Below, one piece after another: positions 1-34,647 of a stretch of DNA of 34,647 bases; the stretch's first letter is position 1, and each line of letters starts with the position of its first letter. This DNA is from a virus: IMG/VR virus record IMGVR_UViG_3300011113_000409, positions 1 through 34,647 of that record, one strand, 5' to 3'. The notes under the pieces are model-generated. The model saw nothing but the letters and a program-made list of their open reading frames with translations. It was not told the origin of the DNA and did no database searches. The translations under genes and the position numbers were made by a program.

Positions 1-22
1 GTGAATCTTATGCAAGGTAGGA

Positions 23-45
23 ATGCATATTCATTCATGCATATT
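23..45. repeat. 9-bp direct repeat ATGCATATT (two copies)
   Basis: ATGCATATT occurs at 23-31 and again at 37-45, a 14-bp period. It lies in the gene-free 106 bp at the left edge, beyond the stop of the minus-strand gene ending at 107. Each copy contains the palindrome ATGCAT. It could be a protein-binding site; no function is shown by the sequence. Confidence 0.5.
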
Positions 46-58
46 AACACACACCGCG

Positions 59-94
59 TTGATAGTAGTTGATAGTACACAAATGTTGATAGTA
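59..94. repeat. Three copies of TTGATAGTA motif
   Basis: TTGATAGTA is present at 59-67, 69-77 and 86-94. The same 9-mer recurs outside genes at 4338-4346, between the AAA+ ATPase and VWA genes, and at 6786-6794, just after the VWA gene. The last copy here and the one at 6786 are both followed by a C-rich run. The pattern suggests a phage regulatory element, either a binding site or part of an early or middle promoter. The role is inferred from recurrence only. Confidence 0.55.
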
Positions 95-106
95 CACCCC
101 CTATCT

Positions 107-634
107 TTATTTTTCTCCAATAGAATCATGTATATAATAATTTGGGAATCTAGCCTTTAGCTCTCTCATAATAGCATCAAGAGAACTATTTGAAAAATAG
201 TTTCGATGATTTGTGTTCATGCTTATCACTCTTCGATCATGATCTATTCTTCCGTATACATGAGGATGTGATTTATATGCTCCATTATCCGTGGTATAAT
301 ATGCGTCAGGAAATAAATCAGCGTGTGTTTGTTCCATGTTTTGTATTGGTCTTATCGCTACCAAATTTTCATTATTTTTTATTTCTTTTTTGATTGATGG
401 ACCAGCAGCCCACAGATGTGGTAATTTACCTTGATCAGATACTCCCCACACATCTCTTTTTATTTTGGCAAGTTCTGCCATTTTATTATCGTCGATTGGA
501 CCTAAATAACTCTCATCATCGTGACCAACATTAAGATATGTAGAGTTTACTTGTGGAATTCTACTTTCTCTTCTTCTTCGTTGCTCTTCGCGAAATCGTT
601 CTACTGATTCAAGTAGTTGTTTAAATTTGATCAT
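107..634 (-). CDS. Hypothetical protein with capsid-targeting-like N-terminus (175 aa)
   Basis: I do not recognise the family. The start at 634 was chosen over a longer in-frame ATG because the longer form runs through the terminator hairpin at 652-675. The chosen start also gives the N-terminus MIKFKQLLESVERF, which matches other proteins in this window and resembles T4 capsid-targeting sequences: a basic/aromatic start, hydrophobic residues, then LxE before a small residue. LLE-S would be a prohead protease site. An arginine-rich helix (REEQRRRRESR) follows. The rest is soluble, with an aromatic, His-rich second half and no membrane segment. A late-type element TATAGATA (640-647 on the complement) lies five bases before the ATG, and there is no ribosome binding site. 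It is probably a minor internal virion protein. Confidence 0.7.
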   Translation of the reverse strand: MIKFKQLLESVERFREEQRRRRESRIPQVNSTYLNVGHDDESYLGPIDDNKMAELAKIKRDVWGVSDQGKLPHLWAAGPSIKKEIKNNENLVAIRPIQNMEQTHADLFPDAYYTTDNGAYKSHPHVYGRIDHDRRVISMNTNHRNYFSNSSLDAIMRELKARFPNYYIHDSIGEK

Positions 635-639
635 AATAG

Positions 640-647
640 TATCTATA
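640..647 (-). promoter_or_regulatory. Late-type promoter, TATAGATA variant
   Basis: On the minus strand TATAGATA is followed by five bases and then the ATG at 634. T4 late promoters (TATAAATA) start transcription about six bases past the element, which is the A of this ATG. One base differs from the consensus found elsewhere in the window. Confidence 0.45.
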
Positions 648-651
648 AATG

Positions 652-675
652 AAAACCCCCCTTGCGGGGGGTTTT
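652..675 (-). terminator. Rho-independent terminator, C6-G6 stem
   Basis: An A4C6 / TTGC / G6T4 hairpin lies directly after the stop of the proline-rich gene, in the orientation that gives a U-tract on the minus strand. It separates that gene from the downstream 175-aa gene. Confidence 0.85.
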
Positions 676-677
676 GT

Positions 678-2102
678 TTAGGTAGCGACATACGGTGCTA
701 GTGCAGGAGAATCTGGTGGTTCTTCTCCGGTTTCATTGTAATATAACCCACCACCAACACCAAGTCCAAATCCAATTCCTTGATTTTCTATATTTGGCGC
801 GATGTGTGCTGGTGCATTTGGATCACGATAGTGATCGAATGCTCTTCTGGAGACTAATCCGTTACCTCTCCAATCAAATGATCTAGAATCTCCAAGTTTT
901 CTATAAACAAATTGACCAGTTGCTTCATCATATGCCCAGAAATGCCAGAATCCATTCGTGTCTTGATAATAAATTCCATCTTCTCGAACTTGTAACCAAG
1001 TATCTTGAGTTTGTTTCAATAAATCGGAAGTACCAACTAACGGTTTTGGAAGATCTGGTCTTGGTCTTGGTATGCTTAATTTATTAATTTTCATCCATCT
1101 ATACAATAACTCTTTTGCTTGATCCTCTGTTAAATCCTCCCATACCAGTCTTCTTCCAAAAATAGATCCAATTCCACCCGGACCTCTTCCGGGTGGCCTG
1201 ACTGGAGTATTACCACCACCATGTGGTGGTGCAGCTTCTAATATCGTTACTTCTTTCAATTGTTCAAATAATCTATGTTTATAGTAATTTTTGATATTTT
1301 CATTTATGTTTTGCATATAGCTACTTTCGAATAATCTGTTTGGATCTGGAGGTCTAAGTCTTGTTGGATCTAAGCTAGGAGGAGTAAATACGGGGGGCAT
1401 GTTTGGATTTTCAACTTGTCCAGGCCTATTTCTCACATGTAATGGACTTCTTTCCCATTGACCACTGTTTGGATTCCATTGATACCAATCATGTGGTTGT
1501 CCTCTTTCAAATGCTGGATTTGGTCTGTATTGCCATTCATTTGGGTTATATCCTTCTTCGCTTGGGTCATTTGGATTCCACCATCCGGGAGGTGGACCTT
1601 GAATTGGCGGTCCACCTCCCGGTGGGAAATAACCGGGATGTGTGTACCAAAGAGGTGGTGGATCATTGGGATTCGCATACCATGGATCAAGAGTAATTGG
1701 TCCGGCCGGACCTTCTGGTGCGGTATCTGTGCCACCAAAAACATCGACTTCATCTGGTATTACCCAATATGGAAGTTGCCCTGGTGTTATTAAAATTGGG
1801 GGATATGGAGCTTTAGGATCTGGTGAAATATGATCAGGATGGTCCGCAGGAAGTCTATATCTTCTTAACAAATCTCTAAGTTGTCTTCTCACTTCATCCT
1901 TCTGCTTATCTAAACGAGGAGGATTCATCCATCTATCATTCCCATATATGCTAGGATCGAAAGGGGGTTTTGGAGGAGCAGTACCGGAACTTGATGGTGG
2001 TGCATATCCAGGAACATTTGGATTTTGCGTTGGTGGAATTACAGGATCTGATTGCACAGTATCTTCTGTTATAGATTTGATGAATTTATTAAAACTTTTC
2101 AT
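678..2102 (-). CDS. Proline/glycine/tryptophan-rich putative internal virion protein (474 aa)
   Basis: No known family recognised. The start at 2102 gives MKSFNKFIKSITED, a capsid-targeting-like leader with an ITE site; the longer ORF start adds 15 unrelated residues. Residues 20-260 are low complexity and rich in Pro, Gly, Asn and Trp (PPGGGPPIQGPPPGWW and similar), likely extended or disordered. At about 275-291 a second leader-like stretch appears (LFEQLKEVTILEAAPP), with ILE-A near residue 289, so the protein may be cut in two by a prohead protease. The C-terminal part (about 290-474) looks folded, with an acidic/basic helix (LTEDQAKELLYRWMKINKL) and Trp/Tyr-rich strands. It is divergent from the gene at 2130, 27 bp away. 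It could instead be an adhesin or tail-associated protein. Confidence 0.75.
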   Translation of the reverse strand: MKSFNKFIKSITEDTVQSDPVIPPTQNPNVPGYAPPSSSGTAPPKPPFDPSIYGNDRWMNPPRLDKQKDEVRRQLRDLLRRYRLPADHPDHISPDPKAPYPPILITPGQLPYWVIPDEVDVFGGTDTAPEGPAGPITLDPWYANPNDPPPLWYTHPGYFPPGGGPPIQGPPPGWWNPNDPSEEGYNPNEWQYRPNPAFERGQPHDWYQWNPNSGQWERSPLHVRNRPGQVENPNMPPVFTPPSLDPTRLRPPDPNRLFESSYMQNINENIKNYYKHRLFEQLKEVTILEAAPPHGGGNTPVRPPGRGPGGIGSIFGRRLVWEDLTEDQAKELLYRWMKINKLSIPRPRPDLPKPLVGTSDLLKQTQDTWLQVREDGIYYQDTNGFWHFWAYDEATGQFVYRKLGDSRSFDWRGNGLVSRRAFDHYRDPNAPAHIAPNIENQGIGFGLGVGGGLYYNETGEEPPDSPALAPYVAT

Positions 2103-2129
2103 ACTATAATATGTATATATACAATTATC

Positions 2130-2726
2130 ATGAAAAAATTCAAACAACTATTAGAGTTTATAGACAAAAACCGAGGAAGAAGAGATCGTGGAGATCCCGG
2201 AAGAGAAATTCGCGAATTTATGATGAAAATTCCATTCTCTGTAAAATTGTATTCTGATCGATCAAAAGAAACCCCACATGATCTACATTTTAAGGATATG
2301 TATGATGCTTCAAAATTAGTATCTTTTAACTTAGCAAAACACGAAGATGCTTTTAAAGATAGCTATAACACAAAAAACAACAAAATGGTTGATTATTTCA
2401 TGAACTCTACACAAACACATGAGAGTTTACTTGACAGAATGATGGTAGATTTAATGTTGCATCCAAAACTACCATCGCGATTAAAAAAGCATGTACCAGC
2501 AGTAATAGATGAAATTCAAAAAGAGGGTGAACAGGGACTAAGAACAACTAAATTACTTGGTGGAGATAACACTCAATATACAATAGAAATGCACAAATCA
2601 ACAGATCCTTCATCAGATATTCATTCTCATCTTGAAGATGAATCACATCATTTACAGGGTGTGATTCGAAGAGTAAAAGAAGACCCGGATCGTGGATATT
2701 TTGTAAGACATGAAGAAATAGAATAA
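2130..2726 (+). CDS. Hypothetical protein with capsid-targeting-like N-terminus (198 aa)
   Basis: Family not recognised. The start at 2130 gives MKKFKQLLEFIDKNRG, almost the same leader as the 175-aa protein at 107-634 (MIKFKQLLES). The longer ORF would overlap the divergent gene's coding region. The protein is hydrophilic, with many charged and His residues (HSHLEDESHHL near the C-terminus) and predicted helices throughout, and no membrane segment. There is no clear ribosome binding site. An AT-rich stretch with TATAAT (2105-2110) and TATATATA lies just upstream and may serve both divergent genes. It ends at a strong terminator (2731-2754). Likely an internal head protein or other late accessory protein, inferred from the leader only. 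Confidence 0.75.
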   Translation: MKKFKQLLEFIDKNRGRRDRGDPGREIREFMMKIPFSVKLYSDRSKETPHDLHFKDMYDASKLVSFNLAKHEDAFKDSYNTKNNKMVDYFMNSTQTHESLLDRMMVDLMLHPKLPSRLKKHVPAVIDEIQKEGEQGLRTTKLLGGDNTQYTIEMHKSTDPSSDIHSHLEDESHHLQGVIRRVKEDPDRGYFVRHEEIE

Positions 2727-2730
2727 AACA

Positions 2731-2754
2731 AAACCCCCCTTTCGGGGGGTTTTT
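2731..2754. terminator. Bidirectional rho-independent terminator
   Basis: A4C6 / TTTC / G6T5 hairpin between the convergent genes ending at 2726 (+) and 2781 (-). A-rich and T-rich flanks suit termination on both strands. It is nearly identical to the hairpins at 652 and 21763. Confidence 0.85.
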
Positions 2755-2780
2755 GCGTTTGACTGGGTTGTCTGTTTAGG

Positions 2781-2990
2781 TCACGGGACGAAGACGATTC
2801 CACCCGTGCGACCACGCTTGAACTGAACACGCGAACCGTAGAAATCTACAATCATCTTCTTGACAATTGGGGACTTCATCTTGAACTCCTTGGCAAGATG
2901 CTTGACGGTGATTCGCTCGCCATTGGCAACGCGATTGGTGAGAGTAGCGGGATCAAAACCATTCTGAGTCGTGAGAGTAGTTGCGGTCAT
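2781..2990 (-). CDS. Small basic protein, possible HTH (69 aa)
   Basis: Not assigned to a named family. A central segment (residues about 25-50, ITVKHLAKEFKMKSPIVKKMI) looks like a helix-turn-helix, and a basic end follows (RVQFKRGRTGG). A DNA-binding or regulatory role is therefore possible. An AAGGA ribosome binding site lies eight bases before the ATG. It follows the AAA+ ATPase gene by about 100 bp on the same strand and shares its GC-rich, C/G-ending codon use, so the two are probably one transcript. The shared terminator at 2731-2754 ends it. Confidence 0.7.
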   Translation of the reverse strand: MTATTLTTQNGFDPATLTNRVANGERITVKHLAKEFKMKSPIVKKMIVDFYGSRVQFKRGRTGGIVFVP

Positions 2991-3091
2991 ATGTAAATCC
3001 TTATGTTTGTTGGTAAAAAGTTGTTAGGGGTTTGTTGTTAAGAACGATTGTTTTTGTGCGTATGTCGTAACGAAAGTCGAGTGGAATCAGA

Positions 3092-4264
3092 TCAAAAAGG
3101 AACATCAGGATCGGATGCAGCAACCTCCTTGTTGTCATTGGTGCTCATCTGTTCCACAGTCGTCTCCGCATCAATCTTGTTGTAGAGACTGACGAACGCG
3201 GTCTGCGTATCCTTGTCGAAGCGCGTGAGAGCGAGAGTGATTGCCTTTCGCTTGTTGCCGAACATCGCATACGCCTTGCAGATGTTGATGGCACGACGAG
3301 TCGAGATGATCTCGTCAACACCACCTTCCGCAAAGGTCTTGCGAATGATCTCAGTCCACTTGACGAGACAATCAGCGAAATTCTCGTCAATCTTGCCGAA
3401 CTTCTTCATCGCCTTGAGAAGAATCTTCTTCTCAGTCGCGCGAGGAGCGTAGTCCTGCTCGAAAGTGTAGTCGTAGCGGTCAAGTGCCGCCTCGTTCATC
3501 ACGCGAGTGCCGACGAAGCGACCATCATCCGAACCCTTGCCCTTGGTATTTGCAGTCGCAGCAACATTGAATCCATTGGCAGGAGAAACGAACTGACCAA
3601 TCTTCTTGAGGAAGACACCCTTACCCTCAAGAACAGGTTGCAGGCACATGCACTTCTCCGTGCCAAGATCGATCTCGTCAAGAAGAAGAATCGCACCACG
3701 CTTCATTGCGAGAATGACCGGACCATCCTGCCATTCCATGTTGCCGTTGACGAGTCGCCACGAACCGAGAAGTTCATCCTCATCTGTATCAGCAGTGATG
3801 TTGACACGGAAGCATTCGCGCTTCAACTTGGCACAGATCTGTTCGATCATCGTAGTCTTGCCGTTACCCGACAGACCAGTGACAAAGATCGGAGCAAAGA
3901 TGTTGCTCTTGATGATCGTTGTGATATCCTCACAGTGGCCCCAAGGAACATACTCAGGGTTGACATCAGGAATGATCGAAGTACGCTCGCCCTGCGTCGA
4001 TGCAGCGAGTGCGTAACACACGGAATTGGAAACGACGGGAGTTGTCATAGTCATGGTTGGATTTGACTTTGCGAGTTTAGTGTCGATGTAGAAATACCCA
4101 CGACCCGCGCTGCGAGTCTTGTCTTGGACAAACCACGCAGGAGGGTACTTGAGTCCGATGCTGTTCGCCGCTTCGACACATTGAGCGCGAGAAACAGTGT
4201 TCGATCCGTTTGCGATAGACTTGATTGCGTTGATGAATGCTGACTTGTTTGCGATCTTAGGCAT
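3092..4264 (-). CDS. cobS: MoxR/CobS-like AAA+ ATPase (390 aa)
   Basis: This is an AAA+ ATPase of the MoxR/CobS group. Residues 1-70 form an N-terminal domain with LKYPPAWFVQ and GRGYFYID. The P-loop is GLSGNGKTT at 130-138 and Walker B is ILLLDEID at 192-199. An ATA-NTKGKG segment (sensor 1) and a downstream RR motif (STRRAINICKAY, sensor 2 region) follow. T4-like marine cyanophages carry similar genes annotated cobS, the ATPase subunit of aerobic cobaltochelatase. MoxR ATPases generally work with a VWA-domain partner, and such a protein is encoded divergently at 4416. The class II RNR in this window would need B12, which fits a cobalamin role, but a general remodelling function is equally possible. 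Codon use is GC-rich compared with most genes here. A consensus promoter with a 3-base leader precedes it. Confidence 0.85.
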   Translation of the reverse strand: MPKIANKSAFINAIKSIANGSNTVSRAQCVEAANSIGLKYPPAWFVQDKTRSAGRGYFYIDTKLAKSNPTMTMTTPVVSNSVCYALAASTQGERTSIIPDVNPEYVPWGHCEDITTIIKSNIFAPIFVTGLSGNGKTTMIEQICAKLKRECFRVNITADTDEDELLGSWRLVNGNMEWQDGPVILAMKRGAILLLDEIDLGTEKCMCLQPVLEGKGVFLKKIGQFVSPANGFNVAATANTKGKGSDDGRFVGTRVMNEAALDRYDYTFEQDYAPRATEKKILLKAMKKFGKIDENFADCLVKWTEIIRKTFAEGGVDEIISTRRAINICKAYAMFGNKRKAITLALTRFDKDTQTAFVSLYNKIDAETTVEQMSTNDNKEVAASDPDVPF

Positions 4265-4273
4265 AGTGCGTAT

Positions 4274-4301
4274 ATTATACCAAAATATAAGTTCCTGTCA
4301 A
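4274..4301 (-). promoter_or_regulatory. Sigma70-like promoter for AAA+ ATPase gene
   Basis: On the minus strand TTGACA (4301-4296), a 16-base spacer, then TATAAT (4279-4274). The expected start near 4267 leaves only three bases before the ATG at 4264, and no ribosome binding site is possible. Confidence 0.75.
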
Positions 4302-4325
4302 TACCTTTTGTGTCATTTTTTGAAC

Positions 4326-4358
4326 TTATCGGACGGGTTGATAGTATTATTATCGGAC
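4326..4358. repeat. Operator-like direct repeat TTATCGGAC flanking TTGATAGTA
   Basis: TTATCGGAC occurs at 4326-4334 and 4350-4358 (24-bp period, close to two helical turns). TTGATAGTA sits between the copies at 4338-4346. The array lies between the two divergent promoters of the AAA+/VWA pair, so it is well placed to control both. It is inferred to be a regulator binding site. Confidence 0.5.
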
Positions 4359-4380
4359 TCAAAATATGGGATGTTTCGTA

Positions 4381-4409
4381 TTGACTCAAAGAATAAATTA
4401 TGGTATAAT
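4381..4409 (+). promoter_or_regulatory. Sigma70-like promoter for VWA-protease gene
   Basis: TTGACT (4381-4386), 17-base spacer, TATAAT (4404-4409). The expected start at about 4416 is the A of the ATG, predicting a leaderless mRNA. Confidence 0.8.
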
Positions 4410-4415
4410 AACGGT

Positions 4416-6725
4416 ATGTCTACCTCTAAGCAAAACAGCAAGTCGATTCTCGCTCGCGCACTCGCCACAGAAAATATTCGTGTTGAACACAGTCCCAATA
4501 CTTCGACTGCAATGTTCGATGTCGCAAATCGCGTTCTTGTTCTTCCCGTGTGGAAAGATATGAGTGACGAAGTGTACGACATGTTCGTCGGTCACGAAGT
4601 TGGTCACGCTCTATTCACTCCTGATATCGACAAGATGTTGAACAAGGTCACTAGTGGTCCTTGGTGTTCGGAAGCAGAGCGGATCGGTGGAACTGCACAT
4701 GCTTCGTATGTGCAGGGACTGATGAACATCGTCGAGGATGTTCGCATTGAGAAGATGATCAAGGATAAGTATCCGGGTCTTCGTCGCGACTTCTATGTCG
4801 GTTACAATGATCTCGAAAAGCGAGACTTCTTTGGTACGAAGGGAAAGAATCTCAATGAGTTTTCTTTCGCTGATCGTATCAATCTTCATTTCAAGTGTGG
4901 TGTATCTCTTGATGTTCCTTTCACCGATGAAGAGATGAAGTATGTCAATCTCATTGACTCTTGCAAGACCTTTGATGATGTCGTTCGTGCATCGGAAGAG
5001 GTCTATCGCTATCTTCGTGGTCAGAAGGAAGACAACAAGAATTCGGTGCAGACGAATGCAAATCCTGCTGCCATGAATTCTTCGACTGGAGAAAATGGAA
5101 ATGGTTCTTCTTCTCAGATGGTTACTGAAACTGTCTCGAACGAGAAGAGCGAAGATCCCAATGGCACTCCGATGCAATCGAATGGTGACAAGAAGCAGGA
5201 GAACAACTCCTCTTCGAAGTCGAACAATGGTGCAGGAACTGGTCTTGCTTCTGAACTTGACATTCAGACTCAGAAGAAGTTCAACGAGAATCAGAAGAGC
5301 ATGGTTGACACCAATGTCTCTAGTGTGAACTATTGTTCGTTCCGTCTTACGGATCATTCTCGCGTGATTCTCCCGTACAAGAAGGTCATTTCCACTCTTG
5401 AGAACTACTACAACCCTGCACGAGCCAACAACAGGCAATACTCTGAGGTCTTCTCTGCAATTGATGAGAAGTTTGCAAAGTTCACGCAGACGATGAAGCC
5501 TCTCATCAATACTCTCATCAAGCAGTTTGAGATGCGTAAGGCAGCGGATGTTCAGAAGCGTACTTCTGTTTCTCGCAGTGGCAAGATCGACGCAGACAAG
5601 ATCTACAAGTATCGCGTGAGCGATGATATCTTCCTTCGCTTCTCGCGAGTTGCCGATGGAAAGAATCACGGTCTTGTGATGTTCATCGACTGGTCTTCTT
5701 CGATGCAACCCGCAACCGAAGATGTTCTTGTTCAGGTTCTGATTCTGTCGAACTTCTGTCGTCGCATGTCGATTCCGTTTGATGTCTACATGTTTACGAG
5801 TCAGTACACCGTTCTTCGCGATCATCTTGGTTTTAGTACGAACGAAGACATGTGGAATGCTGATCTTAGGCAGTGGGTTGGAACGACTGACAATCATCAC
5901 CACAGCAAGTGGAACGGAATGATGAAGACTCACAACGATCACCGCGAAACATTTGCTCTGATTCAGATTCTTTCTTCCAACATGTCAATGAAGGAATTTG
6001 CAAGTGCTTCCAAGAATCTGTATACGATTGGTCAGATGATCACTCGTCCGGATGATGTCTTCAAGCAGAAGTATGTTCCGGGTCTTGTTCCTGATGGTTA
6101 TCGTCAGGGAAATACTCCACTTGATTCCACGATTGTCGCAGCAATGACGATTGTTCCTGAGTTTCGTGAGAAGCACAAGTTGCAAGTCGTGAATACGATC
6201 TTCCTCACGGATGGTGATACTGGCGGAAGTCCGCTTTATCATGCAAACATGAACAGTTACAACGCGAAGACTTATATTCGTTGTCCAATCACGAAGAAGG
6301 AGTTCTGCTTCAAGGATTCGGATACTACGAATGCTCTTCTTGAAATCTTCAAGCACAATACTCAGAGCACGACGATTGGATTCTTCGTGTGCTGTGGATC
6401 GTACTGCAAGTATTTCGAGGATTCAAAGCGAGATCGCAAGATTCTTCGTGACAATGGTTTCTACGAAGCACCGAAGGAGCGAAGCATTCTCGACTACACT
6501 GGAAATGTGAAGGCGAAGATCGTGAATCACGGATACGACAAGTTGTTTGTTCTTCCGTCTGAAATTGAGATTGATGACGAGTTTTCTGATCTCAACAATG
6601 TCGATACATCTGCAAGTCTCATCAAGATTCGCAATGCGTTCATGAACTCGCTCGACAAGCGCAGTGCGAGTCGTCTCTTCTTGAATCGGTTCGCAGATGT
6701 GATTGCGAATCCAAATACGAAGTAA
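4416..6725 (+). CDS. HEVGH metalloprotease-VWA domain protein, CobT-like (769 aa)
   Basis: Residues about 1-130 form a zinc metalloprotease-like domain with HEVGH at 60-64 and a downstream NIVEDVRIE segment (about 104-112) that could supply a further ligand. Residues about 210-300 are Ser/Asn/Glu-rich linker. A VWA domain follows, with the MIDAS motif DWSSS beginning at residue 425 (FIDWSSSMQP) and a TDGDTGG segment near 598. CobT and related VWA proteins partner with CobS/MoxR ATPases, and that ATPase gene is divergent at 4264. Marine T4-like phages carry comparable peptidase and cobS genes. The start at 4416 was preferred to the longer ORF because a perfect promoter sits directly before it and the upstream part covers the other gene's promoter. 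Codon use is GC-rich, as in the ATPase. The substrate is unknown. Confidence 0.85.
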   Translation: MSTSKQNSKSILARALATENIRVEHSPNTSTAMFDVANRVLVLPVWKDMSDEVYDMFVGHEVGHALFTPDIDKMLNKVTSGPWCSEAERIGGTAHASYVQGLMNIVEDVRIEKMIKDKYPGLRRDFYVGYNDLEKRDFFGTKGKNLNEFSFADRINLHFKCGVSLDVPFTDEEMKYVNLIDSCKTFDDVVRASEEVYRYLRGQKEDNKNSVQTNANPAAMNSSTGENGNGSSSQMVTETVSNEKSEDPNGTPMQSNGDKKQENNSSSKSNNGAGTGLASELDIQTQKKFNENQKSMVDTNVSSVNYCSFRLTDHSRVILPYKKVISTLENYYNPARANNRQYSEVFSAIDEKFAKFTQTMKPLINTLIKQFEMRKAADVQKRTSVSRSGKIDADKIYKYRVSDDIFLRFSRVADGKNHGLVMFIDWSSSMQPATEDVLVQVLILSNFCRRMSIPFDVYMFTSQYTVLRDHLGFSTNEDMWNADLRQWVGTTDNHHHSKWNGMMKTHNDHRETFALIQILSSNMSMKEFASASKNLYTIGQMITRPDDVFKQKYVPGLVPDGYRQGNTPLDSTIVAAMTIVPEFREKHKLQVVNTIFLTDGDTGGSPLYHANMNSYNAKTYIRCPITKKEFCFKDSDTTNALLEIFKHNTQSTTIGFFVCCGSYCKYFEDSKRDRKILRDNGFYEAPKERSILDYTGNVKAKIVNHGYDKLFVLPSEIEIDDEFSDLNNVDTSASLIKIRNAFMNSLDKRSASRLFLNRFADVIANPNTK

Positions 6726-6748
6726 TCAAAAAATTAATAAATGAAATT

Positions 6749-6785
6749 GGAGATGAGTAACCCTCATCTCCTTTTTTATTTTTTG
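6749..6785 (+). terminator. Rho-independent terminator
   Basis: Nine-bp stem GGAGATGAG / TAACC / CTCATCTCC followed by TTTTTTATTTTTTG, 23 bases after the VWA-protease stop. A TTGATAGTA motif (6786-6794) follows directly. Confidence 0.85.
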
Positions 6786-6807
6786 TTGATAGTACCCCCT
6801 CCCCAAC

Positions 6808-6837
6808 AAAAAAAGAAAAGGGAGTCTTTCGACTCCC
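6808..6837 (-). terminator. Rho-independent terminator for small membrane gene
   Basis: Stem GGGAGTC / TTTC / GACTCCC with an A-rich run on its left (6808-6819), so the U-tract is on the minus strand. It is placed to end the minus-strand gene at 6886-7011. Confidence 0.75.
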
Positions 6838-6885
6838 TAATCTTCTCCCTTATTCCTTGACCATGGTAAAGTTTATTTATAAAAA

Positions 6886-7011
6886 TTAATTATTCCATGG
6901 TAGTTTTTTGTTTACCCAATTCCATAGAGGAACACCTACCAATGCTCCTGCTGTAAATACAACCAGAGTATAAAAAATAGTTCCGAGTGTGCTTGAGAAT
7001 AATAGTTCCAT
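6886..7011 (-). CDS. Small single-pass membrane protein (41 aa)
   Basis: This is a short gene on the minus strand starting MELLFSSTLGTIFYTLVV and ending in LPWNN. A single hydrophobic helix spans about residues 8-30, followed by the short polar tail WNWVNKKLPW. A GGAGG ribosome binding site lies six bases before the ATG, and a minus-strand terminator follows at 6808-6837, so it forms a complete transcription unit. The layout, a glycine-containing helix with an aromatic/basic end, resembles small membrane proteins of T4-like marine phages. Function is unknown; a role in lysis timing or host membrane alteration is possible. It is divergent from the 62-aa gene. Confidence 0.75.
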   Translation of the reverse strand: MELLFSSTLGTIFYTLVVFTAGALVGVPLWNWVNKKLPWNN

Positions 7012-7044
7012 ATAAACCTCCATGGTTATATATAAGATGGGCGA

Positions 7045-7233
7045 ATGAAAAAAGATAAGTGCTTTGCCAGAAACCTTAGAGCAATACTGAATGCCGAAGA
7101 TTCAGCAGAATTGATTCGCACTCCACCATTTCTAGAATATCTTAAATTTGAGTCAAAAAAGAGGAAATTAGATCCTGCTTTATTTTTCACACATCCAGAA
7201 AAATTCATAAGAGCAATCTATAAAAAACACTAG
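7045..7233 (+). CDS. Small basic hypothetical protein (62 aa)
   Basis: A 62-residue, Lys/Arg-rich, probably helical protein (MKKDKCFARNLRAILNAEDS start, AIYKKH end). It has no membrane helix and no recognised family. It is divergent from the 41-aa membrane protein, with 33 bp between them containing TTATATATAA, which could be a promoter. The ribosome binding site is weak. A strong hairpin terminator follows at 7267. The context of promoter, ORF and terminator supports a real gene, but a coding call at this length remains moderate. Confidence 0.6.
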   Translation: MKKDKCFARNLRAILNAEDSAELIRTPPFLEYLKFESKKRKLDPALFFTHPEKFIRAIYKKH

Positions 7234-7266
7234 TGCCGCAGGGCTTTCGCTACCTTAAGGGACTAG

Positions 7267-7298
7267 GGGGGGATCAACGGGTATGATCCCCCCAATTT
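7267..7298 (+). terminator. Rho-independent terminator, 10-bp stem
   Basis: GGGGGGATCA / ACGGGTA / TGATCCCCCC followed by AATTTTA. The late promoter at 7299 begins at the end of its tail, so one unit ends as the next begins. Confidence 0.85.
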
Positions 7299-7306
7299 TA
7301 TAAATA
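7299..7306 (+). promoter_or_regulatory. T4-type late promoter TATAAATA
   Basis: Exact TATAAATA, then five bases, then the ATG at 7312. The T4 late start rule, about six bases past the element, falls on the A of the ATG, so the transcript would be leaderless. Confidence 0.75.
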
Positions 7307-7311
7307 CAGAT

Positions 7312-7470
7312 ATGAAAGACTTTAAGCAAATCTTATCTGAAACTATTCGTAAATCTGGAGATGAGTATACAATACTCAGCAAAAAAGGTAAGAAACTTGG
7401 AAAGTATAAAAGCAAAGAAGCAGCATTAAAGAGATTAAGACAAATAGAATGGTTTAAGAGGCATAAATGA
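7312..7470 (+). CDS. Small conserved-type phage protein with capsid-targeting-like start (52 aa)
   Basis: Starts MKDFKQILSETIRK, matching the leader of neighbouring proteins, with LSE-T as a possible prohead protease site. The remainder (residues about 17-52) reads YTILSKKGKKLGKY followed by SKEAALKRLRQIEWFKRHK. This pattern, KGKKLG then a Ser-Lys-Glu helix with RLRQ, occurs as a small domain in many phage proteins. It is the first gene after the late promoter, and its TGA overlaps the ATG of the lysozyme gene (ATGA). Function is unknown; the leader suggests packaging in the head. Confidence 0.75.
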   Translation: MKDFKQILSETIRKSGDEYTILSKKGKKLGKYKSKEAALKRLRQIEWFKRHK

Positions 7471-8237
7471 AAACATTTAAAACATATTTGGAAGAAAGAA
7501 AATTGGCAACACTTGCAGCACTTGGTCTTGCTGGAGCAGCGATGGCAGCACCACCAAAACCAGAAGCAACACAAGCAATGGTTGACAAAATGAAAGAAAA
7601 AGAAGGTTTCAGACCAAAGGCAGAAATCGATAAGGATGTAAAAGGTCAAAAAAGAGTTGTGGTTGGTTATGGAACAACTGACACATACCCAGATACTGGA
7701 AAACCAATCAAAATTGGTGATACACTAACACCAGAACAAGGTGAGGAACAAATAAAAGCATTTTTCAATAAAATGACACCACAACTTGAAAAGATTCCAG
7801 ACTGGGATAATATGGATGCTGGAAAACAAGCAGCAATTATGAGTTTTGCTTATAATGTTGGACCTGGTTTCTATAAGTCAAAAGGATTTGAAACAATTTC
7901 TGGGCATCTAGAAAGAAAAGAGTGGGATAAAGTTCCAGATGCATTGAAACTATACAACAAAGCGGGGGGAAAGGTTCTTGGTGGTCTTGTCAAAAGAAGA
8001 GAAGAAGAAGGAAAGATGTGGTCGGAAGGACTTCCAACACAAACTCAAAAACAAGAAGCACCAAAGACAGAACCAGCTGCACAAAAACCAACAGGTGACT
8101 ACGAAGTAAAATCGGGTGATACACTCAGTGATATTGCAAAAAGACATGGTAAGAGTTTGCAAGATATAATAAAATCAAATCCACAGATCAAAGATCCAAA
8201 TACAATCAAACCCGGTCAAAAAGTAAAAGTTAATTAA
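7467..8237 (+). CDS. GH24-type lysozyme with C-terminal LysM (256 aa)
   Basis: This is a peptidoglycan muramidase of the T4 lysozyme family. EGF at 46-48 supplies the probable catalytic Glu, and VGYGTTD at 66-72 matches the conserved GYGxT stretch. FAYNVGPG follows in the helical half. After a Gln/Pro/Lys linker (about 185-210), a LysM domain (DYEVKSGDTLSDIAKRHGK onward, 211-256) would bind peptidoglycan. The N-terminus is ambiguous. MKTFKTYLEE looks like the capsid-targeting leader seen in its neighbours, while residues 11-28 (KLATLAALGLAGAAMA) look like a signal peptide or signal-arrest helix. It may be the endolysin or a packaged, entry-side lysozyme. Its start overlaps the preceding stop by ATGA. 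Confidence 0.9.
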   Translation: MKTFKTYLEERKLATLAALGLAGAAMAAPPKPEATQAMVDKMKEKEGFRPKAEIDKDVKGQKRVVVGYGTTDTYPDTGKPIKIGDTLTPEQGEEQIKAFFNKMTPQLEKIPDWDNMDAGKQAAIMSFAYNVGPGFYKSKGFETISGHLERKEWDKVPDALKLYNKAGGKVLGGLVKRREEEGKMWSEGLPTQTQKQEAPKTEPAAQKPTGDYEVKSGDTLSDIAKRHGKSLQDIIKSNPQIKDPNTIKPGQKVKVN

Positions 8238-8238
8238 T

Positions 8239-8787
8239 ATGCATAAAGAAGTATTTCAATCTCTACACGAATCAATCAGGAAAAGAAATACTCCGGATCA
8301 TTATGTTATTGATTCATCTCCCAGAAGGGATGTAATTCATCGTGGATATTTGCGAGGAGATGTTGAGTTTCCTATGAGATATGATTTTATTCCTGATGGT
8401 TCTACATATAAAAATTCAGGAAGACATGTATATCACTTTAGAGATGGCGATAATTCTGGTGTTATAGAAATTATGCACACATATTCACCAACGAGTGATG
8501 GACATGAGACTACTAGTGTGCTTTCTTTTGAAAAATTAAGTGGATCTCTTCCAGAAATAAACATTCATAGACTTTTAATTCCAACTCTTAATCACCATAT
8601 CAAATCACACGATCCGGATATTATCAAATTTTCAGATGGAATTCCATTCCCCGATGACATGATAAGTAGACTTGGATCTAAATTTGATAATTTTGAAAAT
8701 AAAATGGTAAAGAAAAAAATAGATCCAAAAATTACCCGAATATTATCTCACATCAAAAATAAACTAAATACTACTAAGGAGAATTAA
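8239..8787 (+). CDS. Hypothetical protein (182 aa)
   Basis: Family not recognised. It begins MHKEVFQSLHESIRKR, a leader-like stretch with LHE-S as a possible prohead protease site. The body has mixed strands and helices, a His/Tyr/Asp-rich first half (YVIDSSPRRDVIHRGYL, HVYHFRDGDNSGVIEI) and a Lys-rich C-terminal helix. There is no membrane segment or cysteine motif. It starts one base after the lysozyme stop, so it is cotranscribed with it. Likely an accessory virion protein. Confidence 0.7.
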   Translation: MHKEVFQSLHESIRKRNTPDHYVIDSSPRRDVIHRGYLRGDVEFPMRYDFIPDGSTYKNSGRHVYHFRDGDNSGVIEIMHTYSPTSDGHETTSVLSFEKLSGSLPEINIHRLLIPTLNHHIKSHDPDIIKFSDGIPFPDDMISRLGSKFDNFENKMVKKKIDPKITRILSHIKNKLNTTKEN

Positions 8788-8788
8788 T

Positions 8789-9064
8789 ATGCCATTAGGA
8801 GGACAAGATCCATTTATATCTGGACCAAAGAGATCTTTCGAAAGATCGATGTCTGATAAACAACGAATTCGAAGTGGTGAATTTGGAAGAGTAGATCCTA
8901 ATTATTCTCCAACACAAAGATCAAGAGAAAGAACCATTGGTCTTAAAAGAGAAATATTATCTGGTCAAAAATTTGCAGGAAATGCCAGAGAAAATTACGC
9001 AAGAACAAATCAAAAATCAATTCAAGGTTTTATGGAAAGAATGATTAGACAAAGGGGTCAATAA
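8789..9064 (+). CDS. Small basic Arg-rich protein (91 aa)
   Basis: Unrecognised. Highly basic and polar (SFERSMSDKQRIRSGEFGR, SPTQRSRERTIGLKREI), with a C-terminal helix (SIQGFMERMIRQRGQ). It is probably largely extended and may bind nucleic acid. An AAGGAG ribosome binding site precedes the ATG, and the spacing to both neighbours is one base, typical of this operon. A structural or DNA-associated head role is possible, but there is no direct evidence. Confidence 0.7.
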   Translation: MPLGGQDPFISGPKRSFERSMSDKQRIRSGEFGRVDPNYSPTQRSRERTIGLKREILSGQKFAGNARENYARTNQKSIQGFMERMIRQRGQ

Positions 9065-9065
9065 T

Positions 9066-9365
9066 ATGCCAGTATATGGATTTATTTGTGATGGTTGTGA
9101 ACACTCGTTTGACGAATTATTAAGTATAGAGGAAAGAGATAATCCACTTTCTAAAAAATGTCCAAAGTGCAATAAAAAGAAAGTAAGAAGATCATATGAT
9201 TCTTTTTCACAACCAATTGGTTCTGATACCACACTTACACCAAACAAAGCAACTGGTGGAAGATGGAATGAACTTATGGGTAGAATGAAAAAGGGATTAG
9301 CAAAAAGATATCACGAAAATCTAGACACCGCTACAAGTAGAAATGGAAGATACTGGAAAGGCTAA
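9066..9365 (+). CDS. FmdB-type zinc ribbon protein (99 aa)
   Basis: The N-terminus, MPVYGFICDGCEHSFDEL, is the typical FmdB/zinc-ribbon opening (MPxYxYxCxxCGHxFE). The first CxxC is at residues 8-11 and the second, CPKC, at about 32-35, so one zinc is bound. A basic tail (KKKVRRSYDSF and onward) is followed by about 50 residues with no clear fold. Similar small zinc-ribbon proteins occur in bacteria as putative regulators and in T4-like phages with no known role. Its 3' end lies just before the next gene. Confidence 0.85.
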   Translation: MPVYGFICDGCEHSFDELLSIEERDNPLSKKCPKCNKKKVRRSYDSFSQPIGSDTTLTPNKATGGRWNELMGRMKKGLAKRYHENLDTATSRNGRYWKG

Positions 9366-9366
9366 C

Positions 9367-10479
9367 ATGCTCAGAAAAATATACGAAAGTCAACTTAAAA
9401 ATTCATACAGTAAATTGAATGAAGCAAATATTGTAAGATCAACAGCACCAAGTATCAAAAGACTACCAACATCTGGTGGAAAATTGCAAGCTGCTCAAGA
9501 CGCTGCTGATCTTGCGAGTCTTGGACTCGCAGCAGGAGCATTGGGAACAGCAGCAACTGGAATTGGCGTACCAGCATCTCCATTCTTGGAAATAGGATCA
9601 AGCGCAATAGATTTAGTAAATGCAGCTACATATGGTGGAAGAGCAATTGGTTCTTTTGCCTCTGGTGATTATGGAACAGGAATGCAGCATTTAGGATCTG
9701 CTGGTTTGAGAACAGCAGCAGCAATACCATATGTCGGTGATGTTGCACAACCAGTTGCAGCGACATCAGCAGCAACAAGATTGGGTCCAAAGGCAGCTGA
9801 ACTTGGATTAGGGATGATGGCAAAAGGATCAAAAGCGGGTCCAACTTTGAGAACTGGTGAAAGAGTGACAGATGTTGCAGCACAACTAATGAAAAGAAGA
9901 TCTGCACAAAAAGCAGGAACACAATCAACAGAACTTGCAGTCAAGGAAATTCCTTGGGCTAAAAGAATTCCAAGATCAGGAGAACCAATAGGAACTCAAT
10001 CTCCTGTATCTGGAACAAAATCAATTGTTAGATCGGGTTTAGAAAAAGCAAGAAGATATGGTCCACCAGCAGTCGTTGCAGCAGAAATAGCAAGAAGAGC
10101 ATTACAACCAGAGAATGAGGCAGAGGTTCCAGAATACAAAGGAATTCCATCAAGTGCAAATATAGCACAACTTCCAGTTGGTATGTTCGAACCAGGACAA
10201 GTTAGTTCTTATGGAAAATCGATTGGTAAAGGATCTCAAGATATAGATGATAGATTTACCACTCCACATTTCTACAGAACACCTGTTTCTATGGCAACTT
10301 TATTCCGCAGACCAGTAACTGAAGAAAATGTGTCATCTTCAGAAAAAGAATCACCACTTTATTCTAAAGTTAAAAAATATGTCTCACATTATCTAAAATC
10401 TCAAAGTGGTCAATTGTTGAAGAAAAGATTAGAAGAAATTGGCGAAAAGAACAAATTAAAAACAAAAAAAGATAGTTGA
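9367..10479 (+). CDS. Ala/Gly-rich putative internal virion protein (370 aa)
   Basis: The start at 9367 lies one base after the previous stop; the longer ORF would overlap the zinc-ribbon gene. The N-terminus MLRKIYESQLKNSYSKLNEANIV carries LNE-A, a good prohead protease site, after about 20 residues. Residues 40-140 are rich in Ala and Gly with weakly hydrophobic, glycine-spaced helices (ADLASLGLAAGALGTAATGIG, YVGDVAQPVAATSAA), which could insert into or cross a membrane. The C-terminal half is basic and polar, ending in a Lys/Glu helix. No family recognised. By composition it could be an ejected, pore-forming internal protein. Confidence 0.75.
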   Translation: MLRKIYESQLKNSYSKLNEANIVRSTAPSIKRLPTSGGKLQAAQDAADLASLGLAAGALGTAATGIGVPASPFLEIGSSAIDLVNAATYGGRAIGSFASGDYGTGMQHLGSAGLRTAAAIPYVGDVAQPVAATSAATRLGPKAAELGLGMMAKGSKAGPTLRTGERVTDVAAQLMKRRSAQKAGTQSTELAVKEIPWAKRIPRSGEPIGTQSPVSGTKSIVRSGLEKARRYGPPAVVAAEIARRALQPENEAEVPEYKGIPSSANIAQLPVGMFEPGQVSSYGKSIGKGSQDIDDRFTTPHFYRTPVSMATLFRRPVTEENVSSSEKESPLYSKVKKYVSHYLKSQSGQLLKKRLEEIGEKNKLKTKKDS

Positions 10480-10503
10480 CTGAAAAATTAAAGATGTTAC
10501 AAT
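10476..10503 (+). promoter_or_regulatory. Possible sigma70-like promoter at exonuclease start
   Basis: TTGACT (10476-10481), 16-base spacer, TACAAT (10498-10503), abutting the ATG at 10504. The predicted start near 10510 coincides with an in-frame GTG. This fits the leaderless pattern of other promoters here if the GTG is the true start. Confidence 0.4.
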
Positions 10504-11169
10504 ATGGTTGTGATTGGAAATTTTAAACATAATCTATATCAGTTTCCAGAAATAGAAATTGAACAAAAAGAAATAAACGGACTTCGGGTGTATTCAACAC
10601 CCGAAGGTATTTTTCCTTCTGTAACCACCGTTGTAGGGTACGAAAAACAAAAACAATTTGCCGAATGGAGAAAAAAGAACTCCAAAGAATCACAGAGAGT
10701 GTGTGATCGTGGTACTGCTCTACATTCCAAGATAGAATCTTATCTATTAAATGAAGAAATTATCATGAACAATGATGATGAATTGTTTAATCTGATAAAA
10801 AAAGAAGTAGATAATATTAATAATGTTCGTGCGTGTGAACAAATGCTATGGGGTAAGATAACTGGTCTTGCTGGTAGAGTAGACTGTATTGCAGAATATA
10901 AAAGTGAATTGTCAGTAATTGACTTTAAAGCAAGCACATATCCAAAGAAAAAAATAGACATAGAAAATTACTTTTGCCAAGCAGCAGCATATTCGTTGTT
11001 ATGGCAGGAAAGAACCGGAGAATCGGTTCCAAATATTGTCATTTTGATTGCGAATGAGCAAGGATTTGTACAAGTCTACAAAGAAAAGGTAATCAACTAT
11101 ATAGATTCTCTAAAAAAATCTATTGATACATATAAAAAAGAGGTAAATTTCGATGGCATTATCATTTAA
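10504..11169 (+). CDS. PD-(D/E)XK nuclease superfamily protein, phage exonuclease-like (221 aa)
   Basis: The core is GLAGRVDCIAEY followed by LSVIDFKAST, in which the D of GRVD and the D-x-K of DFK are the PD-(D/E)XK catalytic residues. GTALHSKIE upstream is the conserved helix of Cas4/RecB-like phage exonucleases, and NYFCQAAAYSLLW matches the QxxxY segment. T4-like marine phages carry such proteins annotated as exonuclease. It lacks a clear ribosome binding site. TTGACT-N16-TACAAT ends immediately before the ATG at 10504, so a transcript from it would begin near the in-frame GTG at 10510, which is a plausible alternative start. The next gene overlaps its end by 17 bases. Confidence 0.85.
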   Translation: MVVIGNFKHNLYQFPEIEIEQKEINGLRVYSTPEGIFPSVTTVVGYEKQKQFAEWRKKNSKESQRVCDRGTALHSKIESYLLNEEIIMNNDDELFNLIKKEVDNINNVRACEQMLWGKITGLAGRVDCIAEYKSELSVIDFKASTYPKKKIDIENYFCQAAAYSLLWQERTGESVPNIVILIANEQGFVQVYKEKVINYIDSLKKSIDTYKKEVNFDGIII

Positions 11170-11539
11170 TGATGTTAATAAAAGAAACAGTTTTACATGG
11201 ATAAAGTGCAATGATGATGCAAAATCAGTGTTTTTTCGAAACACCTTTGTAACAAAGTATGGTGGAGAGTTTGTAAAAAATGGTAGATATTGGGAATGGA
11301 AACCAAAGCAAGAGGAAATGATTGAACTTAATCAATCAATTATAGAAGAACCAGTTTCAGAAAATGAACCAACAAAGACTTGGTCATTTAAAAATCCAAA
11401 TGGTGATATTGTAAAAACTCAAAATTTACAAGAATTTTGCAAAGAAAATAATTTAACAAGATCCAGTCTCTACGAAGTAATTTCTGGCAAAAGACAGAAC
11501 CATAAAGGGTATTCTTTTATAGAAATAACCAAAGAATAA
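11153..11539 (+). CDS. Small protein with NUMOD-like DNA-binding repeat (128 aa)
   Basis: The C-terminal part (residues about 78-124) reads WSFKNPNGDIVKTQNL, then EFCKENNLTRSSLYEVISGK and HKGY. This is the pattern of small helix-turn-helix repeats found next to homing endonuclease domains (NUMOD type): a beta-hairpin, a helix-turn-helix and a G-K-x3-HKG ending. No nuclease catalytic domain is present, so it may be a remnant of a homing endonuclease or a stand-alone DNA-binding protein. The N-terminal half is a small alpha/beta region (NSFTWIKCNDDAKSVFFR). It overlaps the exonuclease gene by 17 bases and ends at a terminator. Confidence 0.75.
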   Translation: MALSFNDVNKRNSFTWIKCNDDAKSVFFRNTFVTKYGGEFVKNGRYWEWKPKQEEMIELNQSIIEEPVSENEPTKTWSFKNPNGDIVKTQNLQEFCKENNLTRSSLYEVISGKRQNHKGYSFIEITKE

Positions 11540-11541
11540 CT

Positions 11542-11569
11542 AAAAACCCACCGAAAGGTGGGTTTTTTT
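11542..11569 (+). terminator. Rho-independent terminator
   Basis: Stem AAAAACCCACC / GAAA / GGTGGGTTTTT with a T7 tail, three bases after the preceding stop. It isolates the late promoter at 11574 from upstream transcription. Confidence 0.9.
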
Positions 11570-11573
11570 ATGT

Positions 11574-11581
11574 TATAAATA
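11574..11581 (+). promoter_or_regulatory. T4-type late promoter TATAAATA
   Basis: Exact TATAAATA, then six bases, then the ATG at 11588. Expected start is 11587, one base before the ATG. There is no ribosome binding site, so the polyprotein operon mRNA is predicted leaderless. Confidence 0.75.
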
Positions 11582-11587
11582 TTCAAT

Positions 11588-14500
11588 ATGGATAGACAAT
11601 CAGATCACATTGTTATTACTTGGGGACGATTTCAACCACCTACATCTGGTCATCATGCGATGGTGCAGACAGTAAAAGATTTGGCAGATAAGCATGGTGC
11701 TGATCATGCAGTATTTACATTTCAGACACATGGAGATGCAAAAAATCCACTACCTCCAGATGTAAAAGAAAAGCACATGAGGGTGATTCTTGGTACTGAC
11801 AATGTGTTCCAACATGAGGATATTAAAACTCCAGGTGATGTATTTCAATTATTACATGACAAGGGATATAAGAAAATAACTGTCGTTGCTGGTGGTGCAA
11901 GAGCACAGGAATACGAAGATCAATTCAAAAAATATTTTGGACAACGAACAACAAGCAAAAAAACAGGAAGAGTTTTAGATCTGACGAATATTCATCGTGA
12001 TAATTTTAAAGTACACGCAATAGAAAGAGATGCAGATTCCGATCAAGGAGAAGTTGGTATAGAGTCCCACATGATTGATCCAAGAACAAACAAAATGCGC
12101 TTGCCTTTTGTTTCTGGATCAAGAATGAGAGAAGCAGCAGTAAACGACAGTATTCATGCTTTTATGTCCATGCTTCCTCCACATGTAACTATTCAACAAG
12201 GAAAAGCACTACAAAAAGATTTAAAGTCTTTTGGAAAAAAGAACAAATTACAAGAAGAAGTTTCAGTAAAGACAAGAATAAAACTCAGCAGAGCAGCAAG
12301 AAGAACCGCACCAAGAAGAAAAATAGTAAGAAGAATGAGAGAGAAGAGAAGAAAGAATCTTCCTCAATTAAAGAAAAGAGCGGTAAGTTTAATTCGAAAT
12401 GCTCTTCGCGAAAGAGTGTTCAAAGGAAACTGGAAAAATCTTCCACTTTCATCAAGAGCAAATATAGACAAACAAATAAACAGAAATCCAAAATTGATAA
12501 CAACTATGGTAAGAAAAATTCTTCCAAAGGTAATGAAGGGAGAATCAGAAAGATTAAAAAATCTCAGTAAAAAGAATTTGAAGGAATCTATGAATCCAGT
12601 ATTAAATAACTTTTTCTCCAATTATATAAGTGAAGCAAAAACTCCAAGGAGAGCACCAAAGACTGGAGAAGAGAAGTTAAAAAGAAAAGCACAAAACAGA
12701 AATAATCAACGAACACATAGATCCCGTGAAAGTAATGCAATCAAATCTGGCGATGTCAAAAACAAAGTAATGGTTGTAAAGAACAATAAAACGGGAAGAA
12801 TTGAAATTATCGATAAAGATTCATATGATAAATCTGTACACGAAATTAAAGTAGATGCAAAAAATGCAACAGTAGGTGCAGTACAAAAGTTTTTAAACGA
12901 CAAAGCATTCGCAAATACAGACACATCAATTGCACTATTTGGTAAAGTCGCCAAGGGTGCTGGTGGTGCTAAAGAAGGTAAAACTAAAAAATCAGAAGAA
13001 CCAAAAAAGAAAACTACATCAGAAAAACCAAAGAAAGAAACCAAAGCAGTAGAACCAGTTCAACAATTAACTCCTGCTACTAAGAAAGCATCTAAAGCAG
13101 ATACATTTCCAACATCACACAACGCAACAGATATGGAATCTGGCATAGTATATGCAATGAACTCCATGCTTGGTCTTTCTCCAGAACAAATGGTAGAAAA
13201 AGGACTTATCGATAGAAAAGACCTTGAAGCAGCAATGAAAAATTCTCATGAATCATTTTTGCCTTCATGTCAAAGAGCAGCACAACAAATATTAAAACAA
13301 TACGGTAGAGTCTATGTAAAACACACTGGTAGACTGAAAAAAGAAACCAAACTCACCAAAGAAGCAAAAGACAATGGTGTAGTTGACACTACACCAAAAT
13401 CAGATTTGATTTTGGTAGATGATAAAGGAGATGTTGTTGCCGGATTATCACAAAAGATCGGAGAATCACAACTCAGTTCTGGTGGTCCATCAGAAACAAT
13501 TACAAATTTGAAATGGGCAATGGGACAAGTTGGTGATAAGATGTTGCCAAGTTCAAAGAAACAAATAGAGCAATTTATAAAATTTTTTGAAACAGAACTG
13601 AGTGGAAATCCAAGAACAAAGTCAGGACCAGTTTCACTATATCAAAAAGATGGAAAACGAGGAGGAGAAGACAAAGAAGTTGCAAGAAGAGAAAATCTTC
13701 ACGACAAGGCAACTGAAATGTTAAACTCTGTACTAAACGGAGACAAAAAACTTGCTTCATCATTTGTTTTTGCATTAATGACTGGAATGAGTAAGTTTGA
13801 ACAAGGAAGTTCTGCAATTGCAACACATATATTCAGTGCAAATCGCGATGGTACAAATTCTAAATTGACACCAATCACAACAGACTATTGTGAAAAGATT
13901 CTTGATAAAGTTAAGTTTCAGATGAAATTTAAATCATCTGCTGTTGAAACTACGGATGTTAGAAAGAAATGGGAAGAGTTCAAGGAGAGAAAAAGAAAAC
14001 TTGGAGAAAAGGTAACTCTCGAAGAAGACTTTAGACCATACTCATTTAGAAGTGTAATTCGTGCATATCTAACAGAAAATTTTCTATTGACTGGAAATAA
14101 ATTAATCAAACTTTTGATTGAAAAATCAGAAAAGATTGAAGATATGGTACAGGAACCAAAAACACCAGAAGAAGCAGTTCAATATTTAAAAGATGCATTT
14201 GAATATATTGGTGATGATGGATTTAAACTCATGCAGTTCTTCGAAGATACTATTGATTTTGGAATTACAGAACCAGTTATTAACTGGCCAGAATATGCAA
14301 ATCAACCATCATCAATTACAAATAAAGTTTATGTAAATGGAAAAGAGTTTGTAATTCCAGTAGAGGAACCATACAACTACGATGAGTCTGGAAGAATGAA
14401 TTCTCCTTTGTCAGAAGAAAGAAATTATCGTAAAGAATATGATAATTACCATTCAAAACCAGAACAAAGAAAGAATCGTTCGAAGAGAGTCCTTGCTCGC

Positions 14501-14638
14501 AGACTCATGATCAAACTCGGTAGAGTCAAGAAAGGTGATGGTAAGGATGTTGATCACAAGGATGGCAATCCAAGAAACAATGGAAAGCACAATTTGAGAG
14601 TCAGATCTAAATCTGAGAATAGAGCAGACAATGATTAA
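11588..14638 (+). CDS. Multidomain polyprotein: NMNAT-like nucleotidyltransferase, nuclease-like modules, HNH end (1016 aa)
   Basis: Residues 1-205 form a nucleotidyltransferase of the NMN adenylyltransferase/NadR type: WGRFQPPTSGHH (12-23, the (H/T)xGH site) and SGSRMREA (176-183, the C-terminal SxxR motif). LQE-E at 221-224 follows, then a very basic helix region (225-330). ISE-A at 348-350, preceded by NFFSNY, looks like an internal capsid-targeting leader with a prohead protease site. After a Lys/Glu/Pro linker, residues 505-670 hold SDLILVDDKGD then GLSQKIGESQLSSGG (605-632), weakly like a PD-(D/E)XK nuclease core. A second leader-like stretch ends at AYLTE-N (827-831). The C-terminus has an HNH-type motif, VDHKDGNPRNN (988-998) then NLRV. 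Probable packaged, protease-processed effector proteins. The NMNAT-like call is strong; the nuclease calls are moderate to weak. Confidence 0.85.
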   Translation: MDRQSDHIVITWGRFQPPTSGHHAMVQTVKDLADKHGADHAVFTFQTHGDAKNPLPPDVKEKHMRVILGTDNVFQHEDIKTPGDVFQLLHDKGYKKITVVAGGARAQEYEDQFKKYFGQRTTSKKTGRVLDLTNIHRDNFKVHAIERDADSDQGEVGIESHMIDPRTNKMRLPFVSGSRMREAAVNDSIHAFMSMLPPHVTIQQGKALQKDLKSFGKKNKLQEEVSVKTRIKLSRAARRTAPRRKIVRRMREKRRKNLPQLKKRAVSLIRNALRERVFKGNWKNLPLSSRANIDKQINRNPKLITTMVRKILPKVMKGESERLKNLSKKNLKESMNPVLNNFFSNYISEAKTPRRAPKTGEEKLKRKAQNRNNQRTHRSRESNAIKSGDVKNKVMVVKNNKTGRIEIIDKDSYDKSVHEIKVDAKNATVGAVQKFLNDKAFANTDTSIALFGKVAKGAGGAKEGKTKKSEEPKKKTTSEKPKKETKAVEPVQQLTPATKKASKADTFPTSHNATDMESGIVYAMNSMLGLSPEQMVEKGLIDRKDLEAAMKNSHESFLPSCQRAAQQILKQYGRVYVKHTGRLKKETKLTKEAKDNGVVDTTPKSDLILVDDKGDVVAGLSQKIGESQLSSGGPSETITNLKWAMGQVGDKMLPSSKKQIEQFIKFFETELSGNPRTKSGPVSLYQKDGKRGGEDKEVARRENLHDKATEMLNSVLNGDKKLASSFVFALMTGMSKFEQGSSAIATHIFSANRDGTNSKLTPITTDYCEKILDKVKFQMKFKSSAVETTDVRKKWEEFKERKRKLGEKVTLEEDFRPYSFRSVIRAYLTENFLLTGNKLIKLLIEKSEKIEDMVQEPKTPEEAVQYLKDAFEYIGDDGFKLMQFFEDTIDFGITEPVINWPEYANQPSSITNKVYVNGKEFVIPVEEPYNYDESGRMNSPLSEERNYRKEYDNYHSKPEQRKNRSKRVLARRLMIKLGRVKKGDGKDVDHKDGNPRNNGKHNLRVRSKSENRADND

Positions 14639-16265
14639 TAGACAACTAATAGAAAAGTGGACTCAAAAGTATAAGAAATCAATCGATTGCTCAAATCCAA
14701 AAGGTTTCAGTCAACGAGCACATTGCCAAGGTCGTAAAAAGAAATTACATGAAGATCTTCGAAGATGGTTCAAAGAAAAGTGGACTGCACAAGACGGATC
14801 CGAATGTGGTGATTATAAAGGTCGTGGTCGTGTAAAGTGTCGTCCATCTCGTCGTGTTTCTGAAAAGAGTCCGCAGACCTGGGGTGAAATGTCTAAAGAG
14901 GAAAAGAAAAAGGCAGTAAGAAAGAAACAAGAAGCACATCGTAAGGGAAAGCAGTGGAGTTCACATAAGACTGGAAAGACTTGGGATGGACCAAAGAATA
15001 AATATAAGCCTGGAAAGAAAAAAATGGATGAATCATACCTAGTCGAAGATGATGTTATTGCAACTGGAGAAAATCCAGCAGAATACAGAAAAAGATTGTT
15101 AAGAACAATTCAATCTGGTGATATTTCATCAATGGATAATCATGACAGAGTTCATGGTGCTTTAGCATATATCGATTCTATAAAAGATCAATATACTGGT
15201 AGAGATAGAAATATAAATTTAGTTGTAAGAGCACATGGAAATAAAAGTGGAGGAGGAACTGTTGGATATATGATTCATTCTATAGGCGGAAAAGGAAAGC
15301 ACGCAACGGCAATTCCAACTGCAATGGGTGGATCACATAAACAAACTGTAGAGTTACCAATAAGAGAAATACAGGGACTACAAATATCATCATACCCCAA
15401 TCTAAAACCAGAACATAGAAGTGTTTTGGCAAGATTAATGGACTTCAGAGGATTACAAGAAATGAAAGAATACATCAAACAACTATTTTTAGAGCGTAGA
15501 CAGAACAAAAATTGTGGATGTGATGAACTCACAGAAGCAAAAGAAAAAAAACCATATAAAGGTTTCAAGAAAGGAAAGAATCATCCAGAGGGTGGTCTTT
15601 CCCGTGCTGAAGCCAAACGCCAAGGAATTCATGCTGGTATAGAAACCAAGGATGAAGCAAAGCGTAAGGGTGGATTTGGTAAACTTTCATCAAAAACACA
15701 AAAGCGTAGAAAGTCATTTTGTGCTCGTATGTGTGGAATGAAGAAAAGAAGAACCAGTTCAAAAACTGCAAGAGATCCAAAGAGCAAGATCAATGCTGCT
15801 CTTCGCGTCTGGGGTTGTCGTTGTGGAACAAATGAGTCATATGAAAATAATGACAATATCATTTCGGAAAATTATCTCACAGAAGCAAATAAACCAACAG
15901 ATTCAAAGCTTTGGTCAAAGGCAAAAGCACTTGCCAGAAGAAAGTTTAAAGTATATCCATCCGCATATGCAAATGCATGGGCTGCTAAATGGTACAAGAA
16001 ACATGGTGGTGGATGGAGAAAAACTGTCTCTGAGGAAGTGGTAAATGCAGAGCATAAAGGAACTATGACTGCAAAAGAAATAAAAAGAAGAGATGAAATT
16101 GCAAAAACTGCAAAAAATATAGTTGCAATTAAACCCGGAGATACAGATAAAAATGCCAGATTCCGATACGCAACTTACATAGTCCTTAATCGTAGAAAGA
16201 AAGAAGGAAAAGGTAAGAAGGAAGAGACTGAGAGAAAGAAGAAGACAAAGAAAAAGTCTAAATAA
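14631..16265 (+). CDS. Modular basic, cysteine-containing protein (544 aa)
   Basis: It is built from small modules that recur in phage and giant-virus proteins of unknown function: SIDCSNPKGFSQRAHCQG (17-34); ECGDYKGRGRVKCRPSRRV (58-76) with a Trp/Lys/Glu helix; NHPEGGLSRAEAKRQG (317-332), then FCARMCGMKKRR (363-374) and WGCRCG (394-399); and FKVYPSAYANAWAAKWY (439-455). Candidate prohead protease sites separate them: LHE-D (39-42), LVE-D (137-140), LTE-A (300-303) and LTE-A (416-419). Residues 140-270 form one more folded, uncharacterised domain. The cysteine pairs could bind zinc. Its start overlaps the polyprotein stop by 8 bases. Likely an internal head polyprotein. Confidence 0.8.
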   Translation: MINRQLIEKWTQKYKKSIDCSNPKGFSQRAHCQGRKKKLHEDLRRWFKEKWTAQDGSECGDYKGRGRVKCRPSRRVSEKSPQTWGEMSKEEKKKAVRKKQEAHRKGKQWSSHKTGKTWDGPKNKYKPGKKKMDESYLVEDDVIATGENPAEYRKRLLRTIQSGDISSMDNHDRVHGALAYIDSIKDQYTGRDRNINLVVRAHGNKSGGGTVGYMIHSIGGKGKHATAIPTAMGGSHKQTVELPIREIQGLQISSYPNLKPEHRSVLARLMDFRGLQEMKEYIKQLFLERRQNKNCGCDELTEAKEKKPYKGFKKGKNHPEGGLSRAEAKRQGIHAGIETKDEAKRKGGFGKLSSKTQKRRKSFCARMCGMKKRRTSSKTARDPKSKINAALRVWGCRCGTNESYENNDNIISENYLTEANKPTDSKLWSKAKALARRKFKVYPSAYANAWAAKWYKKHGGGWRKTVSEEVVNAEHKGTMTAKEIKRRDEIAKTAKNIVAIKPGDTDKNARFRYATYIVLNRRKKEGKGKKEETERKKKTKKKSK

Positions 16266-16279
16266 CTAAAGAGGGTAAT

Positions 16280-16966
16280 ATGAAAAACTTAAACGAATTC
16301 ACAACAGGATATCCAGTTTCATACGCTAACAGTCAGTCTCAAGAATATCAAGGAGTCTTAGGACCAGTTGATGCAGAGACTGTACAAGGAAATGACAGAT
16401 TCAATCCAAAGACACCCGAGGGTCTACACAGATTGAATGCATTTATCAACCACTTCTTCAGAAGAACCACACTAAATCCACACTACGATCTGACACATTT
16501 AAAATCTAGACTCAATCACTTAAATCTAGATTTTAAAATTGATGTTACAAAACCACTAAATCCTGGAATGAACACATTCAAGGTAACTAAAGGCGAAGTT
16601 TTTGGTGTAACACCAACAACAGACTTAAGTCAAGGATTTGATAAGGGATCTGATCTACCAGAATATTTGTTGGATGTAAATGTATTGAAGACTGAAGATG
16701 GATTCAAACTTGAAGGTAAACTAAGACCACATGACGGAATGACAGAAACTCCAGTCATGGAAGAGGGATTCAAGCAAATGATGAAAGATAAAGAAAAGAG
16801 AAACAAGAGAATTAAACTTGTCAAGGAACTTTGGAATAAAAGAGTCAATGAACAAGTTGAAAAACAAAATGCTGAAAATGTCAAAGATCTAACAGGCGAG
16901 ACAAAAAAAGAAATGCGTAAGGATAAGAAGAAGATAGAAACTCAGCTAAAATCAGTCAAAAGATAA
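16280..16966 (+). CDS. Hypothetical late protein (228 aa)
   Basis: Family not recognised. The N-terminal half has mixed strands and helices (GLHRLNAFINHFFRR, NPHYDLTHLKSRLNHLNL) and two GEVFG/GFDKGSDL-type loops. The last 80 residues are one or two long, very basic coiled helices (MMKDKEKRNKRIKLVKELW, KKEMRKDKKKIETQLKSVK). MKNLNEFTTG is only loosely leader-like and has no good cleavage site. A GAGGG ribosome binding site precedes the ATG, 14 bases after the previous stop. The basic tail suggests nucleic acid or scaffold contact. Confidence 0.75.
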   Translation: MKNLNEFTTGYPVSYANSQSQEYQGVLGPVDAETVQGNDRFNPKTPEGLHRLNAFINHFFRRTTLNPHYDLTHLKSRLNHLNLDFKIDVTKPLNPGMNTFKVTKGEVFGVTPTTDLSQGFDKGSDLPEYLLDVNVLKTEDGFKLEGKLRPHDGMTETPVMEEGFKQMMKDKEKRNKRIKLVKELWNKRVNEQVEKQNAENVKDLTGETKKEMRKDKKKIETQLKSVKR

Positions 16967-16975
16967 TATTATGTC

Positions 16976-17353
16976 ATGAAAGAAAAACTGTGTCCAAATA
17001 ATTTTGTTTTATATGCAATGAAGATGTATAGCAATCCACGCTGCACCGGAGTGGATGAATTCAAGGAAGACATAACAAGAATAAAGTACATAAAAAGATT
17101 GCTAATCAAGTATAAACGAAATGGTGAATTGAAAGACAGATTGATACTGAATCATGTGATAATTCTTCAAAATTTATTTGGAGCAGAAGCATGTGCAAGA
17201 ATTTTATTCTATAAGATACCAAGAGAATTGCATTCTTATTTGAAAGCATTTTTGGAATATTTACAATATCTTCCATACGAAATACCAGAAGTGGATTTAA
17301 ATTCAATAAACTCAGATCATAGAGTAATTAAAATATTACAAAGGTTAAAATAA
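16976..17353 (+). CDS. Conserved-type helical phage protein (125 aa)
   Basis: An all-helical small protein: NNFVLYAMKMYSNPRCTG, then a basic helix (DITRIKYIKRLLIKYK), RLILNHVIILQNLFG and YLKAFLEYLQYLPYEIP. I recall this pattern from conserved hypothetical proteins of T4-like marine phages, always without a known role. It has no membrane helix or catalytic motif. Its stop overlaps the next ATG (TAATG), so the two are translationally coupled. It may be a partner or chaperone of the downstream nucleotidyltransferase-like protein. Confidence 0.75.
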   Translation: MKEKLCPNNFVLYAMKMYSNPRCTGVDEFKEDITRIKYIKRLLIKYKRNGELKDRLILNHVIILQNLFGAEACARILFYKIPRELHSYLKAFLEYLQYLPYEIPEVDLNSINSDHRVIKILQRLK

Positions 17354-18735
17354 TGGGCAAAGGTGCTTCTCCTACAATACAAACCACTGGTCATATGACT
17401 CATATCGGTGACTGGGCGATATATGGAGATCCAACTCTTTCATTAAAACACATCGAAGCAGTTCACGACTTTCTACGAGGAAAACAACAAGAAGGTCACA
17501 GTGTATCTTTAAAAGCAGATGGTGGAGTCAGTGTTTTGTTTGGAAGAAAATCTGATGGTAGACATTTTGTTTCATACAAGAGTGGAAAGAATCAATTTCA
17601 TACACCAGAAGAAATTGATGCAGCACAAGTTCCATATGGAGAAGACATCAAACAATTACTCAGTCGTGTACAAGAAATGCCATTAAAAAAAGGTCATGTA
17701 TTTCAAGGAGATATGTTGTGGGCAGATTCTTCTGAAAATGACAGAGGAATGATAAGACCAAATACAATAAAATATTCAAATATGCCAAACACTCCGCTTG
17801 GCATTGCAGTACATGGTCAATATAGAATCAAAAAAGATGGTTCCATTCAAAAAGTTTCAAGCACTCCAGATCTAAAACAAATACAACACCCAGATGTTCA
17901 CATTCCAGATCTACAATTAGAAAAAAGACATATACCACTTTCAGCAGAAAGAAACAAGGCAATAAGAACTTCTATTGCAGCAGCAAAAAGTGCTCTTACA
18001 CCAGAAGTATCTGAATATGCAAGAGGTATTCCACAAGATAAAGATATTCATAAATTTCTACAAGAATATTTAAATGAAGTTGTTGCGACAACCGGAAAAA
18101 GAAGTGTAGAAAGTCTTAGAACTTATATTCACTCACCGCTGAGACGAATACAAACATCAAAAGCATACATGAGCAAACCAACTCAGGCGAATCTTTCTGA
18201 TAAACGAAGAAACGCACTGTTGGAAAAATTAACAACACACATAGATCAAAACGAACAAAATTTACATAATCTTTTTCAACACATGAATCATATCAGTAAT
18301 GCCAAACATCATATTCTTGATGCTCTGGCAGAAAGACAATCAAGTCACAGCATTACTCCACATCGTCAAAATGAACACGAAGGAATAGTATCTGCTCTTG
18401 ATGTTCCTGGTAAAGATGAAACTTTGGCAAAACTAACAAGGGAGGGACCAATGGGATTTAGTGCAAAAAATAGAGCAAGAGGTCTTGAAAGAGGTTTCTA
18501 TGGTCCCGTTCAAGAGGAAATCATGACCGCGAGCAGTGGTGGTGTTTCTGGTATGGGATACAATCTCGGTGGTCCACCACCAGATGATGTAAAAATAACA
18601 CCACGCGCACAAAAAGAATATACAGATGCAAATATAAAAGCACCTCCAGTTAAACCCATGGGAATAAATGACTTGATCAAAAAAGCCATTTATCGAAAAT
18701 TGGGAAGATTAAATGTTGGACGAGAAGCATACTAA
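17353..18735 (+). CDS. KxDG nucleotidyltransferase/ligase-like phage protein (460 aa)
   Basis: Residues 50-62 read SVSLKADGGVSVL. KxDG (K54) is motif I of the covalent nucleotidyltransferases (ATP-dependent ligases and capping enzymes). HFVSYKSG (71-78), VFQGDMLW (116-123) and NTIKYS (137-142) are in suitable order to be motifs III, IV and V. The opening HMTHIGDWAIYG and the spacing match a large phage family whose members carry KWDG at this site (I believe DUF6267). Residues 200-370 are helical, and a Gly/Pro-rich segment (QEEIMTASSGGVSGMGYNLGG) and a basic tail follow. Whether it adenylates, ligates or has lost activity cannot be told. It is coupled to both neighbours through TAATG overlaps. 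Confidence 0.75.
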   Translation: MGKGASPTIQTTGHMTHIGDWAIYGDPTLSLKHIEAVHDFLRGKQQEGHSVSLKADGGVSVLFGRKSDGRHFVSYKSGKNQFHTPEEIDAAQVPYGEDIKQLLSRVQEMPLKKGHVFQGDMLWADSSENDRGMIRPNTIKYSNMPNTPLGIAVHGQYRIKKDGSIQKVSSTPDLKQIQHPDVHIPDLQLEKRHIPLSAERNKAIRTSIAAAKSALTPEVSEYARGIPQDKDIHKFLQEYLNEVVATTGKRSVESLRTYIHSPLRRIQTSKAYMSKPTQANLSDKRRNALLEKLTTHIDQNEQNLHNLFQHMNHISNAKHHILDALAERQSSHSITPHRQNEHEGIVSALDVPGKDETLAKLTREGPMGFSAKNRARGLERGFYGPVQEEIMTASSGGVSGMGYNLGGPPPDDVKITPRAQKEYTDANIKAPPVKPMGINDLIKKAIYRKLGRLNVGREAY

Positions 18736-18938
18736 TGTCAAAAAACAAAAACAAAAAGGGCAGAGAGTCTGATGAATATTTCCTCTGCACTCATGTTGAT
18801 AGTAACGGATACCAATTCGAACTTCTTTTAACAAAAAGAGAGTTTGATATTGGAGTTGAAAGAGCAATTAAAAATCCAGAAGATATCCCAGACATGTTTA
18901 TAGTTTTACAAGGAGTAAAGAAATGCCAACAGAATTAA
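18735..18938 (+). CDS. Small hypothetical protein (67 aa)
   Basis: A small soluble alpha/beta protein with a basic start (MSKNKNKKGRESDEYF), a strand pair (CTHVDSNGYQFELLL) and a helix (TKREFDIGVERAIKN). It starts through a TAATG overlap and ends 16 bases inside the next gene. The tight coupling supports it as real. No family recognised. Confidence 0.7.
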   Translation: MSKNKNKKGRESDEYFLCTHVDSNGYQFELLLTKREFDIGVERAIKNPEDIPDMFIVLQGVKKCQQN

Positions 18939-19357
18939 TATCACTTATAGGAGGATCTGCTGCTGGATTTATTTTCAGATATATGGCAGAAAAACGCCAA
19001 GCAGAACAAGAAAATTTCAAAAGACTTCTTGAAGCAAATGATAGAACAAATAGAAATCAAAACGAAGCAGTAAAAAGAGTCCCACTAGATGCAGGAAAAG
19101 CAGTAAGACAAATAATTGTTCTTGCAATACTATTTGGAACAATTGTTGCTCCATTTGTTCTTCCATTCTTTGGCATTCCAACAGTCGTAGAAGTCATTGA
19201 GACACATCCTGAGTTTCTGTTTGGTTTGATCCCAGAAACCAAAGAAACGGTCTTCCAATCAGTTTCTGGATACCTATTCACTCAAGAAAATAGACAAATT
19301 CTACTTTCAATCGTAGGTTTCTACTTTGGTAGTGCCACTGCTGGAAATAAGACATGA
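18923..19357 (+). CDS. Holin-like membrane protein (144 aa)
   Basis: There are three hydrophobic stretches. The N-terminal one (LISLIGGSAAGFIFRYMA, 4-21) is glycine-rich. A strong helix spans about 58-83 (IIVLAILFGTIVAPFVLPFF), and a C-terminal one is ILLSIVGFYFGSATAG. A charged linker with a coiled character (KRQAEQENFKRLLEANDR) lies between the first two. Size and layout match 3-TM holin-like proteins of marine phages. The next two genes encode an exported protein and a lipoprotein, which fits a lysis cassette. An AGGAG ribosome binding site lies inside the preceding gene. Holin function is inferred, not shown. Confidence 0.7.
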   Translation: MPTELISLIGGSAAGFIFRYMAEKRQAEQENFKRLLEANDRTNRNQNEAVKRVPLDAGKAVRQIIVLAILFGTIVAPFVLPFFGIPTVVEVIETHPEFLFGLIPETKETVFQSVSGYLFTQENRQILLSIVGFYFGSATAGNKT

Positions 19358-19641
19358 AAAAATTATTTCTAGCTCTCAGTCTTTTGTTTACTCCAGTAGC
19401 AAAAGCTGAAACAATTATGATACCTGTTCAAGATTTGTTATATGAAATACCAAATTTTGAAGCACCAAAATTTAATTTTAATGCAGCACTGGAATATTCA
19501 AACATAATAGGTGATTTGAAGAAATCAAAAAGAGAAAGAAAAGAAGCAGAGAATAAACTCATAAATCTACTATATGAACTTTATCCAGATGCAACTTCTA
19601 TGAAAATATATCGCGGAACTTTAATTATAAGGATTGACTAA
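19354..19641 (+). CDS. Small exported (periplasmic) protein (95 aa)
   Basis: The signal peptide (MKKLFLALSLLFTPVAKA) has a clear VAKA cleavage site after residue 18. The mature part of about 77 residues has a Lys/Arg/Glu-rich helix (LKKSKRERKEAENKLINLL) and a C-terminal strand (MKIYRGTLIIRID). Its ATG overlaps the holin-like stop (ATGA), and its stop overlaps the lipoprotein start (TAATG). In this context it may be a lysis accessory or envelope protein. It has no Rz-like membrane anchor, so it is not a typical i-spanin. Confidence 0.75.
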   Translation: MKKLFLALSLLFTPVAKAETIMIPVQDLLYEIPNFEAPKFNFNAALEYSNIIGDLKKSKRERKEAENKLINLLYELYPDATSMKIYRGTLIIRID

Positions 19642-20294
19642 TGAAAAAGAATCTTTTAATAGTATTTCTAAGTTTAATATTTTTAATGTCTGGTTGTAGA
19701 CCAACTCTATCTGTTAATTCTCCATTAATGGAAAAAACTCAAGATGTTATAAGCAAACCAACAAAAACAATAATCTCTAAAGAAACAGTAGGTGAACTAC
19801 CAAAAAATACATGGATCAAGACAGATCCAGAAGAAAAGGTCGAAGTTAAATTAGAAGAGGATACTGTTGTTACTTTGATTCAGCCAGTAATAACTCCTGT
19901 TCCAGAAATCACACAAACACCTAAAATTGAAGATGATTCAATAAAAAATGAAACTACTTTAAATCCCCCAAAAGTTCCAACTCTGGAAAAACCAGTGCAG
20001 ATAATTCTTCCAAAGAATACTCCTGTAATTCTTCCAGAGAACACATATTTGCAGACATCGGATCAGGCAAAAGTAATTATGGAAGCCCAGACAGAGGTAA
20101 CTTTGCCTGTAGGAACAGAAATTTCTATAAGCAAAATCAATTGGTATGCGATTCTATTTTACTTACTATTACTCTTTGGTGTTGTCTGGTACTATTTGCA
20201 AGGAAAAACCGAGGACAAAGACGGAGATGGTTTTGTCGATGAATCAAATAAACAAGAAAGCAAAGAAGAAAATAAGGAAGAAACTAAGACTTAA
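19641..20294 (+). CDS. Lipoprotein with C-terminal membrane helix and EF-hand-like loop (217 aa)
   Basis: The lipoprotein signal has the lipobox LMSGC with Cys19. After it comes a Pro/Thr/Glu-rich region containing a repeated theme: LPKNTWIKTDPEEKVEVKLE, then LPKNTPVILPENTYL and VTLPVGTEI. These look like repeated beta segments. A membrane helix (WYAILFYLLLLFGVVWYYL, about 168-186) is followed by DKDGDGFVDES, an EF-hand-type calcium loop, and a Lys/Glu tail. A lipid anchor plus a C-terminal membrane helix is unusual and could bridge two membranes, as spanins do. It is translationally coupled to the exported 95-aa protein, and its end overlaps the convergent RuvC-like gene by 11 bases. Confidence 0.75.
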   Translation: MKKNLLIVFLSLIFLMSGCRPTLSVNSPLMEKTQDVISKPTKTIISKETVGELPKNTWIKTDPEEKVEVKLEEDTVVTLIQPVITPVPEITQTPKIEDDSIKNETTLNPPKVPTLEKPVQIILPKNTPVILPENTYLQTSDQAKVIMEAQTEVTLPVGTEISISKINWYAILFYLLLLFGVVWYYLQGKTEDKDGDGFVDESNKQESKEENKEETKT

Positions 20295-20838
20295 TTTGAT
20301 CGTGTAATATTTTACAAATATAATAACAATCTACAATATCTGTTACAGGACTCCCAACGAGTGTTTTGTTGGGAGTTATTATTTCCTGCAAGTTTATTCC
20401 AGTTTCATTTAGAAAGGAATCAACCATTAGTTGTTTATCTGCATTTCCTTTTCCTGTTGCAATCTTTTTAACCTTTGTTGGTTCGATAATTTCTACAGGA
20501 ATGGATGCTTCATATAATTTGTATTTTAATATACCTGTATTTTCAGCAATATGGAATATTCTTCCGGTAGCATTATATGCATATCCCTCTAAGGCAACCA
20601 TATCAGAACCAATACACACTCGCATTACCCAATCAGATATAGAATCATATCGCTCACACTCTTCATCATATGGTCGAAACAATTCTCCGTAAATATTATT
20701 TAAGAATAGAGTTGCATATTTTTTGGTATCTGTGAGAAAATAAAAGTTACAATTCTTGAAAGAAAAGTTACCTTTTTGTGTGTCAAATACACAGATGGCG
20801 GGTCCATTTAAAGAATAATCAATCCCAGAAATTATCAT
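20284..20838 (-). CDS. RuvC-like Holliday junction resolvase (184 aa)
   Basis: The start at 20838 gives MIISGIDYSLNGPAICVFD, the RuvC/RNase H-fold first strand with its catalytic Asp. VALEGYAYNATGR supplies the Glu of the second site, and EIIEPTKVKKIATGKGNADK matches the conserved Lys/Gly segment. SPVTDIVDCYYI near the C-terminus gives the final Asp pair. It would resolve branched DNA before packaging. The longer ORF start is rejected because it runs into the promoter and start of the next gene. It is the only minus-strand gene among the plus-strand late genes and has its own AT-rich upstream region shared with a late promoter on the other strand. Confidence 0.85.
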   Translation of the reverse strand: MIISGIDYSLNGPAICVFDTQKGNFSFKNCNFYFLTDTKKYATLFLNNIYGELFRPYDEECERYDSISDWVMRVCIGSDMVALEGYAYNATGRIFHIAENTGILKYKLYEASIPVEIIEPTKVKKIATGKGNADKQLMVDSFLNETGINLQEIITPNKTLVGSPVTDIVDCYYICKILHDQIKS

Positions 20839-20841
20839 TGA

Positions 20842-20849
20842 TATAAATA
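20842..20849 (+). promoter_or_regulatory. T4-type late promoter TATAAATA
   Basis: Exact TATAAATA upstream of the gene at 20874. The expected start near 20855 leaves an 19-base leader containing GGGAG, so this transcript has a normal ribosome binding site, unlike those at 7299 and 11574. It lies four bases before the divergent RuvC-like start. Confidence 0.75.
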
Positions 20850-20873
20850 TATATACCAAATCAGGGAGATAAC

Positions 20874-21740
20874 ATGAACGGATACAAACCAAACTATTTC
20901 AATAAAAATTTATTAGAGTCAATGAAAAGTTCATTAAGAAATGTTGTTCTAGGAGAAGCAGAGACAAGACCAGTTGCTCAAGCAGCAAAGAAAGGTTTTG
21001 CAGGATATGGTGGTTTGCCAATGGAAAAACTCTCAGATCTTGAATTGCAGAAAAGAATGCAAGGAACCAAGAGAACATCCATTTTTGGACCACAAAAACA
21101 ATCAGATGAATATCTTGCATATGAAGCAGAAATGAACAGAAGAAAGGGTGCTCAAGCAGCACCAGTTACAGCACCAGCACCAAGTGATGTTGCAGTTCCT
21201 GGATTAAAGAGTGGACTACCACAAATGGCAGATGCGGATATTCCAACACCATCTATACCTTCAGCACAAACACAACCAAGTCCAGAACAAGAAGCAGAAG
21301 AAGGCAGACAAAGAAGAATAGAAAGAGCTCCAGCAAGAAAAGAATACTCAAATACAACAGGAATTCCTGCTGTTGATCGATCAATTGATCCTGTTGTACA
21401 AGCAGCATCGAAAACCGTTCCCGGATCTCTAGTTCGTGCCGCAGGAGAAGCAATTGGTAAAATGACAGCAGGTTCTAGTCCATTCACACCAACTCCAGCT
21501 GGTTATAATCAAATGAAACCTGTTGTTTTGCAACCAGGTGATATAAGACCAGCTGGTTCTGCACCAACCGCTATGCCAGCAAGACCAACTCCACTTCAAG
21601 CAAAACCATCAGAAATGCCAGCAGATACCAGAGCAGAGTTGCTAAGACAAACAGATACTCCTGCTGCAAGAAGAAGAGGAACAAATCTTCCTCCAAGACA
21701 AACAATGAATCCTGGATTTAGTACAATGGGTGGATTTTAA
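20874..21740 (+). CDS. Pro/Ala-rich putative internal virion protein (288 aa)
   Basis: No family recognised. The first 40 residues carry two leader-like sites: KNLLES (LLE-S, about 12-17) and VVLGEAETR (LGE-A, about 26-29). The rest is Pro/Ala/Gln-rich and low complexity (APVTAPAPSDVAVPGL, IPTPSIPSAQTQPSPEQEAEE), probably disordered, with a short helical part (VVQAASKTVPGSLVRAAGEAIG). A GGGAG ribosome binding site and a late promoter precede it, and a strong terminator follows. By leader and composition it resembles the Ala-rich protein at 9367 and the glycine-zipper protein at 21814. Confidence 0.75.
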   Translation: MNGYKPNYFNKNLLESMKSSLRNVVLGEAETRPVAQAAKKGFAGYGGLPMEKLSDLELQKRMQGTKRTSIFGPQKQSDEYLAYEAEMNRRKGAQAAPVTAPAPSDVAVPGLKSGLPQMADADIPTPSIPSAQTQPSPEQEAEEGRQRRIERAPARKEYSNTTGIPAVDRSIDPVVQAASKTVPGSLVRAAGEAIGKMTAGSSPFTPTPAGYNQMKPVVLQPGDIRPAGSAPTAMPARPTPLQAKPSEMPADTRAELLRQTDTPAARRRGTNLPPRQTMNPGFSTMGGF

Positions 21741-21762
21741 GTTATTATAATAAACAAAAAAG

Positions 21763-21786
21763 ACCCCCCGAAAGGGGGGTTTTCTT
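21763..21786 (+). terminator. Rho-independent terminator, C6-G6 stem
   Basis: ACCCCCC / GAAA / GGGGGGT followed by TTTCTTTTTT, about 25 bases after the stop at 21740. The late promoter at 21790 overlaps the end of its T-tract. Confidence 0.9.
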
Positions 21787-21789
21787 TTT

Positions 21790-21797
21790 TATAAATA
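21790..21797 (+). promoter_or_regulatory. T4-type late promoter TATAAATA
   Basis: Exact TATAAATA; expected start near 21803. A GGAG ribosome binding site at 21803-21806 precedes the ATG at 21814, so the leader is only about 11 bases. Confidence 0.75.
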
Positions 21798-21813
21798 AAT
21801 TTGGAGATTTGAT

Positions 21814-22749
21814 ATGTCAAATAAATTAATTCCCGAATATGTAGAACATTATAAGAAACAGTTAGTAGAAGATAATACATTATCTTCTTGGGCAAGAAAA
21901 AATTATCCTACAATTGGAGCAGCTACAGGTACATTAGTGGGTGGACCACTGGGTGGTGCTGCGGGATATGGACTTGGAAAAGCAATGCAATCTGACGCAG
22001 CAAAAACCGCTATTGGTGGAGCAGTGGGTGGAACTCCCACATCAAAAGCAGCAGGAACTGCGGTAGGAACTGCGGTAGGAACTGCTGTTGGTGGACCTGT
22101 AGGTGGAGTTGTTGGTGGTCTTGCAGGAGGAGCCTTATCAGATTTCTCAATAGAAGATATAAAAAGAGGAATTTCAAAAGTTTTTGGTGGTGCAAAGAAA
22201 CCATCAGGAAGAATGGGATCTGTTGCAAGATTTGTTGAACGAACTCCAAGTGCTGCTACTCAATATGGAAGAAGAATGCAATATGGTATAGGAATGGAAG
22301 AACCAAGATCACAATACGATCTGTACAGAATAGCAATGGCAGATAAAGACATTGCCGCTGCGGAAGCAGAAGCAGGAGGCAATCTTGGATATCAGTCAAG
22401 AGCACAACAATTAGCAGGAAGAGTTCAAAGAGGATATAGTGGAACACTTGGTGCTAATCTACAAGGAGATGAAAAGCATGGTGAATTTGCAGGAAAACTT
22501 TTCACTCCAGTTGGTGCGTTTGAAAGAGAACTTGCAAAATCAAAAGCAAATACAGCACAAATGAGAAGAGAGATGGAAACTGGAGTTTCAGATAAATTAT
22601 CAGATTTAGAAATTGTTAGAGGCGGCGGACAGTTTGGAAGTCCAGAAGAGGCAAGAAAAGAAAGACTTGATGCTTCCACTAGATTGATGGATAAGATCAA
22701 ACGCGAAGCAGAAGAGAAAAAGAGAAAAGAAACTCAAGCAGCAATGTAA
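21814..22749 (+). CDS. Glycine-zipper putative membrane-active virion protein (311 aa)
   Basis: The N-terminus MSNKLIPEYVEHYKKQLVED contains LVE-D, a possible prohead protease site. Residues 29-108 are a long glycine-zipper region (GAATGTLVGGPLGGAAGYG, then GTAVGTAVGTAVGGPVGG), of the kind that packs in membranes and forms pores. It includes a 12-bp tandem DNA repeat. The rest is polar, basic and helical, ending in a long charged helix (LMDKIKREAEEKKRKETQ). The design, a leader, a membrane-active stretch and a charged helix, suits an ejected protein that opens the host membrane. No family recognised. A terminator shared with the convergent gene follows. Confidence 0.75.
   Translation: MSNKLIPEYVEHYKKQLVEDNTLSSWARKNYPTIGAATGTLVGGPLGGAAGYGLGKAMQSDAAKTAIGGAVGGTPTSKAAGTAVGTAVGTAVGGPVGGVVGGLAGGALSDFSIEDIKRGISKVFGGAKKPSGRMGSVARFVERTPSAATQYGRRMQYGIGMEEPRSQYDLYRIAMADKDIAAAEAEAGGNLGYQSRAQQLAGRVQRGYSGTLGANLQGDEKHGEFAGKLFTPVGAFERELAKSKANTAQMRREMETGVSDKLSDLEIVRGGGQFGSPEEARKERLDASTRLMDKIKREAEEKKRKETQAAM
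22051..22086 (+). repeat. 12-bp tandem repeat, three units
   Basis: Units GCAGGAACTGCG, GTAGGAACTGCG and GTAGGAACTGCT, in frame, encoding the AGTAVGTAVGTAV part of the glycine zipper. In-frame repeats of this kind can expand or contract by slippage without breaking the gene. Confidence 0.8.
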
Positions 22750-22751
22750 AG

Positions 22752-22780
22752 AAAACAACCCCCTTTCGGGGGTTGTTTCT
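22752..22780. terminator. Bidirectional rho-independent terminator
   Basis: AACAACCCCC / TTTC / GGGGGTTGTT between the convergent genes ending at 22749 (+) and 22788 (-), A-rich on the left and T-rich on the right. Confidence 0.85.
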
Positions 22781-22787
22781 TATTAAC

Positions 22788-23867
22788 TTATTTTTGTAAT
22801 ATTTGTTTACAGAACTCGTACAAGAAATTACTATAGATTGTTTTCACTGCTGCTTTCATAGAATCAGATGTCCAAAATATATCAAGATCAGCTGGTGCTC
22901 CATATCCATTTAAGAATTGCTTATTGAAATGATTTCTTATTGCAATTTGTTCTTCTCTTCTTGCTGGATTTGAAGTGTCTGCTAATGGACTAGTTACTAA
23001 ATAAACTCTCCAGTTTCCACCAAACCAAACAATAAATCCATCTCCACCATTTACTAAAAATGGATAAATTGTATCTTTTAATAATTCATCAAAAGGTATT
23101 GTTTCAAAACCTTTTACTTTTGAATTTTCTCCAGTAATATCAGCTATTAATTCTTTAAATAGAACAGGACTTATCCATGCTAATTTTTCTTTTGTATTTG
23201 AGGGATCAAATCTATTTACTAGTTCAGCAGTTATTTTAGTTTTTAGAGGATCAATTTTATCTAAATTAGACTTATCTTTATCAGCAACATCATGCTGGTA
23301 TAATTCAGCTGCAATCATATCAGATGCCTCTGCTACATCTTTATAACTTTCATATAAAGCATCTTTAAAATCTTTTAACTGTTTTTCATTTGCTTCGAAA
23401 ACTCTAATTTGTTTTGTGCAAGTTTCATGTCTAATTGTATCTCCACCATCGGCGCATATCCATATTGGAACATTAGGAAGAGCATAATATCCCCATTTTT
23501 TATCTGGATATTTTTTCTTTAACACATTTATCGCATCTACCATATTTTTAGATACGGTTTTTTGATTTACTGGTGTTCCATTTTGATGGGTTTTATTATA
23601 CTCATTTCCTGTCATAAGAACCCAAGTATGTGGTTCTTCAAAATCAAGAAATACAGTTTTTGCTGTTGCAAATGGTGCTCCACCATCCACATATCCAGGT
23701 TTCTCTACATGGTCAATTATTTGATTTACATCAACAGTTCCATCTGTAGATTCATGATCATTTACATCATATTGATAAAGAATAGAATATTGTTCTACTC
23801 CTAATTCTTCAAATCTAGAAACAAAAGTTGGATCTGGAATATCGTCTATGTATAACTTTATCTTCAT
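22788..23867 (-). CDS. Putative TIM-barrel glycosidase-like protein (359 aa)
   Basis: The start at 23867 (MKIKLYIDDIPDPT) has a GGAG ribosome binding site; the longer ORF start lies upstream of that site and overlaps the previous gene's stop. Residues 70-140 contain AKTVFLDFEEPHTWVLMTG followed by a helix (MVDAINVLKKKYPDKK) and WGYYALPNVPIW. This alternation of strands and helices with acidic strand ends resembles glycoside hydrolase barrels, and the WGYY-P segment recalls hyaluronidase-type families. NGGDGFIVWFGGNW near the C-terminus would be a late barrel strand. I cannot name the family. It follows the secreted dockerin/beta-helix gene by eight bases and has no signal peptide of its own. 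Possibly a virion or lysis-phase carbohydrate-active enzyme. Confidence 0.65.
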   Translation of the reverse strand: MKIKLYIDDIPDPTFVSRFEELGVEQYSILYQYDVNDHESTDGTVDVNQIIDHVEKPGYVDGGAPFATAKTVFLDFEEPHTWVLMTGNEYNKTHQNGTPVNQKTVSKNMVDAINVLKKKYPDKKWGYYALPNVPIWICADGGDTIRHETCTKQIRVFEANEKQLKDFKDALYESYKDVAEASDMIAAELYQHDVADKDKSNLDKIDPLKTKITAELVNRFDPSNTKEKLAWISPVLFKELIADITGENSKVKGFETIPFDELLKDTIYPFLVNGGDGFIVWFGGNWRVYLVTSPLADTSNPARREEQIAIRNHFNKQFLNGYGAPADLDIFWTSDSMKAAVKTIYSNFLYEFCKQILQK

Positions 23868-23875
23868 AATTCTCC

Positions 23876-25597
23876 TTACTGACAACCGCTAGTTGATACA
23901 TTTAATTGTCTAACATTAGGTTCAATTAAATATGGTTGGTTTCTTTCTGAATTTCCATAATCTACCATTCCAGCAACACACACATTTTTAATTAATACAT
24001 TTTTAATATTCAAAGATTTATCAGCATCAGTTGCATGTTTTTTCCATCTCATTGGTTGATCTTTGAACTTTATGTTCTCCATCAATAAATGATTTGCATC
24101 AATCATCCACCATGATCCAGCAACTGAATTTCTGTCTTGAGATACATCCCAGTTGATAAAAGCTGTATTATCATATTGCTGAGTGCCTGTAGTCGAACTA
24201 CAATTCATTTGAAATCCTTGCATCCAAAAATTTCTTGCAGTTATGTTAAAGAATATATTGTTTTCTCTTCTAATAGGACTTCCAGAATTAGCAAAGAAAT
24301 GCACTAAATCTGCATGATCATCTCCAATTCTAACATATTGATCTATAAATGCATTTATATGCAATCCTGTATTTGCTAATGGAGTATCCCCAGGTCGTAT
24401 TAATCTAGAATTTATCGAAATATTAGCACTTCTCATTGTTCCTCTGGTGTTGTACATTTCACAATTTATATAATATGCACCAGCAAAACTAGAACTAAAC
24501 TCACTTCCAAGTATAGGATCTTTTAAATTTCCATTATCATCATATGCCTCATAAGTGGCATAACAATTTTCTATCGATATTATTGAGTCTAAATTACCAC
24601 TTCTTATTTGTGTTGATGTAATTGTATCGTTATTATAAAAAGTTATATTTTTTACTTGTATTAACTTAGTTCCGTAATTACCAACTCCAATTAATTTTAC
24701 TTGTTCTCTGGTTAAATTTGGTGCTGGTTGTATTGTTATAAAACGACTAATAGTTGTTGGATTTGGATAAGAATACGATCCAATCCCATTTTGATGACTG
24801 CCTTCCATTAAATATATTTTAGCACCATCACATATTCCATTTTGTAGTGTTCTAACTTGTCTTAGTGCTTTACCTATGGATTGATATGGAAGTGCTTCTG
24901 AACCATTTCCTATAGTATCATTTCCATTTGGTGAAACATACATCACTAAACTTGAAAGAGTTCCATGTGAATTTAAATTTAAAAATAAAGAATGATTTCC
25001 ATCTTTATATTTTAGATAATTCACTCCACCAACTCTAATATCAGATAATGATCCTTGAAGAACTCTTGGCATACCTATGTTTGGATATACAATCGCTCTT
25101 ACTTCAATTAAACCATCTTGAGTGTCAAATGGATTTACAGAAATAAAATATTCTTCCACATTATTTGAGGAATTTAATTTTGGTTGATAAACGGATTTCC
25201 ATGCTCCACCATTTACAGAAAAATCAACCTTTTGTATACCACAGATATGAAAAGCAACTACACCTATTGTAAAATCAGTATTATATTCTGTAAATGGAAC
25301 ATTTGTCCATCTTGCAATGGCTTGGGCATCATATCCCCATTCATCTGGAGAACCGTTATTTTCTGGTTGTGGAGTGGTTTCTAAAAATCCATTACCTATA
25401 TCAGTTCTTTCTTCTTGACCTAGAAATATAGCTAAATCAGCAGCATTTACTGTCCCATCACCATTAAAATCATAGTTTGGATTATTAGTATCCCATGAAT
25501 TTAGAAGTTCAGCCAATTTTTCAGCATCAGATTGTTCATTATTTGGTAAATTTGCCATTCCAATCAACATCGCAAAGAGAAGTATAAACTTTCTCAA
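23876..25597 (-). CDS. Secreted dockerin-like plus right-handed beta-helix protein (573 aa)
   Basis: A TTG start at 25597 is chosen: AGGAG lies seven bases upstream and the signal peptide (RKFILLFAMLIGMANL) begins directly after it. The in-frame ATG at 25639 would put coding sequence through the RNR terminator. Residues about 43-60 hold a dockerin-type calcium segment, DFNGDGTVNAADLAIFLG, preceded by a short helix (LAELLNSWDTNNP). This arrangement is typical of exported planctomycete proteins. Residues about 195-570 are a parallel beta-helix (YVSPNGNDTIGNGSEALPYQ, then many N-rich rungs), as in pectate lyases and tail spikes. No catalytic residues can be assigned. Likely polysaccharide binding or degradation, perhaps of host origin. 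Confidence 0.8.
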   Translation of the reverse strand: MRKFILLFAMLIGMANLPNNEQSDAEKLAELLNSWDTNNPNYDFNGDGTVNAADLAIFLGQEERTDIGNGFLETTPQPENNGSPDEWGYDAQAIARWTNVPFTEYNTDFTIGVVAFHICGIQKVDFSVNGGAWKSVYQPKLNSSNNVEEYFISVNPFDTQDGLIEVRAIVYPNIGMPRVLQGSLSDIRVGGVNYLKYKDGNHSLFLNLNSHGTLSSLVMYVSPNGNDTIGNGSEALPYQSIGKALRQVRTLQNGICDGAKIYLMEGSHQNGIGSYSYPNPTTISRFITIQPAPNLTREQVKLIGVGNYGTKLIQVKNITFYNNDTITSTQIRSGNLDSIISIENCYATYEAYDDNGNLKDPILGSEFSSSFAGAYYINCEMYNTRGTMRSANISINSRLIRPGDTPLANTGLHINAFIDQYVRIGDDHADLVHFFANSGSPIRRENNIFFNITARNFWMQGFQMNCSSTTGTQQYDNTAFINWDVSQDRNSVAGSWWMIDANHLLMENIKFKDQPMRWKKHATDADKSLNIKNVLIKNVCVAGMVDYGNSERNQPYLIEPNVRQLNVSTSGCQ

Positions 25598-25620
25598 TGG
25601 AGTACTCCTTTCTATTATGT

Positions 25621-25652
25621 ATAAAGAAACAACCCCCATTTCTGAGGGTTGT
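25621..25652 (-). terminator. Rho-independent terminator after RNR gene
   Basis: ACAACCC / loop / GGGTTGT stem with an A-rich left flank, giving a U-rich tail on the minus strand. It ends the replication operon and sits just before the ribosome binding site of the beta-helix gene. Confidence 0.7.
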
Positions 25653-25658
25653 CGGACC

Positions 25659-25673
25659 TGAGATGCTATCTCA
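25659..25673 (-). other. Small hairpin between RNR stop and terminator
   Basis: Perfect inverted repeat TGAGAT / GCT / ATCTCA immediately 5' (on the minus strand) of the terminator stem. It could protect the 3' end of the RNR mRNA. Too short to be sure. Confidence 0.4.
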
Positions 25674-25685
25674 AGTGGGGTTATA

Positions 25686-27602
25686 TTATGTAGTCAGATC
25701 TACAAGTTCGCATTTGTCACCACTACATGCGAATGTTTGAGTTCCAACAGTCTTGTCTTCTTTCTCATAATTTTTGAGTAGAGTCCAATCGACATTCTTT
25801 GGCATTTGTTCAAGTGCCTTTTCATACTCTTCCTTGGAACAATCCTGATATGGTGCTTGACGATATGAGTGATCGGAATGAGGTAAAAATGAAATACCTG
25901 AGATCTCATCAAAGTGCTTATATACAAACGCTCCAACTTCCATCCATTCATGTTCCTTGACAGTAACAGTAATTGATGGTTTATGTTCACACCAATGACG
26001 CTGATAAGTCAACCACAATTCTAGATGTTCAATTGCTGTAAGATCATTTCGTGTTACTGAACCTTCTGCCTTCATTGGGAAAGAAAAAACCATGGTGTGG
26101 TCTGGTTTCATAACACAAGGTTCCGCAGGGAATCCCATATCAATCATCATCTGACAAAGAGGATCTTTGCGATCTGCACGAACTGTGCGAATGTAATATT
26201 CATTGTGGCGAGCATGAATACCAGATGCAGCATCTGTCAATTGAGATACAGTGCCACTTGGTTTGATACAAGTGATTGCTGCTGCTGGATTAATTCCAAT
26301 AATATTCGCCCACTCTTTATTAACTTCGACTGCTAATTCTTTGAGATTGATAAGAGTATTTGGAATATCCTGTGTACTTCTCATCATTTTGTTATCAAGA
26401 ATTCCAGTTAACGAAACACCTAATAGTGCTTCTTCAGTGCAATTCTTCTTCCACTCGGATGAGAGATATGGGAAATGAGTCAATGATGCTTGCCATGTTC
26501 CTAGAATTGTAGCAAGTCTTACTTTACGACGAAGAGACTCTAGAGTATCTTCAGGACGAACTACAACTTCTGTAAGGTTGCAAAACTGACGATCACGAAG
26601 AATAATTTCACTGCAAGGATTTGTACCAAACTCATAGGATGCATCACGACGATCACCAAGTTTAGATACAGTTCTTCTACAAGCATCACGGTTGAAAATA
26701 CCACGCTCTCCACTCTTTGACTTGTAGAGTGAAACCCATTCGTCCATGAATACGCCTATTTCTGGTTTTTCTTTATACGCGACCGAGTTGTTCGCGAGCG
26801 CGCGTTGCGGGTTTTCATTCCACCATGCTCCTGACTTGGCATCTCGCATTCTTTCATCTGTGAGATTGGATAGGCTAATAAGAGCAGATCTACGGACTCC
26901 TCCCACCACGACAATTTCTGCAATCTTGCAGACAATATCGTGACATTCAATGGATGTGAGCTTTCTCCCTGCCGATCTTTTAAAAGTATCAATGGTGAAT
27001 TTGAAAAGATCTTCGAGAGGTCTTGGTCCACTTGCTCTCCCACCGAAAGTTTTGAGGCGAGCCCCAGCAGGACGAACCTTTGATAAGTCCCACTTTGGAA
27101 TCTGACCTCCAATGAGTAAGGAGATAAGTTCTTTGTAAGCCTTAGCCCAACCAGCCTTACTATCTTCAACAATAATTGTGGTATCGCTAGGACTAAAGTT
27201 TTCAGCGACTGTAGGAAGTTTTTCAACATATTGTCTCTCCACCGAAAATCCTACACCAGTTCCACACATGAGAATGTATAGGATTTCATCAAACGCTCTT
27301 ACGCGGTTAATTGCAACATAAGAGCAATTATATCCTGCTGTATTATCTCTCTTCAATGCATCCCCGGCCGTCATGAGTGATCGCATGGAAGGCATGATTT
27401 CTAGATTCAAAACTGCATCTTTCAATTCCTGACGCAATTCTGGTTGCAAATTATAATTCAATTGTGTTAGATGTTCATCGAAGAATTTAAAATAACGCTC
27501 CACGGTTTCTTCCCATGTCTCACGACGCTTTTCTTTCTCAATCCAGCGAGCGTATCTGGATGTGTGTATAAACTTCTGATAATCAGATGGTAAATCTTTC
27601 AT
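25686..27602 (-). CDS. nrdJ: Class II (adenosylcobalamin-dependent) ribonucleotide reductase (638 aa)
   Basis: Monomeric RTPR-type reductase that makes deoxynucleotides from ribonucleotides using B12. Seen: AGYNCSYVA (first active-site Cys), GTGVGFSVER, NPCSEIILRDRQFCNLTEV (thiyl Cys and the second redox Cys, ten residues apart), PSGTVSQLTDAASGIH, and the C-terminal shuttle pair CSGDKCEL seven residues from the end. It is somewhat shorter than the Lactobacillus enzyme (about 740 aa), but all catalytic cysteines are present. Cyanophages and other marine phages use this class. It comes last in the minus-strand replication operon, 22 bases after thyX, with AAGGAG before its ATG. The CobS-like ATPase in this window may relate to its B12 need. 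Confidence 0.95.
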   Translation of the reverse strand: MKDLPSDYQKFIHTSRYARWIEKEKRRETWEETVERYFKFFDEHLTQLNYNLQPELRQELKDAVLNLEIMPSMRSLMTAGDALKRDNTAGYNCSYVAINRVRAFDEILYILMCGTGVGFSVERQYVEKLPTVAENFSPSDTTIIVEDSKAGWAKAYKELISLLIGGQIPKWDLSKVRPAGARLKTFGGRASGPRPLEDLFKFTIDTFKRSAGRKLTSIECHDIVCKIAEIVVVGGVRRSALISLSNLTDERMRDAKSGAWWNENPQRALANNSVAYKEKPEIGVFMDEWVSLYKSKSGERGIFNRDACRRTVSKLGDRRDASYEFGTNPCSEIILRDRQFCNLTEVVVRPEDTLESLRRKVRLATILGTWQASLTHFPYLSSEWKKNCTEEALLGVSLTGILDNKMMRSTQDIPNTLINLKELAVEVNKEWANIIGINPAAAITCIKPSGTVSQLTDAASGIHARHNEYYIRTVRADRKDPLCQMMIDMGFPAEPCVMKPDHTMVFSFPMKAEGSVTRNDLTAIEHLELWLTYQRHWCEHKPSITVTVKEHEWMEVGAFVYKHFDEISGISFLPHSDHSYRQAPYQDCSKEEYEKALEQMPKNVDWTLLKNYEKEDKTVGTQTFACSGDKCELVDLTT

Positions 27603-27623
27603 ATAACTCCTTTAGTCGGTATC

Positions 27624-28325
27624 TTATGTATTCGCTGTCAGTAGACTCCAAGATTCATAAAACAAAGGTTCAATTATTTCTCCAATTGCCTTTGCATATT
27701 CTTGAACTTCCCACTGTGCATGAGGATCTGTTCTTTGTTTGTATACTCTTGCATAAGCAGAAAGAGAACCAGTCCACCACCACTCGGTATATACACCTTG
27801 TGGTAAAATAAATCTTGCTTGCTCTGGTGCAACTCCTGCTTCTAGAAGTTGGTCATAAACTTCAATCGCTTGTTTTGCATTTTCACGATAGATTCTGTCA
27901 ACATGTTCTTTTGCTCTAGGATCTGTGATGAAATCTTCCGATCCTTGCTTTGCACCATTTGTTGGTTTGCTACGAAAAAATGGATAATAAAGATCTGGTT
28001 CATATGAAACATATCTTCGTGAAATTTCATTCTCAACGAACCCAACCTTGTGTTTGAAAAGTTGTGTACGAATAGAAATTGGTGCTTTAATTCTCAAAGT
28101 TATTGAGGTATGTGCAAATGGAGTCCAGTGTTGGTGTTTTGCAAGATACTGAATTAACTTTGAATCTTTTGCTGAGAGATGACCAACACCATCATGATCA
28201 ACTTCTTCCCAAGTGCTTTCTTTATTAAACGAAACTCTTGCTGCATTTACAATTGACAAGTCTGAACCCATATGATCAACATATTCAACAAACCCCGCAT
28301 CAAGAACATTCTTTCTGTTGTTCAT
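27624..28325 (-). CDS. thyX: Flavin-dependent thymidylate synthase ThyX (233 aa)
   Basis: Makes dTMP from dUMP with FAD, NADPH and methylene-THF. The signature RHRxxSxNExSxRY is present in variant form, KHKVGFVENEISRRYV, with Lys replacing the first Arg and Val-Gly-Phe in the middle. The start AGFVEYVDHMGSDLSIVNAARVSF and the C-terminal SLSAYARVYKQRTDPHAQWE are standard for the family. Its ATG overlaps the stop of the upstream 171-aa gene (ATGA), with AAGGAG as ribosome binding site. Together with the RNR it supplies DNA precursors; fits a host or phage that lacks ThyA. Confidence 0.95.
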   Translation of the reverse strand: MNNRKNVLDAGFVEYVDHMGSDLSIVNAARVSFNKESTWEEVDHDGVGHLSAKDSKLIQYLAKHQHWTPFAHTSITLRIKAPISIRTQLFKHKVGFVENEISRRYVSYEPDLYYPFFRSKPTNGAKQGSEDFITDPRAKEHVDRIYRENAKQAIEVYDQLLEAGVAPEQARFILPQGVYTEWWWTGSLSAYARVYKQRTDPHAQWEVQEYAKAIGEIIEPLFYESWSLLTANT

Positions 28326-28837
28326 TTAAACTCCTTCAAAAAATCACTAGTATCACCAAGATTCTTCTTTATTTGTTCAATTGCAAATTCAATAAACTTT
28401 GGATCATCTGTGATATATTTGCAAACTTTGACAAAGTTACTCCAATCAGTTGTATCAAAATTTTCATATGACAAACTACGGGCATGATGAATAAAATTTG
28501 CAAGATAATTCTTCATTCCAAGAAGATCATCCTTTTGAGTCTTCTTCTTTTTCATCCAAATTTCTTTTGCTTCGTCCTCATTTCCAACCTTGTTAACTAG
28601 ACGATTAAAACTAGACTCAGTCTTAACAAGAGTCCTGAGAAGTTCATCTAAGAACTTTTTATTATCTTCATGCCAATAGTCGAAAACAATTCCATTGTCA
28701 TTCTTTGCATATGTCTTGGCATAATCAACTGCTCTATAAAATAAATCACGATCTGTCTCGCGAATATATTCACTAAACTTAAAATGAAATTCTACCATGC
28801 TGGTAAGAAGTAAAAAATCTTTCTCTGAAATCTTCAT
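28322..28837 (-). CDS. Hypothetical helical protein between primase and thyX (171 aa)
   Basis: Family not recognised. The start at 28837 is chosen because its ATG overlaps the primase stop (ATGA), with GGAG about nine bases upstream. ATG at 28843 or 28852 is possible, but the latter would put the GGAG inside the gene. The protein is almost all helical and charged (FKFSEYIRETDRDLFYRAVD, KKTQKDDLLGMKNYLANFI). It has no cysteine motif or membrane segment. Its place inside the replication operon suggests a role in replication or nucleotide supply. Confidence 0.75.
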   Translation of the reverse strand: MKISEKDFLLLTSMVEFHFKFSEYIRETDRDLFYRAVDYAKTYAKNDNGIVFDYWHEDNKKFLDELLRTLVKTESSFNRLVNKVGNEDEAKEIWMKKKKTQKDDLLGMKNYLANFIHHARSLSYENFDTTDWSNFVKVCKYITDDPKFIEFAIEQIKKNLGDTSDFLKEFK

Positions 28838-29829
28838 TGGCATTTTCTCCATGAATTAAATGCTAAAAGTGCAGAAGCATTTTGATGTGTGTTATTACCT
28901 ATTATAACAAGTGGATCCAGATCATTCAATACCATATCATTTATATCCTTTTCTTTTATATGATCTGGATAAATGCATATTTTTTCGCCGCGGTCGATGA
29001 GTTCTCTATAAATTTTCACTATCTCTTTATTTCTTGGTTCATTGTCCAATACGAAAATCAAATCTTGAGTTGGAAATGTCTTTCTAATTTCTAGAAAATT
29101 TCCTGAACCAAGACAAGCAATTGCATTGGGTAGGAAGAGACTGTCGATTGGACCCTCCACAACAAAGATACGCTTGCTCAAATTAACAGTATTCAGTCCA
29201 TAAATTAGTCTTGTTTTTTCATTTCTTTTCAGAGTTATATACTTTGGTTTTATATTTTCCAAAGATCTACCCTGAGCACCTATAAGTTGATTGTGCTCAT
29301 CGTAAATTGGAATTATTATTCTTTCGTCTTCAATTAAAGAATAATCTGAATTTATATTTTTTGCATATGTACCAAATGTTTTGGTGTATTTAAATTTATC
29401 CCAGTGCTGCTTTGGTATTTTTCTAGACTGTAGAAAATGAATTGCCTTATGTGTCTCTTCTAGATCAGAAATAAATTCTGACGAATCAACAATCATACTA
29501 GTGATATTTTGTTTTTCTTCTACCACTATAGATTCATGTTTTGGTCTTTCATTTTTCTCCATAAACTTTTCAAGAGAGTATTGCTTAAAAAGAACAGGAG
29601 AAACTATTTCCAAAAATTTGTAGATGTTATGTGATGCACCACAATTATGACATTTGAAAAAGTAAGTATTTTCTGATTGAAAGAAATAACCTCTCGCTTT
29701 ATTCTTGTTTACTTCAGAATCTCCACAAATTGGACATCTACAATTTGCAAGATTAATCTTCTTCCATTTGAATTTTTGAAGAGAAGAAGAAACAAGATTA
29801 ATATACTTTTGATCAAGATACAGACTCAT
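28834..29829 (-). CDS. 61: T4 gp61-type DNA primase (331 aa)
   Basis: Synthesises RNA primers for lagging-strand replication. The N-terminal zinc finger has CPIC (32-35) and CHNC (60-63). The TOPRIM fold follows: FVVEGPIDSLFLPNAIACLGSG provides the catalytic Glu and GPIDS, and DLIFVLDNEPRNKEI the acidic strand. The start at 29829 ([10 protein letters not shown]) overlaps the helicase stop by one base (TGATG). The length matches the T4 primase family. It acts with the gp41 helicase encoded immediately upstream. Confidence 0.93.
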   Translation of the reverse strand: MSLYLDQKYINLVSSSLQKFKWKKINLANCRCPICGDSEVNKNKARGYFFQSENTYFFKCHNCGASHNIYKFLEIVSPVLFKQYSLEKFMEKNERPKHESIVVEEKQNITSMIVDSSEFISDLEETHKAIHFLQSRKIPKQHWDKFKYTKTFGTYAKNINSDYSLIEDERIIIPIYDEHNQLIGAQGRSLENIKPKYITLKRNEKTRLIYGLNTVNLSKRIFVVEGPIDSLFLPNAIACLGSGNFLEIRKTFPTQDLIFVLDNEPRNKEIVKIYRELIDRGEKICIYPDHIKEKDINDMVLNDLDPLVIIGNNTHQNASALLAFNSWRKCQ

Positions 29830-31199
29830 CAGAAATTCCAATTTTCAAACTTAAAGTTTTTATTTTCTTTTGGTTGTTGCTTTGGTTGCGAAGTGGGAAT
29901 CACAAGCGCATCATCTTTCTTGATGTCAAACACTTTCATCTTCGCACGATTAATTCCAAGAATAAACTTTCTATTCACTGCTGTATCATTATATCGATTC
30001 TTGAGTTGCTTGACCATTATTTGGTTCATCTCTGCCAGTTCTTCGGTAGAGATCAATGCAAACATGAAATCAGCAGTAGCAGGAAGACCAAACGACTCAG
30101 ATGTGTCTTCCAATCCCACATCAGAGTTTGAATATCCGGATCTTGTAGTTTGTGTTGCACTGAAAATTGGTACATTATATTCAACCGCGAGTCCACGAAG
30201 TTCTTCAGCAATAGACTTGATGTATGTATAACTGTTTATGTTATTTCCATTCTTTAAACGAGCAGATGCACATATATTCAAATAATCGATGAAGATAACA
30301 TCTGGTTTAAACTTTCTCTTTAACCAAAGTTCATCAAGTAGAAATCTAAAGTGATTTACATTTGCTGTTGCGGTAGGATATTCTTTGATGATAAGTTTTC
30401 CAGTTACACCAGCACTCAGATTTTGCATTCTCTTTTCATAAACTGTCTTTGGAAGTTCCTTCAGGTTATCAAGAGTGATGTCTAATAGATTTGCATCTAT
30501 TCTTTCAGCAATTCTTTCTTCTGCCATCTCACAAGTAATATACAAAACATTTGAATTTTGTTTCAGACAATTCGCGGCATGGTGGCAAAGAAATAATGAC
30601 TTACCAACACCAGTTCCTGCCATGACGATATTGAGTGTCTTAGCAGGAGTTCCACCATTTGTGATTTGATTAAAGAAGTCCAAGTCAAATGGAACTTTCT
30701 TTTCAACTGTATGATAAAATTCGTAACGCTGTTCATAATCTTCAATGTAGTCATGTCCGATATGTACATCAAAGGAAACAGCAAGTGCTTTTGATAAAAT
30801 ATCAGGGATTGCTCCTTGACTATTTTGAGATTTTCCATCAATGATGGAAATAGATTCCATAATTGCATTATAAACTGCCTTTTCTTTGCAGAATGTTTCT
30901 GTCTCTGCAAATAACCATTCCATATCACACGATTCCTTACTGTTTGAAATTTCCTCAACAATATTGGAAACGCGCTTTAGTTCATCCTGTGTGATTGATT
31001 TATTTTTATCAAGAATAATATACAGTGCCTCTTTTGTGGGCAAGTTATTATACTTCAAAATAAAATCATGAATGCTCTCAAAAACAAATCTTACAGATCT
31101 GTCATGAAAATACTCCCTCTTGAGGAAGGGAGTAACTTTTCGTGAGTATGGTTCATTTTTGAGAAGACTGTGTAGTATTAGTTTTTCGATATCCGTCAT
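29829..31199 (-). CDS. 41: T4 gp41-type replicative DNA helicase (456 aa)
   Basis: A DnaB-like hexameric 5'-3' helicase. The N-terminal domain ([18 protein letters not shown]) is followed by the RecA-like core with Walker A GTGVGKS ([19 protein letters not shown]), Walker [10 protein letters not shown], and [13 protein letters not shown] (DnaB motif 3, Gln and Thr/Arg). Length and order are typical of gp41. Its ATG overlaps the UvsX stop (ATGA), and its stop overlaps the primase start, so the three are translationally coupled. Confidence 0.95.
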
Positions 31200-32239
31200 T
31201 CTTCATCCTCAGTTTTGGTTTCTCCACCATAACTGAACTTATTATACACTGCTTTATCGATCTGGTCAAGTATGTCTTTGGTAAAATACTTTTCAGGATT
31301 ATCATAGATCGTTTTTTCAAAAACTTTTGACCCATCTGACAATTCAATACGAGTAGAATTCTTCTTGAATATTCCTGCCTCTACAGCAATATCGACAAGA
31401 CCATAATATGGATCAATACCCGTATCATAATTCAGACGAATATCAACCATGCTGTTTTCTTTTGTAAATCTACCCTTGTAAAGTTTAGCATGAATAATAT
31501 TTCCAACAACTTCACCATCTGAATTCTTATCCTTCTTCTTTGAAAGATAAACAATCGTAGATGCTGCGTATTTAAGACCAGTACCACCACCCATTTCAGA
31601 CATTGGAACATATGCACCAACTACTTGATATGTGTGATTGGTCATGATCATTGGAATCTTTGCCACTCCGAGTTTAACAGTAAGAACACGGAATGTTGAC
31701 TTTACAATCTGCGCGCGAGTCATGTCGCGTGTTTCCTTTCCTTCAGCAGTGTCATTCATCTCCTTCGATGTTGACAACATGCCAAGAGAATCAAGAACAA
31801 TCATTGTTGGTTTGCGACTCTCTTGTGGAAGTTCAAGTACCTTGTCAACGATTGTAATTGCTTGGTGTCTGAATTCCTCAATGGTTGCAACAGGAAAAAC
31901 TGCAACACGCTTTGGATCAATACCTCGACTCTTGAACATCTCAGAAGTAACTGCTTGTTCTGAATCAAAGTAAAGAACGACTGCTTCTGGATTATCTCGT
32001 AAAAACTTTGAAACAATACCTAGTGTAAAATAGGTCTTACCTGTAGATGACTCTCCAGCAAGTGCTAGAATCTTATTGTTCGGAAGACCCGAATAAATGC
32101 TTGCACTTAGAAGTCCATTGAAAAGATAACAACCAGTGTCAACAAATCCTGCAACATCACTGCCATCCAATCCTTCAGAAACGAGAGAAGCATATTTGTT
32201 TCCTGAAGATTTAACCATAGAAGATAAAAAATCACTCAT
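31196..32239 (-). CDS. uvsX: UvsX RecA-like recombinase (347 aa)
   Basis: Strand-exchange protein for recombination-dependent replication and repair. Walker A is GESSTGKT at 62-69 and Walker [24 protein letters not shown] then [17 protein letters not shown] gives the RecA-core strands and loop 2. The start at 32239 ([10 protein letters not shown]) has AAAGGA upstream; the longer ORF start lies ahead of that site and overlaps the polymerase gene. It ends in an acidic tail (GETKTEDEE), as RecA proteins do. Confidence 0.95.
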
Positions 32240-32249
32240 AATATTTCCT

Positions 32250-33365
32250 TTACCCAAATAGGGATTCTAATGTATTTTTCTTTTCAGTTGACCATCCTAT
32301 AGTATCTAGGATTGTAGTCAATGGATCTATAAAAGATTTTTCAAATTGCATTTTGTAATCAATAAATTCATGCAATCCAAATTCTTTTGGTAAAATATTT
32401 GGAAAAGAAATAATTTGATCTTCACCACGAATACCACCAAGTGGATTTGGTTTCTTCAAATGAAGATACTTGATCTTATCTCCTTCAATTATTTTTTTGT
32501 ACTTTTTATTAATTTTATATTTTTCGATATAGTGGTTGTAAATCAAAGAACCTTTTACAGCAATTGGTGTCGATTTCTTATAGATTGTAGCACGATCAGC
32601 ATACTTATCCATACCATTTACACTACGAGGAAATGCAATTTCCTCTGGACTTAAGGAAAAGAATTGCTTTTTACATTTTTCAACAAAAGTAACCATATCA
32701 CTCTCATTGCCATTCATTGTAATATGAATTGCATCTTTGAGATATTTTCTAACACATTCTGGTGTTGAACTACGAGTAGTTTCAATTCCCATAATCTTAA
32801 GTTTTGGTTCTACATATCGAACACCTTCAGAGTCCCATACATTAAGCATGTATCTTTTCTTTGCAGTCCAAATTCCCTTGTCTGCAATAACTTCTCGACC
32901 CATCTGCATCTTATTCTCATAAGCATTCATGATGGAGGCAAGTTCTTTAAACTTTTTGTCGATGAACGGCAAGATTGCGTCGATTGAAGATTTATCGATA
33001 AAATTTACAATCTTGGTTTTATCAGTCGTATTTGGCATTACTTTTTGTACAAGTGGTCCAAGATTCAAATAAACAGAGTCAGTATCAGATGCGATCACAT
33101 AATCAATATCTTTAGTTCCGACAATCTTGTTTAAATAATTATTTAGTTCTTGACCAATCCATTGAATAGACAACTGACCCGACAGAGTGATTGCCTCTGC
33201 GAGTTCAGTTGAATAATATCTAAAATATTCGTTTCCAATTGCCCCGTAAGCAGAATTCAATTGAATTTTTCTTACTAACTGGAAATTATGGTATTTGGAA
33301 ATTTCTAATTCATATTGTTTACGGAGAGATAGCAATTCTTCCGTAGATAACTTTGAATAATTCAT
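32250..33365 (-). CDS. 43: DNA polymerase gp43, C-terminal part of a split family B polymerase (371 aa)
   Basis: This covers only the fingers/palm end and thumb of a T4-type polymerase. Motif B is [20 protein letters not shown] (about residues 32-50), motif C is [10 protein letters not shown], then [10 protein letters not shown] (KKRY motif) and [14 protein letters not shown]. It ends ESLFG, like the clamp-binding SLDFLFG tail of T4 gp43. The 3'-5' exonuclease and motif A (the first catalytic Asp) are absent, and the ORF begins cleanly with its own start, so the missing part must be a separate gene outside the window. A promoter (TTGACT-N16-TACAAT) sits directly before its ATG, supporting expression as a separate subunit. 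A stop lies upstream in the 119-aa gene, so a single frameshift is not the explanation. Confidence 0.9.
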
Positions 33366-33372
33366 AAGTCAC

Positions 33373-33400
33373 ATTGTATCAAAAATTAATGAAGAGTCAA
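33373..33400 (-). promoter_or_regulatory. Sigma70-like promoter for split polymerase gene
   Basis: On the minus strand TTGACT (33400-33395), 16-base spacer, TACAAT (33378-33373). The expected start is about 33366, one base before the ATG. There is no Shine-Dalgarno, so the mRNA is predicted leaderless. It overlaps the 3' end of the preceding gene. Confidence 0.65.
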
Positions 33401-33745
33401 GAGATACTTTGTTGTATTGATGATTGCTAGCATCTCATCACGAATATTTAAAAGATCAGAGTCTTTATCTTCAGACAAACTCTGTGGTAATTCATTGAGC
33501 AAAAAGTTTTCAAAATACTTCAAAACGGGCATTGGATGTGCAGCTTCATATCCGAGTAACTCAATTGTTCTATTTTGTTCAGTATCCTTACCATACTTGC
33601 CCATGTAAGTTTCAACAAAAGAGTCAATTAGTGGATCTAGTGCTTCGTATGCTTTTCCAAGTGCTTTATGTTCAGCAAAGGAAGGTGTTTGCCAGTGATG
33701 AATTCTTAATTGATTTTGAAGGGTTAAAAACTTTTCGATATGCAT
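33386..33745 (-). CDS. Small helical phage protein, Dps/ferritin-like bundle (119 aa)
   Basis: The N-terminal helix NQLRIHHWQTPSFAEHKALG and the next (YEALDPLIDSFVETYMG) resemble Dps proteins (HWxxxGPxFxxxHxxxxxxY, then DxxxExxx). The pattern matches a small phage family I believe is DUF5856. It probably forms a four-helix bundle; whether it binds iron cannot be told. AGGAG precedes its ATG. In the early replication operon it may be a structural or regulatory accessory protein. Confidence 0.8.
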   Translation of the reverse strand: MHIEKFLTLQNQLRIHHWQTPSFAEHKALGKAYEALDPLIDSFVETYMGKYGKDTEQNRTIELLGYEAAHPMPVLKYFENFLLNELPQSLSEDKDSDLLNIRDEMLAIINTTKYLLTLH

Positions 33746-33761
33746 ATTATTCTCCTATACT

Positions 33762-34007
33762 TTATATAGAAGACTTCCAAACACCATCTAGAATGACTCC
33801 ATAATCTGGAACATCATCTGGAGATACCTTTTCTACGCTGTAACATTGACTAATTTTCATCGCAGTCCTGAGTCTATTTAATATTTCACATTCAGTAACT
33901 GCATTTGATTTCTTCTTGAATACAAGAATACCCTTACGGGGTTCTCCCGAAGGGTCTTTAATATTATCAGAAACAAAGTTTTTGGTTCCAGTTACAATTC
34001 CGTACAT
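33762..34007 (-). CDS. Small early hypothetical protein (81 aa)
   Basis: Unrecognised alpha/beta protein (MYGIVTGTKNFV, KGILVFKKKSNAVTECEIL). The start at 34007 forms a TAATG overlap with the preceding gene's stop and has GGGATGG upstream, which is better spaced than the ATG at 34016. It is probably part of a cluster of early takeover genes. Confidence 0.7.
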   Translation of the reverse strand: MYGIVTGTKNFVSDNIKDPSGEPRKGILVFKKKSNAVTECEILNRLRTAMKISQCYSVEKVSPDDVPDYGVILDGVWKSSI

Positions 34008-34270
34008 TAAAACCATCCCTTTTTCTTCTCAGGACAATTGAAGACGATACAAGAAGGTCGAGTCCATTCGTAGCGCATTACCCCATAGTAGTCTAGAACC
34101 ACTACACGACACACATACATTGGCATGACAATTGTTCCACTCTCCCATTGCTTTTTAAAGAGATCAGACAACTTACTGATTTCTTCCTCGTCATCGCCCG
34201 TGTATTCAGAGTCGATATGGATCAGGAACTTCAGGTTGCTCATTTCTTGTTTCTTTTGTGCTTCAGTCAT
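34007..34270 (-). CDS. Small early hypothetical protein (87 aa)
   Basis: Unrecognised. An acidic N-terminal half (HIDSEYTGDDEEEISKLSD) is followed by a strand-rich half with two Cys (MYVCRVVVLDYYGV, SCIVFNCPEKKKGW). The start at 34270 gives ATGA overlap with the preceding gene. No motif identifies a function. Confidence 0.7.
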   Translation of the reverse strand: MTEAQKKQEMSNLKFLIHIDSEYTGDDEEEISKLSDLFKKQWESGTIVMPMYVCRVVVLDYYGVMRYEWTRPSCIVFNCPEKKKGWF

Positions 34271-34563
34271 ACCACTATCCATCCCTTCTCTTTGGTCAGG
34301 TACTTGAACAGTTCTCTTCCTACTGGGCGACTCATCGTTCTGAACTCACCTCTCCTCAATGTGATCTGTGGAAACTTCATCACATATTCATCATCTCCGT
34401 ATCCTGGGATGATTGTGACTCCAACCATATCGGTATCAACATCATCAGACCAACAGAAATGGACTTCGTCAAGGGATGGGAGATGTCTCACAACACACGA
34501 CTTTTCCCAATTCAATTCCAACGGAGATGTATCTGGAATGTATGGATCACCGTAGCGTTTCAT
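34267..34563 (-). CDS. Small early hypothetical protein (98 aa)
   Basis: Unrecognised. A Trp/Asp-rich beta-type protein (CVVRHLPSLDEVHFCWSDD, MVGVTIIPGYGDDEYVM) ending in a basic helix and the hydrophobic IVV. GGAG lies nine bases before the ATG. The ATG overlaps the stop of the preceding PEP-CTERM-tailed gene (ATGA), so the two are translationally coupled. Confidence 0.7.
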   Translation of the reverse strand: MKRYGDPYIPDTSPLELNWEKSCVVRHLPSLDEVHFCWSDDVDTDMVGVTIIPGYGDDEYVMKFPQITLRRGEFRTMSRPVGRELFKYLTKEKGWIVV

Positions 34564-34647
34564 CGTCTTCTCCGAACACCAATCATACCAGCAATCCCGA
34601 TCAGCGCAAGTGCCGATGGTACAGGAACAACCGTGTAGTCGATGTTG
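34560..34647 (-). CDS. Partial gene: PEP-CTERM-type C-terminus
   Basis: Only the last 28 codons lie in the window; the gene continues beyond the right edge. The end reads VPVPSALALIGIAGM, then IGV and four Arg before the stop. This has the three parts of a PEP-CTERM sorting signal: a VPxP motif, a short hydrophobic helix of about 14 residues and a terminal Arg cluster. Such tails are recognised by exosortases in many planctomycetes, Verrucomicrobia and Gram-negatives that export to the surface. Its stop overlaps the next phage gene's start, so it belongs to the phage operon. The rest of the protein is unknown. A chance hydrophobic tail is the main alternative. Confidence 0.6.
   Translation of the reverse strand, partial: NIDYTVVPVPSALALIGIAGMIGVRRRR

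Follow-up and report, generated by a model that had tools for sequence, protein, structure and literature searches.

PEP-CTERM sorting signals in uncultured T4-like phages suggest viral use of a host exosortase

Introduction

Why would a virus encode a protein that ends in the sorting signal of a bacterial surface system? Descriptions of PEP-CTERM sorting present it as a system of bacterial surfaces and biofilms. The question is raised by a viral stretch of 34,647 nucleotides (IMG/VR record IMGVR_UViG_3300011113_000409, positions 1 to 34,647; hereafter the window), whose right end holds the last codons of a gene that an earlier note on this DNA had read as an exosortase target. The exosortase (EpsH) sorting model is represented by TIGR02595 and PF07589 for the tails and by PF09721 for the enzyme (PMC1569441). 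The proteins described here resemble the substrates of that system in having a signal peptide, a variable body, a PxP motif, a hydrophobic helix and an arginine-rich end, but differ in that they are encoded in T4-like phage genomes, that one clade has several families of them and that the same records hold no exosortase. Within the open-licence papers in PMC, we found no description of phage-encoded PEP-CTERM proteins or viral exosortase substrates. What is new here is a known sorting signal in an unexpected carrier, uncultured T4-like phages, which appear to display their own proteins on infected cells.

A PEP-CTERM tail at the edge of a phage contig

The 3' end of the gene (28 codons and the stop; 34560-34647, minus strand) lies in a frame that is open to the right end of the window and translates to NIDYTVVPVPSALALIGIAGMIGVRRRR followed by the stop, with the C-terminal end VPVPSALALIGIAGMIGVRRRR. 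In profile searches, the best matches of this tail were to PEP-CTERM models and not to sorting models of other kinds; it scored 21.6 bits with TIGR02595 (curated cut-off 16) and 22.3 bits with PF07589 (curated cut-off 20.7). The exosortase-type tail that the earlier note had seen in the VPxP motif, hydrophobic helix and RRRR was thus borne out by both curated cut-offs, and a TIGR02595 search of 14 control genomes returned zero matches. As the same tail recurs in the relatives L004, L069, L189 and L045 at 85-92% DNA identity (89.6% for the window fragment against the full-length L004 gene), the frame is real. A looser PEP-CTERM regular expression gave ∼30 matches in 1.0 Mb of clade sequence, in which some contigs were entered twice, compared with ∼1 per Mb in a shuffled-base control, and nearly all of the matches terminate long open frames or frames at contig edges. 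Judged by its sequence, the fragment codes for the sorting signal at the C-terminus of a predicted phage-encoded PEP-CTERM protein, and the signal itself is well supported.

The stop codon of the gene (TGA, 34562-34560) overlaps the start of the next gene (ATG at 34563) in an ATGA (34560-34563, minus strand), as seen in the sequence and in the junction alignment. This downstream gene of 98 codons (34267-34563), coupled translationally and kept in the related contigs L002-L004, has no match in NCBIfam or Pfam. On the same strand follow two small genes, of 91 aa (34007-34282) and 84 aa (33762-34016; conserved beside PolB_C in many relatives), a DUF5856 protein of 119 aa (33386-33745; PF19174, E 8.9e-18), the C-terminal half of a split, gp43-like family-B DNA polymerase (32250-33365; PF00136, E 2.5e-10), a UvsX/RecA-like recombinase (31196-32257; RecA-family match 2.3e-17, syntenic in relatives), a gp41-like replicative helicase (29829-31199; from its position and the conserved UvsX-helicase-primase order in relatives), a gp61-like DNA primase (28834-29841), the thymidylate synthase ThyX (27624-28325; TIGR02170, 138 bits, cut-off 87.9) and an adenosylcobalamin-dependent ribonucleotide reductase (25686-27602). 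The reductase is assigned to class II (RTPR type) by synteny, by PDB 1l1l (E 5e-49) and by TIGR02505, with 303 bits (E 4e-90) under the equivalog cut-off of 340. Translational coupling to phage genes, also claimed in the earlier note, holds with this stop/start overlap, and the gene lies within the polymerase-UvsX-helicase-primase block.

The conserved PolB-UvsX-helicase-primase block places the window among T4-like phages related to cyanophages. The clade resembles cyanophage-type T4-like phages (Prochlorococcus phage P-HM2, Synechococcus phages) in this block, with 54-56% identity to cyanophage gp43 for the polymerase half and 43% to a cyanophage primase, but is unlike them in its split polymerase, whose N-terminal half is a separate upstream gene in L003, its cargo of TrmH, tRNA and small genes, its class II reductase and its PEP-CTERM genes. 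The GC content around the PEP-CTERM gene (44-52%) exceeds that of the phage core, as would be the case if pieces of host genome had been misassigned as viral. Yet many independent contigs have the gene in the midst of PolB, UvsX, helicase, primase, ThyX and reductase genes, and phages that are 99% identical differ in whether they carry it; we give misassignment next to no weight.

A complete gene, gained or lost as a single-ORF cassette

As the window copy is cut at the edge, its own N-terminus and body are read from homologues. Searching with the downstream 98-aa gene, we found three related contigs (L002, L003 and L004). The syntenic phage L004 carries a complete gene of 215 aa (MTKTLIATTLLATSAQGAI...VPAPSALALIGIAGMIGVRRKR), composed of a signal peptide, a body of ∼170 aa and the same tail as the window; this tail scored 15.9 bits with TIGR02595 in the protein scan and 20.4 bits in the genome search (cut-off 16). 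The reading of the earlier note would have been contradicted by a full gene without a signal peptide and with a plain membrane tail, or by a score at background; what L004 encodes is a signal peptide and the same tail, and signal peptides are likewise present in the other full-length homologues. Most proteins of the block are ∼99% identical between the window and L002 or L003, yet these two contigs have no PEP-CTERM ORF: the junction alignment shows that the upstream 186-aa gene joins the 98-aa gene directly through ATGA. In L004, the ORF sits exactly between two such overlaps, one at each flank. The ATGA on both flanks together with the clean absence from L002 and L003 indicates a cassette that is gained or lost as a single ORF. 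Because the gene is missing from these two contigs and also from the same slot in L046-L050, it is dispensable.

Two unrelated families of putatively secreted phage proteins under purifying selection

Searches with the L004 gene and with the family alignment retrieved about 25 contigs in IMG/VR carrying this family, here called family A. All full-length homologues have a signal peptide, as judged by inspection of the hydrophobic region and the -3/-1 residues; complete members start with a short basic segment and a hydrophobic stretch, followed by a small-residue cleavage site of the A-X-A type (for example, TSAHA^EL and AAHA^NL) or by TAAHG. All complete members end in PxPSALALL..AG..GRRRR or near variants. 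The bodies diverge to 46% identity around an invariant block, W.YYD...GYD.G..GDRA..TP.G...RI.R...W, and dN/dS values of ∼0.25 for the family and of 0.22 (median) for the body indicate purifying selection. In most contigs with readable surroundings, a TrmH-like methylase and a tRNA cluster precede the gene and/or the C-terminal polymerase half follows it; a few copies lie elsewhere (for example, in L200). In L206 (4756-4866), a signal peptide is fused in frame onto a PEP-CTERM tail with the body deleted, leaving a remnant gene. Full-length family A had no tblastn match in 50,697 INPHARED records and no meaningful match in PHROGs, and a search of 298 genomes of the candidate host class turned up no cellular counterpart of its body. 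The tail alone also had no tblastn match in INPHARED, an uninformative result as the query is short and of low complexity.

A second family, family C (DFIVVNNPVVDTVGFYSDAF..., tail APAPGAIALLGMAGLMGRRRR), was found on 19 contigs, three of which also carry family A. Its signal peptides end in ANA^DF, AMA^DF or SASA^EF, its dN/dS is ∼0.14 (medians of 0.11 for the body and 0.14 for the tail), and its TIGR02595 score is 14.2 bits (cut-off 16). In L054, L148 (the same contig), L153, L158 and L159, it stands directly behind the B12-dependent ribonucleotide reductase. When families A and C were compared with hhalign, only the tails aligned, and nothing remained once these were removed. A tblastn search of the 50,697 INPHARED records gave only chance matches for family C, and sequence searches of solved structures gave nothing significant for either family. 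The regular-expression scan of the 1.0 Mb of clade sequence yielded further, different PEP-CTERM proteins, and a fourth type occurs in two more distant records, L091 and L092 (DLVNGGFEDF..., tail IPSPGAIGLLAIASLVSSRRRV). Matches of family D to 'Listeria phage' entries were rejected, as they trace to an LPXTG-type protein in UNVERIFIED records. Overall, TIGR02595 scored above its cut-off in 13 of the 50 phage records and matched at E 0.05 in 20 of them; the L039 group, with 13.2 bits, is under the cut-off of 16. With at least two independent phage families that have intact signals and evolve under purifying selection, these data suggest that viruses exploit the exosortase.

A hydrophobic helix followed by arginines is also a common type of plain C-terminal membrane anchor, and the members that score under the TIGR02595 cut-off might be taken to mean that the likeness to PEP-CTERM is superficial. 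We consider this very unlikely, as the combination of signal peptide, PxP, helix and arginine run is repeated in the unrelated families A, C and D, as the window tail prefers PEP-CTERM models to other sorting models, and as the cellular homologues of family C, described below, are PEP-CTERM proteins of exosortase-bearing genomes.

Candidate hosts and their exosortases

The exosortase (PF09721) was detected in 0 of the 50 phage records, most of which are fragments. Family A gave only two matches in a scan of the genome collection, both in Planctomycetota (one in a Phycisphaeraceae) and solely via the tail region. Family C was matched over nearly its full length (E 7e-16 and 8e-14) in genomes that belong to the class of G002, the second of these two matches. 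We take this class to be Phycisphaerae, on which its tails and the Phycisphaeraceae match agree. Even with the tails removed, family C aligned with the Phycisphaerae proteins across 154 columns at 31% identity (E 1.5e-18, probability 99.1%). These homologues (L133-L139) are like family C in nearly the whole protein, at ∼30-37% identity, and in the type of tail. They are unlike it in being chromosomal and of high GC, whereas the phage copies sit in AT-rich genomes and often lie behind the ribonucleotide reductase. Read by eye, their neighbours are of the kind usual on a chromosome, with a dihydropteroate synthase-like frame in L133, for example, and a glycosyltransferase-like one in L134. In two genomes (G272 and G227), an exosortase lies ∼3.5 kb away. 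The family C profile found no match at E 1e-8 in 294 Planctomycetota genomes, although known positives give E 5e-20 to 9e-6, indicating that close homologues are rare.

Exosortase was present in 10 of 10 tested genomes that hold family C homologues and in each of the 12 candidate host genomes examined, the hosts themselves being predicted; the exosortase that the earlier note had expected in candidate hosts is thus found there and in none of the phage records. Together with the homologues, this points to Phycisphaerae (Planctomycetota) as the probable host in a comparison of exosortase-bearing genomes within that phylum. The GC content of the phage core (30-36%) against that of the Phycisphaerae homologue loci (63-72%) counts against this assignment, whereas the phage tRNAs, which mostly read A-ending codons, fit an AT-rich phage in a GC-rich host. 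A polymerase search found phages of the clade absent from 397 genomes of the candidate host class, which is a weak test of the host.

Substrates supplied by a phage could also act as decoys, one of the examples given in the earlier note, flooding the exosortase so that normal matrix or envelope assembly halts, with the body of little importance. The several substrate families, the enzyme not being found in phage records and the L206 remnant, which retains only signal peptide and tail, would all suit a decoy. However, the bodies are the most constrained part of the proteins (dN/dS 0.11-0.22), with the invariant aromatic and acidic block in family A, and a pure decoy would need no conserved body, making this explanation improbable.

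A predicted jelly roll and the vitamin B12 idea

The structural model of family A (mean pLDDT 73.9, pTM 0.75) consists of a beta domain followed by one C-terminal helix; that of family C is unusable (pLDDT 49). The best structural matches of the family A model were DUF4465 jelly rolls (Z 12.5, rmsd 3.2 Å over 159 residues), followed by other jelly rolls, many of them carbohydrate-binding, at Z about 10. A viral fold library returned only generic tail-fibre and carbohydrate-binding jelly rolls. DUF4465 proteins (BtuJ1/J2) bind vitamin B12 (PMC13398666), and the predicted fold in a phage with a B12-dependent reductase makes capture of B12 a tempting idea.

More generally, a displayed jelly roll might serve the infected cell by binding a glycan or a nutrient, such as B12 for the reductase that the phage encodes. 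This is consistent with the predicted closeness of the family A model to DUF4465, with the AdoCbl type of the reductase and the position of family C immediately after it in several contigs, and with the PEP-CTERM tails found on DUF4465 proteins from the G002 class. The likeness is confined to the predicted fold, however. Family A had no Pfam match to PF14717 (DUF4465) at E up to 1, and comparison with DUF4465 proteins of the class of G002 reached an hhalign probability of 1.2% and an HMM E of 0.03 at best. The TPxYF motif of the B12-binding HI loop (TPAYF) is absent from family A, whose domain reads SSHLAIDN, SNQIAIDN or similar at the equivalent end. Suggested by the fold but by neither profile similarity nor motif, binding of B12 by family A is improbable, and with carbohydrate-binding jelly rolls at Z about 10 and no usable model for family C, ligand capture as a purpose appears doubtful at best. 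That phages with a B12-dependent reductase use the host exosortase to display ligand-capturing, possibly cobamide-binding, jelly rolls as a viral nutrient-scavenging surface is a long shot.

A model for remodelling of the infected cell surface

We consider it quite likely, from the sequence evidence above, that these phages supply the host exosortase with secreted PEP-CTERM proteins, thereby remodelling the surface of the infected cell. In this model, which follows the sorting scheme of PMC1569441, the PEP-CTERM gene would be expressed along with the replication block, and the host Sec system would export the product by way of its signal peptide. The tail would then keep the protein anchored in the inner membrane, its VPxP motif facing the periplasm, where the host exosortase would cleave it and hand the predicted beta-jelly-roll domain to the surface or the exopolysaccharide layer. 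The phage would contribute the substrate only, and its own ligand-like proteins would end up on the infected cell; we infer both the processing by exosortase and the surface location. The location among replication genes would imply expression before virion assembly and hence a protein that acts on the cell and not within the virion. As to purpose, masking or remodelling of the surface, which would block superinfecting phages (superinfection exclusion being another example from the earlier note), is our tentative first choice, followed by effects on adhesion or the matrix, which we hold to be possible but rather unlikely.

These phages point to a group of uncultured T4-like viruses that probably infect Planctomycetes, for which, to our knowledge, few phages are known. 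They also give handles on exosortase function and on the remodelling of host surfaces by phages.

Further features of the phages and candidate hosts

Most of the DUF4465 proteins in genomes of the class of G002 (L167-L186) end in a PEP-CTERM-like tail, which suggests that Planctomycetota may have exosortase-anchored B12 binders. On the phage side, the DNA polymerase is split across the clade (window 32250-33365; L003 3-458; L189 1830-11017), with the halves ∼6 kb apart and separated by a TrmH-like methylase, tRNAs, an HNH endonuclease and small genes. The GC content of this cargo region is ∼44-52% (window 33900-34647; L003 2000-5500; L004 1-2500), compared with 30-36% for the neighbouring replication genes. 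An (R)xxGWDCFK/YK motif near the C-terminus is common to several small coiled-coil proteins, apparently paralogues, that the cargo region encodes (L003 3049-5017; L054 7074-7328). Near the PEP-CTERM gene of relatives, L013 encodes a D-isomer 2-hydroxyacid dehydrogenase and a calcineurin-like phosphoesterase (7749-8768 and 3891-4643). Another phage contig, L007, carries a permuted tmRNA-like gene (8036-8470) for which ARAGORN gives the tag AAPMRRAA.
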